Shown piece after piece: positions 1 to 63,438 of a DNA stretch of 63,438 bases. The DNA is taken from the NCBI GenBank assembly GCA_934254985.1, contig CAKQMS010000013.1, positions 1 through 63,438 on the forward strand, given 5' to 3'. The notes beneath the pieces are model-generated. The model was not told the origin of the DNA, searched no databases, and was given only the letters and a program-made list of their open reading frames with translations. The position numbers were made by a program, and so were the translations under genes. How positions within the stretch are numbered: position 1 is the first letter of the stretch; the number at the start of each line of letters is the position of its first letter. The DNA comes from an uncultured Prevotella sp. Lineage in GTDB: Bacteria; Bacteroidota; Bacteroidia; Bacteroidales; Bacteroidaceae.

Positions 1-1695
1 CACATAAAGCTGAGCTACGATTTCAATAAGAACTGGCGTGTATCCACGTTCGGCTCTTACCTGTATGGCTCTACCGAGAACGGACAATTCTGTCCGACAT
101 TGGTTTGGGCACAAGGCAACGTGTATCGTGGCGAGTTCAAGAAAGAGGAATGGCTTGGCAATGTATCTCTTGATTTCAACAAGGATTTCGGCATTCATAA
201 GCTCTCGGCAGTAATAAGCAGCGAATACCGCAAGCTGAGAAAAACAGGTTTCTGGGTATATGCAAAGGGCATACCGACAAACGATTTTCATTACGATAAT
301 CTTGGGGCTACTGCAGCCCGTCCATACGGCGGTACTGAAAGCACATACGAAGACCAGTCATTGGCTTCTGTAATGGGAAGCATTACTTATAATCTGCTTG
401 ACAGATATACCTTAGCGGTAAATGCACGTGGTGACGGATCATCAATGGTAGGTGACAACAATACATGGGGATTCTTCCCTTCTGTATCATTCACTTGGGA
501 TTTGAAAAAGGAGAAGTTTCTCAACAACGTACAGCCGCTATCTATGTTAAAACTACGTACTGGCGTGGGACAGGCAGGCAATCTTGGAGGTATCTCTGCA
601 TATACGACTATGAATACCGTCAGGCAAACGGGTATTGTTCCTGTCAAGAGTTCACCAACTGTAACCCTTGGCATGGTAAGAAACAACAACCCTGATTTGA
701 AGTGGGAAACGAAGACAACATTTAATATAGGTGCTGACATTGGATTCTTTGCCAACAGGCTTATGCTTACAGCAGAGTATTACTATTCCAAGACAACCGA
801 TATGCTCTATGCCTATGAGGTTCCTGTTCCGCCATTTGCCTACAACACATTATTGGCAAACATCGGTTCCATGTCTAACCGAGGATTTGAGTTGGGCATG
901 TCTGTACAGCCAATAAGCAAGAAGGATATGGATCTTAACATTAATATGAATCTGTCGTTTCAAAGCAACAAACTTATCTCGCTAAGTGGAGAATATAAGG
1001 GAATGAGTATGTCGGCCGCGAACGTTACTGCCATTGGCTCATTGAATGGTGCTGGTCAGAATGGTGGCGACAACAATGTGGTTTACCAGATTGTAGGTCA
1101 ACCACTTGGTGTATTCTACCTTCCACATTGTAAAGGACTTGTTAAAGGTGATAACGGCAGATATTTTTATGACATAGAGGATCTCGATCATAACGGCAAT
1201 GTTGATTTGAGCGATGGTGGCGACAGATACATAGCTGGACAAGCCACACCAAAAGTAATTCTTGGTTCAAACATCAGTTTCAGATACAAGAATTTCTATA
1301 TCGCCATACAGATGAATGGAGCATTCGGACACAAGATATTCAATGGAACGGGATTAGCCTATACGAGTATGGCTTCCTTCCCTGCTTACAATGTTTTAAA
1401 GGATGCCCCACGGAAGAATATTGTAGACCAGAGAGTATCAGACTATTGGCTCGAAAAGGGCGATTATCTGAACTTTGAGCACTTGACATTAGGATATAAT
1501 GTGCCTTTGAAGAGCAATATTATACGATCCTTGCGTGTATCATGCAACATAAGCAACCTTGGTACTATCACTGGCTATAAAGGTTTGACCCCTATGATTA
1601 ACAGCTATGTTGTTAACAGCACGATGGGTATTGACGACAAGCGTAATTATCCATTATATCGTACTTATTCATTGGGACTGAGTGTACAATTTTAA
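1..1695 (+). CDS. SusC-type TonB-dependent outer-membrane receptor, 3' part
   Basis: The reading frame is open from the first base of the window, so only the C-terminal 564 residues are present; the start, the carboxypeptidase-like domain and the plug lie upstream. What remains is beta-barrel sequence with alternating aromatic and polar strands. It includes a GxxxNNNPDLKWETKTT segment typical of SusC/RagA proteins and ends in the usual barrel terminus (YSLGLSVQF, final Phe). SusC proteins import oligosaccharides or peptides across the outer membrane using TonB energy, with a SusD lipoprotein as lid. A SusD gene follows after 12 nt, so the two form an operon. No glycan-degrading enzyme follows directly, so the substrate cannot be read from the context. 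Confidence 0.95.
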   Translation, partial: HIKLSYDFNKNWRVSTFGSYLYGSTENGQFCPTLVWAQGNVYRGEFKKEEWLGNVSLDFNKDFGIHKLSAVISSEYRKLRKTGFWVYAKGIPTNDFHYDNLGATAARPYGGTESTYEDQSLASVMGSITYNLLDRYTLAVNARGDGSSMVGDNNTWGFFPSVSFTWDLKKEKFLNNVQPLSMLKLRTGVGQAGNLGGISAYTTMNTVRQTGIVPVKSSPTVTLGMVRNNNPDLKWETKTTFNIGADIGFFANRLMLTAEYYYSKTTDMLYAYEVPVPPFAYNTLLANIGSMSNRGFELGMSVQPISKKDMDLNINMNLSFQSNKLISLSGEYKGMSMSAANVTAIGSLNGAGQNGGDNNVVYQIVGQPLGVFYLPHCKGLVKGDNGRYFYDIEDLDHNGNVDLSDGGDRYIAGQATPKVILGSNISFRYKNFYIAIQMNGAFGHKIFNGTGLAYTSMASFPAYNVLKDAPRKNIVDQRVSDYWLEKGDYLNFEHLTLGYNVPLKSNIIRSLRVSCNISNLGTITGYKGLTPMINSYVVNSTMGIDDKRNYPLYRTYSLGLSVQF

Positions 1696-1707
1696 AACTA
1701 AAAAAGC

Positions 1708-3324
1708 ATGAAGACGATTATTAAATACATATTGGCAGTAGCGTTAACGCTTTGCTTTTATGGCTGCCTTGATGAACATCCTAAAGATCAGATTGACCAG
1801 GAGGCCATCTACAACAATGCAGATAATATATATAAAAATGCTGTAGCTTCCTTATACAACTACATAGGTAGCAACCAGGAGTCTGAAGGTCTTCAAGGAA
1901 CTTGTCGTGGTATTTACGACTACAATACTGTAACTACCGATGAGGCGATGATTCCGATCCGTGGTGGAGACTGGTATGATGGCGGTTTGTGGGAGAATCT
2001 GTATCAACATAAGTGGAATGCCAATGATATTAACTTATATAATGTATGGAAATACCTCTTCAAGGTAATAGTTATATCTAACCAGTCGCTTTCAGTCATT
2101 GATAGCCATAAGAGTCAGCTTTCACCAGAGCAGATTAAAGCTTTCACGGCAGAGGTGAGAGCGGTACGAGCCTTATTCTACTATTATGCGATGGATATGT
2201 TCGGACGCGTTCCTATCGTGACGTCATACGATGTGAAATTGGAGCAAGTAACGCAAAGCGAAAGAAGTGAGGTGTTTAAATTTATTTTTGAAGAATTGCA
2301 AGATGTGTTACCACAACTTGACGATGAGCATTCCAACAAACAGGGAGACTATTACGGACGAGTGACACAACCTGTAGTCAACTTCTTGCTTGCAAAATTG
2401 GCACTTAATGCAGAAATATATTCTGATGACAACTGGACAGACGGCAAGCGACAGGATGGCAATAACATCTACTTTAATGTTAATGGAGAGAAGATGAACG
2501 CTTGGAATACCTGCATTTGGTATTGCGAGCAACTGCGGCAAGAAGGCTATGAGTTGGAAAGCGATTACGCCTCAAACTTCGCTGTTCACAATGAAAGTTC
2601 TAAGGAGAATATTTTCACCATCCCTTTGGATAAGAACTTATATTTGAACGAATACCACTATCTGTTCCGCTCGCGCCACTACAAACATGGCGGGGCTTAT
2701 GGTGGTTCTTCCGAAAATGGAACTTGTGCAACGGTCTCAACCGTCAAGGCTTTCGGTTACGGAACTAACCATGTTGACAATAGATTCAAGACAAACTTCT
2801 ATGCCGATACCGTGTTTGTTGACGGCAAGAAGATATATCTTGACAACGGAAACCCTTTGGTATATATGCCAATGAAATTGAAGCTGAATCTAAGTGATAG
2901 TCCGTATAAACAAACGGCTGGAGCCCGTGTAGGTAAATACGAAGTTGACAGAACCGCTTATTCAGACGGCAAACAAGTTGACAACGATATAGTGCTATTC
3001 AGATATGCCGATGCCCTATTGATGGAAGCAGAGGCTAAAGTCCGAAATGGAGAAGATGGTTCAAAAGAATTGAATGCCATAAGAGACAGAGTAGGAATGC
3101 CTCATGTGGAAGCCAATTTAGACAACATACTAAAAGAGCGTCTGCTGGAATTGGTATGGGAAGGTTGGAGACGTCAAGATTTAATTCGTTTTGGTAAATA
3201 TACCAAGGCATACGACCAAAGGACGCCTTTAGAAAACGAATTTACAGGATTTACAACAGTATTCCCAATACCACAAAGATGTTTGGATTTAAATAAGAAA
3301 TTAAAACAGAATACGAGTTATTAA
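1708..3324 (+). CDS. SusD/RagB-family nutrient-binding outer-membrane lipoprotein
   Basis: This 538-residue protein begins with a lipoprotein signal peptide ending in a lipobox at Cys20 (FYGC), so it should be lipid-anchored at the cell surface. The N-terminal TPR-like half contains the family's RAVRALFYYYAMDMFGRVP stretch near residues 150-175. The C-terminus has the usual RYADALLMEAEA and ERLLELVWEGWRRQDLIRFGK motifs, as expected for RagB/SusD proteins. It is the partner of the SusC-type receptor just upstream, binding glycan or peptide ligand over the barrel. The length is normal for the family. A strong hairpin 60 nt after the stop closes the operon. The ligand is unknown. Confidence 0.96.
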   Translation: MKTIIKYILAVALTLCFYGCLDEHPKDQIDQEAIYNNADNIYKNAVASLYNYIGSNQESEGLQGTCRGIYDYNTVTTDEAMIPIRGGDWYDGGLWENLYQHKWNANDINLYNVWKYLFKVIVISNQSLSVIDSHKSQLSPEQIKAFTAEVRAVRALFYYYAMDMFGRVPIVTSYDVKLEQVTQSERSEVFKFIFEELQDVLPQLDDEHSNKQGDYYGRVTQPVVNFLLAKLALNAEIYSDDNWTDGKRQDGNNIYFNVNGEKMNAWNTCIWYCEQLRQEGYELESDYASNFAVHNESSKENIFTIPLDKNLYLNEYHYLFRSRHYKHGGAYGGSSENGTCATVSTVKAFGYGTNHVDNRFKTNFYADTVFVDGKKIYLDNGNPLVYMPMKLKLNLSDSPYKQTAGARVGKYEVDRTAYSDGKQVDNDIVLFRYADALLMEAEAKVRNGEDGSKELNAIRDRVGMPHVEANLDNILKERLLELVWEGWRRQDLIRFGKYTKAYDQRTPLENEFTGFTTVFPIPQRCLDLNKKLKQNTSY

Positions 3325-3387
3325 TATAGTTGCCATAATATTTGTACTCACATGAAATAATTTTGTGGTAACAAGAACTCTATGACT

Positions 3388-3429
3388 AGGGCAGACAAAA
3401 TTATATTAGTTTATAATTTTGTCTGCCCT
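3388..3429. terminator. Bidirectional hairpin terminator between SusD-like and HU-like genes
   Basis: Perfect 18-bp arms (3388-3405 and 3412-3429) surround a 6-nt loop. The A/T-rich inner stem and GC-rich base (AGGGCAGAC) resemble a factor-independent terminator. The flanking genes converge here, so it can serve both. Confidence 0.85.
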
Positions 3430-3457
3430 ATCGATATAGTAATAATAATATTAAATA

Positions 3458-4060
3458 TTATATCGCCAACGTATATAATAATGTTTTGCCTGTAGGAATT
3501 CTATGTAGCGAACCTTCTTGGCAGAATTGAGCGAGCTCTTTTCGTGCAGCATAGTCGGTGCAGTTTGTGAGCTGACGGTATAAAGTTGTTGTGATGACGA
3601 TGTCTTCGCGTGGTTTCCCATAGGTGTTCATTTGCTCAAGTATGTAATTATATAATGCCACCCAACGGTCGTCGGTTGTATTCTTACGTCTTTTTGTATC
3701 TCCTTTTTGTAGGTGTATTTCCTGACTATATAATTTGCGTTTAAGCACCTTCGAAGGCTTAAATCTTATTCCCTTAATCTTTATATCCTGTGTATTTACC
3801 TCTTTGAAATCCTTTACAGCCTTTTTGGTTATTCCAAGTCGAATTGAGAACGAGCCAAATTCGTCGAGCGAGACGGTTTTGCCTTCGCCCAACTCTTCGG
3901 TAATAATGCTGAATGTGTCGTCCAAAACAGCTATAGCAATAGAGCCATATTCCTTCTTCAACTTATCTCTAAGATCTTTTGAACTAAATGGATGTGATTC
4001 AACTTGTTGTGCATATACATCACCAGTCAGTTTCGTCTTAAGTAATTTGTATTTTATCAT
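3458..4060 (-). CDS. HU-like (HU-HIG type) DNA-binding protein with C-terminal extension
   Basis: The first ~110 of 200 residues match the Bacteroidota HU/IHF-like fold often annotated as HU-HIG or DNA-binding protein. They include LDEFGSFSIRLG near residue 68 and an IKGIRFKPSKVLKRKL segment that would form the DNA-gripping arm region. A Lys/Arg-rich linker (GDTKRRK, about residue 120) leads to a ~70-residue C-terminal region of predicted helices (RWVALYNYILEQMNTYGKPREDI) that may be a small winged-helix-like domain. Classical HU is about 90 residues, so this protein is more than twice as long. It probably shapes or binds the chromosome; the target is unknown. A consensus promoter lies upstream on the minus strand. 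Confidence 0.85.
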   Translation of the reverse strand: MIKYKLLKTKLTGDVYAQQVESHPFSSKDLRDKLKKEYGSIAIAVLDDTFSIITEELGEGKTVSLDEFGSFSIRLGITKKAVKDFKEVNTQDIKIKGIRFKPSKVLKRKLYSQEIHLQKGDTKRRKNTTDDRWVALYNYILEQMNTYGKPREDIVITTTLYRQLTNCTDYAARKELAQFCQEGSLHRIPTGKTLLYTLAI

Positions 4061-4101
4061 GATTATATTCGTTTTTTAAGCTTAGTCTCAATTGTTAACT
4101 A

Positions 4102-4132
4102 CAAAGGTAATATAATAGTTTTATATTTCAAA
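4102..4132 (-). promoter_or_regulatory. Promoter of the HU-like gene
   Basis: Read on the minus strand, TTTG (4129-4132) is followed after 19 nt by TACCTTTG (4102-4109). This matches the Bacteroidota -33/-7 consensus and sits about 45-70 nt before the start codon. The 22-bp repeat array lies directly upstream of the -33 box. Confidence 0.8.
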
Positions 4133-4152
4133 GGAGATTTGAAATATTTTTT

Positions 4153-4234
4153 CATTTGTTAGTAAGCAAAGTTGGATTTGAGAGAAAGCAAATTTATCTT
4201 TGATAGAAAGCATAGATAGATTTGACAGAAAGCA
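4153..4234. repeat. Degenerate 22-bp direct repeat array, locus 1
   Basis: On the minus strand four units begin GCTTTCTGTCAAATC, GCTTTCTATCAAAG, GCTTTCTCTCAAATC and GCTTACTAACAAATG, each starting 22 bp after the last. On the plus strand the core TTTGANAGAAAGCA occurs at 4177, 4199 and 4221. The array lies in the 448-nt gap between the divergent HU-like and yaaA genes. A related array with the same period is at 31653-31740. The rest of this gap is A/T-rich; the only other motif I see is a possible -7 box (TACATTTG, 4453-4460) before yaaA. Confidence 0.85.
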
Positions 4235-4508
4235 TAAATCGAACGAAGTTTGTTTCAAACGTCTGGTAAACAAGCTGTTATGACGCTTGAATATAGCTTC
4301 GAACAAGATTTTAAGCTATTTGCAAAAAAGAGCAAAAATACCGAGAATAATCATCGAATCATTTTTACATCTATGAAACCATAATAGGCTATTATTGATG
4401 AGCATTAATGTATTTTAATAAAACAAATATGGATATTGTAAAAGATAAGAATTACATTTGTAGTGAATTAAAACGATATTTGAAGGAATTTAGAACGATA
4501 TAGGAAAC

Positions 4509-5264
4509 ATGCAGATACTATTAGCAAATGCCAAAATAATGTATGATAAGGCTGATAAAGCCCCATGCTCTACTCCACTCTTTGAATCTGTTGCCGACAA
4601 GTTGGCTACGGAAATGGCAAGGATGGATGTTGAGCAGCTTGCCCAGCAACTGGATTGCAGCATAAAGATAGCTGCCGAGAACTGGAAGCGCTATCAAAAC
4701 TTTATGGTTGCCGACAAGCTACCAGCCATACTTGCTTATAATGGTCAGGCTTATAAGCATCTGCGGGCTAACAGTCTCAATGATGAGGCTTTGGACTATG
4801 CACAAAAGCACCTTTGGATAACTTGCTTTCTATATGGATTGCTTCGTCCTATGGATGGCATCGTGCCTTATCGTATGGAACATTGCGTGAAGCTTGAAGC
4901 TACCAACGACAAGCCAATAAACCAATTTTGGAAAGACAAACTTACTGATGTGCTTATAGATAGCGTAAAAGCCGATGATGGCATTCTTATTCATCTCTCT
5001 ACCGAAGAATATGAACATCTATTTGATTGGAAGAGAGTATGCAAGGAGGTGAGAGTGATACAGCCACTATTCTATGTTCGACAGAAGGATGGCAGACTGA
5101 AGATGCAGGCTGTATGGGCAAAGTCGTGCCGTGGAGCTATGGTGCGATTTATATTAAACAACCAACTCCTTACGACAGATGAATTAACCGCCTTCAGCTA
5201 CGAAGGCTTTGAATATGCACCGCAATTGGGTGAAGAGGCTTTTCCTCATTTCGTGAGAGAGTAA
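4509..5264 (+). CDS. yaaA: YaaA family peroxide-stress / iron-handling protein
   Basis: This 251-residue protein matches the YaaA (UPF0246, DUF328) family in length and motifs. These include PAILAYNGQAYKHL near residue 77, the central FLYGLLRPMDGIVPYR block near residue 113, and the C-terminal KSCRGAMVRFI and FSYEGFEY stretches. In Escherichia coli, YaaA lowers intracellular free iron during hydrogen peroxide stress and binds DNA. Here it heads a group of redox genes (thioredoxin, rubredoxin, nitroreductase, Bcp), which fits a protective role in an anaerobe. The start ATG follows an A/T-rich leader without an obvious ribosome-binding site, which is usual in this phylum. Confidence 0.93.
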   Translation: MQILLANAKIMYDKADKAPCSTPLFESVADKLATEMARMDVEQLAQQLDCSIKIAAENWKRYQNFMVADKLPAILAYNGQAYKHLRANSLNDEALDYAQKHLWITCFLYGLLRPMDGIVPYRMEHCVKLEATNDKPINQFWKDKLTDVLIDSVKADDGILIHLSTEEYEHLFDWKRVCKEVRVIQPLFYVRQKDGRLKMQAVWAKSCRGAMVRFILNNQLLTTDELTAFSYEGFEYAPQLGEEAFPHFVRE

Positions 5265-5440
5265 TCAACCAAAAAGTTACTGATATTGAAGTGCCTAAAG
5301 TATCCATCCGTATAGAAAGGATATACGTAATGAAATCTGAGCGGATTAATGGAGAATTGATTTATTCGGAGGTATAAATATATAAGGTGTTAACTTTTTG
5401 ACCATAATAGATTATGTCTATATTCTCATAGAAAAAATAG

Positions 5441-5472
5441 TTTGTCTGTCTGCATATTGCTTGCTATCTTTG
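5441..5472 (+). promoter_or_regulatory. Promoter of the thioredoxin-rubredoxin unit
   Basis: TTTG (5441-5444), 20 nt, then TATCTTTG (5465-5472): a full match to the Bacteroidota consensus. Transcription would begin near 5479, which rules out any upstream start codon overlapping the promoter and supports the ATG at 5502. Confidence 0.88.
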
Positions 5473-5501
5473 CATCAGAAAACAAAGAAAGGAACAATAA
5501 T

Positions 5502-5798
5502 ATGGATAAGTTTACTGAAATAATAAATAGCGAACAACCTACATTGGTTGATTTCTTCGCAACATGGTGCGGACCTTGCAAGATGATGCACCCAGTATTG
5601 GAACAGCTAAAGGAAGAACTTGGCGACAAGATTAGAATCTTGAAGCTTGATGTTGACAAGAACGAAGCTCTTTCGCAGCAATACCGCATTCAGTCGGTTC
5701 CAACCTTGATGCTCTTTAAGAAAGGAGAGGTGGTGTGGAGACAAAGCGGAGCTATGAGAATAAACGACCTTCGTGCAACATTAGACCCAATGCTATAA
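5502..5798 (+). CDS. trxA: Thioredoxin
   Basis: This is a 98-residue thioredoxin fold with the classic WCGPC active site (Cys23 and Cys26) and the cis-proline loop SVPTLMLF near residue 70. It reduces protein disulfides in the cytoplasm; no signal peptide is present. The frame extends upstream to an alternative TTG, but that part overlaps the promoter, so I chose the ATG at 5502. The length is slightly short of the usual 105 but complete. Rubredoxin begins 40 nt downstream on the same strand with no terminator between, so the two small redox carriers are probably co-transcribed. Confidence 0.95.
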   Translation: MDKFTEIINSEQPTLVDFFATWCGPCKMMHPVLEQLKEELGDKIRILKLDVDKNEALSQQYRIQSVPTLMLFKKGEVVWRQSGAMRINDLRATLDPML

Positions 5799-5833
5799 AA
5801 TAAACATTAAACAATAAACATTAAACAATAAAC
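5799..5833. repeat. Short tandem repeat between thioredoxin and rubredoxin genes
   Basis: The 14-mer AATAAACATTAAAC occurs twice in tandem (5799-5812, 5813-5826), followed by a half copy. It fills almost the whole spacer and looks like replication slippage of an A/T-rich leader. Confidence 0.8.
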
Positions 5834-5838
5834 TGATT

Positions 5839-6003
5839 ATGAAGAAATATGTATGCGACGTTTGTGGTTGGGAATACGACCCAGCAGTAGGAGTGCCAGA
5901 GGCAGGAATCCCAGCAGGTACAGCTTTTGAAGATCTTCCAGAAGACTTCGAGTGTCCGCTCTGCTCTGTAGGAAAGGATGAATTTTCGCCTGTAGAGGAA
6001 TAA
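5839..6003 (+). CDS. Rubredoxin
   Basis: This 54-residue protein is a typical rubredoxin with two iron-binding CxxCG-type pairs, [10 protein letters not shown] at Cys6/Cys9 and [11 protein letters not shown] at Cys39/Cys42. The intervening acidic and aromatic residues match the family ([20 protein letters not shown], written VCG...EDF in most members). It carries single electrons in the cytoplasm, in anaerobes often to rubrerythrins or superoxide reductase during oxygen stress. It follows thioredoxin by 40 nt and is closed by a strong hairpin terminator 43 nt downstream. A reverse rubrerythrin that could be a partner is encoded at 18310-18870. Confidence 0.97.
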
Positions 6004-6046
6004 AGAAAGAAGTTAACCTCAATAATATTTAGAGGTACAAATAAGC

Positions 6047-6081
6047 AATAGCAGGACAAACTTAGATTTTGTCCTGCTATT
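6047..6081 (+). terminator. Terminator after rubredoxin
   Basis: Perfect 14-bp arms (AATAGCAGGACAAA at 6047-6060; complement at 6068-6081) with a 7-nt loop and a following T-rich run. Confidence 0.88.
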
Positions 6082-6177
6082 ATTTTATTGATGTTTATAG
6101 TAATAAATTCCATTTCATTTTCCTAACTTATCAATACTATTTCGTACCTTTGCAAAAATAGATAATGATTTCTATAT

Positions 6178-6279
6178 ATGAAAACAAAATCGCTCGCTTT
6201 TATAGCAGGTATCATTTGGCTTTTTGCAGGCTTCAACGTTTGCAGGATTGATATACATCTCTACCCTTCTCTGCCCTAA
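6178..6279 (+). pseudogene. 33-codon ORF resembling the N-terminus of a small membrane protein; probable remnant
   Basis: ATG at 6178 opens a 33-codon frame with a Lys-rich start and one hydrophobic helix (SLAFIAGIIWLFAGFNVCRI), then stops at 6277-6279. It resembles, from memory, the first transmembrane segment of a longer Bacteroidales membrane protein; the rest is absent and no frame continues it before the next gene at 6329. A good -7 box (TACCTTTG, 6145-6152) precedes it, though I see no clear -33. It may be a decayed gene whose promoter now serves the HAD phosphatase, or a genuine small membrane peptide. Confidence 0.4.
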
Positions 6280-6328
6280 AGATTTATAATAAACAAATTC
6301 AGGATTAAATATAAAGGATTCACAATTT

Positions 6329-7111
6329 ATGATTAAAGCATTATTCTTCGATGTTGATGGCACACTCGTTAGCTTCAACACCCACAAGATACCGGAGTCT
6401 ACTATTAAGGCTCTACAAATGGCTCACGACAAAGGAGTTAAGATATTTACAGCTACAGGTCGCCCTCTGCAATTACTCAACAATATTCCAGAGGTGCAGC
6501 ACCTTATGGACGGCTATATTCTCGCCACAGGTGCCTTGTGTATTTATGGCGATACCACCGTTCGCGAAGATTTTATTCCTCATCATGAAGTAATGGCTTT
6601 TGTCGACTATTGCAGTAAGAACAATATTCCAACCGTCTTTGTGGGCAAGAAGGATATTCAAATATATAATCGCAACGAGATGGTGAACCATGTGTTGTAC
6701 GACATGCTAAAGGTGACATACAATAAATATGATGTGCCTTTGGAAGAAGTTATCGACCAAGGAATATTGCAGATAACATCGTTCATAACCGACGAACAAG
6801 AGAAAGATATTCTACCCCAACTACCTGGTTGCACCTCTGCACGTTGGTATCCATCATTTACCGATATAACATCAGCAACAGCCGACAAGGCCAACGGCAT
6901 ACGAGCTATAGCCAAGCATCTTGGTATCGATATAAGCGAAACTATGGCTTTTGGTGATGGTGGCAACGATAAATCGATGCTTATGGCTGCAGGCATAGGC
7001 GTGGCAATGGGAAATGCTGTCGACGATGTGAAGGCGCATGCCAACTATGTAACCACAAGTGTTGATGAAGACGGAATAAAGAATGCGCTTATGCATTTTG
7101 GAGTAATATAA
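6329..7111 (+). CDS. HAD-superfamily Cof-type phosphatase
   Basis: This 260-residue protein has the HAD motifs in order: DVDGTL near Asp8/Asp10 (nucleophile and acid), TATGRP near residue 42 (motif II Thr), a motif III Lys around residue 190, and the GDGGNDKSML motif IV near residue 210. The large C2B-type cap in the middle places it in the Cof/YbjI group, which removes phosphate from sugar phosphates, FMN or pyridoxal phosphate. The exact substrate cannot be told. It lies downstream of the remnant ORF and 47 nt before the nitroreductase, which has its own promoter. Confidence 0.93.
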   Translation: MIKALFFDVDGTLVSFNTHKIPESTIKALQMAHDKGVKIFTATGRPLQLLNNIPEVQHLMDGYILATGALCIYGDTTVREDFIPHHEVMAFVDYCSKNNIPTVFVGKKDIQIYNRNEMVNHVLYDMLKVTYNKYDVPLEEVIDQGILQITSFITDEQEKDILPQLPGCTSARWYPSFTDITSATADKANGIRAIAKHLGIDISETMAFGDGGNDKSMLMAAGIGVAMGNAVDDVKAHANYVTTSVDEDGIKNALMHFGVI

Positions 7112-7130
7112 AAATAAAATTGTATATTTG
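7097..7130 (+). promoter_or_regulatory. Promoter of the nitroreductase lipoprotein
   Basis: TTTG (7097-7100) inside the end of the HAD gene, then 22 nt and TATATTTG (7123-7130). The spacing is slightly long. It supports initiation at the ATG 7159 rather than at an in-frame upstream codon that overlaps the -7 box. Confidence 0.6.
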
Positions 7131-7158
7131 CAATCGGTTATTATTAATTTCTACAATT

Positions 7159-7791
7159 ATGAAAAAACTTCTTTTAGGTATTGCAGCTGCTCTCTCTATG
7201 ACAGCTTGCAACGAGAACAAACAGCTGCAGCAAACAGCAGATATAGATACTGCAAGTGTGGTAAACGACTTGATGATGAGTCGTAGAAGCATTCGTGCTT
7301 ATAAAGATTCGGTAATTAGCCGTGAGATATTGAACGAGATTCTGAAATACGGTATCAATGCCCCTAATGGACAGAATCTGCAATCTTACGAAATAAGAGT
7401 TATCGATTCTCCTGCCCTTATCGACTCTATAACTCAGGCTGTAGTAAAGGATAATCCTAAGATTGCTGAACGCGATGGTTTCAAGAATATCTTTGTAAAT
7501 GCTCCTTGTGTAGTCTGCATTGCCTGCGATACTCAATATGATATGGCACAAATAGATTGCGGACTGCTTGGCGAGAACATCATCCTTGCTGCCTGGGCAA
7601 AAGGTATTGGCTCTTGCTGCTTAGGTAGTTCTGCCCGTTGGATTCTTGATTCTCCTTCTGCAAAACCATATCTTGACCGTATGGCTTTCTCTAAGGGATA
7701 CAAGTTGCTATATTGCATAGCCTTGGGCTATCCTGCAGAAACACCAAAGGCTAAGCCAAGACGCGATGATATGATTAAGTTTATGGATTAA
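7159..7791 (+). CDS. Nitroreductase-family lipoprotein
   Basis: The mature domain has the nitroreductase signature SRRSIRAYKDSVISREIL with FMN-binding Arg residues near 37-41. It also has GINAPNGQNLQSYEI and the late AKGIGSCCLGS segment that contacts flavin. These enzymes reduce nitro compounds, quinones or similar substrates with NAD(P)H. Unusually, the 210-residue form begins with a lipoprotein signal (SMTAC, Cys17), which suggests anchoring on the periplasmic side of a membrane; exported nitroreductases occur in Bacteroidales. I chose the ATG at 7159 because it directly starts the signal peptide and lies after the promoter. It sits 22 nt before the Bcp gene, probably in the same transcript. 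Confidence 0.9.
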   Translation: MKKLLLGIAAALSMTACNENKQLQQTADIDTASVVNDLMMSRRSIRAYKDSVISREILNEILKYGINAPNGQNLQSYEIRVIDSPALIDSITQAVVKDNPKIAERDGFKNIFVNAPCVVCIACDTQYDMAQIDCGLLGENIILAAWAKGIGSCCLGSSARWILDSPSAKPYLDRMAFSKGYKLLYCIALGYPAETPKAKPRRDDMIKFMD

Positions 7792-7813
7792 AACAAACAA
7801 AAATAATATAGCT

Positions 7814-8275
7814 ATGAATATCGGAGATAGAATACCGGAGATTCTTGGTATAGACCAAGACGGACGTGAGATTAAGGCAAGCGACTATCGTGGTCGCAAG
7901 ATAGTATTATACAGCTATCCAAAGGCTAACACAAGCGGATGCACAGCCGAGGCCTGCTCGTTGCAGGCACATAAAGAAGAGCTTGCTGCAGCTGGCTACG
8001 AGATTATTGGTGTGAGCAAGGACAAGCAAGCGCTTCAGAAAAAGTTTGCTGATGCTCAAGGATTGCAGTTTCCTCTTATTGCCGATACCGAGACTACCCT
8101 ATTGCAAGAGCTTGGATGTTGGGGCGAGAAGGTGGCTTGCGGCAGAAGAACTATTGGAATCTTGCGCACTACATACCTTGTGAATGAAGAAGGAATAATT
8201 GAGAAAATCTTCACTCCAAAGGAGATTAAAACCAAGATTCATGCAGAACAAATATTGGATTACATTAATAAATAA
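7814..8275 (+). CDS. bcp: Bcp/PrxQ-type thiol peroxiredoxin
   Basis: This 153-residue peroxiredoxin of the PrxQ/Bcp group reduces hydrogen and organic peroxides with electrons from thioredoxin. The peroxidatic Cys43 is in TSGCTAEACSL and the resolving Cys48 is five residues later, as in intramolecular two-Cys PrxQ. The usual Pro of TPGC is Ser here, a common minor variant. The C-terminal RTTYLVNEEGIIEKIF is typical. It has no signal peptide and is cytosolic. It follows the nitroreductase by 22 nt and ends the redox gene run; a terminator lies 80 nt downstream. Confidence 0.95.
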   Translation: MNIGDRIPEILGIDQDGREIKASDYRGRKIVLYSYPKANTSGCTAEACSLQAHKEELAAAGYEIIGVSKDKQALQKKFADAQGLQFPLIADTETTLLQELGCWGEKVACGRRTIGILRTTYLVNEEGIIEKIFTPKEIKTKIHAEQILDYINK

Positions 8276-8355
8276 TGTGCTCCTACAAGTACTTTATATA
8301 AATGTGCCCTTCTTAAGATTTCCTAAAGTAGACTTACAAAGATAAAATAATGATT

Positions 8356-8400
8356 AATGCAATTCTCAATTGAGGATTGCATTATTTTTTTTGTTTTTTT
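8356..8400 (+). terminator. Terminator after bcp
   Basis: Near-perfect 28-nt palindrome (8356-8383, one G-T pair; core CTCAATTGAG) followed by a long T tract to about 8400. Confidence 0.85.
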
Positions 8401-8403
8401 TGT

Positions 8404-8442
8404 AATAATTTTGCTGTTTCAAATAGATTTTCTATTTTTGCA
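8404..8442 (+). promoter_or_regulatory. Promoter of the CsgG/lipoprotein operon; 39-nt block shared with serS
   Basis: TTTG (8410-8413), 19 nt, TATTTTTG (8433-8440). The whole 39-nt stretch is repeated at 55555-55593 upstream of serS with only two mismatches, including the normally variable spacer between the two boxes. Confidence 0.85.
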
Positions 8443-8466
8443 TTAAAGTTATCAAACTAAAAGTAT

Positions 8467-9396
8467 ATGAGAAAAATCTGTTTTTTAGTAGCGCTGTTAG
8501 CTGTAAGCTATAACGCATCAGCTCAACGTAAAGTTGAAGTCGTAGAATCGCATGTACAGAATGTACAGGATGATGGAATGGTGTTGAAAAGAAAAGTTGC
8601 TATTGGTCGTTTCTCTAATGAAACACAATATGCCAAAGGAATCTTCTATGACAAAGAAAATGACCCTATGGGTAAGCAGGCTCTTGATATTCTTTCTTCA
8701 AAATTGGCATCGTCTGGTAAATTTATTTTGTTGGAAAGAAGCGACTTGAGCACACTCCTAGACGAATGTCAGAAAGGTGGAGCTAAAGCATCGACTATTG
8801 GAGCCGATTATATGATTATAGGTTCTATTACAGAGTTTGGTAGAAAAAATACTGGCAAGAATGGGGTGTTCTCTTCACAAAAAACTCAAACTGTAGAGGC
8901 TGCTGTTGCAATTAGACTGGTGGATGTGTCTACTGGGTTGATAATATATTCTGACGAAGCAAAGGGATCGGCAGAATTGACTACGAAAACGACTATGGGT
9001 GTTGGAGGACAAGCAAGCTATGACGCAACACTTAGCGATAAGGCTATATCTGAAGCTATAGGACAGTTGGTAGAGAATATCATCAACAAATGTACTAACA
9101 GTCCTTGGAGAACATATTTCCTATCATATGATAGCGATGCTGTATTGATAGCTGGCGGAACAAGTCAAGGTATAAAGGAAGGTATGGTTTTCAACGTTAA
9201 AACTCAAGGTAAGAAAGTGAAAAATCCACAGACAGGAATTTTGATTACCCTACCAGGCAAAACCGTTGGTACAGCAAAGGTTATAGCTACGGGTGGTGAT
9301 ACACCAGAGACTGAATACTCGTTTGTAGAGGTTACTTCTAATGAAACTATCAATTCAGAAAACATGTCTAACTACATAATAGAACAAGTGAAATGA
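8467..9396 (+). CDS. CsgG/HfaB-family protein, first gene of a four-gene envelope operon
   Basis: This 309-residue protein has a cleavable signal peptide ending near NASA-Q, followed by the CsgG core: KRKVAIGRFSNET near residue 40, SSKLASSGKFILLERSDLSTLL near residue 80, and GADYMIIGSITEFG near residue 118. CsgG forms the outer-membrane channel that exports curli subunits; family members outside curli systems have unknown cargo. Unlike Escherichia coli CsgG it lacks a lipobox Cys. The region after residue 210 (SDAVLIAGGTSQGIKEGMVFNV) looks like the SH3-like tail seen in related lipoprotein-operon CsgG proteins. Its stop overlaps the next start by 4 nt (ATGA), so the genes are translationally coupled. 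No curli subunit gene is present. Confidence 0.88.
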   Translation: MRKICFLVALLAVSYNASAQRKVEVVESHVQNVQDDGMVLKRKVAIGRFSNETQYAKGIFYDKENDPMGKQALDILSSKLASSGKFILLERSDLSTLLDECQKGGAKASTIGADYMIIGSITEFGRKNTGKNGVFSSQKTQTVEAAVAIRLVDVSTGLIIYSDEAKGSAELTTKTTMGVGGQASYDATLSDKAISEAIGQLVENIINKCTNSPWRTYFLSYDSDAVLIAGGTSQGIKEGMVFNVKTQGKKVKNPQTGILITLPGKTVGTAKVIATGGDTPETEYSFVEVTSNETINSENMSNYIIEQVK

Positions 9397-9731
9397 AAAA
9401 AGTTATGATGTTTTTATTTGCTCTTGCATTATTATTCGCAGGATGCAAAGCTAACTTCCCGGTAGCACAACAATCAGGGAAAGACGATGTGGCATATCTA
9501 CTTTTTGTTGGTCAGAATGTATATGGCGGCAAGGATGTACAGGTGACGATAGATAATGGTCAACCTTTTACTGCTCAGGTAGTGAAATCGAAGAAAGCAA
9601 ACAGACGTGGTACTCAATATGCTATTGGTACAGGCAACAGAAAGCTCGTTGTAAAGAGTGAAGGTAAAACACTATATCAGAAGAATATATTCGTATCAAC
9701 ACAAGAAGTTAAACAAATAATATTACCATAG
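9393..9731 (+). CDS. Small lipoprotein of unknown function in the CsgG operon
   Basis: This 112-residue protein starts with a lipoprotein signal peptide (LFAGC, Cys18). The mature part has predicted beta strands and a Lys-rich stretch (VVKSKKANRRGTQYAIGTGNRKLVVKSEGK is summarised here as basic residues 68-97). I do not recognise a named family. The start overlaps the CsgG-like stop by 4 nt and the next gene begins 2 nt after its stop, so it is made together with its neighbours and probably belongs to the same envelope complex. It appears to be an extra member compared with the three-gene CsgG-DUF4810-DUF799 layout known in Proteobacteria. Confidence 0.8.
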   Translation: MKKVMMFLFALALLFAGCKANFPVAQQSGKDDVAYLLFVGQNVYGGKDVQVTIDNGQPFTAQVVKSKKANRRGTQYAIGTGNRKLVVKSEGKTLYQKNIFVSTQEVKQIILP

Positions 9732-9733
9732 AA

Positions 9734-10087
9734 ATGAAAAAACTATTATTTTCAATTGGCATTGTCGTAGGTTCTATGTTTGCCACATCATGCTCGTCGC
9801 CACAAACACTATATTCATGGTACGACTATGAAGATGCTACTTATCAGTACAGCAAGAAGACTACAGATGAACTGCAACTTAAGGTGCTTGAACAATACCA
9901 GAAAGTAACTGATAAGCAAAAAGGGCTTAGAGGTGTGGTTCCTCCAGGAATGTATGCTGAATATGGCTACCTACTCTATAAGACTGGTAAGAAAGATCAA
10001 GGATTGGGATTCTTGAAAAAAGAAATCGAACTATACCCAGAGTCAAATACTTATATATCACGTATCATTAAACAGCTTGAAAAATGA
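9734..10087 (+). CDS. DUF4810-type lipoprotein
   Basis: This 117-residue lipoprotein (FATSC lipobox, Cys20) has the DUF4810 hallmarks. There is a SPQTLYSWYDYEDATYQY segment right after the lipid anchor, a helical middle, the PPGMYAEYGYLLYKTGK motif near residue 75, and a C-terminal TPR-like helix ending in YISRIIKQLEK. In other bacteria this family is encoded with a CsgG-like protein and a DUF799 lipoprotein, exactly as here. The start is 2 nt after the preceding stop and its stop overlaps the next start (ATGA). Its role is unknown; co-occurrence suggests a periplasmic or outer-membrane accessory of the CsgG-like pore. Confidence 0.86.
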   Translation: MKKLLFSIGIVVGSMFATSCSSPQTLYSWYDYEDATYQYSKKTTDELQLKVLEQYQKVTDKQKGLRGVVPPGMYAEYGYLLYKTGKKDQGLGFLKKEIELYPESNTYISRIIKQLEK

Positions 10088-10764
10088 AAAAGATATTGTC
10101 TTTTACACTAATTGCATTTACACTTGCTCTTGTGTCATGTTCAACACCTAAGACTATGGGTGAACAGTATCCTGCAATGTATGAGGAGAAGCCTACAACG
10201 ATTGCTATCATGCCTCCTATCAACAAGACAACTCACGCTGAAGCTAAGGACTATTTCTATACAACTATGTATCAACCTCTATGCGAGAAAGGATATTATG
10301 TATATTCTCCATATCTGACAATGGAAATGTTTCAGCAAGAGAGTGCGTATGATGCAGAAATGTTTATTGAGAGTGATTTATCTATATTTAATAAGGTATT
10401 GGGCGCAGATGCTGTGATGTTTACCACTATTAAAGATTGGAGCAGAAACAACTTGGGAGGTAAACTGCAAGTTGATGTAGAATATACTCTTAGATCAACA
10501 AAAACTGGACAAACTCTATATACTAGAGAGGGAAACATATCGGTAGATACAAGCATCAACTCTGGTGGAGGTGGTATGTTTGGTGCTTTAATCAATCTTG
10601 CAGCCACAGCTATAAATACTGCAGCAACGGATAAGGTGATTGCCGGAAGAAAATGCAATGCCTTTGTGTTAATGGACTTACCTGCTGGCAAATACTCTAA
10701 ACTATACGAAGTAGATAAGAAAAATCCAGCAGGAAAACCTTTTGTTAAGGCTACAGTACAATAA
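10084..10764 (+). CDS. DUF799-type lipoprotein
   Basis: This 226-residue lipoprotein (LVSC lipobox, Cys19) matches DUF799. The features are EKPTTIAIMPPINKTTHAEAKDYFYTT near residue 35, GYYVYSPYLTMEMFQQE near residue 70, and GADAVMFTTIKDW near residue 112. A Gly-rich helix region (GGGMFGALINLAATAINTA) sits near residue 165. The fold of a Neisseria homologue (GNA1162) resembles the TolB N-terminal domain, to my recollection. It is the last gene of the coupled CsgG operon and is followed by a clear terminator. Function is unknown, but the conserved partnership suggests a surface export or envelope-maintenance apparatus. Confidence 0.87.
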   Translation: MKKILSFTLIAFTLALVSCSTPKTMGEQYPAMYEEKPTTIAIMPPINKTTHAEAKDYFYTTMYQPLCEKGYYVYSPYLTMEMFQQESAYDAEMFIESDLSIFNKVLGADAVMFTTIKDWSRNNLGGKLQVDVEYTLRSTKTGQTLYTREGNISVDTSINSGGGGMFGALINLAATAINTAATDKVIAGRKCNAFVLMDLPAGKYSKLYEVDKKNPAGKPFVKATVQ

Positions 10765-10783
10765 ATCTTTGCATAAGGTCACA

Positions 10784-10817
10784 AAAAGGATGACAGGGGC
10801 AACCTTGTCATCCTTTT
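10784..10817. terminator. Bidirectional terminator after the CsgG operon
   Basis: AAAAGGATGACA (10784-10795) pairs with 10806-10817 across a short GC-rich loop, with A- and T-rich flanks. The YkvA-like gene converges from the other side. Confidence 0.85.
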
Positions 10818-10839
10818 ATTTTGTGATGTTATAAATGGA

Positions 10840-11226
10840 TTATTTCATAACGTCTTTAGCTTCTTCGATTTCGTCGTCATCAAACCATTGAGCCAACTTT
10901 GCGTAGGCTTTTGCTTTGATGTCTTCTGACACATCACCCCACACTTTGTGCAAAACATAGACGAGAACACCAAGGTCGTCGGTAAGACCAACTATAGGAA
11001 ATGCATCTGGAATAACATCTAATGGACTAATAAGATAGCCCAAGGCACCGATAATGATAGCTTTGTCCTTAAGGGAAACTTTGTCGCTTTGCAAAGTATA
11101 ATAAAGAACTAAAGCCACATACACCAACTTAGCGCCAGCGCTCTTAGCAACTCTTGATATTTTCTCGACAAATCCACTATCGGTGAACTTGTCCTTATAC
11201 TTCATAAAATCAGGTAAGTTATCCAT
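10840..11226 (-). CDS. YkvA-type DUF1232 protein
   Basis: From the preferred start this is 128 residues. The central segment KDKAIIIGALGYLISPLDVIPDAFPIVGLTDDLGVL is the DUF1232 signature (summarised: GYLISPLD and IPD followed by GLTDD). It is a short hydrophobic hairpin seen in small membrane-associated proteins of unknown function such as Bacillus YkvA. The frame also permits an ATG at 11271, but the sequence between 11271 and 11226 does not look like protein of this family, and MDNLPDFMKYKDKF is a typical beginning. It follows the membrane protein at 11279-11680 in the same direction and both may share a transcript. Confidence 0.85.
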   Translation of the reverse strand: MDNLPDFMKYKDKFTDSGFVEKISRVAKSAGAKLVYVALVLYYTLQSDKVSLKDKAIIIGALGYLISPLDVIPDAFPIVGLTDDLGVLVYVLHKVWGDVSEDIKAKAYAKLAQWFDDDEIEEAKDVMK

Positions 11227-11278
11227 ATATTTAATGTTTATTGGTGAATGCTGAATTGGGATGTTTAACAAAGAAAGA

Positions 11279-11680
11279 CTAATAATTTTCTACTGCTTCA
11301 AGATAGTTTTCTACATTCTCATTGTATAGAGCCTTGAGCTTGCTGTTGACTCTGAACTTTACGATGAAAAACCAGATACACGATAATACCACACCAACAC
11401 CCATACCTATTAATGAAGCATTAGTGCCAAGAGCAGTATCGATATGGTCGAAGGCAGAGAAGATGAGCATGCTGACTAATATGATACCTGCAAAAACTGT
11501 CATTCTATGGGTTTGGGTGCCTGGAATATCCATAACGTCTTGCTTTTCGGAGAGATAGTCTTCCATCTCAGATTTAGTAATGCCAAAATCATCAAGCTTA
11601 GGAAAATCTGGAGTTATGTCATGGCGACTTATCTTTCTAAGAATATACATCTGGTAGCTTTCTTCTTCAATTGGTTTCAT
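11279..11680 (-). CDS. Small two-helix membrane protein of unknown function
   Basis: This 133-residue protein has a soluble N-terminal ~60 residues (acidic, with KLDDFGITKSEMEDYL), two membrane helices around residues 60-78 and 88-107, and a charged C-terminal helix (FRVNSKLKALYNENVENYLEAV). I do not recognise the family. It lies upstream of the DUF1232 gene on the same strand, 52 nt apart from its preferred start, and downstream of rnpB. An operon with the DUF1232 gene is likely. No catalytic motif is visible. Confidence 0.7.
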   Translation of the reverse strand: MKPIEEESYQMYILRKISRHDITPDFPKLDDFGITKSEMEDYLSEKQDVMDIPGTQTHRMTVFAGIILVSMLIFSAFDHIDTALGTNASLIGMGVGVVLSCIWFFIVKFRVNSKLKALYNENVENYLEAVENY

Positions 11681-11757
11681 AATGTTTAGGATATTAAATG
11701 GTCAAATTAATAAATATGAGAGCGAACTATGATTATTGATCTCAAAATATAAAAAGC

Positions 11758-12148
11758 AAGGCAGCGGTCACGTAAGCCGGGTTCTGTTTCCTACGTTGCA
11801 AGAACGCAGGTGCTCTGTCATCTATCTAGTTTGCAAGTCGCCCTGCAACTCAAGCGTTCTACCCTCCATCGTTACTCCTCAAAGGGTGTATCGGGCGGGA
11901 ACCCTCCAACGATGGTATACATGAACTTGCAGCCTCCAGCTGATACAGCCCAAATGGTCACCCATTGGCTGGTGGTCTCTTACACCACCTTCTCACCCTT
12001 ACCTACCATGAAAGATAGGCGGTTATTTTCTTCTACCTTAGCCTACTGTCACCAATAGCTTCTATTTTCGGAAGTGGAGCCCCTATGCTGCCCGGACTTT
12101 CCTCTCGCACCCTAATGGATGCCAGCGACAAAGCCTGACCGCTGCCTT
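11758..12148 (-). ncRNA. rnpB: RNase P RNA (class A type), reverse strand
   Basis: On the minus strand the transcript begins GGCAGCGGTCAGGC and soon has the universal GAGAGGAAAGTCCGGGC block (P4 5' strand and J3/4), near 12112-12090. The 3' end has the complementary P4 region and finishes with GACCGCTGCC after AACCCGGCTTACGTGACC, so the first and last ~10 nt pair as helix P1. The total of about 390 nt is normal. It processes tRNA 5' ends. A -7 box (TAACTTTG) sits at 12157-12164, 8 nt before the predicted 5' end. Confidence 0.96.
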
Positions 12149-12156
12149 ACAAAGTG

Positions 12157-12164
12157 CAAAGTTA
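12157..12164 (-). promoter_or_regulatory. -7 element of rnpB
   Basis: TAACTTTG on the minus strand, ideally placed for initiation at about 12149. I see no clear TTTG at the -33 position. Confidence 0.7.
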
Positions 12165-12326
12165 ACAAAAATATCGCTTAATCATATACTATAGCAACAT
12201 TTATTTTTCTTAAACATCATAAAAGAATACAGAATATCTAATTTCTATTAAATACTATAGCGTGCAGATTAAGAGCCGTTAATACGTTAAATCGAAATGT
12301 TAAATTCAGATAAACATCTATGACTT

Positions 12327-12360
12327 TTTGACATAATTACGATTTTTGCTTCTATATTTG
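12327..12360 (+). promoter_or_regulatory. Promoter of the HtrA protease gene
   Basis: TTTG (12327-12330), 22 nt, TATATTTG (12353-12360). It leaves a roughly 100-nt leader before the start codon. The rest of the 318-nt gap between rnpB and this gene holds only A/T-rich sequence with nothing else I can name. Confidence 0.6.
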
Positions 12361-12466
12361 CATGCAAAATCATATAAAGCACGATTGGATTTAACTTAAT
12401 ACGGTTTTCCGATATGCTAAATATGACAGAGATAATAAATATGTAAAACCAAAAAACATTGAAGAT

Positions 12467-13927
12467 ATGAAAAAGTATTCAAACTATTTGCTTGCAGGAG
12501 TATGTGTAGCTTCATTGGCTCTATCGGCAGGCTCTTTTATTAAGGTTGAAGCAGCAAGTCCTGCAACACAGATTGCTGGTCAGCCTGTAGATTTGACTTA
12601 TGCAGCAGAAAAGGCATTACCTGCAGTAGTACATATTAAATATGTGCAGAACTCAAAGGTACAGACTGTAGACGTACAGGCAGATCCATTCGACTTCTTC
12701 TCTGATCCATTCGGATTCTTTGGTAATCCACAAGGTGGTGGCACACGTAAGCGCCAGGTGCAGACTCCTAAGAAAGAAGCTCAAGGTTCGGGTGTTATCA
12801 TTAGCACAGATGGTTATATCGTAACAAACAACCACGTGGTAGAAGGTGCTGACGAATTGACAGTAACTCTAAATGATAACCGCGAATTTTCTGCTCGTAT
12901 TATAGGTACCGACAAGACTACCGACCTTGCCCTTATAAAGATTGATGGCAAGAATCTCCCTACTCTACCTATTGGCGATTCTGATAAGTTAAAGGTTGGT
13001 CAATGGGTGATTGCCGTAGGTAATCCATTTGGTTTGAATAACACCGTGACTGCAGGTATCGTAAGTGCAAAGGCTCGTTCGCTTGGTGCTAATGGTTTGG
13101 AAAGCTTCATTCAGACTGATGCTGCTATAAACCAGGGTAACTCAGGTGGTGCTCTCGTAAATACAGAAGGTCAGTTGGTAGGTATCAACGCTATGCTCTA
13201 CTCTCCTACTGGTTCATATAGCGGCTATGGTTTTGCCATTCCTACAACTATCATGAACAAGGTTGTTGATGACTTGAAGAAGTATGGTAGCGTGCAGCGT
13301 GCTTTGCTCGGTATACAGGGTGGCGATGTATTGAACTACATCAACGACCAGAAAGAAAAGGGCAAGGATGTTGACCTTGGTACAAACGAAGGTGTATATG
13401 TTGCTAAGGTTCAAGACGATGGTGCTGGTGCTTCTGCAGGTCTTAAGGAAGGTGATGTTATTGTAGCAGTTGACGGAAAGAACGTTACCAAGATGGCAGA
13501 ACTTCAAGAAGTTATGGCAAGCAAGCGCCCTGGCGACAAGCTTTCTATAACATATATGCGCGATAAGAAGAAGACTACAAAGACCGTTACATTGAAGAAC
13601 GAACAGGGTACGACAGCTGTTGTTAAGCCTGCTGACTTGGATGTACTTGGTGGCAACTTCCGCGAGATTACTAACGAGCAGAAGAAGCAGCTCAACATCA
13701 ACTACGGTCTTGAGGTTATGAAGGTTAACAAGGGTGCGCTACAGAATGCTAACATCTCTCGTGGCTTCATCATTCAGCGTATCAACGATGAAACTGTGAA
13801 GACTATCGATGATTTGCAGAAGATTGTAAAGGCAGCATCTACAAGCAAGGATCCTGTTCTCTACATCCAGGGTATCTATCCTACTGGTAAGAAGGGTTAC
13901 TTCGCTGTACCTTTGAACGAAGAATAA
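12467..13927 (+). CDS. degP: HtrA/DegP-type periplasmic serine protease
   Basis: This 486-residue protease has a signal peptide (about residues 1-30), then the trypsin-like domain with catalytic triad His123 (TNNHVV), Asp153 (TTDLALI) and Ser226 (GNSGGAL). PDZ domains follow, the first around residues 285-375 (GVYVAKVQDDGAGASAGLKEGDVI) and a second near 395-486 (GLEVMKVNKGALQNANISRG). It acts in the periplasm, degrading or refolding damaged envelope proteins. A phenylalanine-rich loop (PFDFFSDPFGFFGNP, residues 74-88) corresponds to the LA loop of DegP, which controls assembly. It is a single-gene unit with its own promoter and terminator. Confidence 0.97.
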   Translation: MKKYSNYLLAGVCVASLALSAGSFIKVEAASPATQIAGQPVDLTYAAEKALPAVVHIKYVQNSKVQTVDVQADPFDFFSDPFGFFGNPQGGGTRKRQVQTPKKEAQGSGVIISTDGYIVTNNHVVEGADELTVTLNDNREFSARIIGTDKTTDLALIKIDGKNLPTLPIGDSDKLKVGQWVIAVGNPFGLNNTVTAGIVSAKARSLGANGLESFIQTDAAINQGNSGGALVNTEGQLVGINAMLYSPTGSYSGYGFAIPTTIMNKVVDDLKKYGSVQRALLGIQGGDVLNYINDQKEKGKDVDLGTNEGVYVAKVQDDGAGASAGLKEGDVIVAVDGKNVTKMAELQEVMASKRPGDKLSITYMRDKKKTTKTVTLKNEQGTTAVVKPADLDVLGGNFREITNEQKKQLNINYGLEVMKVNKGALQNANISRGFIIQRINDETVKTIDDLQKIVKAASTSKDPVLYIQGIYPTGKKGYFAVPLNEE

Positions 13928-13994
13928 ACAATAAACTTAAAGAAGACTTAATAGGATTAAGTCTTGGCTTAAGATAAATATCAAATAAAAAAGG

Positions 13995-14036
13995 AAGTCC
14001 GACAAAAACAGATTCAAACCTGTTAATGTCGGACTT
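13995..14036. terminator. Bidirectional terminator between HtrA and SulP genes
   Basis: AAGTCCGACA (13995-14004) pairs with TGTCGGACTT (14027-14036); an inner CAG/CTG pairing and a T-rich 3' flank complete it. The flanking genes converge. Confidence 0.83.
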
Positions 14037-14069
14037 TCTTGTTTTTTATGCAATTATTCTATAATACTA

Positions 14070-15755
14070 TTATGCATTGATAATCTCTTTAGCTCTATCA
14101 AGAGCAATGTCAATATGGCTACAGATATTGTCTTGGCCTACAATATCATAGAAACCTGCTTTGTTGAGCTGAGAGTGAACTTTCTCGGTTACACCAGAAA
14201 GAACAATCTGTATACCTTCCTTCTGGCTCATCTCACAAAGGTTAGTAAGGTTGTGGATACCTGTTGAGTCAACAAATGGAACTTTACGCATACGGATGAT
14301 TCGTACTTGTGGTCGGTCGCCAAGAGTTGCCATAATCTCCTCGAAACGGTTACCGGCACCAAAGAAGTAAGGACCATTGATTTCGTATACTTCAACACCC
14401 TTAGGAATAGTGAGATGCTCTATGTTGCCAAGATGCATATCGCTATCTTCATCGTCTGGATTAATCTCATTAGAGATGACATGAACATCTGTAGTTTCTG
14501 ACATACGGCGCATGAAGAGCAAACATGCGATGATGAGACCAACCTCTATAGCAATGGTGAGATCGAAGATGATAGTAAGGAAGAAGGTTATGAGCAATAC
14601 TGTGACATCGCTCTTTGGATTCTTCATCAAAGCAAGGAACGAACGCCAGCCTGACATACCATAGCTAACTACAACGAGCACACCTGCCAAACATGCCATT
14701 GGAATATACTTGGCTAAAGGCATGAGGAATAGGAATATAAGCAACAACACAACAGCATGCACAATACCTGCGATAGGTGTGCGACCACCATTGTTGATGT
14801 TTGTCATAGTGCGGGCAATAGCTCCTGTAGCAGGGATACCACCAAAGATAGGTGAAGCAAGGTTGGCTACACCCTGAGCAATAAGCTCTGTGTTAGAATT
14901 ATGATGGTCTCCTATGACACCATCTGCTACGGCAGCAGAAAGCAAGCTCTCGATAGCTCCCAAGATGGCAATTGTGATAGCAGGAGATACAAGGTTCTTG
15001 ATAGTTTCCCATGAGAGTGCTGGAACTGTAGCCTCTGGAAGTGAATTGCTAATAGCAAAACGGTCGCCAATAGTTTCGATGCTCTCTACACCTGCAAATT
15101 GCTTAAGAAGCAATGCTGCTACTGTCATCACGATGATTGCTACGAGCGAACCAGGAATCTTTTTGCTCACTTTTGGTGTTAGCATAATGATTACTACACT
15201 CACGATACCTATAACAGAACTCCATAGATCGACAGTTGAGAAATTATTGAAATAACATATCCACTTTTCGATGAAGTCAGAAGGTACTGAGGCAATATTC
15301 AAGCCAAAGAGGTCTTTTACCTGAGTTGTAAAAATGGTAACAGCAATACCGCTTGTGAAACCTACGACTATAGGATATGGTATGAACTTGATGATGGTGC
15401 CAAGATGCAAGAATCCAAAAAGGATGAGGAATACACCTGCCATAAGAGTTGCAATTGTAAGACCCTCCATGCCATATTGCTGGATGATGCCATAGATGAT
15501 GATAATGAAAGCACCAGTAGGACCGCCAATCTGAACTTTGCTACCTCCAAGAGCTGAGATCACGAAGCCTGCAACGATGGCTGTGATGATACCCTTCTCG
15601 GGGGTAACACCAGAAGCAATACCAAAGGCAATAGCCAAAGGCAGAGCAACGATGCCCACGATAATTCCGGCCATAAGGTCGGCAACAAATGTTTTACGAT
15701 TGTAGTTTTTCAAGCAATGCAACAATCTTGGCTTGAAATCAAATGTTTGTACCAT
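14070..15755 (-). CDS. SulP-family anion transporter with STAS domain
   Basis: This 561-residue inner-membrane protein has the SulP N-terminus (DLMAGIIVGIVALPLAIAFGIASG at about residues 25-48), many further membrane helices, and the GGIPATGAIARTMTNINNGGRTP signature near residue 300. A cytoplasmic STAS domain follows (about 440-555) with the FVDSTGIHNL motif where regulatory phosphorylation occurs in homologues. SulP proteins move sulfate, bicarbonate or dicarboxylates; the substrate cannot be read from sequence. It is transcribed alone from a consensus promoter. Confidence 0.95.
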   Translation of the reverse strand: MVQTFDFKPRLLHCLKNYNRKTFVADLMAGIIVGIVALPLAIAFGIASGVTPEKGIITAIVAGFVISALGGSKVQIGGPTGAFIIIIYGIIQQYGMEGLTIATLMAGVFLILFGFLHLGTIIKFIPYPIVVGFTSGIAVTIFTTQVKDLFGLNIASVPSDFIEKWICYFNNFSTVDLWSSVIGIVSVVIIMLTPKVSKKIPGSLVAIIVMTVAALLLKQFAGVESIETIGDRFAISNSLPEATVPALSWETIKNLVSPAITIAILGAIESLLSAAVADGVIGDHHNSNTELIAQGVANLASPIFGGIPATGAIARTMTNINNGGRTPIAGIVHAVVLLLIFLFLMPLAKYIPMACLAGVLVVVSYGMSGWRSFLALMKNPKSDVTVLLITFFLTIIFDLTIAIEVGLIIACLLFMRRMSETTDVHVISNEINPDDEDSDMHLGNIEHLTIPKGVEVYEINGPYFFGAGNRFEEIMATLGDRPQVRIIRMRKVPFVDSTGIHNLTNLCEMSQKEGIQIVLSGVTEKVHSQLNKAGFYDIVGQDNICSHIDIALDRAKEIINA

Positions 15756-15886
15756 AACTAATTACTATTGAACAAATATTCTTTGTGTTATTTTATCCTT
15801 GTAATCTTTTACTTTTTACCCTTTGCTCTTTTACGCTTATACCATTTATACTTGCGCAATAAAAAAGATGTGTGTTAAAGTGTATG

Positions 15887-15917
15887 CAAAGGTACAACCA
15901 ATATTTTAACCAACAAA
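15887..15917 (-). promoter_or_regulatory. Promoter of the SulP gene
   Basis: On the minus strand TTTG (15914-15917), 19 nt, TACCTTTG (15887-15894). The start codon is about 130 nt downstream, so the leader is long. Confidence 0.82.
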
Positions 15918-15958
15918 ATATTTATTTAATAAAGTTTCACAAGATGCATGGCGAAATA

Positions 15959-15990
15959 TTTGGGAGCCTAAGAATTAATTACTAATTTTG
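15959..15990 (+). promoter_or_regulatory. Promoter of the exported protein-HprK-S26-PqqD operon
   Basis: TTTG (15959-15962), 20 nt, TAATTTTG (15983-15990), 37 nt before the first start codon. It is back to back with the SulP promoter. Confidence 0.82.
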
Positions 15991-16027
15991 CAAGATAAAA
16001 TGCACTTATAAACACATATATACAAAT

Positions 16028-16552
16028 ATGAAGAAAAAAATAATGTTGTTGGCAATGCTGTTTCTCAGCATCATGTCAATGGAAGCAAAGAATGAGAAAC
16101 AGCCTACTTATTTGTATGGCTTTGCCACTTCATTCAACGATTCTACTGTATATTTTGCTGAAATTCAATTACTTGATGATGCTTGGGTAGACTCAAAGAC
16201 TAAATTCTTGTATGGTCGTGATTCATATTCGTACCAGCTACGTGACTATCTGAAGGCTAAAGGATTGAATGCTCCTACATGCGTAACAGGATTTGCCAAT
16301 ACAAAGAAGAAAGCTGAAGAGAAATTCTTGAAACTAAGAAATAAATATCTTGTTAAAGGAAAATATGATATCAAATACTTGAGCGTTAGTGACTTTAAGT
16401 ATACTCCAGTTGAATTTGACGAAGAAACTGTATATGTAGACTCTTCTAAGTCGAAGAATCTTACACCAAGGCAAGTTAAAAAAGCAGAGAAGAAAGCTGC
16501 AAAACAAGAGCAGAAAGCTGCTAAGAAGGAACAGAAAGTACAGGGAGAATAA
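16028..16552 (+). CDS. Exported protein with Lys/Glu-rich tail, first gene of the HprK/S26/PqqD operon
   Basis: This 174-residue protein starts with a signal peptide (about residues 1-20). A compact domain follows with a conserved-looking start (TYLYGFATSFNDSTVYFAEI) and GRDSYSYQLRDYL near residue 65. The tail is strongly charged, built from repeated KKAxKQEQKAAKKEQK units (about residues 148-172), and is probably a helix or disordered. I do not know its function. Its stop codon overlaps the next start (TAATG), so translation is coupled to the kinase-like gene. It could be a substrate or partner of the modifying proteins downstream, but this is inference from coupling only. Confidence 0.8.
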   Translation: MKKKIMLLAMLFLSIMSMEAKNEKQPTYLYGFATSFNDSTVYFAEIQLLDDAWVDSKTKFLYGRDSYSYQLRDYLKAKGLNAPTCVTGFANTKKKAEEKFLKLRNKYLVKGKYDIKYLSVSDFKYTPVEFDEETVYVDSSKSKNLTPRQVKKAEKKAAKQEQKAAKKEQKVQGE

Positions 16553-17463
16553 TGACACTTAAGACGGACACAGCTACCTTCTTTTACCGTATAGCAGAAC
16601 ATAACCTTCGACTCACGTTTGCAAAGTCTGATACCAACAGTATGGAGTTGTTGCCATCGATGAAGCCTTTCAGAATAGAAAAGGAAGGCGGCGTGGGTGA
16701 TGACTTGTTTATCGATATGCTGGTAGATGACAATATTCGACCTGTTGATAAAACAAGACGCGAGCGTATAAGGGTTTTCGATACTGGCAATGGTGATACT
16801 ATCGTTGACAAGATTGACGATGGTGGCTATCAGTTTATCATCAAGAATATAGACGGCTATTCATGTTGCTTGCTTATCACAAATAGTACCTTCGATAAAT
16901 GTAGATGTGCGTTGAATGGTAACAATAGCATGCGACAGTTTGGACTGAACAATGCATTGATGTTGGCTTATGCTTTTGCCGGAAGTTTTAAAGATACAGC
17001 ACTTATACACGCATCGTTGGTAAGACAGAATGGTAAAGGATATGCTTTTACGGCTAAGAGCGGAACTGGTAAGAGTACGCATGTGGGATTGTGGCTAAAG
17101 CATCTGCCTGGTTGCGATCTAATGAATGATGATAACCCTATTATAAGAATCATTGATGGCAAACCATATATATATGGTGGTCCATGGAGTGGAAAGACTC
17201 CTTGCTATAGGGATGTAAAAGCAGATCTTGGTGCTATTGTTCATATAAACAGAGCGTTGGAGAATAGTGTTGAAAAGAATTCTCCAATCGAAGCTTTTGG
17301 TAATGTATTGCCAGCATGCTCGACAATGAAATGGGATAGTACTATCTTCAACAATCTTTGCAACATAGTAACTAAAATAGTAGAAACAACAGGCATATAC
17401 ACCCTTCATTGCCTGCCTAATAAAGAAGCGGCTATAATATGCAACAAAGCAATATCAAAATAA
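16552..17463 (+). CDS. HprK-like P-loop kinase-type protein
   Basis: This is a 303-residue protein whose C-terminal half resembles the HPr kinase catalytic fold. It has a P-loop AKSGTGKSTH (residues 168-177), an acidic MNDDNPII segment (191-198) in Walker B position, and a GPWSGKTPCYR loop (210-220). The N-terminal half (about 1-140) is not recognisable. Small HprK homologues of this kind occur in ribosomal-peptide (RiPP) loci, for instance lasso peptide clusters, where some phosphorylate the peptide. Here it is coupled to the exported protein before it and overlaps the S26-type peptidase after it by 25 nt. No HPr or PTS gene is nearby, so a role in sugar-PTS control is unlikely. Confidence 0.82.
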   Translation: MTLKTDTATFFYRIAEHNLRLTFAKSDTNSMELLPSMKPFRIEKEGGVGDDLFIDMLVDDNIRPVDKTRRERIRVFDTGNGDTIVDKIDDGGYQFIIKNIDGYSCCLLITNSTFDKCRCALNGNNSMRQFGLNNALMLAYAFAGSFKDTALIHASLVRQNGKGYAFTAKSGTGKSTHVGLWLKHLPGCDLMNDDNPIIRIIDGKPYIYGGPWSGKTPCYRDVKADLGAIVHINRALENSVEKNSPIEAFGNVLPACSTMKWDSTIFNNLCNIVTKIVETTGIYTLHCLPNKEAAIICNKAISK

Positions 17464-17912
17464 AAGAACTTCAGTTTACTAATGCTGATTTTCTGCCAGA
17501 GGTAGTGAAGCTTGTAGAAGAGGGACATACTTGCACAATTCAACTTCGTGGTTTCTCTATGCGCCCATTCTTGGAAGACAATCGCGACAAAGCATTGCTT
17601 GCAAAGCCAAAAGCTCTGAGAGTTGGCGACCCTGTATTAGCAGAAGTTAGAAAAGACTTTTTTGTATTGCACAGAATTATTGATATAGACACCAAGAACA
17701 ACATCGTTACCTTGCGTGGCGATGGTAATATCAATAACGAAACATGCCGACAGGAAGATGTGAAAGCTTTAGCTGTAGGTTTCTATCGCAAAGGACGCAA
17801 AACTCTGGATAGCATAGACAGCAGAAAGTGGAAGATGTATTCGGCTATTTGGACCAGGCTCTACCCTATTCGCCGTTATTTGCTATTCATATATCGTAAG
17901 GTGTTTGTTTAG
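17439..17912 (+). CDS. S24/S26-type peptidase-like protein
   Basis: This 157-residue protein carries signal-peptidase-like motifs: QLRGFSMRPF with Ser40 in the catalytic position, DPVLAEV near 64-70, VLHRIID with His78 where S26B enzymes use His in place of Lys, and LRGDGNINNE (92-101). It has no N-terminal membrane anchor, but its C-terminus is basic and partly hydrophobic (YPIRRYLLFIYRKVFV) and may touch the membrane. Homologues annotated S24/S26 family peptidase occur next to PqqD-like proteins in RiPP-like loci. It starts inside the end of the HprK-like gene and precedes the PqqD-like gene by 54 nt. The cleaved substrate is unknown. Confidence 0.83.
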   Translation: MQQSNIKIKELQFTNADFLPEVVKLVEEGHTCTIQLRGFSMRPFLEDNRDKALLAKPKALRVGDPVLAEVRKDFFVLHRIIDIDTKNNIVTLRGDGNINNETCRQEDVKALAVGFYRKGRKTLDSIDSRKWKMYSAIWTRLYPIRRYLLFIYRKVFV

Positions 17913-17966
17913 AGATAACAAACTTGTAATACTAAATAGAAATATCAAAACTAAACCATATTGAAC

Positions 17967-18236
17967 ATGAAAAAGAAATCAGGTTTCGTACTTAGACAAG
18001 TATGTGGAGAGAATATAATAGTTGCAGAAGGCAAAGAGAATATCGACTTCAGCAGTATCATAGCTATGAACGAGAGTTCTGCTTATCTTTGGGATAAAAT
18101 TGGTGAAGACTCTTTTACTCCTGAGTCTATGGCAACAATGCTTACCGAAGAATACGATATCGATAATGCCACAGCCCTTGAAGATGCAACAACACTTGCA
18201 AAACAATGGATGGAAGCAGGTATTATTGAGGAATAA
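17967..18236 (+). CDS. PqqD-family protein (RiPP recognition element fold)
   Basis: The ATG at 17967 gives 89 residues; an in-frame TTG two codons earlier is less likely. The sequence matches small PqqD proteins: a basic start leading to GFVLRQVCGENIIVAEG, then NESSAYLWDKIGEDSFT near residue 37 and the EEYDIDNATALEDATTLAKQW helix region near residue 60. PqqD domains bind leader peptides and present them to modifying enzymes (the RiPP recognition element). It ends the four-gene operon, followed by a perfect terminator. No radical SAM enzyme, cyclase, ABC transporter or obvious Cys-rich precursor is present, so the system, if RiPP-like, is minimal or acts on a peptide encoded elsewhere. Confidence 0.88.
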   Translation: MKKKSGFVLRQVCGENIIVAEGKENIDFSSIIAMNESSAYLWDKIGEDSFTPESMATMLTEEYDIDNATALEDATTLAKQWMEAGIIEE

Positions 18237-18243
18237 AAAAGAC

Positions 18244-18275
18244 AGCGACCAGTTGTATCACTACAACTGGTCGCT
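18244..18275. terminator. Bidirectional terminator between PqqD-like and rubrerythrin genes
   Basis: Perfect 14-bp arms (AGCGACCAGTTGTA at 18244-18257; complement at 18262-18275) with a 4-nt loop, A-rich before and T-rich after. Confidence 0.92.
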
Positions 18276-18309
18276 TTATTATGCTGGAATGTTTTTTGGT
18301 TCGAATAAA

Positions 18310-18870
18310 TTACTCACCAAAATATCTTTTGTAAAGACCGATAAAGCCTGCACAATGACGAGCTTCGTCTTTAGCCATTTCATGAACTGTATCATGAGTT
18401 GCATCCATGCCTGCAGCCTTAGCATTCTTAGCAATACGGAACTTGTCTTCACAAGCACCACGCTCTGCCTCAATACGTGCAGCAAGATTACTCTTAGTAT
18501 CTTTCAATACATCACCGAGCAATTCAGCAAACTTACTTGCGTGCTCAGCTTCTTCAAAAGCATAACGCTTGAAAGCCTCTGCAACTTCTGGATATCCTTC
18601 GCGATCTGCCTGACGAGACATTGCAAGATACATACCAACCTCACAGCATTCGCCATTGAAGTGAGCCTCGAGATCCTTTATCATCTCTGGAGTAGCATCC
18701 TCATTGCGAGCAGCGCCAAGAGTGTGAACAGTTGCAAACTCAGGAGCATCAGAAGGATCTGTTATCTCTTTGAACTTGCTACGTGGAGCTTTACACAATG
18801 GACATACTTCAGGAGCCTCGGTTCCTTCATAAACGTAGCCGCAAACGGTACAAATGAATTTCTTCTTCAT
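18310..18870 (-). CDS. Reverse rubrerythrin (N-terminal rubredoxin domain)
   Basis: This 186-residue protein begins with a rubredoxin-type iron site ([10 protein letters not shown] with Cys7/Cys10 and [11 protein letters not shown] with Cys23/Cys26). A ferritin-like di-iron domain follows, with Glu/His ligands in helices such as [33 protein letters not shown] and [19 protein letters not shown]. Standard rubrerythrins carry the rubredoxin part at the C-terminus, so this is the reversed order known from clostridial oxygen-defence enzymes. It reduces hydrogen peroxide, and possibly oxygen, in the cytoplasm. The gene is alone. A 16-bp palindrome and a short tandem repeat lie upstream, next to a -7 box. 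Confidence 0.95.
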
Positions 18871-18892
18871 AGTTATAAAAATTTATGTTAGG

Positions 18893-18924
18893 TTATTGTA
18901 TTATTGTATTATTGTATTATTATA
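18893..18924. repeat. 8-bp tandem repeat in the rubrerythrin leader
   Basis: TTATTGTA occurs three times in tandem (18893-18916), followed by a variant TTATTATA. It lies between the likely transcription start and the start codon of the rubrerythrin gene, so copy number changes would alter leader length. Confidence 0.75.
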
Positions 18925-18932
18925 TTGATATT

Positions 18933-18966
18933 ATACATCATGATGTATTTATCACTTACAAAAATA
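18933..18966 (-). promoter_or_regulatory. Rubrerythrin -7 box with adjacent 16-bp palindrome
   Basis: On the minus strand a -7 box TATTTTTG (18959-18966) is followed by the perfect palindrome ATACATCATGATGTAT (18933-18948), which would lie at or just after the transcription start. It is a plausible operator for a peroxide or redox regulator. I see no good -33 box. Confidence 0.55.
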
Positions 18967-18998
18967 CCTAATTTTGATGAGAAGAAGAAGAAAAACTT

Positions 18999-19050
18999 GA
19001 TATTTCTGCAAGTCTTTAACAACATTTAGTTAAGACTTGCAGAGATATTA
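18999..19050 (-). terminator. Imperfect hairpin terminator after the SGNH esterase gene
   Basis: Arms at 18999-19020 and 19029-19050 pair over about 20 bp with a few mismatches (core TGCAAGTCTT). It lies 29 nt past the esterase stop on the minus strand. Confidence 0.7.
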
Positions 19051-19078
19051 AGCATCGTTTGCGTTTATGAGCAAACTA

Positions 19079-20086
19079 CTATTTACTCTTTTTAAGTTCG
19101 GCTCCAGGGTATAAGTCAAAACGAATCTTCTTACCTTTGGTATCAATCTTCGACTTATCCCATTTACCATCAAGAATATAGATGCGAGTGGTTTTACCTA
19201 AAGGAGCTTTGTCGATAGCTTTTTGCAATGACATATAGTTGCCAAAGCCACGCTTAGAAACAACAAAGTCATAATGGCGCACATGCTTCTTAAATGCTGG
19301 CACTTCCTTAGCTAAAGCATCAACAAGGAGTGAAGCAACATTGTGAGCACCATATATATTATAATGTGTATTGTCTTGACGTCCCTTAGGAATAGAAGCT
19401 ATTTCACCAGGCTTGAACCACATGTGAAGTTTACGAGAACCTATAATGCCAAGCGACTGCTCATAGTCGTGAGTAATCTTGTTAGCATCTACGAATGGTA
19501 CATTCATCTTTTTAGCAACATTTCGCGGTGATAAAAGATAAGCTCCATGAGTATCTATAAGTGTATCGGAATTGATTTTCTCGTCTGTATATACAGTATT
19601 GCGCAGAGATTCATCATCAATGCCATTGTCAGACTTGCGGAAGAAATTGCGACGAACTACAGAGTTCATTAATACAGGAATACCTCCTTTTTCACGTGTT
19701 TCGGTAACGTAACGAGCGAGAGTTGCATCAAAGGTTGTGCCTGGCTCTGTATATCTATCTGCTTTCTTCTTTTCATCGTTGTGACCAAACTGAATTATTA
19801 CATAGTCGCCAGGTTTGATGAGGTCGAGCACTTTTGCCCAATGACCTTCGCCTATAAAACTCTTTGATGAGCGACCATTTAAGGCATGATTGTCTACTCG
19901 AATCTTAGAATCAAAGAATCCTTGTAATGCCATACCCCAACCACGCTCAGGATTAGTTTCTGGATGAGACTTATTGGCAGCAGTAGAATCACCAACAATA
20001 AATACAGTAGTCTGCTTATTGCTTGAAGCAAATAAAATAGCAGCTACGCAAAGAAGCAAGGAATTGATAATTGTCGATAGTTTCAT
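19079..20086 (-). CDS. SGNH/GDSL esterase (rhamnogalacturonan acetylesterase-like) with pectinesterase-like tail
   Basis: This 335-residue exported protein has a signal peptide, then the SGNH blocks: FIVGDSTAA with the catalytic Ser at about residue 34, HALNGRSSKSF (block II Gly), QFGHNDEKK (block III Asn), and a late DNTHYNIYGA with the Asp/His pair. This pattern fits CE12-type rhamnogalacturonan or pectin acetylesterases. The last ~65 residues (HYDFVVSKRGFGNYMSLQKAI onward) resemble the first strands of a CE8 pectin methylesterase, then the protein stops. It may be a cut-down CE12-CE8 fusion, or a tail that has become an accessory module. It would act on plant pectin outside the inner membrane. 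No other pectin gene is adjacent. Confidence 0.87.
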   Translation of the reverse strand: MKLSTIINSLLLCVAAILFASSNKQTTVFIVGDSTAANKSHPETNPERGWGMALQGFFDSKIRVDNHALNGRSSKSFIGEGHWAKVLDLIKPGDYVIIQFGHNDEKKKADRYTEPGTTFDATLARYVTETREKGGIPVLMNSVVRRNFFRKSDNGIDDESLRNTVYTDEKINSDTLIDTHGAYLLSPRNVAKKMNVPFVDANKITHDYEQSLGIIGSRKLHMWFKPGEIASIPKGRQDNTHYNIYGAHNVASLLVDALAKEVPAFKKHVRHYDFVVSKRGFGNYMSLQKAIDKAPLGKTTRIYILDGKWDKSKIDTKGKKIRFDLYPGAELKKSK

Positions 20087-20148
20087 AATAGTTTTTTTGT
20101 TGTTTGCTTTATTTAAATACTATAATAAAGGCTTTGCTAAAAGTATAA

Positions 20149-20181
20149 AAATGGTGGAGCCATATTAGAGCTCCACCATTT
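20149..20181 (-). terminator. Terminator after hisS
   Basis: Perfect 12-bp arms (20149-20160 and 20170-20181; GGTGGAGC stem) with a 9-nt loop. On the minus strand it is followed by a T-rich stretch and closes the DUF4494-yggS-fur-purA-hisS operon. Confidence 0.86.
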
Positions 20182-20198
20182 ATATATATAAGTTTAAA

Positions 20199-21563
20199 TT
20201 AAGCCAATACTTCAGCAATGAGTTCTTCTGCAGAAACAAGCTTTTGTTCGCCAGTCTCCATATTCTTCAAGGTAAACTTACCCTCATTCATCTCGTTCTC
20301 GCCTGCAAGTGCAACGAAAGGAATATGCTTAGCGTTAGCATAGCTCATCTGTTTCTTCATCTTTGCAGAATCAGGATACATCTCTGTACGAATGCCAGCA
20401 ACACGAGCCTTGGCAACAGCAGGCATGCAATAAGCAGTCTCCTTGTCACCAAAGTTGATGAACAACAACTGAGTTGCATTAACAGCATCTTTTGGATAAA
20501 GGTCGAGAGAGTTAAGAACATCATAGATGCGATCTGCACCAAATGAGATACCTACTCCACTCAATCCTGGCATACCAAAGATACCAGTTAGGTTGTCGTA
20601 GCGACCACCACCAGTGATAGAGCCAATCTGAACATCAAGAGCCTTAACCTCGAAGATTGCACCTGTATAATAGTTAAGACCACGAGCCAAAGTAAGGTCG
20701 AGTTCTATCTCATTATTCAAGCCGCAAGACTTCAATGTATCAAGAATGAAGCGTGTTTCCTCAACTCCCTTGAGTCCGATTTCGCTGTCTTTCAATACCT
20801 CTGCAATAACGTTGAGCTTTTCATCGTTAGTGCCAGAGAGCGAGATGATTGGCTGAAGCTTTGCTATAGCCTCTTCGCTGATGCCGTCGTTGCGCAATTC
20901 TTCGTTAACATTATCAAGACCAATCTTATCAAGTTTGTCGATAGCTACTGTGATGTCTACAATCTTGTCTGCTTCGCCAATAGTTTCAGCAATACCTGAA
21001 AGAATCTTTCGGTTGTTAATCTTGATACATACGCGAACACCAAAGCGTGTGAACACAGTATCAACAATCTGCATAAGCTCAACCTCATTAATAAGAGAGT
21101 CTGAGCCTACAACATCGGCATCACACTGATAGAACTCACGATAGCGCCCCTTCTGAGGACGATCAGCACGCCATACAGTCTGAATCTGATAACGCTTGAA
21201 AGGCAACTGAAGTTCGTCGCGATGCATAACGACATAACGTGCAAAAGGCACGGTGAGGTCGTAACGCAATCCCTTCTCACACAATCGTGCAGCAAGGCGT
21301 AGTGGGTTACGCTCCTGAAGCTCTTCCTCGCTTACCTTCGACAAGAAGTCGCCAGAGTTAAGAATCTTGAAGAGTAGTTTGTCTCCCTCTTCGCCATATT
21401 TACCCATAAGAGTCTGCAGGGTTTCCATGGCTGGAGTTTCTATTTGTTGGAAACCATAAAGAGCGTAAACACTCTTTATGGTGTCGAAGATATAATTTCG
21501 TTTAGCCATTTCCAAAGGTCCGAAATCTCTCGTACCCTTTGGTATGCTTGGTTTCTGAGCCAT
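20199..21563 (-). CDS. hisS: Histidyl-tRNA synthetase
   Basis: This 454-residue class II synthetase charges tRNA-His. The visible motifs are the start [16 protein letters not shown], motif 2 [29 protein letters not shown] (summarised: VWRAD and GRYREFYQ), the histidine-specific [15 protein letters not shown] near residue 285, and motif 3 GGGRYDNL with [13 protein letters not shown]. The C-terminal anticodon-binding domain follows (about 365-454). The length is normal. It is the last gene of a minus-strand operon, 21 nt after purA. The wording of motif 2 and the absence of an insertion fit the bacterial form. Confidence 0.98.
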
Positions 21564-21584
21564 TAATTAATGTTTAGTGTGAAT

Positions 21585-22859
21585 TTATTTACGTACGATA
21601 GTCTGAGCACGGTCTGGACCGATAGAGATGATACCAATTCTTGTTTCAAGGAATTCCTCAACAAAGGCAATATAATCCTTGAATTCCTGTGGAAACTGAT
21701 CCTCAGAAGTAAACTGTGTCATATCTGTCTTCCATCCCTTGAACTCCTTGTATACAGGTTCTACGTCATCTATCTCGTAAGGGAAGTCTGTTGTTACAGA
21801 ACCATCCTTAAGCTTGTAAGCTACACAAGCCTTGATAGTGTCGAAACCATCGAGGACGTCGCTCTTCATCATAATAAGTTCGGTAACACCGTTAACCATA
21901 ACAGAATATTTGAGCTGAACGAGGTCACACCAACCACAACGACGCTCACGACCAGTAACAGCACCATACTCATGACCAAGATCGCGAATCTTGGCACCTG
22001 TCTCATCGAAGAGTTCTGTTGGGAAAGGACCTGCACCAACACGTGTGCAATAAGCCTTCATTATACCATATACATTGCCGATGCGGTTAGGACCGATGCC
22101 AAGACCGATGCAAGCACCTGCACAAATAGTGTTAGAAGAAGTTACGAAAGGATATGAACCGAAGTCAACATCAAGCATTGTACCCTGAGCACCCTCGCAA
22201 AGAATATCCTTGCCAGAGTGGAGCACCTTGTTGATTTCAACTTCGCTATCAATAAGCTGGAACTGCTTCAAGTATTCAATACCCTCCATCCATGTCTTCT
22301 CAACCTCTGTGATATCGAAGTCTGTATAACCAAGACTAGCGATAGTTTTGAGGTGAGCAGCCTTGTGTGCTGCATACTTCTCCCCGAAGTTGTCGAGAAT
22401 ATCGCCGACGCGAAGACCAGTACGGCTTACTTTGTCGGTATAAGTAGGACCAATGCCCTTACCAGTTGTACCAACCTTGTTCTTGCCCTTAGAAGCCTCG
22501 ATAGCTGCATCAAGTACACGGTGGGTTGGCATAATAAGATGAGCCTTCTTAGAGATATAGAGACGACTCTTGAGGTCGTGTCCACTCTTCTCCAAGTCCT
22601 TGGCTTCACCCATGAAGAGGTCTGGAGCCAATACGACACCATTACCGATGATGTTTACCTTGCCTCCCTGGAAGATTCCTGAAGGGATGCTACGCAAGAC
22701 ATACTTCTCGCCTTCAAACTCAAGGGTATGACCTGCATTAGGGCCACCCTGAAAACGTGCAATAACATCGTAGTTAGGTGTCAACACGTCGACAACCTTA
22801 CCTTTGCCTTCGTCGCCCCACTGCAATCCGAGCAGGACATCAACTTTACCTGTATTCAT
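21585..22859 (-). CDS. purA: Adenylosuccinate synthetase
   Basis: This 424-residue enzyme joins IMP and aspartate using GTP, the first step from IMP to AMP. It starts with the family P-loop LLGLQWGDEGKGKVVD (residues 9-24, with catalytic Asp and Lys) and has GGPNAGHT near residue 38. KGIGPTYTDKVSRTGLRVGD follows near residue 135, then the GTP-specificity segment around GVTELIMMKSDVLDG. The start overlaps the end of the Fur-like gene by 4 nt (ATGA), so the two are translationally coupled. hisS follows after 21 nt. Confidence 0.98.
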   Translation of the reverse strand: MNTGKVDVLLGLQWGDEGKGKVVDVLTPNYDVIARFQGGPNAGHTLEFEGEKYVLRSIPSGIFQGGKVNIIGNGVVLAPDLFMGEAKDLEKSGHDLKSRLYISKKAHLIMPTHRVLDAAIEASKGKNKVGTTGKGIGPTYTDKVSRTGLRVGDILDNFGEKYAAHKAAHLKTIASLGYTDFDITEVEKTWMEGIEYLKQFQLIDSEVEINKVLHSGKDILCEGAQGTMLDVDFGSYPFVTSSNTICAGACIGLGIGPNRIGNVYGIMKAYCTRVGAGPFPTELFDETGAKIRDLGHEYGAVTGRERRCGWCDLVQLKYSVMVNGVTELIMMKSDVLDGFDTIKACVAYKLKDGSVTTDFPYEIDDVEPVYKEFKGWKTDMTQFTSEDQFPQEFKDYIAFVEEFLETRIGIISIGPDRAQTIVRK

Positions 22860-23347
22860 TTCTTCGTATTTGATTTATGATGTTCCATCAATGTTTTGTT
22901 TCTTGTATTCTTAGCCATGCACGACGAACATATACCATATATATATAATGCAAATCCCTCTTTGCGGAATCGCGAAAGTTTGGTATTGTTGACGGCATCT
23001 ATTACGATTTGCGATTTAAGTTCCGTCACCTTGCCACATACTGTGCAGATTTGATGGCAATGATTGTTGGCAACATCGCAAAGTTCGTATCGAGTACCCG
23101 TGGGCAACTTATGTCTAACGATAATCCTCAACTTGATAAACAGTTTAAGAGTATTATATAATGTGGCTCGGCTAACGATAAAGTTTACTTCAGCCAGTTT
23201 GTCGCTAAGTTGCTCAACTGTGAAATGTCCGCGTATGTCACATACAGTATCAAGAATAGCGTACCTTTCAGGAGTATGCCTGAAATGGTTTGTTTCGATG
23301 TAGCTATCAAGGATAGCTTTCATTCGTTTCTTGATATCGTTGTTCAT
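22856..23347 (-). CDS. Fur-family metalloregulator coupled to purA
   Basis: This 163-residue protein has the Fur winged helix (HFRHTPERYAILDTV and HFTVEQLSDKL, then FIVSRATLYNTLKLFIKLRIIVRH at about residues 50-75). The dimerisation domain follows with a His-rich HCHQICTVCGK segment and a second CSSC pair, the likely structural zinc site. Whether it senses iron, zinc, manganese or peroxide cannot be decided. It is unusual among Fur proteins in being translationally coupled to a purine gene (4-nt overlap with purA). The start lies 20 nt after yggS, so it belongs to a five-gene operon. The C-terminal tail is basic. Confidence 0.93.
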   Translation of the reverse strand: MNNDIKKRMKAILDSYIETNHFRHTPERYAILDTVCDIRGHFTVEQLSDKLAEVNFIVSRATLYNTLKLFIKLRIIVRHKLPTGTRYELCDVANNHCHQICTVCGKVTELKSQIVIDAVNNTKLSRFRKEGFALYIYGICSSCMAKNTRNKTLMEHHKSNTKK

Positions 23348-23367
23348 ATTAATATATGTATAGCTTA

Positions 23368-24045
23368 CTAATAAACTCTCGGACCAAAGATGAATGTTCC
23401 CACTCTAACTTCTGTAGAACGACAAGTGACAGCAATCTTATAGTCATCGCTCATGCCCCATGATCTTTCGCAAAAAGAATCATCGTCGGCAAAATATGCA
23501 GCCTTTACTTCTTCAAAAAAGTCGGCAGCTGTATTCATCTCGCTTCTGATTTGATTTTCATCGTCAGTAATTGATGCCATCATCATCAGTCCAGAGATAT
23601 GAACATGCTTCATACTGCGCCATTCACCATCGGCAAGTAGCTTTCTGCAGTCGTCGAGTGAGAGTCCGTATTTTGTAGCTTCTTGCGCTATATGGAGTTC
23701 GAGAAGTACGTTAATAACCCTGTCGTGCTTAGCTGCCTGTTTCTCTATTTCGCGAAGTAGCTTCAATGAGTCTACTGCATCTATCATCGAGATATAAGGT
23801 GCGATATATTTCACCTTATTAGTCTGCAGATGACCTATGAAATGCCACTCAATATCAGAAGGTAATTCTGCTACCTTCTGCTTTAGCTCTTGCTCATGAC
23901 TTTCGCCAAAGACTCTTTGTCCAGCATTATAGGCTGCCATGATATACTCCGAAGGGTGATATTTGCTGATGGCAACCAATCTCACGCCATCAGGCAAATT
24001 GCCTAGCACTTCGTGAAGATTTTGTGCGACATCAACATTTATCAT
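23368..24045 (-). CDS. yggS: YggS-family PLP-binding protein
   Basis: This 225-residue protein belongs to the YggS/PROSC family of pyridoxal-phosphate carriers that keep free PLP and amino-acid pools balanced. The PLP lysine is in RLVAISKYHPSE (near residue 28), and FGESHEQELKQKV, WHFIGHLQTNKVKYI (near 75) and the late CRSTEVRVGTFIFGPR phosphate loop match the family. GMSDDYKIA replaces the common GMSxDFxxA with a conservative change. Its start overlaps the DUF4494 stop by 4 nt, so those two are coupled. The Fur-like gene follows after 20 nt. Confidence 0.96.
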   Translation of the reverse strand: MINVDVAQNLHEVLGNLPDGVRLVAISKYHPSEYIMAAYNAGQRVFGESHEQELKQKVAELPSDIEWHFIGHLQTNKVKYIAPYISMIDAVDSLKLLREIEKQAAKHDRVINVLLELHIAQEATKYGLSLDDCRKLLADGEWRSMKHVHISGLMMMASITDDENQIRSEMNTAADFFEEVKAAYFADDDSFCERSWGMSDDYKIAVTCRSTEVRVGTFIFGPRVY

Positions 24046-24563
24046 ACCTGCTCTCCTTCCTTTGGTTGTTCTGCCTGTTCATATTCTGGCACATCGTTGC
24101 GCTCTGCAGGCTTCTTTGTAGATACATGCTCGTATACATCCATAATCATTGTTTCTGCAAGATTAGAGATGACATAGTCAATCTGGGTTGTACCCATTAC
24201 TTCCTCGATATGCTTTACAGCACCAGGGAATGAACTTGCTTGAACGAGATAGTAAACTGCAGTACGCTTCTCCTTCTCTGTTTTTTCATCAATAGTGATG
24301 AATTGAAGTTTTGCCTTATACCAACGATCATCGTTGACATTCTCGCTAAAGAAAATCTCTTTATACGAAGCGTGCTTGATGTCTGTTATAGTGAATTCGC
24401 CACTAATATATGAAGACATTTCTTCAATAATCTTGTTCTCAGCCTCTGTAAAGCTAAGAGCATCGACAACATACTGCTCAGAAACTTTCTTCTGCATGCC
24501 GTCTTCCATTGTCTTTTCGTAGCGTATCTTGGTTTCGTACCAATCTGATGTTCTGCTTCTCAT
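24042..24563 (-). CDS. DUF4494 protein, first gene of the purA-hisS operon
   Basis: This 173-residue soluble protein matches the Bacteroidota-specific DUF4494 family: WYETKIRYEKTMEDGMQKKVSEQYVVDALSFTEAE at the N-terminus (summarised: WYETK and YVVDALSFTEAE), a repeated related unit (WYKAKLQF, YYLVQASSFPGAV) from about residue 82, and an acidic Gln/Pro-rich tail. The two halves look like internal duplicates of one alpha/beta module. Function is unknown. It heads the operon from a promoter at 24642-24675 and its stop overlaps the yggS start. Confidence 0.85.
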   Translation of the reverse strand: MRSRTSDWYETKIRYEKTMEDGMQKKVSEQYVVDALSFTEAENKIIEEMSSYISGEFTITDIKHASYKEIFFSENVNDDRWYKAKLQFITIDEKTEKEKRTAVYYLVQASSFPGAVKHIEEVMGTTQIDYVISNLAETMIMDVYEHVSTKKPAERNDVPEYEQAEQPKEGEQV

Positions 24564-24641
24564 GTTATATTTATGATAAAATATTGATGTTTAGCCATTG
24601 TCCTTTTTACAGGCGTTGACTATTATTTATAAACTTGATTG

Positions 24642-24675
24642 CAAAGGTAACAAATTTTATTCAAAACCATGCAAA
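24642..24675 (-). promoter_or_regulatory. Promoter of the DUF4494-yggS-fur-purA-hisS operon
   Basis: On the minus strand TTTG (24672-24675), 22 nt, TACCTTTG (24642-24649). The -7 box is excellent; the spacing is slightly long. Confidence 0.65.
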
Positions 24676-24708
24676 GCTAAACAAAAAGTAGCATCGAAGA
24701 ACAAAAAA

Positions 24709-25329
24709 CTATAAAATATCTAGTCCTACGGCTTTAGTTGCATGCTTGGCAATTCTTTCATATACTATGCCTAAGTCTGCAAATCTAACTAATGAGTTCA
24801 TTGCTGCATGTGCAACACCGACATTAGTTCCTTGTAGAGCTGTTATTGCCTGGTCTACATATTCATTAATACCACGCTCGTTAGGTTCTTGTCCATTACT
24901 AAAGAGTCTGCCAACAATACTGAATCCACAAAGCTGATATAGAGGTTTCTCAGAAGCCATCCATTTGTATGCAATCTCAGGAGCGTAATCTACATACTGC
25001 AAAAGATTGAGAGCAAGCATTTCTGCCATTTCTTGAGACACCACCTGCTCCATCCATATATCAGCAATCTCTGCATCCATCTTGTCGGCAGGCATGAGCA
25101 TTGTTGCCAGTATCTTACACTCACGGATATTCTCTTTCCAAAGTGCAATAGCCAATTCGAAATCTTTGTCGTATTTCGAAGCAAGTGTTCTAAGATTAAC
25201 GAGGTTTACTCCCCAGTTAATTTTATATTCTACACCTTTCTCTCTCATAGAGTGGCTCGCAACTCCATTCATCATAGAACGGAACGAGCGCTTTATCTCT
25301 TTCAGTATTTCGTTTTTCTCTTCAGTCAT
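24709..25329 (-). CDS. HEAT-like / DNA alkylation repair-type helical protein
   Basis: From the ATG at 25329 this is 206 residues, all predicted helix. The sequence (SFRSMMNGVASHSMREKGVEYKINWGVN, then paired helices with AIALWKENIRECKILATMLM) resembles the AlkD/DNA-alkylation-repair HEAT proteins annotated in Bacteroidales. I cannot see the acidic residue set needed to claim glycosylase activity. An in-frame ATG at 25407 directly abuts the stop of the preceding gene, but the intervening 26 codons overlap a palindrome and do not look like protein. It is the last gene after the AraC-type regulator and dipeptidyl peptidase III. Confidence 0.75.
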   Translation of the reverse strand: MTEEKNEILKEIKRSFRSMMNGVASHSMREKGVEYKINWGVNLVNLRTLASKYDKDFELAIALWKENIRECKILATMLMPADKMDAEIADIWMEQVVSQEMAEMLALNLLQYVDYAPEIAYKWMASEKPLYQLCGFSIVGRLFSNGQEPNERGINEYVDQAITALQGTNVGVAHAAMNSLVRFADLGIVYERIAKHATKAVGLDIL

Positions 25330-25356
25330 AATATATAAATATGTATTAACATAATT

Positions 25357-25397
25357 AAGACGTATGCCATACGTCTTGATGACGATAGCATACGTCT
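25357..25397. promoter_or_regulatory. Palindrome with a third half-site upstream of the HEAT-like gene
   Basis: AAGACGTATG (25357-25366) and its complement CATACGTCTT (25368-25377) flank one base. A further CATACGTCT copy begins at 25389, exactly 21 bp after the second arm. It occupies the 78-nt leader between dipeptidyl peptidase III and the HEAT-like gene. It could be an operator or a hairpin; no T tract marks it as a terminator. Confidence 0.55.
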
Positions 25398-25407
25398 GAG
25401 AAATCAT

Positions 25408-27381
25408 TTATAGTAAGCCATATTCGTGGCTATATCTAAGCATCTGCTGCTCGTAAGTTTCGGTGTAGTCTGCTACTACATCCTTTACTTCACCATTGTC
25501 TGCATAAATAATTTTAAGCCAAGGGTTTAAGAATCCTTTATAAGGTGCTATATTAAGAGTTTTATATCGCTCAAGAATCTCGTTGTGAAGTTCTGCATCA
25601 ACCTTCACTCCATAGGCTTCTACAAGTTCTCTTGCTGACAAGAAATCACCTTCGCTCTTTATTCGCTGCACTTCAGCAAGCAGATGAGCAAAGGCTTGAC
25701 GAAGCTTCTGATAGTCGTTTACAATAAGATAAGTTTTGCCATCAATCTTCTTTAGCTCTACTGCACCGTCGCCATTATCTAAAGCCCAGCGAGCTATCAA
25801 TGCACGATTACGCATATGGGCTTCCTCTATCTGATGACCTGGTTTGATTCTAACTAGCTGAGTCATCAAGCCATTCATCATATAGGTATAATATTGCGAC
25901 TTATAAGCCTCTGAATCTGGAACAAGTCCAAGGTCTACAAGCTTTTGATCGGCAATATAATATAATCCGAACAAGTCTGCTCGAGCTTCCTCTATTGTGT
26001 TGGAATACGCCTTTAGCGCATCAGGGTCTACTCCAGGAAGAAGTTGACCACTACCATGACCAAGACATTCGTGCAAATCTGTATGTAAATCATCGCAGAG
26101 ATTACCATACTTGTCAATAATTGAACGAGTTGGCTCGTCTATAACAAAATCTTTATCAAAACCATTGACTCTTGCAGCCTTATTATAAGCGTCTGTTAGA
26201 TTACCTATAGTAACACTCTTCGAACCATGTTCTGCTCTTATCCAGTCAGCATTAGGGAGATTAATGCCGATAGCTGTTGATGGATATTCATCGCCACCAA
26301 GCATTGCCGCACAAACAACGTTGGCTGTTACACCTTTCACAGTCTTCTTCTTGAAACGAGGGTCTACAGGCGAGTTGTCTTCAAACCATTGAGCATTATC
26401 GCTAATAGTACGTGTTCGACGAGTTGCTACTAAATCTTTATATTCTACGATGCCTTCCCATGAAGCTTTTAATCCAAGCGGATCGTTATAAACTTCGATA
26501 AAGCCATTAATAAAATCTATTCTTCCATCTTGCTCTTTAAGCCATTCGATAGAATATTCATCAAATATTCGCAAGTCGCCTGTCTGATAATAACTTATAA
26601 GCAGAGATATTATCTTTTGCTGCTGCTCGTTTTCTGCATATTCGGCAGCTTGACGCAGGTAAGACACTATTGTTTCTATAGCCTTACCATACATGCCGTC
26701 TATTTTCCATACTTGCTCTATCAATTCTCCATTCTGTTTTATCAAACGAGAGTTGAGACCAAACGAAGGAGGATTCTTGTCGACTGTAGCTTTAAGCGCA
26801 GAATAATAGTCCTCTACTTCCTTTTGCGAAACATCATGATAGAAGTTGCAAGCCGAAGTTGCCACAAGATCGCATCCGTCAGCTTTATTAACCTTCTTTG
26901 GCTGGAAGCTTGGGTCGAAGATTGCAAACTTAAGTCTATCAAACAAACCTTCAACAGTCTCACCTTCGGTTAATGGTAACAAAGAAGGCTCGATGCTTTT
27001 CATAGCATCAAGAAGGAATGCTGGAGAGAACCCAGGAGCAAACTTCTCGGAACCATAATGATGGTAAATACCATTGCTAAACCATATACGCATAAGATAT
27101 ATAGTCATAGCTATGAAGTCTTCACACTCTTTGTTACCCTGATAATTAACATATACGGCCTCTAACACCTTTCGGATGTCGAGGTTATAAAAACCAAATT
27201 GGTCGGTAGTGATATCTCTACCGGCCAATGTTGCTTTACTCAAATAATAAACATAGAGTTTCTGTCTTAAAGACAAAGATTCGAAACCATTGAGGCGATA
27301 ACGTAGCATCTGTATGTCTGCAAAACGCTCGCCAGAATAGCAAAAACCATCAAACTCTGAATTTCTATTCTGCTGTTGCAT
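25408..27381 (-). CDS. Dipeptidyl peptidase III-type zinc peptidase (family M49)
   Basis: This 657-residue protein has the M49 zinc motif HECLGH (His437, Glu438, His442) followed by GSGQLLPG, and the second zinc ligand motif IEEARADLFGLYY with Glu464/Glu465. These enzymes release dipeptides from the N-terminus of short peptides. It lacks a signal peptide and should be cytosolic, whereas several Bacteroidales homologues are lipoproteins. The start codon lies inside the 3' end of the AraC-type gene (17-nt overlap), which suggests coupled expression. The length fits the bacterial family (about 650-700). Confidence 0.95.
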   Translation of the reverse strand: MQQQNRNSEFDGFCYSGERFADIQMLRYRLNGFESLSLRQKLYVYYLSKATLAGRDITTDQFGFYNLDIRKVLEAVYVNYQGNKECEDFIAMTIYLMRIWFSNGIYHHYGSEKFAPGFSPAFLLDAMKSIEPSLLPLTEGETVEGLFDRLKFAIFDPSFQPKKVNKADGCDLVATSACNFYHDVSQKEVEDYYSALKATVDKNPPSFGLNSRLIKQNGELIEQVWKIDGMYGKAIETIVSYLRQAAEYAENEQQQKIISLLISYYQTGDLRIFDEYSIEWLKEQDGRIDFINGFIEVYNDPLGLKASWEGIVEYKDLVATRRTRTISDNAQWFEDNSPVDPRFKKKTVKGVTANVVCAAMLGGDEYPSTAIGINLPNADWIRAEHGSKSVTIGNLTDAYNKAARVNGFDKDFVIDEPTRSIIDKYGNLCDDLHTDLHECLGHGSGQLLPGVDPDALKAYSNTIEEARADLFGLYYIADQKLVDLGLVPDSEAYKSQYYTYMMNGLMTQLVRIKPGHQIEEAHMRNRALIARWALDNGDGAVELKKIDGKTYLIVNDYQKLRQAFAHLLAEVQRIKSEGDFLSARELVEAYGVKVDAELHNEILERYKTLNIAPYKGFLNPWLKIIYADNGEVKDVVADYTETYEQQMLRYSHEYGLL

Positions 27382-27862
27382 TTTTTACTTTATTCTTAGA
27401 ACCTGGTTTTCTTCCTCTCTTCTTGGGCTTTTCAGCTAATTGAGGATGTTGAGCCAGATGTGCCATTTTATATTCACGAGGAGTCATACCTTTAAACTTG
27501 TAGAAGGACGCATAGAATGACTGACGGTTAGCAAAACCCACCATATCAGAGATATCCTCCATGTTTAGGTCTTGGTAACGTTTGTCGACCAGCAAAGTCA
27601 TCGCCTCGTCAATACGATATTTATTGACGAATGAAGTGTAGTTCATGTGGAAACGAACATTGACAACTGCTGAAATGTAACGAGTATTAGTATGCAAATC
27701 TTCTGCAAGCTGTTTGGCAGAATAATCCTTGTCCTTATACTTCTTTTGTATAAGAATAATTTCTAGGATTTTCTCCTTAAGCTCATCCATTAACTTTGGG
27801 CTTACCAAGGTACGATAGGCAGCCTCTTTCTCTTTGCGTTCAGTAATGTTATACTTTGCCAT
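27365..27862 (-). CDS. AraC-type HTH regulator with AT-hook-like tail
   Basis: This 165-residue protein carries an AraC-type double helix-turn-helix (about residues 45-132: YSAKQLAEDLHTNTRYISAVVN and MEDISDMVGFANRQSFYASFYKFKGMTPREYK, the second being the AraC signature). It has no ligand-binding domain. The tail KKRGRKPGSKNK (147-158) is close to an AT-hook, which would grip the minor groove of A/T-rich DNA. It overlaps the dipeptidyl peptidase III gene by 17 nt and may control it. A -7-like box TAAATTTG lies at 27898-27905 without a clear -33. Confidence 0.88.
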   Translation of the reverse strand: MAKYNITERKEKEAAYRTLVSPKLMDELKEKILEIILIQKKYKDKDYSAKQLAEDLHTNTRYISAVVNVRFHMNYTSFVNKYRIDEAMTLLVDKRYQDLNMEDISDMVGFANRQSFYASFYKFKGMTPREYKMAHLAQHPQLAEKPKKRGRKPGSKNKVKNATAE

Positions 27863-28086
27863 GATCTTTACCTTTTAATTATTAATATTTCTTTCTGCAA
27901 ATTTATGCATTTATTCTTTAATATAAAAAGTTTTTATAGTTTTTTATCGTTAAAAAAGCAAAAAGTATGACACCGCAATTATTACATTCCCATTATGTGT
28001 TCAACATACCATTAAACTACATGCTGATTAAGGCTACCTTTATGGTATACATATAATAATATATCGTGAGAAAAGCTTGATATCTT

Positions 28087-28117
28087 TTTGTTAATCCACA
28101 GGTTTTGTCTAACTTTG
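28087..28117 (+). promoter_or_regulatory. Promoter of the NPP-type phosphodiesterase gene
   Basis: TTTG (28087-28090), 19 nt, TAACTTTG (28110-28117), 37 nt before the start codon. The remaining 292-nt divergent gap before it shows no other clear feature. Confidence 0.85.
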
Positions 28118-28154
28118 CATTATCTTTACACAATATAGATTAACGCAAGAAATC

Positions 28155-29339
28155 ATGAAAAAACTATTCTTAACTACCATTTTATTGGCTTTTGTAGCTA
28201 TCAGCATTTCTGCTAAGAAACATTATACCGTAGTTTTATCGCTTGATGGCTACAGATGGGATTATACTCAATGGTATAATACTCCATTTATGGATATGAT
28301 GGCAGAAAAAGGCGTAGAATCAGGACTTATCCCTTCCTACCCTTCAAAAACATTTCCAAATCATTACACTTTGGCTACAGGATTGTATCCAGACCATCAT
28401 GGCATAGTGGCTAACAATTTCTACGATGTTAAGACTGGTGAATCATTCTCTTTAGGCAATACAGAACAGAAAACTAACCCTGTATATTATGGTGGCGACC
28501 CTATATGGAATACTGCTAAACGTCAAGGACTAAAGACTGCAGTTTTCTATTGGCCTGGTTCTGATGTATGCGTAGGTGGCAGCTACCCTAACACCTATTA
28601 TATATATGACAAGCAACCAAGACTCACTATGCAACAACGTCTGGATAAAATAATTGAGCAATTAGCGTTGCCGGAAACGAAGCGTCCAGACCTTATAATG
28701 GGATATTTGGAAGAACCCGATGGCAATGGTCACAACTTTGGACCACAAGGAAAACAGACAAAAGCAATGGTACAAAAGGTTGACTCTATGCTAACAAACT
28801 TTTATAAACGTATGCAAGCTCTTCCTATTGCCAATGATATAAACCTTATTATCCTCTCAGACCATGGTATGGCATGGGTGGCAAAAGGTAATAATGTGCC
28901 TATACGCCATTTGTTGAAAGACGAATGGTTGGTAAAGATTGAGGGTAATATTCCTGCCAATATCTATGTAAAACCAGGATGCCAGGATTCTGTATATAAT
29001 GCTTTGCAGGGTATCGAACATGCAAGAGTATGGAAGAGAAATAACATACCAGCTCGTCTTCACTATGGTACAAATAGTCGCGTAGGCGATGTGATTGTAG
29101 ACCCTGATTTAGGATGGCTGATACAAGATAAGGAAGCAAACGAAGGTGGAGCTCATGGCTTCGATCCTGAATATAGCGATGTTCATGCTTTGTTTCGAGC
29201 TGTTGGTCCAGACTTCAAACATATCAAACACCCTCACTTTGCCAACGTTAATGTTTATTCCCTTGTCTGTCACCTTTTAGGTATCAAGGAGTCTAAAAAC
29301 GATGGAAATATAGACAATATTAGTACTATTTTGCAGTAA
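28155..29339 (+). CDS. Exported nucleotide pyrophosphatase/phosphodiesterase (alkaline phosphatase superfamily)
   Basis: This 394-residue protein has a signal peptide (ending near SISA-K20). Typical NPP motifs follow: VVLSLDGYRWDY with metal-binding Asp31, PSKTFPNHYTLATGLYPDHHGI with the nucleophile Thr66, DGNGHNFGPQG, ILSDHGM with the second Asp/His pair, and AHGFDPE near the end. Family members split phosphodiester bonds in nucleotides or phospholipids outside the cytoplasm. The protein would be periplasmic or exposed. It lies alone between the regulator operon and uxuA, 80 nt before the latter. Confidence 0.94.
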   Translation: MKKLFLTTILLAFVAISISAKKHYTVVLSLDGYRWDYTQWYNTPFMDMMAEKGVESGLIPSYPSKTFPNHYTLATGLYPDHHGIVANNFYDVKTGESFSLGNTEQKTNPVYYGGDPIWNTAKRQGLKTAVFYWPGSDVCVGGSYPNTYYIYDKQPRLTMQQRLDKIIEQLALPETKRPDLIMGYLEEPDGNGHNFGPQGKQTKAMVQKVDSMLTNFYKRMQALPIANDINLIILSDHGMAWVAKGNNVPIRHLLKDEWLVKIEGNIPANIYVKPGCQDSVYNALQGIEHARVWKRNNIPARLHYGTNSRVGDVIVDPDLGWLIQDKEANEGGAHGFDPEYSDVHALFRAVGPDFKHIKHPHFANVNVYSLVCHLLGIKESKNDGNIDNISTILQ

Positions 29340-29377
29340 TATGTACGATATTGCACCTTAAATATAAATAATACCGC

Positions 29378-29385
29378 TAACTTTG
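29378..29385 (+). promoter_or_regulatory. -7 element before uxuA
   Basis: TAACTTTG, about 35 nt before the uxuA start. Only a distant TTG (29351-29353) could be the -33 part. Confidence 0.5.
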
Positions 29386-29419
29386 CACTAGCAATTAAAC
29401 AAACTATAAAAAGCAAAAT

Positions 29420-30640
29420 ATGGAAAGAACTTGGAGATGGTTTGGTAAGAATGATAAGATAACTCTTGCCATGCTACGCGAGATTGGCGTGGAGGGAATT
29501 GTAACTGCCCTACACGATGTACCTAATGGCGAGGTATGGACTCGCGAAAAGATTAACGACCTCAAAACTTATATCGAAAGCTATGGTATGAGATGGAGTG
29601 TTGTTGAAAGTTTGCCTGTGTCAGAAAGTATAAAATATGCAGGTGCCGACCGTGATCAACTAATCGAAAATTACAAGCAGAGTTTGCGTAATCTTTCAGC
29701 AGAAGGTATACATACAATCTGCTATAACTTTATGCCTGTATTGGACTGGGCACGTACAGACCTTGCTCATCCAAACCCTAACGGCACAACAAACCTTTAT
29801 TTCAGTTATCCAGAATTTGCATACTTCGATATTCATATCTTGAAGCGTGAGAATGCTGCAGAAGACTGGAAGGTTATGGGCGAAAAGATTAATCGCGACA
29901 TCCTTGGCGAAGTGGAAGAGTTGAAAGCTAAGATGACTCCTGCCGACGACCACAAGTTGGTAGATAATATTATCGTAAAGACTCAGGGATTTGTTAGTGG
30001 TAATATTAAGGAAGACGACGAGCATCCTGTTGAATTGTTCCGTCAATTATTAAACCTATACAAAGGCATCACTAAGGAGCAACTCCGCGAAAACATGCGC
30101 TATTTCCTCAACGCCATCATGCCTGTTTGCGAAGAGTGTGATATGTATATGTGCGTTCATCCTGACGACCCTCCATTCCCTATCCTCGGTTTGCCACGTA
30201 TCGTGACATGCGACGAAGACATAGAATGGTTCCTCAATGCTGTTGACAACCCTCATAATGGCTTGACATTCTGTGCAGGCTCGCTTTCAGCAGGCAAACA
30301 CAATGATGTTGTTGCTCTTGCTCGTAAATACGCAAGTCGCACATGGTTCGTACACCTACGTTCATGCCATATCTTCTCTAATGGCGACTTCACCGAAGCA
30401 AGTCATCTTGGCGGACGCGCCGACATCATAGAACTTGCTCGCATCTTCGAGAGTACAAATCCTAAACTTCCTATGCGTGTAGATCATGGTATGACCATGC
30501 TTGGCGACGAGACAAAGGGATATAATGCAGGCTACTCTTTCCTCGGTCGTATGTTTGCCATGGGACAAGTACAGGGTATCCTTGCTACAGTTGACCGCGA
30601 ACTTGGCATTCCATATCATCAGCCAGGATTCTTTGAATAA
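29420..30640 (+). CDS. uxuA: Mannonate dehydratase
   Basis: This 406-residue enzyme converts D-mannonate to 2-keto-3-deoxygluconate in glucuronate catabolism. The sequence matches UxuA from the start (RTWRWFGKNDKITLAMLREIGVEGIVTALHDVPNGEVW, summarised: TWRWFG and LHDVPNGEVW), through YNFMPVLDWARTDL and HPDDPPFPILGLPRI near 250, to HLRSCH and DHGMTMLGDE near 360, which hold metal ligands. The length is normal. The SDR gene follows 42 nt later, giving the usual uxuA-uxuB order. The uronate isomerase and upstream pectin or xylan enzymes are not in this window. Confidence 0.97.
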   Translation: MERTWRWFGKNDKITLAMLREIGVEGIVTALHDVPNGEVWTREKINDLKTYIESYGMRWSVVESLPVSESIKYAGADRDQLIENYKQSLRNLSAEGIHTICYNFMPVLDWARTDLAHPNPNGTTNLYFSYPEFAYFDIHILKRENAAEDWKVMGEKINRDILGEVEELKAKMTPADDHKLVDNIIVKTQGFVSGNIKEDDEHPVELFRQLLNLYKGITKEQLRENMRYFLNAIMPVCEECDMYMCVHPDDPPFPILGLPRIVTCDEDIEWFLNAVDNPHNGLTFCAGSLSAGKHNDVVALARKYASRTWFVHLRSCHIFSNGDFTEASHLGGRADIIELARIFESTNPKLPMRVDHGMTMLGDETKGYNAGYSFLGRMFAMGQVQGILATVDRELGIPYHQPGFFE

Positions 30641-30682
30641 CAATCTCTATAAAACAAATCTTTAAAATATAATATTAATATA

Positions 30683-31495
30683 ATGAAAAATCTATTCGAT
30701 GTTAAAGACCACGTTGTGGTAATAACAGGTGGAACAGGAGTTCTTGGTCGCGCTATTGCAAAATATTTAGCAGAGCAAGGAGCTAAGATTGCCATCCTTG
30801 GAAGAAAAGAGGACGTTGGCAACGCTATCGTTGAAGAGATTAAACAGAATGGTGGCGAGGCTTCTTTTTATAAGACCGACGTAATGAATAAGGAGATCTT
30901 GATTAAGAACCGTGAGGATATTTTGGCAAAATATGGTCGCATCGATTCTCTACTAAACGCTGCTGGTGGCAACATGAAGGGTGCAACTATAGGTCCTGAT
31001 CAAAACTTCTTTGATCTCGACCCAGCACAGTTCCAAACAGTCTTGAATCTTAACCTCACAGGTACCGTTATCCCTACTCAGGTGTTTCTCGAGCCTTTGG
31101 TAAAGCAAGGCAAGGGAACAATAGTAAACTTCTCTTCTATGGCAGCTTTCCGTCCTATGACTCGTGTATGCGGATATGCTGCGGCTAAGGCTGGTATCTC
31201 TAATTTTACAGCCTACATGGCTCATGAGTGTGCAAAGAAGTTTGGCGAAGGCATTCGCGTAAATGCTATAGCTCCAGGTTTCTTTATTACAGAACAAAAC
31301 CGCTCATTGCTTACAAATCCTGACGGTTCGTATACAGAACGTGGCAAGGACGTTATCCGCCAGACTCCATTTGGTAGAATGGGTGAACCAGAAGAATTAT
31401 GTGGCACCATTCAATACCTCATCTCTGATGCCTCTAAGTTTGTTACAGGTACTGTAGCTGTAGTAGATGGTGGCTTCAACATCTTTGCAATGTAA
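30683..31495 (+). CDS. uxuB: SDR-type fructuronate/mannonate oxidoreductase
   Basis: This 270-residue short-chain dehydrogenase has the TGGTGVLGRAIA cofactor loop (residues 17-28), NAAGGN near residue 95, the catalytic Ser in NFSSMAAF and the YAAAKAG motif with Tyr/Lys (near 165-171). It is the short-chain form of D-mannonate oxidoreductase known from Bacillus (YjmF/UxuB), which reduces fructuronate to mannonate. The assignment rests mainly on its place 42 nt after uxuA. It is unrelated to the longer Escherichia coli UxuB. A terminator follows. Confidence 0.9.
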   Translation: MKNLFDVKDHVVVITGGTGVLGRAIAKYLAEQGAKIAILGRKEDVGNAIVEEIKQNGGEASFYKTDVMNKEILIKNREDILAKYGRIDSLLNAAGGNMKGATIGPDQNFFDLDPAQFQTVLNLNLTGTVIPTQVFLEPLVKQGKGTIVNFSSMAAFRPMTRVCGYAAAKAGISNFTAYMAHECAKKFGEGIRVNAIAPGFFITEQNRSLLTNPDGSYTERGKDVIRQTPFGRMGEPEELCGTIQYLISDASKFVTGTVAVVDGGFNIFAM

Positions 31496-31538
31496 GGATA
31501 TTATAATACTGCATCTTAACAAATAAGCAGACAAAACA

Positions 31539-31573
31539 AAAATGGCTAGATTCTATGTGAATCTAGCCATTTT
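31539..31573 (+). terminator. Terminator after uxuB
   Basis: Perfect 15-bp arms (AAAATGGCTAGATTC at 31539-31553; complement 31559-31573) with a 5-nt loop, then TTT-rich sequence. Confidence 0.9.
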
Positions 31574-31652
31574 GTTTATCACTATTCCGAGGTTGGCTTC
31601 AAAGCTTTACCAATACTGCTTCAGCCGTCAACGATACCTGTTAACTCGGGTT

Positions 31653-31740
31653 TATGCTTGCTGTCAAATCCTCGTTTGACTACTACCAAATCTACCTTTG
31701 ACTACTATCAAATCTTCGTTTGACTTCTAGCAAACGTAAT
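31653..31740. repeat. Degenerate 22-bp direct repeat array, locus 2
   Basis: Four tandem 22-bp units begin at 31653, 31675, 31697 and 31719. The two central ones differ at only four positions and share CTACTANCAAATC; the outer ones are more diverged. The core CTATCAAATCT is also present in the array at 4153-4234 (minus strand), which has the same 22-bp period. It lies between the convergent uxuB and YitT-type genes, after the uxuB terminator. Confidence 0.85.
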
Positions 31741-31764
31741 TTTCAACATGAAAACAGAGCTTTT

Positions 31765-32658
31765 CTATTTAATCTTATCGAAGCCCTCACCAAAGACACC
31801 TTGGCAGAACGACTGCGAAACAAGCGCTACAGGGTCAATACGTTTTACGAGGTTGAAAACTTCTTGCGACTCATACTTGCGGGCCAAAACTATAAGGATA
31901 TGTACGTCACCCTTAGAATACCATCCCTTACCATTAACGACGGTGCAACCACGATCTACAGCCTTGTTGATGGTGTCGGCAATCTCTTCATATTTCTTTG
32001 AAATGATAAGGAATTGAACTGTCTGGCGCGAACCATTGATAACATAGTCGCAGCAAACGCTGGCAACAATAGTAAATGCGACACCATATACTATAAGTTC
32101 TGTACTGTGGAACAACAAGTATGATGAAGAAATGATACAACAGTCGATAACCTGCATTGCTCTTCCAAAACTCATACGGGTATACTTGTTGAGCAAAGCC
32201 ACGATGATATCGGTACCACCAGTAGAACCGTTGTGGGAGAACACGATTCCTAAGCCTGCTCCACCAAGCGCACCACCAATAAGAACGTGCATAAACTTAT
32301 CTTCGCCTACTGTGATAATAGGATGTGCTTCGAAGAAAGGTTGTAACACACCAACAAACAATGACATGATACTCACACCGATAACTGTTCGAATAACGAA
32401 CTGCTTGTTCAATGCTTTAAACGCGAGGATAAGCATCATCACATTCAAAACCCAAATCATCACGCCTGGTGGCAAGTTGAAAGCATAGAAAAGCAAGGCT
32501 GATATACCTGCCACACCACCCATCACAACCTTCTCTGGAAGAATAAAGGCAGTATAACCTATAGAATAGGTCAAAATGCCGAATGTGATAAAAAACAAAT
32601 CCTTATAACGCTGAAAATACCGCATAGTAGTGGTATTGGAGCTTATGTCTTTACTCAT
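31765..32658 (-). CDS. YitT-family membrane protein
   Basis: This 297-residue protein has about five or six membrane helices in the N-terminal two thirds, with the family landmarks GGVAGISALLFYAFNLPPGVMIWVLN near residue 55 (summarised: GGVAGIS and NLPPG) and GGTDIIVALLNKYTRMSFG near residue 150. A soluble DUF2179 domain follows at the C-terminus (GRQTVQFLIISKKYEEIADTI; DRGCTVVNGKGWYS; KRIDPVALVSQ). The function of the family is unknown. It is transcribed alone; a -7 box TAACTTTG occurs on the minus strand at 32749-32756. Confidence 0.93.
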   Translation of the reverse strand: MSKDISSNTTTMRYFQRYKDLFFITFGILTYSIGYTAFILPEKVVMGGVAGISALLFYAFNLPPGVMIWVLNVMMLILAFKALNKQFVIRTVIGVSIMSLFVGVLQPFFEAHPIITVGEDKFMHVLIGGALGGAGLGIVFSHNGSTGGTDIIVALLNKYTRMSFGRAMQVIDCCIISSSYLLFHSTELIVYGVAFTIVASVCCDYVINGSRQTVQFLIISKKYEEIADTINKAVDRGCTVVNGKGWYSKGDVHILIVLARKYESQEVFNLVKRIDPVALVSQSFCQGVFGEGFDKIK

Positions 32659-32748
32659 AATATTTAAGATGTTTAAGAAGTTTTTTCTATAAAGGTACTT
32701 TTCTCATACAAAACAGGGCTATAATAGCCGCAATGTCTTTGACAACTG

Positions 32749-32756
32749 CAAAGTTA
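32749..32756 (-). promoter_or_regulatory. -7 element upstream of the YitT-type gene
   Basis: TAACTTTG on the minus strand, about 90 nt before the start codon. Only a TTG-like -33 is seen. Confidence 0.5.
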
Positions 32757-32803
32757 AAATAAAAAAATGAAAAACAAGCATAAACTACTAATAATAAGAT
32801 ATT

Positions 32804-32835
32804 TTTGCCTATTAAGAAAATATTTCGTACCTTTG
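32804..32835 (+). promoter_or_regulatory. Promoter of the ABC-F gene
   Basis: TTTG (32804-32807), 20 nt, TACCTTTG (32828-32835), about 40 nt before the start codon. Confidence 0.87.
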
Positions 32836-32863
32836 CAGCAAAATTCAAATTTTATATAAATAG

Positions 32864-34492
<1,629 letters not shown>

Positions 34493-34515
34493 ACTATAAA
34501 TAAACATATTTTTAT

Positions 34516-34543
34516 ATAGGTGGGTGCTAACACATCCACCTAT
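34516..34543 (+). terminator. Hairpin after the ABC-F gene
   Basis: ATAGGTGG... pairs with ...CCACCTAT (34516-34523 and 34536-34543), extended by three weaker pairs; a TTTATATT run follows. Confidence 0.65.
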
Positions 34544-34602
34544 TTATATTATATGGCACAATATTTGTATTGTAATACATAAAAAACATTAACGATCTAA
34601 TT

Positions 34603-35208
34603 ATGAACAACGAAGAAATAAAAGAGAAAGAGAATACTGCACAGACTGCCAATGAGACAGCAAATGCAGAAAATAATACAGAAAACACTTCAGAAGCAAA
34701 CACAGAAGCTTGCGACAACAAGGAACAGGCTGCTGCTGAGGAAAAAACTGAAGAAAAAGACCCTCTACAGAAGGCTCAAGAGGAATTAGAAAGCCTAAAA
34801 GATAAGTATCTGAGAACTGTAGCCGAATTTGATAACTACAGAAAACGCTCATTGAAAGAAAAGACAGAACTCGTGCTGAATGGTGGCGAGAAGACTATTA
34901 CTGCCATTTTGCCAGTACTTGACGACATGGAGCGTGCTGTTGCTAATGCTGATAAAGCAGATTCTGCGAAAGCTGTAGAAGAAGGTTGGGAACTAATCTT
35001 CAAAAAGCTCAGATCTATTCTTGAAGGATTGGGAGTTAAGAAGATTGATACCGACGATAAGGAATTTGACGTAGACTTCCATGAAGCTATAGCTATGGTT
35101 CCAGGCATGGGTGATGACAAGAAGGGCAAAGTTGTAGACTGTGTACAGACAGGCTATACTTTGAACGACAAAGTGATTAGACATGCAAAAGTGGCTGTAG
35201 GTCAATAA
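34603..35208 (+). CDS. grpE: GrpE nucleotide exchange factor
   Basis: This 201-residue protein has a long acidic, low-complexity N-terminus (about residues 1-50, rich in Glu, Asn, Thr and Ala), a coiled-coil helix (KAQEELESLKDKYLRTVAEFDNYRKR, summarised: YLRTVAEFDNYRKR near residue 72) and the C-terminal beta domain with VDFHEAIAMVPG and GYTLNDKVIRHAKVAVG. It releases ADP from DnaK. It is 31 nt upstream of dnaJ, forming the usual grpE-dnaJ heat-shock pair; dnaK itself is not here. Confidence 0.97.
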   Translation: MNNEEIKEKENTAQTANETANAENNTENTSEANTEACDNKEQAAAEEKTEEKDPLQKAQEELESLKDKYLRTVAEFDNYRKRSLKEKTELVLNGGEKTITAILPVLDDMERAVANADKADSAKAVEEGWELIFKKLRSILEGLGVKKIDTDDKEFDVDFHEAIAMVPGMGDDKKGKVVDCVQTGYTLNDKVIRHAKVAVGQ

Positions 35209-35239
35209 CTTTTAAAACAAACTATAATTTAAAAGAACA

Positions 35240-36427
35240 ATGGCTAAGAGAGATTATTATGAAGTGCTTGGTGTTGACAAGAACGCTTCAGAAGACGAAA
35301 TAAAGAAAGCCTACCGTAAATTGGCTATCAAATATCACCCTGACCGTAATCCTGGCAACAAGGAAGCTGAGGAGAAGTTTAAAGAAGCTGCTGAAGCTTA
35401 CGATGTTCTCCACGATGCAAAGAAAAGACAGCAATACGATCAGTTTGGTTTCAATGGTCCTAGTGGATTCGGTGGTAATGGTGGCTTTAGTGGTGCAGGC
35501 TTCAATACCGAAGATATCTTCAGCATGTTTGGAGATATCTTTGGAGGACACGGAGGTTTCGGAGGTTTTGAAGGCTTTGGTGGCTTCGGAGGTAATGGTG
35601 GCGGTCGACGTCATGCACAATATAGAGGTGCAGACTTGCGACTGAGAGTAAAGCTCAGTTTACAAGAAGTTGCAACTGGTGTTACCAAGACTTTCAAAGT
35701 TCGTAAACAGGTAGTATGTTCGCATTGTCATGGCACAGGAGCTGAAGGTGACAGCAAACCGGAAACTTGTCCAACATGTCATGGTAGTGGTGTTGTTTCA
35801 CGTACCGTACGTTCTGTTTTCGGTATGATGCAGACTCAGTCGGAGTGTCCAACATGTCATGGCGAAGGTACTGTTATAAAAAATAAGTGTAAAGAATGTA
35901 ATGGCACTGGCGTTGTTAATGGAGAAGAGGTTGTTGAAATAAAGATTCCTGCTGGTGTTGCTGAAGGTATGGTATTGAATGTACCAGGCAAGGGAAATGC
36001 TGGTCAGCACAATGGCATTAATGGTGACATCCAAGTTTTGATTAGCGAAGAAAAGAACGATACCTTCGTTAGAGATGGACAGGATGTTATCTATAGCCTA
36101 TTGCTCGACTTCCCTACTGCAACTCTTGGTGGAGATGTAGAGATTCCAACTATCTCTGGCGACAAGATTAAAATCAGCATTAAGCCAGGTACACAACCAG
36201 GAACAACTCTCAGAGTTAGAGGAAAAGGTCTGCCGGCAGTTCAGGGCTACGGAAGTTCCATAGGCGATTTGATAGTGAACGTAAACGTTTATGTGCCAAA
36301 GACTTTGAACAAAAAGGAGAAAGAAGCACTTGAAGAATTTAAGAATAGTGACAACTTCAAGGGCGATGCCAGCACCAAGCAGACTATATTCAAGAAGTTC
36401 AGGAACTTCTTCACAGAAAATAGATAA
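35240..36427 (+). CDS. dnaJ: DnaJ co-chaperone
   Basis: This 395-residue type I J-protein has an N-terminal J domain with the HPD loop ([10 protein letters not shown] near residue 33) and a long Gly/Phe-rich region (about 75-125). A zinc-finger domain follows with four CxxCxGxG-type repeats ([32 protein letters not shown] at about 155-215). The C-terminal substrate-binding domains follow. It delivers unfolded proteins to DnaK. The gene follows grpE by 31 nt and folC begins 2 nt after its stop, so these may be transcribed together. Confidence 0.98.
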
Positions 36428-36429
36428 AC

Positions 36430-37719
36430 ATGAATTATCAAGAAACATTAAACTATCTATACAACAGCACCCCTGTTTTCGAACATGTGGGTGCTGTTGC
36501 GTATAAGGAGGGGTTGCAAAATACTCTTGCTCTTGACAAGCACTTTAATCATCCGCATACCAACTTTAAGACAATTCATATTGCAGGAACAAATGGCAAA
36601 GGTTCTTGTTCACATTCACTTGCTTCTATATTACAAGAAGCAGGCTACAAAGTTGGATTATACACTTCTCCACACCTTGTAGATTTTCGTGAACGAATAA
36701 GAGTTAATGGTCAGTGTATCAGTAAAGAACGAGTTGTGAAGTTTGTTGAAGACGAAAGAGATTTCTTCGAACCTTTACATCCTTCTTTCTTTGAATTGAC
36801 TACTGCTTTAGCCTTTAAATATTTTGAAGAACAAAAAGTAGACATAGCTATTGTCGAAGTTGGACTTGGCGGCAGATTGGATTGTACAAACATCATTTCG
36901 CCAATACTAAGCATCATCACTAACATCAGCTTTGATCATACGCAATTCTTAGGCAACACTCTTGCAAAGATAGCAGGAGAGAAAGCTGGTATTATTAAAA
37001 AAGGTGTACCTGTAATAATAGGTGAAGCAAATGAAGAAACACGTCCTGTTTTCCAATCTAAAGCCAAAGAAGTAGACACCGATATCATATTTGCTGAAGA
37101 CAAAGCAATTGTAACATCATCCACACCTATAGCTGATGGAGGAAGAATATACAATCTTTCAAACAATAGCACTTTGATAGGTGAACTTTCCGGCGACTAC
37201 CAAGAGCGTAACATGAATACCATTCTTTGCGCATGCAACATCCTAAAGCAAATGAATATTATTAAAAATGATGATATCATCGCTAAAGGACTAACTAATA
37301 TTTGCAAGAATACTGGACTGTTGGGAAGATGGCAAACAATTCAAAACAATCCAACCGTAGTTTGCGACACAGGTCATAATGTAGGCGGATGGAATTACCT
37401 TGCTCCACAGATAAAACGTCAGCAATGTAATCAGCTAAGAATTGTGTTTGGTATGGTAGACGACAAAGATATTGATTCCGTTATGTGTCTTTTGCCCAAA
37501 AACGCTATCTATTATTGGACGCAAGCAGAATCTAAAAGAGCCATTAAAGCTGAAAGGGTTGCAGAACTGGCAATCAAACATGACTTGAGAGGCGAAATGT
37601 TTGATAATGTTGAAGTTGCGTATACAAAAGCGCTCAAAGATTCTAATAATGATGACTTTGTTTTTGTAGGAGGTAGCAGTTATGTTGTAGCCGACCTACT
37701 AACATTTTTGTCACGTTAA
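36430..37719 (+). CDS. folC: Folylpolyglutamate synthase / dihydrofolate synthase
   Basis: This 429-residue Mur-ligase-type enzyme adds glutamate to dihydropteroate and folates. It shows the P-loop IAGTNGKGSCSHSLASIL (residues 51-68), the folate-binding YTSPHLVDFRERI segment, VEVGLGGRLDCTNI (near 143), and ITNISFDHTQFLG near residue 162. The later LLGRWQ and DTGHNVGGW segments belong to the C-terminal domain. It begins 2 nt after the dnaJ stop, so it is probably in the same transcript as grpE-dnaJ, an unusual pairing but with no visible functional link. Confidence 0.97.
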   Translation: MNYQETLNYLYNSTPVFEHVGAVAYKEGLQNTLALDKHFNHPHTNFKTIHIAGTNGKGSCSHSLASILQEAGYKVGLYTSPHLVDFRERIRVNGQCISKERVVKFVEDERDFFEPLHPSFFELTTALAFKYFEEQKVDIAIVEVGLGGRLDCTNIISPILSIITNISFDHTQFLGNTLAKIAGEKAGIIKKGVPVIIGEANEETRPVFQSKAKEVDTDIIFAEDKAIVTSSTPIADGGRIYNLSNNSTLIGELSGDYQERNMNTILCACNILKQMNIIKNDDIIAKGLTNICKNTGLLGRWQTIQNNPTVVCDTGHNVGGWNYLAPQIKRQQCNQLRIVFGMVDDKDIDSVMCLLPKNAIYYWTQAESKRAIKAERVAELAIKHDLRGEMFDNVEVAYTKALKDSNNDDFVFVGGSSYVVADLLTFLSR

Positions 37720-37761
37720 TAGTTTTTAACGTACAAAACACTAGATTTTTTCGGCTTTTCG

Positions 37762-37793
37762 TTTGCAATTCTAATTAATTTTTAGTTACTTTG
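37762..37793 (+). promoter_or_regulatory. Promoter of galM
   Basis: TTTG (37762-37765), 20 nt, TTACTTTG (37786-37793), one base off the -7 consensus; the start codon follows 34 nt later. Confidence 0.75.
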
Positions 37794-37827
37794 CAGATAT
37801 CAAAGAGTAACTAAAAACTATTTAATT

Positions 37828-38916
37828 ATGAATACTAACGAAACCGAAAACATCTGTGGTCTGAAACGTGCAGATTTTCAGACCACAATAAATGGCAAGC
37901 AGACAGACTTGTATGTTTTGAGAAACGATAAGGGACATGAAGTTGCTATAACAAACTATGGTGGTGCTTTGGTTGCTATCATGGTGCCAGATAAAGAAGG
38001 CAAGTTGGCAAACGTGATCCAGGGTCACGATAACATACAGGATGTAATAAATTCTCCAGAACCATATCTCTCAACTTTGATTGGTCGTTATGGTAATCGT
38101 ATATGCAAAGGTAAATTTCAACTTCACGGTAAGGAGTATAACCTTCCAATCAACAATGGTCCTAACTCTCTCCATGGTGGAAAGAAAGGCTTTAACGCTA
38201 AGGTTTGGGACGCTCTCCAGATGAACGATTGGTCATTGGTTCTTAAGTACGTTAGCCCTTATGGCGAAGAGGGTTATTCTGGCGAAGTTAGAGTAACAGT
38301 TGTATACTCTTTCACTAACGACGATGAGCTTGTTATTGAATATATGGCTACAACAAACAAAAAGACCATTATTAACTTAACAAGTCATGGATTCTTCTCA
38401 TTATCAGGTATTGCCAACCCTACCCCAACTATCGACAACCTGATTTGCGAAATCAATGCAGATTACTATCTCCCTATTGATGAGACAAGTATTCCTACAG
38501 GTGAAATTCGCTTCGTAAAGGGTACACCTTTCGACTTCCGTACACCTAAGCCTGTTGGTCAGGATATTGATGCTGACGATGAGCAGATTAAGAATGGTGC
38601 AGGATATGACCATTGTTATGTTCTGAATAAGAAAGAGGAAGGAGAATTAAGCTTTGCTGCAAAGATTACAGAGCCTGTAAGTGGCAGAACTATGGAAGTT
38701 TACACCACAGAACCAGGAGTTCAGCTTTATACTGACAATTGGGCTGATGGCTACGCAGGTCAGAATGGTGCAACATTCCCACGTCGCTCAGGTATTTGCT
38801 TTGAAGCACAACATTTCCCAGATTCACCAAATCATCCATATTTCCCTTCTGTAGTTCTTAATACTGGTGACCAGTATAAACAGAAGACAATCTATAAATT
38901 TGGTGTAGCTAAATAA
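37828..38916 (+). CDS. galM: Aldose 1-epimerase (galactose mutarotase), cytosolic
   Basis: This 362-residue enzyme interconverts alpha and beta anomers of galactose or glucose. Family motifs are ITNYGGALVAIMVPDKEG near residue 48, LIGRYGNRICKGKF with the catalytic region near 92, NNGPNSLHGGKKGF with the conserved His, NLTSHGFFSLSG with the acid His, and a C-terminal GICFEAQHFPDSPNHPYFPS containing the catalytic Glu. It has no signal peptide, unlike the second mutarotase at 41781. It is followed by an MFS sugar transporter and galK, so it serves galactose use. A hairpin after it may partly separate it from those genes. Confidence 0.96.
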   Translation: MNTNETENICGLKRADFQTTINGKQTDLYVLRNDKGHEVAITNYGGALVAIMVPDKEGKLANVIQGHDNIQDVINSPEPYLSTLIGRYGNRICKGKFQLHGKEYNLPINNGPNSLHGGKKGFNAKVWDALQMNDWSLVLKYVSPYGEEGYSGEVRVTVVYSFTNDDELVIEYMATTNKKTIINLTSHGFFSLSGIANPTPTIDNLICEINADYYLPIDETSIPTGEIRFVKGTPFDFRTPKPVGQDIDADDEQIKNGAGYDHCYVLNKKEEGELSFAAKITEPVSGRTMEVYTTEPGVQLYTDNWADGYAGQNGATFPRRSGICFEAQHFPDSPNHPYFPSVVLNTGDQYKQKTIYKFGVAK

Positions 38917-38932
38917 CCAATAACAGCATAAT

Positions 38933-38963
38933 AGGAGTGGCTGATTTTTTATCAGCCACCCCT
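38933..38963 (+). terminator. Hairpin after galM
   Basis: AGGAGTGGCTGAT (38933-38945) pairs with 38951-38963 with one mismatch; the loop is TTTTT and the 3' flank is only weakly T-rich, so termination may be partial. Confidence 0.7.
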
Positions 38964-39083
38964 TTGCGTGAATATACATATACATTATTATATATAGTAG
39001 CTCATATATGATATTGTACAGATATAAGCGCACTTAAATTCTAAACAATAAATTATCAACATTAATAAAACAATCTTAAATCA

Positions 39084-40349
39084 ATGTCAGAAACAAAAAA
39101 CGAAAAGAACATTGTTGCTATTATCACCATGTTCTTTATTTTCGCCATGATTAGTTTTGTAACAAACATGGCTGCGCCTTTCGGTAACATCTGGGGTATG
39201 ACCTACAATTGGGCAGGTATGGCTGGTAACCTTATGAACTTTACAGCTTACCTCGTTATGGGTATTCCTGCAGGAAACATGCTTATCAAGTACGGATACA
39301 AGAAAACTGCTCTTATCGCACTCATCGTTGGTGCTGTAGGTCTTGGTATTCAGTTGCTCTCTGGTGTAGTAAACAACATCTATGTTTACTTGCTTGGTGC
39401 ACTTATCTGCGGTTTCTGTGTATGTATGCTCAACACAGTAGTAAACCCTATGCTCAACCTTCTTGGTGGTGGTGGCAACACTGGTAACCAGCTTGTACAG
39501 GCCGGTGGTACTCTTAACTCTCTTTCAGCAACAGCAACTCCAGTCCTCACAGGTTTCCTCGTAGGAACTTTGACTAAGGATTCTTTCCCTGATGTAGCTC
39601 CTCTTATCATTACAGGTATTGTAATTTTCCTTGCTGCATTCTGCATCATTTCGTTCATCAAGATTAAGGAGCCACAGGGTGACCTTAAAAACGTAACTTA
39701 CGAAAGATCTCCACTTGCATTCCGTCATTGCTTGCTCGGTATTATCGCTATCTTCTTCTATGTAGGTATCGAAATTGCAACTCCTGGTATGATGAACCAA
39801 TGGATTAGCCGCGAAGGTGGCTTCGAGGGAGCAGCTGCAGTAGCAGGATCTTTGGCTGGTATCTACTGGTTCTTGATGCTTTGTGGTCGTCTTACTTCTA
39901 CTATCATCTCTGGTAAGGTTTCTACTCGCACTCAGATGATTACAGTTTCTACAGTAGGTATTATCCTCATAGTTGCTGCGATATTTACAGGCGACTTTAC
40001 TACAACTCTTAATATCGATCTCGGTATCATCAAGATTGAAAATGCAACAGTTCCATTGTCTTGTGTATTTATCTTCCTCTGCGGTCTTTGTACATCTATT
40101 ATGTGGGGAGGTATCTTTAACCTCTCAACAGAGGGTCTTGGCAAATATACAGCAAAGGCTTCAGGTATCTTCATGGTAATGGTATTTGGTGGTGGCATGA
40201 TGCCATTCTTCCAGGATCTCGTTCTCGTACAGCAACTCGGTATTAGCTACCTTAACTCATATTGGCTCATTGTTGCCATGCTCGCTTACATTCTCTTCTA
40301 CTCTATCTGGGGTTGCAAGAATGTGAATAAGGATATCAAGGTAGACTAA
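39084..40349 (+). CDS. MFS sugar permease of the FucP/GluP type
   Basis: This 421-residue protein has about 12 membrane helices and the layout of fucose/galactose/glucose permeases (MFS FHS group). Landmarks include NWAGMAGNLMNFTAYLVMGIPAGNMLIKYGYKKTALI (summarised: GIPAGNMLIKYGYKKTAL, the MFS loop 2-3), NTVVNPMLN near residue 118, and a central loop before helix 7. It would import galactose or glucose with protons across the inner membrane. It stands between galM and galK, 67 nt upstream of galK, so galactose is the likeliest substrate. Confidence 0.92.
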   Translation: MSETKNEKNIVAIITMFFIFAMISFVTNMAAPFGNIWGMTYNWAGMAGNLMNFTAYLVMGIPAGNMLIKYGYKKTALIALIVGAVGLGIQLLSGVVNNIYVYLLGALICGFCVCMLNTVVNPMLNLLGGGGNTGNQLVQAGGTLNSLSATATPVLTGFLVGTLTKDSFPDVAPLIITGIVIFLAAFCIISFIKIKEPQGDLKNVTYERSPLAFRHCLLGIIAIFFYVGIEIATPGMMNQWISREGGFEGAAAVAGSLAGIYWFLMLCGRLTSTIISGKVSTRTQMITVSTVGIILIVAAIFTGDFTTTLNIDLGIIKIENATVPLSCVFIFLCGLCTSIMWGGIFNLSTEGLGKYTAKASGIFMVMVFGGGMMPFFQDLVLVQQLGISYLNSYWLIVAMLAYILFYSIWGCKNVNKDIKVD

Positions 40350-40416
40350 TCAATTTGATTAATAATTAAGTTTTAAATAAAACCATCTAAGTTAAACCTT
40401 TAAAAACATTAAAGCT

Positions 40417-41577
40417 ATGGATATAGAATTTGTAAGAAGTAGATTTATCAAGCACTTCGACGGTAAGACAGGAAACATATATGCGTCACCAGGTCGTATC
40501 AACCTCATTGGTGAGCATACAGACTACAATGGTGGCTTCGTATTCCCAGGCGCAGTAGACAAGGGTATCATGGCAGAGGTTCGTCCAAACGGACTTAACA
40601 CTGTTATCGCCTACTCTATCGACCTCAAGGATAAAGTTGAATTCAAGGTTGACGATCCTGTAGGACCTAAGACAACATGGGCTCGCTATATTTATGGTAT
40701 CGTTCAGGAGATGAAAAAGCTCGGTGTAGATGTAAAGGGCTTTAATACAGCATTTGCTGGTGATGTTCCTCTCGGTGCTGGCATGTCTTCAAGTGCAGCT
40801 CTCGAAAGCTGCTTTGCATATGCTCTCAACGATCTTTTTGGCGACAACAAGGTTTCAAAGTGGGACATGGCACTCGCAGGTCAGGCTACAGAGCACAACT
40901 ATATCGGTGTAAACTGTGGTATCATGGATCAATTCGCAAGTGTGTTTGGTCAGCAGGGCAAACTTATGCGCCTTGACTGCCGTAGCCGCGAATTCGAATA
41001 CTTCCCATTCAATCCTCAGGGATACAAGCTCGTATTGCTCAACTCTAAGGTTAAGCACGAATTGAAGGGTTCTCCATACAACGATCGTCGCAACTCTTGC
41101 GAGAATGTTGTTAAGGCTCTTGCTGCCCACTTCCCTAACAAGAAGTTTGAGACTCTTCGCGATGCTGATTGGGATGAACTTGAGGCTGTAAAGTCTGAGG
41201 TTAGTGAGGAAGACTACACACGTGCTCATTTCGTACTCGGCGAGAAGGATCGCGTACTTGCAGTTTGTGAAGCTCTTGAAAAGGGTGACTACGAGACTGT
41301 AGGTAAGAAGATGTTCGAAACACACTATGGTCTTAGCAAGGAATATGAAGTAAGCTGCGAAGAACTTGACTATCTCAACGACTTGGCAAAGGAATATGGT
41401 GTCACAGGTAGCCGTATCATGGGTGGTGGCTTTGGTGGTTGCACCATCAACCTCGTTAAAGACGAAGTTTATGACAACTTCATCGCTACAGCAAAGGCTA
41501 AGTTCAACGAGAAATATGGACATGAACCAGAGGTTATTAACGTTGTTATCAACGATGGTTCAAGAAAGATTTGCTAA
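40417..41577 (+). CDS. galK: Galactokinase
   Basis: This 386-residue GHMP kinase phosphorylates galactose at C1. It contains the galactokinase signature GRINLIGEHTDYNGGFVFP (about residues 26-44), the ATP-binding PLGAGMSSSAALE (near 118-130), the catalytic VNCGIMDQFASVFG segment, and the late MGGGFGGCTINLV motif. The length is normal. It follows the sugar permease by 67 nt and ends with a strong terminator. galT and galE are not in this window, so the rest of the Leloir pathway lies elsewhere. Confidence 0.98.
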   Translation: MDIEFVRSRFIKHFDGKTGNIYASPGRINLIGEHTDYNGGFVFPGAVDKGIMAEVRPNGLNTVIAYSIDLKDKVEFKVDDPVGPKTTWARYIYGIVQEMKKLGVDVKGFNTAFAGDVPLGAGMSSSAALESCFAYALNDLFGDNKVSKWDMALAGQATEHNYIGVNCGIMDQFASVFGQQGKLMRLDCRSREFEYFPFNPQGYKLVLLNSKVKHELKGSPYNDRRNSCENVVKALAAHFPNKKFETLRDADWDELEAVKSEVSEEDYTRAHFVLGEKDRVLAVCEALEKGDYETVGKKMFETHYGLSKEYEVSCEELDYLNDLAKEYGVTGSRIMGGGFGGCTINLVKDEVYDNFIATAKAKFNEKYGHEPEVINVVINDGSRKIC

Positions 41578-41616
41578 TTCATAAGAAATCAATATTATTA
41601 GCTTAATAATACTAAC

Positions 41617-41651
41617 AAAAGGTCTGCAAACGCTTGTTTTGCAGACCTTTT
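41617..41651 (+). terminator. Terminator after galK
   Basis: Perfect 14-bp arms (AAAAGGTCTGCAAA at 41617-41630; complement 41638-41651) followed by T residues. Confidence 0.92.
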
Positions 41652-41661
41652 TTGTTTAAAT

Positions 41662-41735
41662 AGTGTAAAAAAAACACTTTGGACATAAAAACTTAAAGAA
41701 ACATTATTGGTTTAAAAAAAATAGTTGTATCTTTG
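41662..41735 (+). promoter_or_regulatory. Promoter region of the arabinose operon, with a small upstream palindrome
   Basis: A -7 box TATCTTTG (41728-41735) is preceded by TTGG near 41707-41710. Further upstream the half-sites AGTGT (41662-41666) and ACACT (41674-41678) face each other across seven A residues, a possible regulator site. The mutarotase start lies 45 nt after the -7 box. Confidence 0.5.
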
Positions 41736-41780
41736 ACGCTGAATAAACACTTTATTACAACTAACAACCGAAAAATAATT

Positions 41781-42935
41781 ATGAGTAACTTAAAAAACCT
41801 AATTCTCGGAGCAGGTGTTGCCGTTGCATTAATGGCATCATGCTCAGGCAATCAAACTCTTTCGGGATTAAACCCAACAGCGTTCGACACCACTATCAAT
41901 GGTAAGAAAGTAGCTCTCTACACACTTACCAACAAAAATGGTATGGAAGTTTGCATCACCAATTTTGGTGGTCGAGTTGTTTCAATGATGGTTCCTAACA
42001 AAGACAACCAAATGGTTGACGTTGTTTTGGGATACGACAACATTAAGCAGTATGCAGATACTGTAAATAGTCCAAGCGATTTCGGAGCTACAATCGGTCG
42101 CTATGCAAACCGTATTAATAAAGGTAAGATGACTATTGCTGGTAAAGAATACCAGTTGCCAACTAATAACTTTGGTCATTGCTTGCATGGCGGACCTTCA
42201 GGATGGCAGTATCAGGTTTATGATGCAACACAGATTGATGACCAAACTCTTGAGCTCAAATTGGTTTCAAAGGATGGAGATAATGGTTTCCCTGGAACTG
42301 TTACTGCAACAGCTACATATAAGCTTTCAGACGACAATGCACTAGACTGCACATTCGAGGCAACAACAGACAAAGAGACTGTAATCAATATGTGTAACCA
42401 TTCATACTTTACACTTACAGGCAACCCTTCACAGCCTGGTACAGATATGGTACTCTTTATAAATGCAGACAAGTACACACCTACAGATTCTACATATATG
42501 ACAACAGGAGAAATCAAGGATGTATATGGTACTCCTATGGATTTCACCAAGCGTCGTCCTCTCTACGAATGTATTGGCGACACTGCATTCCAGCAAATAA
42601 AGAATGCTAATGGCTATGACCACAACTGGTGTTTGAACACTTATAAGAATGGTATGGGAGACGATAAGAAGGTAGCAGCAAGTCTTTATGCACCTAACAC
42701 AGGTATCTATCTTGAGGTGTTCACTAACGAGCCAGGTATACAGGTTTATACTGCAAATTTCCAGGGCACAGGTATTGCTTGCAAGCATGGCAATAAATAT
42801 CCAGTACATGCATCCGTTTGTATGGAAACTCAGAAATATCCTGATGCTCCAAACAAAAAGAATTTCCCTTCAGCAAACCTTAAACCAGGAGAGAAATATC
42901 ATAGTCATGTAGTTTATAAATTCTCGGTAAAATAA
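41781..42935 (+). CDS. Aldose 1-epimerase lipoprotein of the arabinose operon
   Basis: This 384-residue mutarotase begins at the ATG 41781 with a lipoprotein signal (LMASC, Cys21), so it acts in the periplasm. A longer frame starting at a TTG would overlap the promoter and is rejected. The catalytic features match GalM: GRYANRINKGKM, NNFGHCLHGGPSGW, MCNHSYFTLTG and MET(Q)KYPDAPNKKNFPS near the end with the Glu in VCMETQ. It is followed 41 nt later by a sodium/sugar symporter and then the ara genes, so it probably prepares the preferred anomer of arabinose for import. In Bacteroides a comparable gene is part of the AraR regulon. Confidence 0.92.
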   Translation: MSNLKNLILGAGVAVALMASCSGNQTLSGLNPTAFDTTINGKKVALYTLTNKNGMEVCITNFGGRVVSMMVPNKDNQMVDVVLGYDNIKQYADTVNSPSDFGATIGRYANRINKGKMTIAGKEYQLPTNNFGHCLHGGPSGWQYQVYDATQIDDQTLELKLVSKDGDNGFPGTVTATATYKLSDDNALDCTFEATTDKETVINMCNHSYFTLTGNPSQPGTDMVLFINADKYTPTDSTYMTTGEIKDVYGTPMDFTKRRPLYECIGDTAFQQIKNANGYDHNWCLNTYKNGMGDDKKVAASLYAPNTGIYLEVFTNEPGIQVYTANFQGTGIACKHGNKYPVHASVCMETQKYPDAPNKKNFPSANLKPGEKYHSHVVYKFSVK

Positions 42936-42976
42936 TTATTATCAACTAAAAAAATAAACCTAACCAATTAAAAACA

Positions 42977-44701
42977 ATGAATTGGAATTCAACAGAGTTC
43001 GTATGGCTTGACTGGGCAGTACTCGCCATTGGTGTAATCGGTGTTATATGGGCAGTATGGCATGCGATTGTTAAAGACAGAAAAGCACAGAAGGGTGAAG
43101 ACTCTTCAGCTTACCTATTCGGAAAAGGTGAACCATGGTATGTAATCGGTATGGCTATCTTTGCAGCCAATATTGGTTCAGAACACCTTGTAGGCTTGGC
43201 AGGAACAGGCGCCAAGAGTGGTGTCGGTATGGCTCACTGGGAGATGCAGGGATGGATGATCCTTATCTTAGGATGGTTGTTTGTACCATTCTATCAGTTG
43301 CTCATCAATAAGATGGGTAAGATTATCACCATGCCAGACTTCTTGAAGTTCCGCTATACACAGCGTACAGGTTCATGGCTTTCAATCATTACACTTGTAG
43401 CTTACATCCTTACCAAGGTAAGTGTAACAGCACTAACAGGTGGTATCTTCTTCGAATATCTTTGGGGATTGAATTTCTGGGCAGGAGCCATTGGACTTAT
43501 TGTTCTCACAACCATCTTTACAGTGTTTGGAGGTATGAAGGGTGTGATGACATTGTCTACCATCCAGACCCCAATCCTTGTAATCGGTTCTTTCTTGGTA
43601 CTCTTCCTTGGTCTTTCGACACTTGGTGGTGGTAGCATTGCTGCAGGTTGGGCTGATATGATGGACTACTGCGGAAAGTTGAATAACGGCTATGGTACTA
43701 CACATATGTTCCACTGGGAAGCTGGCGACTCTATGTATCAGGAATATCCTGGTTTCGTAGTATTCTTGGGTGCAACCATCATCGGTTTCTGGTATTGGTG
43801 TACAGATCAGCACATCGTTCAGCGTGTACTTGGTCAGGTTCCTGGCGAGAGCAATGCTGAAGTTATGAAGCGTGCTCGTCGTGGTACTATCGCAGCAGGT
43901 TTCTTCAAAGTTCTCCCTTGCTTCATGTTCTTGATTCCTGGTATGATTGCTGCAGCTTTGGCTCAGAAGGGTGCAATCCAGATGAATGAAACTGACGCAG
44001 CTTTCGCCATTATGGTAAAGAGCGTACTTCCTGCAGGTATTAAGGGTATTGTAACTATCGGTTTCATCTGCGCACTTGTTGCTTCATTGGCAGCATTCTT
44101 CAACAGCTGTGCAACACTCTTCACTGAAGACTTCTACAAACCATTGAAGAAAGGAATGTCTGAGGCACACTATGTACTCGTTGGTCGTATTGCAACAGTA
44201 GTAGTTGTAGTTCTTGGATTTGCATGGTTGCCTATCATGATGAAGATGGACACCTTATACAACTACCTCCAGGGTATTCAGTCACTCTTGGCTCCTGCTA
44301 TGGTAGCAGTATTTGCTATGGGTATCTTCTTCAAGAAGATTACACCTAAAGCTGGTGAATATACCATGATTGTAGGCTTCCTTATCGGTATGCTCCGTCT
44401 CGTTACCAATGTTATCACAGACACAGGTAAAGCAACAATGGATGGTGCATTCTGGGATGCTACCTCATGGTTCTGGCAGACAAACTGGTTGGTATTTGAG
44501 TGCTGGTTGCTCGTATTCCTAATTGCTTTCATGGTTGTAGTGAGCTGCTTCACTCCAGCTCCAAGCAAGGAACAGGTAGAAGCTATTACTTTCACATCAG
44601 ACTTCAAGAAGTCTATTCGTGAAAGTTGGGGCACATTCGATATCGTTGGTTCACTCATCGTTATCGGTCTTTGTGCAGCATTCTATTGGTACTTCTGGTA
44701 A
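42977..44701 (+). CDS. Sodium/solute symporter of the SGLT type, probably arabinose importer
   Basis: This 574-residue inner-membrane protein has about 14 helices and SSS-family marks. These are an EPWYVIGMAIFAANIGSEHLVGLAGTGAKSG segment near residue 52 (summarised: NIGSEHLVGLAG), WYWCTDQHIVQRVLG near residue 275 (the SGLT sugar-site QxxVQR pattern), and sodium-site Ser residues in the ALVASLAAFFNSCATLF helix near 365. Members of this group carry glucose, galactose or pentoses with sodium. Its place between the mutarotase and araR strongly suggests L-arabinose. A long hairpin separates it from araR. Confidence 0.93.
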   Translation: MNWNSTEFVWLDWAVLAIGVIGVIWAVWHAIVKDRKAQKGEDSSAYLFGKGEPWYVIGMAIFAANIGSEHLVGLAGTGAKSGVGMAHWEMQGWMILILGWLFVPFYQLLINKMGKIITMPDFLKFRYTQRTGSWLSIITLVAYILTKVSVTALTGGIFFEYLWGLNFWAGAIGLIVLTTIFTVFGGMKGVMTLSTIQTPILVIGSFLVLFLGLSTLGGGSIAAGWADMMDYCGKLNNGYGTTHMFHWEAGDSMYQEYPGFVVFLGATIIGFWYWCTDQHIVQRVLGQVPGESNAEVMKRARRGTIAAGFFKVLPCFMFLIPGMIAAALAQKGAIQMNETDAAFAIMVKSVLPAGIKGIVTIGFICALVASLAAFFNSCATLFTEDFYKPLKKGMSEAHYVLVGRIATVVVVVLGFAWLPIMMKMDTLYNYLQGIQSLLAPAMVAVFAMGIFFKKITPKAGEYTMIVGFLIGMLRLVTNVITDTGKATMDGAFWDATSWFWQTNWLVFECWLLVFLIAFMVVVSCFTPAPSKEQVEAITFTSDFKKSIRESWGTFDIVGSLIVIGLCAAFYWYFW

Positions 44702-44710
44702 ACAACAAAC

Positions 44711-44747
44711 TTGGTGTCTTGAAGGTAAAGCACCTTCAAGACACCAA
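44711..44747 (+). repeat. Perfect 16-bp-arm inverted repeat inside the arabinose operon
   Basis: Arms 44711-44726 (TTGGTGTCTTGAAGGT) and 44732-44747 pair perfectly around a 5-nt loop. It lies 9 nt after the symporter stop and 99 nt before araR. It has no strong T tract, so it may be a weak terminator, an mRNA end stabiliser or a partial stop that lowers araR/araDAB readthrough. Confidence 0.85.
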
Positions 44748-44846
44748 TATTAAACTATAAAACATTTAAACACCCCATCAAAACCTATTCACTAAAAAAA
44801 TACCTACACCTCTAATATTACTAAACCTTTAATATAACTTAGAACT

Positions 44847-45527
44847 ATGACAAATTTCTATGTTCAACATAATAAAGCATACGTTGCTGTTGACTGTATT
44901 ATTTTTGGATTCGATGAAGGTAAGTTAAAGCTCCTTATAGGTAAGCGAAAAATGGATCCAGGATTTGATGAATGGTCATTATATGGCGGTTTCGTAGAAC
45001 AAAACGAGAGCATAGACGAGGCAGCAAGTAGAGTGTTGTACAATCTAACAGGCATGAAGAATGCCTTTATGAAACAGGTTGCAGCATTCGGTGCTGTTGA
45101 TCGTGACCCAGGAGAACGTGTAATCTCTATTGCTTACTATTCTTTGATAAACGTTAAAGACTATGACGATAAACTTCGTCAAGAGCACAATCTTACATGG
45201 GTAAGTCTCGAAGAAATGCCACAGCTCTATTCCGATCACAACAAGATGGTTCAAACAGCATTGAACATTCTTCGCCATAATATTAGCACAGAGCCTTTAG
45301 GCTTTAAGCTCCTACCCGATCTCTTCACACTCACACAATTACAGCATGTATATGAAGCAGTATTGGGAAGTGAAATTGATAAGCGCAATTTCCGCAAGCG
45401 CATAAAGCAGATCGACTTTATAGAAAAGACGGAACTCATTGACAAGAAAACATCTAAACGAGGTGCTGCACTATACCGCTTCAATAAGAAGTCGTATGCT
45501 GAAGACCCTTCGTTTAAACTACAATAA
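44847..45527 (+). CDS. araR: AraR-type Nudix-derived transcriptional regulator
   Basis: This 226-residue protein has an N-terminal Nudix fold (about 1-140) and a C-terminal winged helix (about 150-226: LPDLFTLTQLQHVYEAVLGSEIDKRNFRKRI, summarised: FTLTQLQHVYEAV and KRNFRKRIKQIDFI). This is the NrtR-like layout used by the Bacteroides L-arabinose regulator AraR. The Nudix box is broken: after GGFVEQNESIDEAA (47-60) the usual REL.EE.G reads SRVLYNLTG, so it should bind ligand and not hydrolyse it. In Bacteroides, AraR represses ara genes until arabinose binds. It lies in the middle of the ara locus, 47 nt before araD. Confidence 0.93.
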   Translation: MTNFYVQHNKAYVAVDCIIFGFDEGKLKLLIGKRKMDPGFDEWSLYGGFVEQNESIDEAASRVLYNLTGMKNAFMKQVAAFGAVDRDPGERVISIAYYSLINVKDYDDKLRQEHNLTWVSLEEMPQLYSDHNKMVQTALNILRHNISTEPLGFKLLPDLFTLTQLQHVYEAVLGSEIDKRNFRKRIKQIDFIEKTELIDKKTSKRGAALYRFNKKSYAEDPSFKLQ

Positions 45528-45574
45528 TAACTTATTATCAAATTTATATATAACACCTATTTAAACATATTATT

Positions 45575-46279
45575 ATGTTAGAAGAACTCAAAGAGAAAGT
45601 TTTCCGTGCAAACCTCGATTTGGTTAAGCACAACCTTGTAATCTTTACATGGGGAAACGTTAGCGGAATCGACCGCGAAAAGGGTCTTGTTGTCATCAAG
45701 CCTTCAGGAGTTTCATACGACACTATGAAGGCTTCCGACATGGTAGTAGTAGATCTTGAAACTGGTAAAGTTGTAGAGGGCGACCTAAACCCTTCTTCCG
45801 ACACACCTACCCACCTTGTGTTGTATCGTGAATTCCCTGAAATAGGAGGTATCGTACATACTCACTCTACCTACGCTACTGCATGGGCACAAGCAGGCAA
45901 GGATATTCCTAACATAGGAACTACACATGCCGACTACTTCCACGATTGCATTCCATGCACCGACGACATGACAGAAGCTGAAGTAAAGGGCGAATATGAG
46001 CTCGAGACAGGCAATGTTATCGTTAAGCGTATCAAAAAAGGAAACATCAACCCAGTCCACACTCCTGGCGTTTTAGTAAAGAACCATGGTCCTTTCTCTT
46101 GGGGTAAAGATGCTGATAATGCTGTTTACAATGCTGTAGTAATGGAGCAGGTTGCAAAGATGGCATTCATCTCATTCTCTGTAAATCCTAACACCACCAT
46201 GAACCCACTTCTCATAGAGAAGCATTTCAGCCGCAAGCATGGTCCTAATGCCTACTACGGCCAGAAGAAAAAGGGATAA
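45575..46279 (+). CDS. araD: L-ribulose-5-phosphate 4-epimerase
   Basis: This 234-residue zinc enzyme converts L-ribulose-5-phosphate to D-xylulose-5-phosphate. Motifs match Ara[27 protein letters not shown] near residue 26 (summarised: TWGNVS and IKPSGV), the zinc site [18 protein letters not shown] (His95/His97 region), [15 protein letters not shown] near 110, and [10 protein letters not shown] near 170 with the third His. The class II aldolase-like fold is full length. It lies between araR and araA; its order araD-araA-araB differs from the enteric araBAD. Confidence 0.97.
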
Positions 46280-46337
46280 AATCCCCTACCTATAAAACAA
46301 TAATAACAATATAATAAACCATTAAAAACTTAAAACT

Positions 46338-47879
46338 ATGATCAAAGCATTTGAGAACTTAGAAATTTGGTTCGTAACAGGCGCACAGCTTCTTTATGGA
46401 GGCGAAACAGTAAAAATTGTTGATGGTCACTCTAAAGAGATGGTCGATGGACTCAACAATAGTGGAATCATTCCTATTAAGGTTGTTTATAAAGGCACAG
46501 CAAATTCTTCTGCCGAAGTAGAGGCTATCATGAAGGCTTCTAATAACGACGAGAAGTGTGTTGGTATTATCACATGGATGCACACATTCTCGCCTGCAAA
46601 GATGTGGATTAAGGGTCTTCAATCGCTTAAGAAGCCTCTCCTCCACTTCCATACACAGTACAATGCTGAAATTCCATGGAACGACATCGACATGGACTTC
46701 ATGAACCTCAACCAGTCTGCACATGGCGACATTGAGTTTGGTCATATCTGTACTCGTATGCGTGTACCTCGCAAGGTTGTTGTAGGCTACTGGAAGAGCG
46801 AAGCTGCTCAGAAGCAGATTGCTACTTGGGCACGTGTTGCTGCAGGAGTTGCAGATGCTCACAACGTACGTTGCTTGATGTTTGGTATGAACATGAATAA
46901 TGTTGCCGTTACCGATGGCGACCGTGTAGAGTTCGAACAGCGTCTTGGCTATCATGTAGACTACTATCCAGTATCTTCATTGATGGAATACTATAAGAAG
47001 GTTACAGATGCAGAGGCTGATGCTCTCGTTGAAGAATATAAGAAGGCTTACACCATCAAGATTGACGAGTCGGGAGAAGAAGTATATTGGGAGAAGGTCA
47101 AGAACTCTGCTAAGGCAGAAATCGCTCTCCGTCGTGTACTCGAAGATGAGGGCGCTACAGCTTTCACCACAAACTTTGATGACCTTGGCGATGCAAACAT
47201 CGACGATCCAAACTTCTGCGGTTTCGACCAGATTCCTGGTCTTGCTTCACAGCGCTTGATGGCTGAGGGTTATGGCTTCGGTGCTGAGGGCGACTGGAAG
47301 ACAGCTTGTCTCTATCGCACACTTTGGGTTATGAACCAGGGTCTTGAAAAGGGATGCTCATTCCTTGAGGACTACACTTTGAACTTTGCTGCCGACTGCA
47401 CATCTTCACTCCAGAGCCACATGCTCGAGGTTTGTCCATTGATTGCTACAGATAAGCCAAAGCTCGAGGTTCACTTCCTTGGCATCGGTATTCGTAAGCA
47501 GCAGACAGCTCGCCTTGTATTCACATCAAAGACAGGTCATGGTATCAAGGCTACAGTTGTTGACCTTGGCAACCGCTTCCGTCTTATCACAAGCGAAGTA
47601 GAGTGCATCGAGCCAAAGCCAATGCCTAAGCTCCCTGTTGCTTCAGCTCTTTGGGTTCCACAGCCAACATTCGAGATTGGCGCAGGAGCATGGATTCTCG
47701 CAGGTGGTACACACCATAGTGCATTCTCTTACGACATCACAGCTGAATACTGGGAGGATTTCGCAGAGATAGTTGGTATTGAGTATGTAAACATCGACAA
47801 GAACACCACTATCAGCAGCTTCAAGCAGCAGCTTCGCAACAACGAGATTTATTACATGCTTAACAAGGCTCTCAAGTAA
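46338..47879 (+). CDS. araA: L-arabinose isomerase
   Basis: This 513-residue enzyme converts L-arabinose to L-ribulose using manganese. It starts with the AraA-specific [18 protein letters not shown] and has [31 protein letters not shown] near residue 78 (summarised: [11 protein letters not shown] and HTQYN). Metal ligands lie in the [25 protein letters not shown] region (near 345, Glu and His) and the [11 protein letters not shown] segment near 455. The length is normal. It is followed by araB after 5 nt. Confidence 0.98.
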
Positions 47880-47884
47880 TCAAT

Positions 47885-49477
47885 ATGACTGCAAAACAAA
47901 CAATAGAATCAGGTAAAGCCATTCTCGGTATCGAGTTTGGCTCTACCCGTATCAAGGCTGTTCTCATCGACGAAGAGAACAAGCCTATAGCACAGGGTAG
48001 CCACGAGTGGGAAAACCAACTCGTCAACAACCTTTGGACTTACAGCATTGATGCCATCTGGTCAGGTTTGCAGGATTGCTATGCTGATCTCCGCAAGGAT
48101 GTTAAGGCACAATACGATTGTGAAATAGAGAAGCTTGCAGCTATCGGTATCAGCGCTATGATGCATGGATACATGGCTTTCAACGACAAGGAAGAAATCC
48201 TTGTTCCATTCCGCACATGGCGTAATACAAATACAGCTAAGGCAGCAGCAGAGTTGTCTAAACTCTTTGTTTACAACATTCCACTTCGTTGGAGTATTTC
48301 ACACCTATATCAAGCAATTCTCAATGGTGAAGACCACGTTAAGGATATTGCCTTCCAAACGACATTGGCAGGTTACATTCATTGGCAACTCACAGGCGAA
48401 AAGGTACTTGGCGTAGGCGATGCTTCTGGTATGATGCCTATTGACCCTGAGACAAAGAACTATAATGCCGACATGGTGAAGAAGTTCAATGGTCTTATTG
48501 CATCAAGAGGCTATAAATGGACTTTGCTCGACATCTTCCCTAAGGTGCTAAATGCTGGTCAGGATGCAGGTCGCTTGACTGTTGAAGGCGCTAAGAAACT
48601 CGACGTTTCTGGTCATTTGCAGGCAGGAGTTCCTCTTTGTCCTCCTGAGGGCGATGCTGGCACAGGTATGGTTGCAACAAACGCTGTTAAGCAGCGCACA
48701 GGTAACGTTTCTGCCGGCACATCTTCATTCTCTATGATTGTCCTTGAGAAAGACCTCACCAAGCCATACGAGATGATTGATATGGTAACAACTCCTGATG
48801 GTTCACTCGTAGCTATGGTTCATTGCAACAACTGCACAAGCGACCTCAACGCATGGGTAAATCTCTTTAAGGAATATCAGCAGCTCTTGGGCGTGCCAGT
48901 AGACATGAACGAGGTATTCGGTAAACTCTACAACCATGCACTCGAAGGCGATGCTGATTGTGGTGGTCTCATCTCTTATAACTATATCTCTGGCGAACCT
49001 GTAACAGGTCTTGCCGAAGGTCGTCCTATGTTTGTTCGCTCTGCCAACGACAAGTTCAACCTTGCCAACTTCATGCGCTCACATCTCTACGCTTCAGTAG
49101 GTGTATTGAAGATTGGTAACGATATTCTCTTCAACGAAGAGCATGTTAAGGTTGATCGCATCACTGGTCACGGTGGTTTGTTCAAGACTAAGGGCGTAGG
49201 TCAGCGCATACTTGCTGCTGCCATCAATTCTCCTATCTCTGTAATGGAAACTGCGGGCGAAGGTGGAGCATGGGGTATTGCTCTTCTTGGTTCTTACCTT
49301 GTCAATAGCGGTGCTCACGAGTCACTTGCCGACTTCCTTGAGAACAAGGTATTCGCAGGCAACACTGGTGTTGAGATTGCTCCTACAGCAGAAGATGTCG
49401 AAGGCTTCAATATCTATATCGAGAACTACAAGCGTGGTCTCGCAATAGAGAAGGCTGCAGTAGAAAACAAATATTAA
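47885..49477 (+). CDS. araB: Ribulokinase of the FGGY family
   Basis: This 530-residue carbohydrate kinase phosphorylates L-ribulose. It has the FGGY N-terminal phosphate loop [16 protein letters not shown] (about residues 13-28), [12 protein letters not shown] near residue 92, WRNTNT near 118, the second ATP loop [14 protein letters not shown] near residue 277, and the late adenosine-binding [20 protein letters not shown] near 435. This form is closer to the xylulokinase-like ribulokinases found in Bacteroidota than to enteric AraB. It starts 5 nt after araA and the arabinofuranosidase gene follows after 15 nt. Confidence 0.94.
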
Positions 49478-49492
49478 TTCCCTACTCTACGC

Positions 49493-51046
49493 ATGAAAAG
49501 AATATTCACAGCATTAACTGTAGCTGCCATGTCATTGGCAGCTACAGCTCAAAACACTACACTCACCATACATGCCGACCAAGGTAATCAGAAAATCCAT
49601 AAAGAGATTTATGGCCAGTTTGCTGAGCACCTTGGCTCTTGTATTTATGGCGGTCTATGGGTAGGCGAAGATTCCAATATTCCAAACATCAAAGGCTATC
49701 GCAAGGATGTCTTTGAAGCTTTGAAGTCTTTGCAGATTCCTGTTCTTCGTTGGCCTGGCGGTTGCTTTGCCGATGAATACCATTGGATGGACGGCATCGG
49801 TCCGAAAGAACAGCGTCCAAAGATGCAGAACAACAACTGGGGAGGCACCATTGAGGACAACTCATTTGGTACTCACGAGTTTTTAAATCTCTGCGAAATG
49901 CTTGGCTGCGAACCTTATATCAGCGGCAATGTTGGTAGTGGCACAGTAGAAGAATTGGCTAAATGGGTAGAATACATGACCTCTGATGGCGAAACGCCAA
50001 TGGCAAACCTTCGTCGTAAGAATGGTCGTGAGAAATCATGGAAAGTCAAGTTCATTGGCGTAGGCAACGAGAGTTGGGGTTGTGGAGGCTCTATGCGTCC
50101 AGAATATTATGCCGACCTCTATCGTCGCTATTCTACTTACTGCCGCAACTACGACGGCCATCATCTCTACAAGATTGCTTCAGGCGCAAGCGACTACGAC
50201 TACAACTGGACAAAAGTGTTGATGAACAATGTTGGTCATCGCATGAATGGTCTTTCGCTCCACTACTACACTGTTACAGGCTGGAGTGGTAGTAAGGGTT
50301 CAGCCACAAAGTTCAACAACGACGACTACTATTGGACAATGGGTAAATGCCTTGAGATCGAGGATGTAATCAAAAAGCATTCTGCCATCATGGACCAGAA
50401 TGACCCAAAGAAGCAGATAGGTCTGCTTGTCGACGAATGGGGAACATGGTGGGACGAAGAGCCTGGAACTATCTCAGGACATCTATACCAGCAGAATTCT
50501 ATGCGCGATGCTTTCGTAGCAGCTTTAACACTCAACGTATTCCATCGCCATACCGACCGCGTTCGAATGGCAAACATTGCACAGGTGGTTAATGTGTTGC
50601 AGTCTATGATTCTCACAGACACCAAGGGTACAGGACACATGGTTCTCACTCCTACTTATCATGTATTCAACATGTATAAGGATTTCCAGGAGGCAACCTA
50701 CTTGCCAATGGATGTAAAGACTGACTCTATGTCAGTACGAGGCAACCGAACTATACCAATATTATCTACAAGTGCTGCTCGCACAGCAGATGGCACAATT
50801 GTTGTTGCACTTGCTAATGTAAGTCTCGACAAAGAGCAGAAAGTTAACCTTTCTCTTGATGGTATCGCTTCTAAGCCAAAGACTGTAACAGGTAAGATTC
50901 TCTCTTGTAAATCAGTTGCCGACTATAATGATTTCGATAATCCTAATCGCGTAGTCCCTACTGAATTCAAGGGTGCAAAACTCTCTAAACAGAATGTTTC
51001 AGTAAAGATACCAGCAAAGTCAATTGCGGTAATTAAAATTAAATAG
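49493..51046 (+). CDS. Exported GH51 alpha-L-arabinofuranosidase
   Basis: This 517-residue glycoside hydrolase has a signal peptide (cut near ATA-Q20). The GH51 catalytic residues are visible: the acid/base Glu in GVGNESWGCGG (about residue 194) and the nucleophile Glu in LLVDEWGTWWDEEPG (near 318). The substrate motifs EIYGQFAEHLGSCIYGGLW (start) and RWPGGCFADEYHW are typical. It removes terminal arabinose from arabinan or arabinoxylan oligosaccharides in the periplasm, giving free arabinose for the downstream-acting genes. It is 15 nt after araB and 26 nt before transketolase, well inside the operon. Confidence 0.96.
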   Translation: MKRIFTALTVAAMSLAATAQNTTLTIHADQGNQKIHKEIYGQFAEHLGSCIYGGLWVGEDSNIPNIKGYRKDVFEALKSLQIPVLRWPGGCFADEYHWMDGIGPKEQRPKMQNNNWGGTIEDNSFGTHEFLNLCEMLGCEPYISGNVGSGTVEELAKWVEYMTSDGETPMANLRRKNGREKSWKVKFIGVGNESWGCGGSMRPEYYADLYRRYSTYCRNYDGHHLYKIASGASDYDYNWTKVLMNNVGHRMNGLSLHYYTVTGWSGSKGSATKFNNDDYYWTMGKCLEIEDVIKKHSAIMDQNDPKKQIGLLVDEWGTWWDEEPGTISGHLYQQNSMRDAFVAALTLNVFHRHTDRVRMANIAQVVNVLQSMILTDTKGTGHMVLTPTYHVFNMYKDFQEATYLPMDVKTDSMSVRGNRTIPILSTSAARTADGTIVVALANVSLDKEQKVNLSLDGIASKPKTVTGKILSCKSVADYNDFDNPNRVVPTEFKGAKLSKQNVSVKIPAKSIAVIKIK

Positions 51047-51072
51047 AAAAACAGTTTAAATATTAACATCTT

Positions 51073-53094
51073 ATGAACGATAATAAAGTAATGTTGCATG
51101 CAGCAGACAACATCCGTATTCTCGCTGCATCTGCTGTAGAAAAGGCAAAGTCTGGTCACCCAGGTGGTGCTATGGGTGGTGCTGACTTCATCAATGTGCT
51201 CTATTCAGAGTACTTGAAGTATGATCCAAAGAACCCTGCATGGGTTGGTCGCGACCGTTTCTTCCTCGATCCTGGTCACATGGCTCCTATGCTCTATTCT
51301 CAGCTCTGCCTTATCGGCAAGTTTACTCTTGAAGAGTTGCAGCAGCTTCGCCAATGGGGTTCTCCAACTACTGGTCACCCAGAGTTTGAGATTGCTCGTG
51401 GTATTGAGAACACTTCAGGTCCTCTTGGTCAGGGTCACGTTTTCGCTATTGGTGCAGCTATCGCAGCTAAGTTCCTTGCTGCTCATACAGGCAACCCAAC
51501 ATTCGAAAAGGAGACTATCTATGCATACATCTCTGATGGTGGTATTCAGGAAGAGATCTCACAGGGTGGCGCTCGTATAGCAGGTACTCTCGGTCTCGAC
51601 AACCTCATCATGTTCTACGACTCTAACGACATTCAGCTCTCTACTGAGACTAAGGACGTTATGAACGAAGATACTGCAGCTAAGTATCGTGCTCTCGGAT
51701 GGGAAGTTATCGAAATCTGCGGTAACGATGTAGACCAGATTCGTCAGGCTCTCGATGCTGCAAAGAAGGTAGAAGGCAAGCCAACCCTCATCATCGGTAA
51801 GTGCGTTATGGGTAAGGGAGCTTTGAAGGCTGATGGTACTTCTTACGAAGCTAACTGCAAGACCCATGGTGCTCCTCTTGGTGGCGACGCTTACGTTAAC
51901 ACTATCAAGCATCTTGGTGGCAACCCAGAGAATCCATTCGTTATCTTCGACGATGTTAAGGAAATGTACGCTAACCGTGCTAAGGAGCTCGAGGCAATCT
52001 GCGCAGAGCGTTATGCTGAGGAGAAAGCTTGGGCTGATGCTAACCCAGAGAAGGCTGCTTCTCAGGCAGAATGGTTTAGCGGCAAGGCTCCAAAGATTGA
52101 TTGGAGCAAGTGTGTACAGAAGGATAATGACGCTACACGTTCTGCTTCTGCTACATGTCTTGGCATTCTTGCAGAGCAGGTTCCTAATATGGTTTGTGCT
52201 TCTGCCGACCTTTCTAACTCTGATAAGACAGACGGTTTCTTGAAGAAAACTCACGCCTTTACTAAGGGCGACTTCTCAGGTGCATTCTTCCAGGCTGGTG
52301 TTGCTGAGCTTACTATGGCTTGCTGCTGTATCGGTATGGCTCTCCACGGAGGTGTCATTCCTGCATGTGGTACATTCTTCGTATTCTCTGATTATATGAA
52401 GCCAGCTGTTCGTATGGCTGCTCTCATGGAACTTCCTGTTAAGTTCATCTGGACTCACGACGCATTTCGCGTAGGTGAAGACGGACCTACTCACGAGCCT
52501 GTTGAGCAGGAGTCACAGATCCGTTTGATGGAGAAGTTGAAGAACCATCATGGCAAACCATCTGTTCTCGTTCTTCGTCCTGCTGATGCTAAGGAGACAA
52601 CAGAGGCTTGGAAGCTTGCTATGGATAACATGTCTACTCCTACAGCTCTCATCCTCTCTCGTCAGGGCATCGCTAACCTTCCTGAAGGCAACGACTACAG
52701 CCTTGCTGCTAAGGGTGGTTACATCGTAGGTGGTTCAGACGAAAATCCTGATATCATCCTCGTTGCTACTGGTTCTGAGGTGTCTACTCTCGTTGCTGGT
52801 GCAGAGCTTCTCCGCAAAGAGGGCGTAAAGGTTCGCATCGTTAGCGTTCCTTCTGAGGGATTGTTCCGTCTTCAGAGCAAGGAATATCAGCTTTCTGTTC
52901 TTCCTCACGAGGTTAAGAAGTTTGGTCTCACAGCTGGTCTTCCTGTCAATCTCCTAGGTCTTGTACCTGAGGCTGAGGGCAACATCTGGGGCTTGGAGTC
53001 ATTCGGTTTCTCAGCACCTTACAAGGTACTCGACGAGAAGCTTGGCTACACAGCAGAGAATGTTTACAAGCAGGTGAAAGCCATCTTGGGATAA
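51073..53094 (+). CDS. tkt: Transketolase
   Basis: This 673-residue thiamine-diphosphate enzyme moves two-carbon units between sugar phosphates. Signs are the SGHPGGAMGGADFINVLY N-terminus (residues 27-44), the GPLGQGHVFAIGAA cofactor loop, the Asp-Asn thiamine motif near SDGGIQEEISQGGARIAG and FYDSNDIQLS, and the C-terminal half with FVFSDYMKPAVRMAALM and WTHDAFRVGEDGPTHEPVEQ (catalytic Glu and His). Placement right after the arabinose enzymes provides the next step for xylulose-5-phosphate and marks it as the pentose-specific copy. rpiB follows 16 nt later. Confidence 0.98.
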   Translation: MNDNKVMLHAADNIRILAASAVEKAKSGHPGGAMGGADFINVLYSEYLKYDPKNPAWVGRDRFFLDPGHMAPMLYSQLCLIGKFTLEELQQLRQWGSPTTGHPEFEIARGIENTSGPLGQGHVFAIGAAIAAKFLAAHTGNPTFEKETIYAYISDGGIQEEISQGGARIAGTLGLDNLIMFYDSNDIQLSTETKDVMNEDTAAKYRALGWEVIEICGNDVDQIRQALDAAKKVEGKPTLIIGKCVMGKGALKADGTSYEANCKTHGAPLGGDAYVNTIKHLGGNPENPFVIFDDVKEMYANRAKELEAICAERYAEEKAWADANPEKAASQAEWFSGKAPKIDWSKCVQKDNDATRSASATCLGILAEQVPNMVCASADLSNSDKTDGFLKKTHAFTKGDFSGAFFQAGVAELTMACCCIGMALHGGVIPACGTFFVFSDYMKPAVRMAALMELPVKFIWTHDAFRVGEDGPTHEPVEQESQIRLMEKLKNHHGKPSVLVLRPADAKETTEAWKLAMDNMSTPTALILSRQGIANLPEGNDYSLAAKGGYIVGGSDENPDIILVATGSEVSTLVAGAELLRKEGVKVRIVSVPSEGLFRLQSKEYQLSVLPHEVKKFGLTAGLPVNLLGLVPEAEGNIWGLESFGFSAPYKVLDEKLGYTAENVYKQVKAILG

Positions 53095-53110
53095 ACCAAT
53101 AACAATCATA

Positions 53111-53551
53111 ATGGAAATAAAAACTGTAGGCTTAGCCAGCGACCATGCTGGCTTTGCTTTGAAACAATTCGTTAAACAATATCTTGATGAGCACGGAATG
53201 CCTTACAAAGATTATGGCACCTACTCTGAAGATAGTTGCGACTATCCTGACTTCGGTCATGCTTTAGCTGAAGGCATCGAGAAGGGCGAAGTGTTTCCAG
53301 GAATAGCAATCTGCGGTAGTGGCGAGGGCATCAGCATGACTCTCAACAAGCATCAAGCTATCCGTGCCGGACTTTGCTGGATTCCTGAGATTGCTCATCT
53401 CATTCGTCAGCACAACGATGCCAACGTCCTCGTAATGCCAGGACGCTTCATCGACAACGACATGGCTCGAAAGATTATGGATGAATACTTCGCTACCGAC
53501 TTCGAAGGCGGACGCCATCAGAAGCGTGTGGATAAAATCCCAGTTAAGTAA
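53111..53551 (+). CDS. rpiB: Ribose-5-phosphate isomerase B
   Basis: This 146-residue enzyme converts ribulose-5-phosphate to ribose-5-phosphate, giving transketolase its second substrate. RpiB features are VGLASDHAGFALK at the start, KDYGTYSEDSCDYPDFG near residue 36, the active-site AICGSGEGISM (Cys near residue 67) and GLCWIPEIAHLIRQHNDANVL with the His/Arg set. The length is normal. It closes the arabinose operon and a good terminator follows. Confidence 0.97.
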   Translation: MEIKTVGLASDHAGFALKQFVKQYLDEHGMPYKDYGTYSEDSCDYPDFGHALAEGIEKGEVFPGIAICGSGEGISMTLNKHQAIRAGLCWIPEIAHLIRQHNDANVLVMPGRFIDNDMARKIMDEYFATDFEGGRHQKRVDKIPVK

Positions 53552-53609
53552 ATCCCCCTACTCGATTACAATTCTAATTCTATTTCCGAATTATTTTCTA
53601 ATCACAAGA

Positions 53610-53652
53610 GTGAAGAACCCACGACCTCGCGTCTAAGTTCTTCACCCTTTTT
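53610..53652 (+). terminator. Terminator after rpiB, end of the arabinose operon
   Basis: GTGAAGAAC (53610-53618) pairs with GTTCTTCAC (53637-53645) and a run of seven or more T residues follows. Confidence 0.85.
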
Positions 53653-53794
53653 TTATTCCTTTCATTATCTGCATAAGGCATAAGCCACGCTAATTCCATA
53701 AAAAATAATAAAGATTTCAGTTATTCCCCCATTTTTGAACATCTATTTATTAGTAATTGAATTAAATAGATTAATTTTGCAGCGAATTAAAGAA

Positions 53795-54460
53795 ATGAAA
53801 ATGAAGAAAACAAAATTTATTCTATTATCGGTCCTATGTTCATTCCTCGCATTTGGAATGACATCATGCGACGACGACGCAAAAGATGATGACTATCAGA
53901 AAGAATTCATCCAATTTGACAATGTTACCCTAACAGCTGGTAACACACAAGAATTGGCTAAAGGCAAAGACCTCTCTTGGAAGTCTGACAACGACCTTGT
54001 TGCTTCCATAATGGGAAGCAAAATTATTGCCAAACGTGTTGGAACGGCAAAAATGGTAAGTTCAAAGGGCTCTTTCGTCGTTACTGTTAAAGGTCAGTAT
54101 AATGACTTCAGCGAACCATATATTCAGTTCGGACATAATCGCGAAACCGTGAAATACTATGTTAATAAAAGCGAACAACTGATACGCGATGAAGACACCT
54201 TATTAATATATAAGGGAAGCGACAAGATAGAATATACAATTTATCATTTCAACGACAAGAAATTGGATGGCTCCTACATCGCTACATTGCCTGAAAACAA
54301 GAACGAAATGGAAAACTGGGCATTGGAAAGATACCTTCCAATGGCTTCTCTCGACAAGAGTTTCTGCATGACAAGCTTAAATATGAAGACTGTCATACGC
54401 ATGACTACAGTTTCTATCTACGGCAAAGAGTATCGCATGCTTGGATTTACCCAACAATAA
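53795..54460 (+). CDS. Lipoprotein with Ig-like (Big_2-type) domain
   Basis: From the ATG at 53795 this is 221 residues; 53801 is an equally possible ATG. The lipobox is in GMTSCDDD, followed by an Asp-rich spacer typical of surface-exposed lipoproteins in this phylum (Cys then acidic residues). A short Ig-like module resembling Big_2 follows: FDNVTLTAGNTQELAKG, WKSDNDLVASIMGSKIIAKRVGTAKM and FVVTVKG (about residues 40-105). The remaining ~110 residues are not recognised. A -7 box (TAATTTTG, 53772-53779) precedes it. Function unknown. Confidence 0.8.
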   Translation: MKMKKTKFILLSVLCSFLAFGMTSCDDDAKDDDYQKEFIQFDNVTLTAGNTQELAKGKDLSWKSDNDLVASIMGSKIIAKRVGTAKMVSSKGSFVVTVKGQYNDFSEPYIQFGHNRETVKYYVNKSEQLIRDEDTLLIYKGSDKIEYTIYHFNDKKLDGSYIATLPENKNEMENWALERYLPMASLDKSFCMTSLNMKTVIRMTTVSIYGKEYRMLGFTQQ

Positions 54461-54505
54461 TTTTAGTTCAAGCAAAAAGTTTTAGTATTATCTCAACAAA
54501 ATAAA

Positions 54506-54560
54506 AAGAGTGGAAAGCTTAAGGAGAAAACTCCTAAACTTTCCACTCTTATTTTTTTAT
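54506..54560. terminator. Bidirectional terminator between lipoprotein and beta-barrel genes
   Basis: AAGAGTGGAAAG (54506-54517) pairs with 54539-54550, with an inner GGAG/CTCC pairing; A-rich before, T-rich after. The flanking genes converge. Confidence 0.9.
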
Positions 54561-54578
54561 TTCCTCAAGCTTAGAACC

Positions 54579-55340
54579 TTACAATATTCTGCCACGGAAG
54601 CTAAGCTTGATAACTGGCCAAACCTTGAAATCATTCATGATCTTGGTAATATCGTCAGATGCTTCCTCATCAAGCTGGTTTAGCAAATCGTCAGCATCTA
54701 CGCCATCAGCATAAACCTTTGGCTTGCCATGGAACTGCACACCCATTTCAAAACGGAAACCAATACGGTTCTTTGGAATCAAACGACCAAATCCAAGACC
54801 GAGATAAGGACGGAAATTGTTAACCTTCAATCCACCATTAACATCCCCGTTCTCATCAAAAGGAATGTTGTAGTCGCCAATCTGAATACCGTACTGATTA
54901 GCCAATGCATAGTTGTTCTGAATATAATCACTATGACCAGTAATCTGAACAAGCTTTTCGCCACCTACAGAAAAACCTGCAGTTACAAAGAATGTTCCAC
55001 CAGTTGGATAGCAATCAAACTTCACATCAAACGATGTGCGCTTCAAAGAGCCCTTCACATTCAGAGTAGCGTCATCGCCACTAAGTGATGGAAGACCTTC
55101 TACATTTGGCTCAATATCCACATCGGTCTTGATATTGATATCTGGCATAAAGTTCAAACCTGCTCTTACACCAAAATATTTGTTAAAGCAAGTTGAAACG
55201 TCTACGCCAATACCTTCAGTACCAGCACCAACGCCTACACCTATTCTGTTACCCAAACCATACTTAAATTCTTCACTCTGAGCAAACATTGCACTTACCG
55301 ACATCATCGCAAGTGCTATTGAGAGAATTACTTTCTTCAT
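54579..55340 (-). CDS. Outer-membrane beta-barrel protein
   Basis: This 253-residue protein has a signal peptide ending AMFA-Q, then alternating amphipathic strands: RIGVGVGAGTEGIGVDVSTCF, YFGVRAGLNFMP, TSFDVKFDCYP, FFVTAGFSVGG, FRPYLGLGFGR and IGFRFEMGVQFHG. It ends in a strand terminating in a hydrophobic residue (FRGRIL). This is the pattern of small eight- to ten-stranded barrels of Bacteroidota, sometimes annotated as PorT- or OmpW-like. No specific function can be inferred. A -7-like box (TAAATTTG) is on the minus strand at 55388-55395, about 50 nt before the start. Confidence 0.87.
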   Translation of the reverse strand: MKKVILSIALAMMSVSAMFAQSEEFKYGLGNRIGVGVGAGTEGIGVDVSTCFNKYFGVRAGLNFMPDINIKTDVDIEPNVEGLPSLSGDDATLNVKGSLKRTSFDVKFDCYPTGGTFFVTAGFSVGGEKLVQITGHSDYIQNNYALANQYGIQIGDYNIPFDENGDVNGGLKVNNFRPYLGLGFGRLIPKNRIGFRFEMGVQFHGKPKVYADGVDADDLLNQLDEEASDDITKIMNDFKVWPVIKLSFRGRIL

Positions 55341-55554
55341 AACGTTATTAATTTTATTATTAGTTATATAAGTTGATGTTTATTTTGCAAATTTATATTA
55401 TTTTTATCATTAAAACAAGAAAATGAACCAAAAAGTTATAACAACACTTAAATTTTGTCATTTCGCAGCATTTTCTTAACCTTTATGACTCCTACACCTT
55501 ATTTATATTATAGATGTGTCTATCCTTACTAAAGATATTTAATATTATAAACAC

Positions 55555-55593
55555 AATAATTTTGCTGTTTCAGATAGATTTTGTATTTTTGCA
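55555..55593 (+). promoter_or_regulatory. Promoter of serS; second copy of the 39-nt block
   Basis: TTTG (55561-55564), 19 nt, TATTTTTG (55584-55591). The block matches 8404-8442 at 37 of 39 positions, although the genes served are unrelated. Confidence 0.85.
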
Positions 55594-55640
55594 AGCAATA
55601 TCATTATTAATGGGTATAAATACAACAATATAATATAAGT

Positions 55641-56930
55641 ATGCTTACACTTAAACTCATCAGTGAGGAAACTGAACGCGTAATCAAAGGTCTTGAGAAG
55701 AAGCACTTCAATGGTGCTCGCGAGGCCATAGACAAAGTATTGGAATACGACAAAATCAGACGTGACGCACAACAGAAGTCTGACGCCACTAAGCAGCAGG
55801 CCAACCAGTTGGCTAAGAAGATTGGTCAGCTCATGAAGGCTGGCGACAAAGAGGCTGCTGAGCAGGCTAAGAACGAAGTTGCAAACCTCAAGGCTGAATG
55901 CAAAGCCATTGAGGAGATTATGGAGAAAGCTCAAGACGACTTGACACAGTTGCTCTGCCAGATACCTAACATTCCTAACGACGATGTTCCTGAAGGCAAG
56001 GATGCCTCTGACAACGTTGTGGTAAAGGAAGGTGGCGAAATGCCTAACCTACCTGAAGATGCTATGTGCCATTGGGATTTGTGCAAGAAGTACAACCTCA
56101 TCGACTTCGACCTTGGTGTAAAGGTCACAGGTGCTGGTTTCCCATTCTATATTGGCAAGATGGCTCGCTTCCAGAGAGCTCTCGAAGCTTTCTTCTTGGA
56201 GGAAGCTCGCAAGAGTGGCTACCTCGAGGTTCAGCCTCCATTCGTTGTCAATCAGGCAAGTGGCTACGGTACTGGTCAGCTTCCTGACAAGGAAGGTCAG
56301 ATGTATCATGCCAACCTCGACGACCTCTATCTCATCCCTACTGCCGAGGTTCCTGTAACAAATATCTTCCGCGATGTAATCCTCGACGAAAAGGATCTTC
56401 CTATCAAGCGTTGTGCTTACTCTGCTTGCTTCCGTCGTGAGGCTGGATCTTATGGCAAGGATGTTCGTGGCTTGAATCGTCTTCACCAGTTCGACAAGGT
56501 CGAGATTGTACGTATCGACAAGCCTGAGCACTCTTACGAGAGCTTGAAGGAAATGTTGGTTCACGTTGAGGGATTGCTCCAGAAGTTGGAGTTGCCTTAC
56601 CACATTCTCCGTCTCTGTGGTGGCGACATGAGCTTCACATCTTCTATCTGCTACGACTTCGAAGTTTGGAGCGCTGCTCAGAAGCGTTGGCTCGAGGTTT
56701 CTTCTGTATCTAATTTCGAAAGCTATCAGGCTAACCGCTTGAAGTGTCGCTATCGTCATACTGACGACAAGAAGATTGAGCTTTGCCACACCTTGAATGG
56801 TTCGGCTTTGGCTTTGCCTCGTATCGTTGCTGCCATCCTCGAAAACAATCAGACTCCAGAAGGCATCCGCGTGCCTAAGTGCTTGGTGCCTTATTGTGGC
56901 TTCGAGATGCTCGACGACAATAACTTCTAA
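55641..56930 (+). CDS. serS: Seryl-tRNA synthetase
   Basis: This 429-residue class II synthetase charges tRNA-Ser. It begins with the long antiparallel coiled-coil arm (about residues 20-105, rich in Lys/Glu/Ala: KIGQLMKAGDKEAAEQAKNEV region). The catalytic core follows with motif 2 (RFQRALEAFFLEEARKSGYLEVQPPFVV nearby), IPTAEVPVTN near 230, FRREAGSYGKDVRGLNRLHQFDKVE near 260 and motif 3 TLNGSALALPRIVAAILE near 395. The length is normal. It is a single-gene unit with promoter and terminator. Confidence 0.98.
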   Translation: MLTLKLISEETERVIKGLEKKHFNGAREAIDKVLEYDKIRRDAQQKSDATKQQANQLAKKIGQLMKAGDKEAAEQAKNEVANLKAECKAIEEIMEKAQDDLTQLLCQIPNIPNDDVPEGKDASDNVVVKEGGEMPNLPEDAMCHWDLCKKYNLIDFDLGVKVTGAGFPFYIGKMARFQRALEAFFLEEARKSGYLEVQPPFVVNQASGYGTGQLPDKEGQMYHANLDDLYLIPTAEVPVTNIFRDVILDEKDLPIKRCAYSACFRREAGSYGKDVRGLNRLHQFDKVEIVRIDKPEHSYESLKEMLVHVEGLLQKLELPYHILRLCGGDMSFTSSICYDFEVWSAAQKRWLEVSSVSNFESYQANRLKCRYRHTDDKKIELCHTLNGSALALPRIVAAILENNQTPEGIRVPKCLVPYCGFEMLDDNNF

Positions 56931-56947
56931 TTAAATCGTATATTGCA

Positions 56948-56997
56948 TGTTGAATGTTGAGAGATGGATTATTATGCTCTCAGCATTCAACATTTTT
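56948..56997 (+). terminator. Terminator after serS
   Basis: TGTTGAATGTTGAGAG (56948-56963) pairs with CTCTCAGCATTCAACA (56977-56992) with one mismatch, followed by TTTTTG. Confidence 0.88.
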
Positions 56998-57049
56998 GTT
57001 TTAACCGAAACATCAATACACAAATACTAAACAACCCAAAGAAACTGAA

Positions 57050-59395
57050 ATGAACAAGATTATCAAGAAAGTGCAATTCTCTGAAAAGGTATTCCTTTTC
57101 GAGATTGAAGCTCCGCTGATAGCAAAGAGCCGCAAAGCTGGCAACTTTGTCATTGTGCGTGTTGGCGAAAATGGCGAACGTATGCCTCTAACCATTGCTG
57201 ATGCCGACATCGAAAAAGGCACCATCACCATCGTTGTACAGGAGGTAGGATTGTCGTCAACTAAGCTCTGCAATCTCAACGAGGGCGACTTCATCACCGA
57301 CGTTGTTGGTCCGCTTGGCAACCCTACTCATATCGAGAAGTTTGGCACCGTTATCTGTGCCGGAGGTGGTGTTGGCGTAGCTCCAATGCTCCCTATTATC
57401 AAAGCTCTCAAAGCTGCAGGCAATAGAGTGCTCTCCGTTTTGGCAGGTCGCAACAAAGACTTGATAATCTTGGAAGACGAGGTTCGCAAAAATTCCGATG
57501 AGGTTATCATCATGACCGACGATGGCTCGGCTGGCGAAAAGGGTGTTGTCACTATCGGCATCGAAAAGCTCATCCAGCAGGAACACATCGACAAGGTGTT
57601 TGCCATTGGACCTCCTATCATGATGAAGTTCTGCTGCTTGCTCACACAGAAATACAACATTCCTACCGATGTCTCTCTCAACACCATCATGGTCGACGGC
57701 ACTGGTATGTGTGGTGCTTGCCGACTCACCATTGGTGGCAAAACAAAGTTCGTATGTATCGATGGTCCCGAGTTTGATGGAGCCTTGGTCGATTGGGACG
57801 AGATGTTCAAGCGCATGGGTACATTCAAGTCTGCTGAGCGCGAAGATATGGAACACTACGAAGAGCATTGCAAAGCCGTATTGGGCAGCAAGGTCACAAC
57901 CTCTGTCGACCACACTCCTTCTCAATACGATGAGTGCGACCCTGACGTGTCTTCTCTCACCAATCGCGATGCAGAATGGCGCAAGCAGCTTCGTGCCGAT
58001 ATGAAGCCAACAGAGCGAAAGATGATTGAGCGTGTGCAGATGCCTGAGCTCGACCCTGTTTATCGTGCCACCACTCGTTTGGAGGAAGTAAACATTGGTC
58101 TCACTCCCGAAATGGCGTTGCTCGAGGCTAAGCGTTGCCTTGACTGTGGCAAACCAACTTGCGTTGAGGGTTGTCCTGTCAACATCAATATTCCTTCGTT
58201 CATCAAAAACATCGAACGTGGCCATTTCCTCGATGCAGCTAAGGTTCTTAAGCAGACTTCTGCTCTTCCTGCTGTATGCGGACGTGTTTGTCCTCAAGAG
58301 AAACAATGCGAAAGCAAGTGTATCCACCTTAAGATGGGCGAAAAGCCTGTTGCAATAGGCTATCTTGAGCGTTTCGCTGCCGACTACGAGCGCGAGAGTG
58401 GCAACATTTCATTGCCTGAGTTGGCACCTGCCAATGGCTTCAAGGTAGCAGTAGTTGGTTCGGGTCCTTCGGGCTTGAGCTTTGCTGGCGACATGGCAAA
58501 GAAGGGCTACGATGTTCATGTCTTCGAGGCTCTTCACGAAATTGGTGGCGTATTGAAATACGGTATTCCTGAGTTCCGTTTGCCTAACAAGATTGTCGAC
58601 GTAGAGATTGAAAACCTCAAGAAGATGGGCGTTCACTTCACCACCGACTGCATCGTGGGCAAAACCATCACTGTCAACCAACTCGAGGCTGAAGGCTTCA
58701 AGGGCATCTTCGTTGGTTCGGGCGCAGGCTTGCCAAACTTCATGAATATCCCTGGCGAAAATGCCATCAACATCATGTCGTCTAACGAATACCTCACTCG
58801 TGTAAACCTCATGGATGCTGCCAATCCTCTCACCGACACTCCTATGAACCTTGGCAAAAAGGTTGTCGTTGTGGGCGGTGGAAACACAGCCATGGACTCT
58901 TGTCGCACAGCCAAGCGACTTGGTGCTGAGGTCACATTGGTTTATCGTCGTTCTGAAGCCGAAATGCCAGCTCGTCTCGAAGAGGTTAAGCATGCTAAGG
59001 AAGAGGGAATCAACTTCCTCACCCTTCACAATCCTAAGGAATACCTTGCCGACGAGAATGGTGCTGTAAAGGCAGCCGTGCTCGATGTCATGCAACTTGG
59101 CGAACCTGACGCAAGTGGTCGTCGTAGTCCTGTAGCCACAGGCAACACCATCACCATTGATTGCGACCAGGTTATTGTTGCCGTTGGTGTTTCTCCTAAC
59201 CCATTGGTGCCAAACTCTATCCAGGGCTTGCAGCTCGGTCGTAAAAACACCATCGCAGTCGACGACTCTATGAAGAGTTCTTGCGATTCCATCTATGCTG
59301 GTGGCGACATTGTTCGTGGTGGCGCAACTGTCATCCTCGCCATGGGCGACGGTCGTAGAGCAGCTCTCAACATGGACGAGGCTCTTAGAAAATAA
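57050..59395 (+). CDS. Nfn-like fusion: ferredoxin-NADP reductase-type flavoprotein joined to glutamate synthase small-subunit-type oxidoreductase
   Basis: This 781-residue protein fuses two flavoproteins. Residues 1-~290 form the PyrK/NfnA-like half: an FAD-binding beta barrel, an NAD-binding fold with VICAGGGVGVAPMLPIIKAL near 103, and a 2Fe-2S loop GTGMCGACRLTIGG with Cys221, Cys224 and Cys236. Residues ~320-781 form the GltD/NfnB-like half: cysteine motifs CLDCGKPTCVEGCP (Cys363, 366, 371, 375) and CGRVCPQEKQCESKC for 4Fe-4S centres, then dinucleotide folds VAVVGSGPSGLSFAGD and VVVVGGGNTAMDSCRTAKR. Automated annotation often calls it glutamate synthase. Nfn-type enzymes exchange electrons between NADH, NADPH and ferredoxin, which fits an anaerobe; gltB is not nearby. 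Confidence 0.93.
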   Translation: MNKIIKKVQFSEKVFLFEIEAPLIAKSRKAGNFVIVRVGENGERMPLTIADADIEKGTITIVVQEVGLSSTKLCNLNEGDFITDVVGPLGNPTHIEKFGTVICAGGGVGVAPMLPIIKALKAAGNRVLSVLAGRNKDLIILEDEVRKNSDEVIIMTDDGSAGEKGVVTIGIEKLIQQEHIDKVFAIGPPIMMKFCCLLTQKYNIPTDVSLNTIMVDGTGMCGACRLTIGGKTKFVCIDGPEFDGALVDWDEMFKRMGTFKSAEREDMEHYEEHCKAVLGSKVTTSVDHTPSQYDECDPDVSSLTNRDAEWRKQLRADMKPTERKMIERVQMPELDPVYRATTRLEEVNIGLTPEMALLEAKRCLDCGKPTCVEGCPVNINIPSFIKNIERGHFLDAAKVLKQTSALPAVCGRVCPQEKQCESKCIHLKMGEKPVAIGYLERFAADYERESGNISLPELAPANGFKVAVVGSGPSGLSFAGDMAKKGYDVHVFEALHEIGGVLKYGIPEFRLPNKIVDVEIENLKKMGVHFTTDCIVGKTITVNQLEAEGFKGIFVGSGAGLPNFMNIPGENAINIMSSNEYLTRVNLMDAANPLTDTPMNLGKKVVVVGGGNTAMDSCRTAKRLGAEVTLVYRRSEAEMPARLEEVKHAKEEGINFLTLHNPKEYLADENGAVKAAVLDVMQLGEPDASGRRSPVATGNTITIDCDQVIVAVGVSPNPLVPNSIQGLQLGRKNTIAVDDSMKSSCDSIYAGGDIVRGGATVILAMGDGRRAALNMDEALRK

Positions 59396-59451
59396 TCATT
59401 TCCGTAGGCTCACAGCCCTACTCAATTAATCCGTAATTATAGAAAAAATAG

Positions 59452-59811
59452 ATGTTATACACTATCTTATTGTTGGTATTGAGCAATATCTTCATGACAT
59501 TGGCTTGGTACGGACATCTTAAACTTCAACAAACAGGGGTCAGTTCAAACTGGCCTCTGTTTGGTGTTATTATATTCAGCTGGTTGATAGCGTTCTTCGA
59601 ATATTGCTGTCAGGTGCCAGCCAATCGTATAGGCTTCGTGGGCAACGGCGGACCCTTCACTCTTGTTCAGCTCAAGGTTATTCAAGAGTGCATTTCGCTT
59701 ATCGTCTTTGCCGTCATTGCTAACATGCTGTTCCAGGGCGAAGGTCTTCATTGGAATCATTTCGCAGCCTTTGCCTGCCTCATTGCCGCCGTCTATTTCG
59801 TATTTAAGTGA
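59452..59811 (+). CDS. DUF486 (DMT-type) small membrane protein
   Basis: This 119-residue protein has four membrane helices and the DUF486 pattern: LLVLSNIFMTLAWYGHLK at the start, PLFGVIIFSWLIAFFEYCCQVPANRIG near residue 36, FTLVQLKVIQECISLIVF near 70 and a final FAAFACLIAAVYFVFK. The family belongs to the drug/metabolite transporter superfamily by size and topology, but no substrate is known. It follows the Nfn-like gene by 56 nt. Its last codons coincide with the left arm of a palindromic element. Confidence 0.93.
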   Translation: MLYTILLLVLSNIFMTLAWYGHLKLQQTGVSSNWPLFGVIIFSWLIAFFEYCCQVPANRIGFVGNGGPFTLVQLKVIQECISLIVFAVIANMLFQGEGLHWNHFAAFACLIAAVYFVFK

Positions 59812-59940
59812 AGAACGAAGAATCAAATACCCTAGGGTTGGGTTCGGTGCAGCTCGGCTGCATCGCTTTCCCTCTTTCCCCTCTTTTCCCCCTTCTTACT
59901 ATTTGATTCTTCACTCTTCCCTCTTCACTCTTCACTTAAA
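59803..59940. repeat. 138-bp palindromic, MITE-like element overlapping the DUF486 stop
   Basis: The ends TTTAAGTGAA (59803-59812) and TTCACTTAAA (59931-59940) are complementary. Inside them GAAGAATCAAATA (59817-59829) pairs perfectly with 59900-59912. The right arm carries an extra ~14 bp of TTCACTC-type repeats. The middle has a CTAGG/GGTT segment, a small GCAGC-TCG-GCTGC hairpin and a ~60-nt polypyrimidine stretch (about 59866-59925). No coding potential is seen. Confidence 0.7.
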
Positions 59941-60027
59941 TTCCTCTTCCCTTTTTAGTTAAAGATACTAAACAATTTCTTTCTCTCATCTTTTTTCTTT
60001 ATCTTTGTTATTTCAAAAGTAAAAAAG

Positions 60028-61152
60028 ATGAATCTTAAAATATTAACCATCGCCATTGCGTTGTCTACAACCTTATCAGCCACAGCGCAAAAGAAAGGAA
60101 AAGTGAAAACAAAGCGACCTACCACCACCGCAGTAGAATCGCCAGGCCTTAAACTATACAAGTCAATGATACCATCTACAGCAAAACTCATGTTTGTAGA
60201 TAGCGTTGTTGTCGACAAAAAAGAGTTCTTGTCGCAGATACCTCTTATTTCTGAAGCAGGCAAACTCACCATGCGCGACGCCCACCACTCTCAATATCTC
60301 AACGAGTTTGGCGACCGTTGGATCTTTGCACATGGCGACAGCACCTCTTCAGCTCTTTATTCTGCCGACAAACTTGCCGACAAATGGTCTTCACCAACCC
60401 CACTCTTCAAGAAATCCGAAGGCGTAGAGCGTGCCAATTATCCATTCCTTATGGCTGATGGCGTAACGCTCTATTTCGCTGCTCAGGGCGAAAACTCCAT
60501 GGGCGGCTACGACATTTTCATGTCTACTTTCGACCTCGACAATGGAGTTTTCTATTCTCCTGAGAATATCGGCTTGCCATACAATTCCACAGCCAACGAC
60601 TATCTCCTTGCCATCGACGACATCAACCACCTCGGTTGGCTCGTCACCGACCGCCGTCAGCCTGAAGACAAGGTTTGCATCTACACCTTCGTACCTACAG
60701 CTTCGCGTCAAGGTTTCGAAGACACCAACCTCACCGACCATGAGATTGAGCGCTATTCCCGAATACTCAGCATCTCCGACACATGGAAGTTTGGCAACCG
60801 CAAAGCTGCCTTGGCAAAGCTTTCCGACATCAAAAAGCGAATAGCTTCCAAGATAGTAAAATCTCAGTCTTCCAATAAGTTCGTCGTCAACGACAACACC
60901 GTCTATTCTTCAGCCAACGATTTCAAATCACCTGCAGCTAAAGAGATGTATCGTCAATGGAAAGACAAAAAAAACACCTTCGAGTCATTAACTTCCAAAC
61001 TCGACGAAGCTCGCAAAAACTATCGTGAGTCTTCCAACAAATCGGCTGATGCCTACAAGATTCGCACCCTTGAAACCAAACAAGAGTCCTTATTCAATGA
61101 GATAAATCAATTAGAAAAAAACATTAGATCATCAGAACTAAACAATCATTAA
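60028..61152 (+). CDS. Exported protein with PD40/WD40-like segments and coiled-coil tail
   Basis: This 374-residue protein has a signal peptide (ending near SATA-Q), a basic linker, then a beta-propeller-like middle with at least one clear PD40 pattern (LYFAAQGENSMGGYDIFMSTFD near residue 150, summarised: GGYDIFMS). Repeated W/Y-containing strands follow (ADKLADKWSSPTPLF, NHLGWLVTDRRQPEDKVCIYTF). The C-terminal ~70 residues are Lys/Glu-rich and likely coiled coil. Such PD40-like domains occur in OmpA-like proteins of Bacteroidota, but no OmpA domain is present. A -7 box TATCTTTG is at 60000-60007. The nucleoside phosphorylase begins 2 nt after its stop, so both are co-transcribed. Confidence 0.82.
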   Translation: MNLKILTIAIALSTTLSATAQKKGKVKTKRPTTTAVESPGLKLYKSMIPSTAKLMFVDSVVVDKKEFLSQIPLISEAGKLTMRDAHHSQYLNEFGDRWIFAHGDSTSSALYSADKLADKWSSPTPLFKKSEGVERANYPFLMADGVTLYFAAQGENSMGGYDIFMSTFDLDNGVFYSPENIGLPYNSTANDYLLAIDDINHLGWLVTDRRQPEDKVCIYTFVPTASRQGFEDTNLTDHEIERYSRILSISDTWKFGNRKAALAKLSDIKKRIASKIVKSQSSNKFVVNDNTVYSSANDFKSPAAKEMYRQWKDKKNTFESLTSKLDEARKNYRESSNKSADAYKIRTLETKQESLFNEINQLEKNIRSSELNNH

Positions 61153-61154
61153 TC

Positions 61155-62036
61155 ATGGAAAAAAAACGTTTCGCAGAATCAGAATTGATAATCAACGAAG
61201 ATGGTAGCGTATTCCACCTTCATGTCAAACCAAAACAATTAGCCGACAAGGTAATCCTCGTTGGCGACCCAGGCAGAGTAAGTCTCGTAGCCTCACATTT
61301 CGAAACCAAAGAATGTGATATTCAAAGTCGTGAGTTCCACACCGTCACTGGCACCTATCAGGGCAAACGCATCACCGTATTGAGCACCGGCATCGGTTGC
61401 GACAATATAGACATCGTGATGAACGAGCTCGATGCTCTTGCCAACATCAATTTCAATACACGCTACGAGAACGACCAGCATCGCACCCTTCAGCTCGTGC
61501 GCATTGGCACCTGTGGCGGTTTGCAGGAATACACTCCTGTGGGCACCTTCGTTTGCTCGCAGACCTCAGTAGGCTTCGATGGCTTGCTCAATTTCTATGC
61601 CGGACGCAATCAGGTTTGCAACCTCGAACTCGAGCGCCAGCTCGTTGCTCATCTCGGTTGGACGGGCAACATGTGTCAGCCTTATCCTTACTCTATCGAT
61701 GCCGATAAAGAAATGGTAGAGCGCATTGCCAAAGACGATATGGTACGTGGAATCACCATAGCCTGTGGTGGCTTCTTCGGTCCTCAGGGTCGCGAACTCC
61801 GCATCCCTCTTGCCGACCCTCGTCAAAACGAGAAGGTAGAGTCGTTCTCTTACAACGGTCTCCACATCACCAACTTCGAAATGGAGAGCTCTGCCCTTGC
61901 TGGTCTTTCAGCCCTCATGGGTCACAAAGCCGTTACCTGCTGCATGGTTATTGCCAACCGTCGAATCAAGGAGGCTAACACAGGCTACAAAAACACCATC
62001 GACAAATTGATTAAAACTGTCCTCGACAGACTGTAA
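61155..62036 (+). CDS. Nucleoside phosphorylase (uridine/purine type)
   Basis: This 293-residue protein belongs to the PNP/UDP family, which splits nucleosides with phosphate into base and ribose-1-phosphate. Motifs are VILVGDPGRVSLVASHF near residue 34, the phosphate-site VLSTGIGCDNIDIVMNEL near 78, RIGTCGGLQEYTPVGTFV near 116 and the ribose/base site HITNFEMESSALAGLSALMGH near 238. The extended N-terminus and layout resemble Bacteroidota homologues annotated uridine phosphorylase, but base specificity is uncertain. It starts 2 nt after the exported protein and mnmE follows after 36 nt. Confidence 0.92.
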   Translation: MEKKRFAESELIINEDGSVFHLHVKPKQLADKVILVGDPGRVSLVASHFETKECDIQSREFHTVTGTYQGKRITVLSTGIGCDNIDIVMNELDALANINFNTRYENDQHRTLQLVRIGTCGGLQEYTPVGTFVCSQTSVGFDGLLNFYAGRNQVCNLELERQLVAHLGWTGNMCQPYPYSIDADKEMVERIAKDDMVRGITIACGGFFGPQGRELRIPLADPRQNEKVESFSYNGLHITNFEMESSALAGLSALMGHKAVTCCMVIANRRIKEANTGYKNTIDKLIKTVLDRL

Positions 62037-62072
62037 TCTCACAAAATAATATCCTTACATTTTTTTATTTGA

Positions 62073-63438
62073 ATGACAATCATCGATACCAACGATACTA
62101 TTTGCGCAATGGCCACTCCTGCAGGAGGGGCCATTGGCATTGTTAGAATATCAGGCTCTAAAGCCATCGATATAGCAAACTCGCTTTTCTCACCTAAAAA
62201 CAAACTCGCCAACGCTCGCCCATCGTCGCTCTCCTATGGTCGCATCCTCGATGCTCATGGTCAGGAAATCGACGATGTTCTCGTATCTGTATTCCATGCT
62301 CCGCATTCCTATACAGGCGAAAACTCAGTCGAAATTTCTTGTCATGGCTCTCGCTACATCATGACCGAGATTCTCAAAGCGCTCATCCAATCGGGCTGCC
62401 GACAGGCAGAACCAGGCGAGTTTACAAAGCGTGCTTTCCTTAATGGCAAAATGGACTTGAGCCAAGCCGAAGCTGTTGCCGACCTCATTGCTTCCACCAA
62501 CAAAGCCACCCATACCATGGCAATGAGCCAATTAAAGGGTTGTTTTAGCGAAGAACTCAAAACGCTTCGCGCCCAACTACTTAAGCTCAACTCTCTACTT
62601 GAACTTGAACTCGACTTTAGCGACCATGAAGAACTTGAATTTGCCGACCGCACAGAACTCCTCAACCTCGTTAATCGTGCCGAGGGCAAAATCTCATCGC
62701 TTGCCAAATCTTTCGAAACAGGCGTTGCTCTTAAGCACGGCATCCCTGTAGCCATAGTTGGCAAAACCAACGTTGGCAAGAGTTCTCTCCTAAATATTCT
62801 TTTACACGAAGACAAAGCCATAGTTTCCGACGTTCATGGCACCACTCGCGACACCATCGAAGATTCTATCGACATCGATGGCGTAACATTCCGCTTCATC
62901 GACACTGCAGGCATTCGCCAAACCACCGACACCGTTGAGCAAATCGGCATCACCCGAACCTACAACAAAATCAGCGAAGCATCCATCGTTCTGTGGGTCG
63001 TCGACCAGCAACCTACCGAAGCCGAATACTCTGACATGCTACAAAAATGCGAAGGAAAGAAGCTCATTATCGTTAAGAATAAATGTGACATAGCTTATCC
63101 CTTCACACTATCTCATACCGACATTCCAAACGCAGAAATCAGCGCTAAAGCCAACATCGGCATCGATGCTCTCACATCCCTTCTCATCCAGGTTGCCGAC
63201 ATCCCTCAACTCACCGAGAATAGCATCATCGTCAACAACATCCGCCACTACGAAGCCTTAACTCGCGCCCTTGCCCATTTGGCTCGTGTTCGCGAAGCAT
63301 TCGACCTCGGACTTAGTGGCGACCTTATTTCCGAAGACCTTAAACTCGTGCTCATTGAGCTTGGCGACATCACGGGTGGCGCCATTTCGAGCCAAGAAAC
63401 TCTCAACAACATCTTCAGCCATTTCTGCATCGGAAAGT
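62073..63438 (+). CDS. mnmE: tRNA modification GTPase MnmE, lacking only the stop codon at the window edge
   Basis: The frame opens at the ATG 62073 (TIIDTNDTICAMATPAGGAIGIVRISG) and runs off the window. The N-terminal tetrahydrofolate-binding domain is followed by helices and the inserted G domain with P-loop GKTNVGKSS (from residue 230), DVHGTTRDTIED (G2), DTAGIRQ (G3) and KNKCD (G4). The last readable residues are FCIGK (451-455), the invariant MnmE C-terminus with the catalytic-region Cys, so the protein is complete except for its termination codon. MnmE with MnmG modifies U34 of certain tRNAs. It is probably in the same transcript as the nucleoside phosphorylase. Confidence 0.97.
   Translation, partial: MTIIDTNDTICAMATPAGGAIGIVRISGSKAIDIANSLFSPKNKLANARPSSLSYGRILDAHGQEIDDVLVSVFHAPHSYTGENSVEISCHGSRYIMTEILKALIQSGCRQAEPGEFTKRAFLNGKMDLSQAEAVADLIASTNKATHTMAMSQLKGCFSEELKTLRAQLLKLNSLLELELDFSDHEELEFADRTELLNLVNRAEGKISSLAKSFETGVALKHGIPVAIVGKTNVGKSSLLNILLHEDKAIVSDVHGTTRDTIEDSIDIDGVTFRFIDTAGIRQTTDTVEQIGITRTYNKISEASIVLWVVDQQPTEAEYSDMLQKCEGKKLIIVKNKCDIAYPFTLSHTDIPNAEISAKANIGIDALTSLLIQVADIPQLTENSIIVNNIRHYEALTRALAHLARVREAFDLGLSGDLISEDLKLVLIELGDITGGAISSQETLNNIFSHFCIGK

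Follow-up and report, generated by a model that had tools for sequence, protein, structure and literature searches.

A Prevotella operon resembling the enzyme set for linear polyphosphorylated peptides, with candidate precursors scattered through the genome

Which substrate would be served by a compact operon that encodes an HprK-like protein, an S26-type peptidase and a PqqD-family protein behind an exported Lys-rich protein? The question arises from a window of 63,438 nucleotides (the whole stretch of DNA that was analysed), for which the first-pass annotation had proposed a minimal RiPP-like or protein-marking system, its client being either the exported protein itself or a precursor encoded elsewhere. 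The layout is as described there: four genes are packed into one operon with a 1-nt overlap (TAATG), a 25-nt overlap and a 54-nt gap, behind a single promoter-like sequence and ahead of a single perfect 14-bp hairpin (Table 1). A pattern search found TTTG-N20-TAATTTTG, which we take to be the Bacteroidota promoter consensus, at 10 places in the window where 1.28 would be expected, and a generic sigma-70 scan listed no site at 15959-15990. The features ascribed to the individual products are also in place, namely the signal-peptide-like N-terminus and KKA.KQEQK tail of the first (LEAD), the P-loop of the second (SGTGKST), Ser40 and His78 of the third, joined by Asp95, and the 89-residue PqqD type of the fourth.

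Table 1. Coordinates of the operon, its signals and its neighbours in the window.
Feature	Position	Strand	Basis or residues
LEAD: exported protein, 174 aa, operon gene 1	16028..16552	+	ORF list
HprK-like putative peptide kinase, LppK-like, 303 aa	16552..17463	+	His153, P-loop SGTGKST (Lys174), Asp193-Asp194
S26 signal-peptidase-like putative leader peptidase, LppS-like, 157 aa	17439..17912	+	Ser40, His78, Asp95
PqqD-family RRE, LppB-like, 89 aa from ATG	17967..18236	+	Pfam; Asn35 + Asp73
Promoter-like TTTG-N20-TAATTTTG, 5' of operon	15959..15990	+	pattern search
Terminator, perfect 14-bp hairpin	18244..18275	.	between operon and convergent gene
Convergent gene 3' of operon	18310-18870	-	
Presumed HtrA/Deg-type protease gene, recurrent upstream neighbour, outside the pathway	12467..13927	+	
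SulP-type transporter gene (name by eye), between HtrA-type gene and operon	14070-15755	-	

The families of the last three products were examined by profile searches and alignments. The fourth gene is a clear match to Pfam PqqD (E 1.3e-12). For the kinase and the S26 protein no Pfam match exceeds its cut-off, and kinase relatives are annotated with the precomputed model PF27840. A profile of the kinase matches solved structures of PEP carboxykinase (2.4e-5) and HPr kinase (1.3e-4), and its His153, P-loop and Asp193-Asp194 are conserved at 0.97-1.00 across 117 sequences. Conservation of Ser40, His78 and Asp95 in the S26 protein is 1.00 in 113 sequences (81 Prevotella-type and 32 others), and the protein has a weak match, below the cut-off of 51.85, to the archaeal signal peptidase I model TIGR02228 (1.9e-4, 21.3 bits). 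Asn35 and Asp73 of the PqqD protein occupy the alignment positions of those LppB residues that contact the Pro and Tyr of the leader peptide. Judged by its fold and residues, this protein retains the peptide groove and leader-contact residues of an RRE, and binding of a YxxP motif is predicted. Catalytic and leader-contact residues are kept in these alignments throughout the trio, for which kinase, leader-binding and peptidase activities are predicted.

A comparable enzyme set makes the linear polyphosphorylated peptides (LPPs) of Paenibacillus, encoded by lppA-K-B-S-D-N (Popov et al. 2026, PMC13381572). In the main text of that paper, LppB binds a YxxP leader, LppK adds several phosphates to core Ser3, and leader cleavage by LppS depends on the RRE; from the paper's numbering, the phosphorylated Ser lies 18 residues past the leader Tyr. 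LPPs are called restricted to Bacillota there and their biological role is stated as unknown, and the string Bacteroid is absent from the main text. Compared with this description, the Prevotella operon has the same HprK-like kinase, discrete PqqD RRE and Ser/His/Asp leader peptidase resembling archaeal-type signal peptidases. The LPP cluster, however, includes an NTP transferase and an MsbA-like exporter, neither of which accompanies the Prevotella block (best 80 of 592 loci), and a precursor gene of the YxxPxVLxHQxIxFETxxS type, of which the window holds none. Two further groups of systems are related in part. Phosphorylated lasso peptides of the paeninodin kind share a PqqD-type B1 protein, an HPr kinase homologue, a nucleotidyltransferase, an exporter and a [Y/W]xxP leader, but, according to the excerpts of PMC8498205 and PMC7533575 used here, need a macrolactam cyclase C and a B2 peptidase, in whose place the S26 protein stands here; neither enzyme was seen among the recurring neighbours, which were named by eye. 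Bacteroidales radical SAM/PCAT clusters with GG-leader precursors, as described in excerpts of PMC10352776, come from the same bacterial order and have small precursors, whereas the four genes include no rSAM, YcaO or C39 peptidase and no GG leader.

No YxxP peptide was found in the window itself. The suggestion that the precursor lies elsewhere is supported by candidates that are scattered in the genome, none of them in the operon: peptides ~35-100 residues long whose leader is of the KKxYxxPxxEVI type and is followed by a Ser or Thr ~20 residues past the Tyr. Six Prevotella genomes, searched with peptides encoded beside the trio in other Bacteroidales, have 2-8 matches each, 29 in total (E <= 10), of which 26 are ORFs of ~44-92 residues with KKxYxxPxxEVI. 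In six named genomes PqqD gives one match each, inside the operon locus. The tails of the Prevotella peptides are acidic and Gly/Asn/Ser-rich, often ending in Trp-acid. A wider set of 92 unique peptides was drawn from 94 leader-model matches in all the DNA that had been fetched, by a score cut and removal of an ORF of locus L231, with the Tyr and Pro fixed by the collecting rule. Lys stands at -3 and -2 from the Tyr in 72 and 79% of this set, Ile or Val at +8 in 79%, and Ile, Leu or Val at +10 in 91%. The first Ser/Thr at or past Y+19 falls at +20 in 54/92 and at +19 in 27/92 (81 together), and 64/92 carry a Trp within the last 14 residues. None matches an NCBIfam model, and the two Pfam matches, each of a single member, look like chance. 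Of 120 proteins that a database search listed, the ones given with a source name are labelled hypothetical.

These peptides resemble the LPP precursors (main text, PMC13381572) in their YxxP leader and in the Ser that follows shortly past it. The leaders differ in consensus, KKxYxxPxxEVI here versus YxxPxVLxHQxIxFETxxS there, with only YxxP and the following Ser/Thr in common, and the favoured Ser/Thr is 19-20 residues past the Tyr instead of 18. We consider it probable that the HprK-like, S26 and PqqD genes encode the core enzymes of a RiPP system of the LPP type, acting in trans on scattered precursors. The trio would work like that of the LPPs, but it belongs to the class only in part, since the Prevotella block includes no exporter, NTase or precursor and the leaders follow another consensus. 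The minimal RiPP-like system first proposed is supported as to its RRE, kinase and peptidase and as to a precursor elsewhere, but not as to the exported protein as client.

A genome-contig search with the kinase alignment gave 592 loci, of which the best 80 were taken as Prevotellaceae-type. In 75 of these 80, as in the window, LEAD, HprK, S26 and PqqD follow one another in order on one strand; the order is beyond chance, and the four genes do stay neighbours in relatives, the opposite of what the first-pass annotation had named as refuting. The S26 gene is found in 80/80 and lies directly 3' of the kinase in 79, the exception being L048. Two loci (L002 and L037) stop a few tens of bases past S26, and in L004 PqqD was not seen. 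PqqD is inverted directly after S26 in L001 (7350-7619), and PqqD and S26 are inverted ~4 kb downstream in L048 (11152-12885), which may reflect either misassembly or real rearrangement. An RpoD-type sigma gene (name by eye) lies upstream in 70 loci (68 by a length filter), and the HtrA-type protease family is found in 49 of 81 (the 80 plus the window). In the window, the SulP-type transporter gene occupies the usual rpoD place. Within the genus of genome G001, 84/100 genomes have a kinase match; in 58 it is near (E <= 1e-100), and the other 26 match only through a more distant type. Four contigs of that genus (G374:C98, G381:C75, G395:C71 and G397:C39) carry two HprK-like matches head to tail, ~30-90 nt apart, and other genomes have several unlinked matches of the more distant type.

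LEAD precedes the kinase in 80/80 of these best loci, mostly by <=75 nt, as expected were the exported protein the client of the kinase and peptidase, but the same loci had been selected by HprK. In the order at large, 41/43 trio genomes lack LEAD, which occurs in 4/295 genomes. Two of these, G065 and G171, have LEAD without a strong kinase match (G171 has a weak one, 1.3e-7, on another contig). LEAD lies 3' of rpoD by 164 nt in G171 and by 152 nt in G264, with no trio gene in either fetched stretch. In G065 the distance to the upstream rpoD is 2.2 kb, and the contig that carries LEAD in G264 has the trio kinase 83 kb off. In part, then, the exported protein does occur without the other three, an outcome that the first-pass annotation had named as refuting if broad. 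The Lys-rich tail is missing in many relatives, and the LEAD alignment has no invariant Pro and therefore no conserved YxxP. An AF2 model of LEAD (pLDDT 81) gave no Foldseek match at E<=0.001. A client role for LEAD is accordingly very improbable, and the claim that the exported protein is a client or dedicated part is not upheld, given its occurrence near rpoD without the trio and its often missing tail. LEAD probably belongs to a family of rpoD neighbours outside the pathway, the first gene of the operon being a putative hitch-hiker; most simply, rpoD and LEAD are old neighbours and the trio came to be placed next to them.

Other Bacteroidales outside Prevotella also have the genes for kinase, S26 and PqqD grouped together, though not always in one order. 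Of 36 such loci fetched, 34 contain the kinase; among these, S26 is present in 30 and PqqD in at least 25, a lower count because overlapping ORFs hid some (one is seen in L088, which is the same place as L117). ABC exporters occur in 21 of the 34 and NTP_transf_5 in 15 (representatives assigned by Pfam), so some non-Prevotella loci also resemble the LPP clusters (main text, PMC13381572) in having an exporter or an NTase. The 80 Prevotella-type loci (best 80 of 592) have an ABC homologue in 3/80 and an NTase in 0/80, and NTP_transf_5 is encoded elsewhere in 6/6 Prevotella genomes. A YxxP peptide lies within 7 kb in 15/34 non-Prevotella loci, and in 11/34 PqqD and HprK flank an ORF of 37-76 residues whose N-terminus resembles KKxYxKPxxExIxID. 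This placement bears on whether the trio could instead have a regulatory or cofactor role, as in systems of the HprK_rel_A or SynChlorMet type, with the YxxP peptides a coincidence of lineage. Weak NCBIfam matches point that way (ScmC, TIGR04249, 2.9e-5; HprK_rel_A, TIGR04352, 2.8e-4), but they score 23.5 bits where 125 are needed and 20.1 where 200 are needed, far from membership of either family, and with a peptide inside the cluster in those 11 loci we regard such a system as highly unlikely. A plasmid of Butyrivibrio fibrisolvens (Bacillota) has HprK, a 57-aa YVKP peptide, PqqD and S26 in a row, and the families therefore span both phyla.

The scattered peptides and the trio also tend to occur in the same genomes. 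Among 295 genomes of the order, 127 pass the kinase threshold of E 1e-5 and 43 were counted as trio genomes (E <= 2.9e-19), a threshold put at a gap in the list after viewing it. A profile from the Prevotella peptides (A4, E <= 0.1) matches in 33 genomes and a leader profile (A7, E <= 0.05) in 36. With either profile, 45 genomes have a peptide, comprising 35/43 trio genomes versus 10/252 others (Fisher OR 106). With A7 only and the 13 seed genomes removed (282 genomes), the contrast is 17/30 versus 6/252 (OR 54, p 1e-14), and in 100 genomes of the genus the peptide is found in 83/84 kinase-positive versus 8/16 kinase-negative genomes (p 5.7e-7; genome completeness not established), that is, both in 83, kinase only in 1, peptide only in 8 and neither in 8; these Fisher p-values overstate significance because the genomes are related and the draws non-independent. 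With the profiles used, eight trio genomes are without a peptide (G014, 044, 057, 084, 118, 119, 188 and 219) and ten peptide genomes are without the trio (G016, 034, 129, 148, 169, 172, 206, 242, 297 and 299). Part of these ten are weak matches. In G242 a PqqD gene ends 11 nt 5' of the peptide, and G299 has six peptide matches, several of them good, with no PqqD and a weak HprK match in a 546-codon frame. HprK-positive genomes of the genus have a median of 9 and a maximum of 27 peptide matches (E <= 0.01). In contrast to the LPPs of Bacillota (main text, PMC13381572), the enzymes form a fixed chromosomal block in Prevotellaceae and the precursors are scattered, several per genome.

The genes beside the peptides provide a further difference from the LPPs (main text, PMC13381572), as they often encode T9SS-type cargo or lipoproteins. 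A same-strand upstream gene with a T9SS-CTD-like end accompanies 30/50 peptides versus 11/363 background genes from the same long loci, and a lipoprotein-like downstream gene on the same strand 15/28 versus 53/363, contrasts that are flattered because the patterns were written after viewing the partner tails; 23/92 peptides fall in no class. The C-terminal signature of the partners is presumably a T9SS sorting domain, as one neighbour outside Prevotella matches Por_Secre_tail. A scan of ten Prevotella partners gave BspA-type LRR in two, CBM77 in one and no match in seven. In one genome (G061; loci L264, L265, L268, L269 and L270), near-identical leaders (KPDFEVI.LE.TPKLLA.S) are joined to highly variable tails and mostly precede different lipoprotein-like genes, as in a paralogous precursor family. 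At L192:9006-13659, aminotransferase-like and sugar-epimerase-like genes (names by eye) and NTP_transf_5 come after the gene for a YxxP peptide, an arrangement that recalls the capsule-locus setting of Bacillota LPPs.

The same neighbours could mean that the peptides remain uncut as adaptors, with PqqD, kinase and S26 protein marking or processing the adjacent T9SS cargo or lipoprotein. Both neighbourhood contrasts fit such adaptors, as does the lack of an exporter in most Prevotella-type loci (best 80 of 592), but the cargo pattern is subject to the bias just given, and the set of RRE, kinase and peptidase matches that of the LPPs, whose peptide is itself modified and cut (main text, PMC13381572). 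We regard adaptors as unlikely. In the preferred LPP-type system, the PqqD protein would bind the YxxP leader of a small precursor, as suggested by its fold, its conserved Asn and Asp and the leader motif. By homology to the LPPs, phosphorylation is predicted at the Y+19/+20 Ser/Thr and cleavage two residues before it: the HprK-like kinase would modify Ser, less often Thr, ~20 residues past the Tyr, as LppK does at core Ser3, and the S26 protein, with its Ser-His-Asp residues, would remove the leader about two residues ahead, as LppS does. In the main text of PMC13381572 a Ser-to-Thr change stopped phosphorylation of an LPP, and the Thr at the site in some peptides counts against an LPP-type system. 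Other points against it are the mismatched genomes of both sets, the 26 genomes with only a more distant kinase, the absence of a YxxP peptide from the window and of an exporter from the Prevotella block, and a leader consensus shared no further than YxxP. The linear phosphopeptide would then leave the cell; an ABC exporter is encoded at many non-Prevotella trio loci and NTP_transf_5 at some, but the Prevotella block has neither. Since the precursors are often beside T9SS-type cargo or lipoprotein genes, the mature peptides would most likely serve the display or function of surface proteins. More specifically, and tentatively, one trans-acting kinase, RRE and peptidase set may, throughout the genus, mature ~9 (up to 27) different phosphopeptides in each genome, many of them encoded together with a T9SS cargo or surface lipoprotein of their own, as companion factors of surface-protein display in Bacteroidota, a proposal to which we give slightly less than an even chance.

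What is new here is a probable LPP-like RiPP variant in another phylum than reported, with enzymes that would act in trans. Searches of open-licence PMC papers found no paper that combines PqqD, HprK and Bacteroid* or Prevotella, RiPP and HPr kinase. A Bacteroidota branch that most of the genomes sampled from one genus carry, with candidate precursors often near surface-protein genes, offers a direct handle on LPP function. If correct, it would account for widespread 'hypothetical' small ORFs that lack a Pfam or NCBIfam model and would tie peptide phosphorylation to the bacterial cell surface. Two database records may be noted in passing. L073, titled 'Bacillota bacterium', is a typical Prevotella-type locus and the record is probably mislabelled. 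NC_022111.1 (L296; Prevotella sp. oral taxon 299, 1.77 Mb), held as a plasmid, is more likely a chromosome because it carries an rpoD-type gene together with the full operon.
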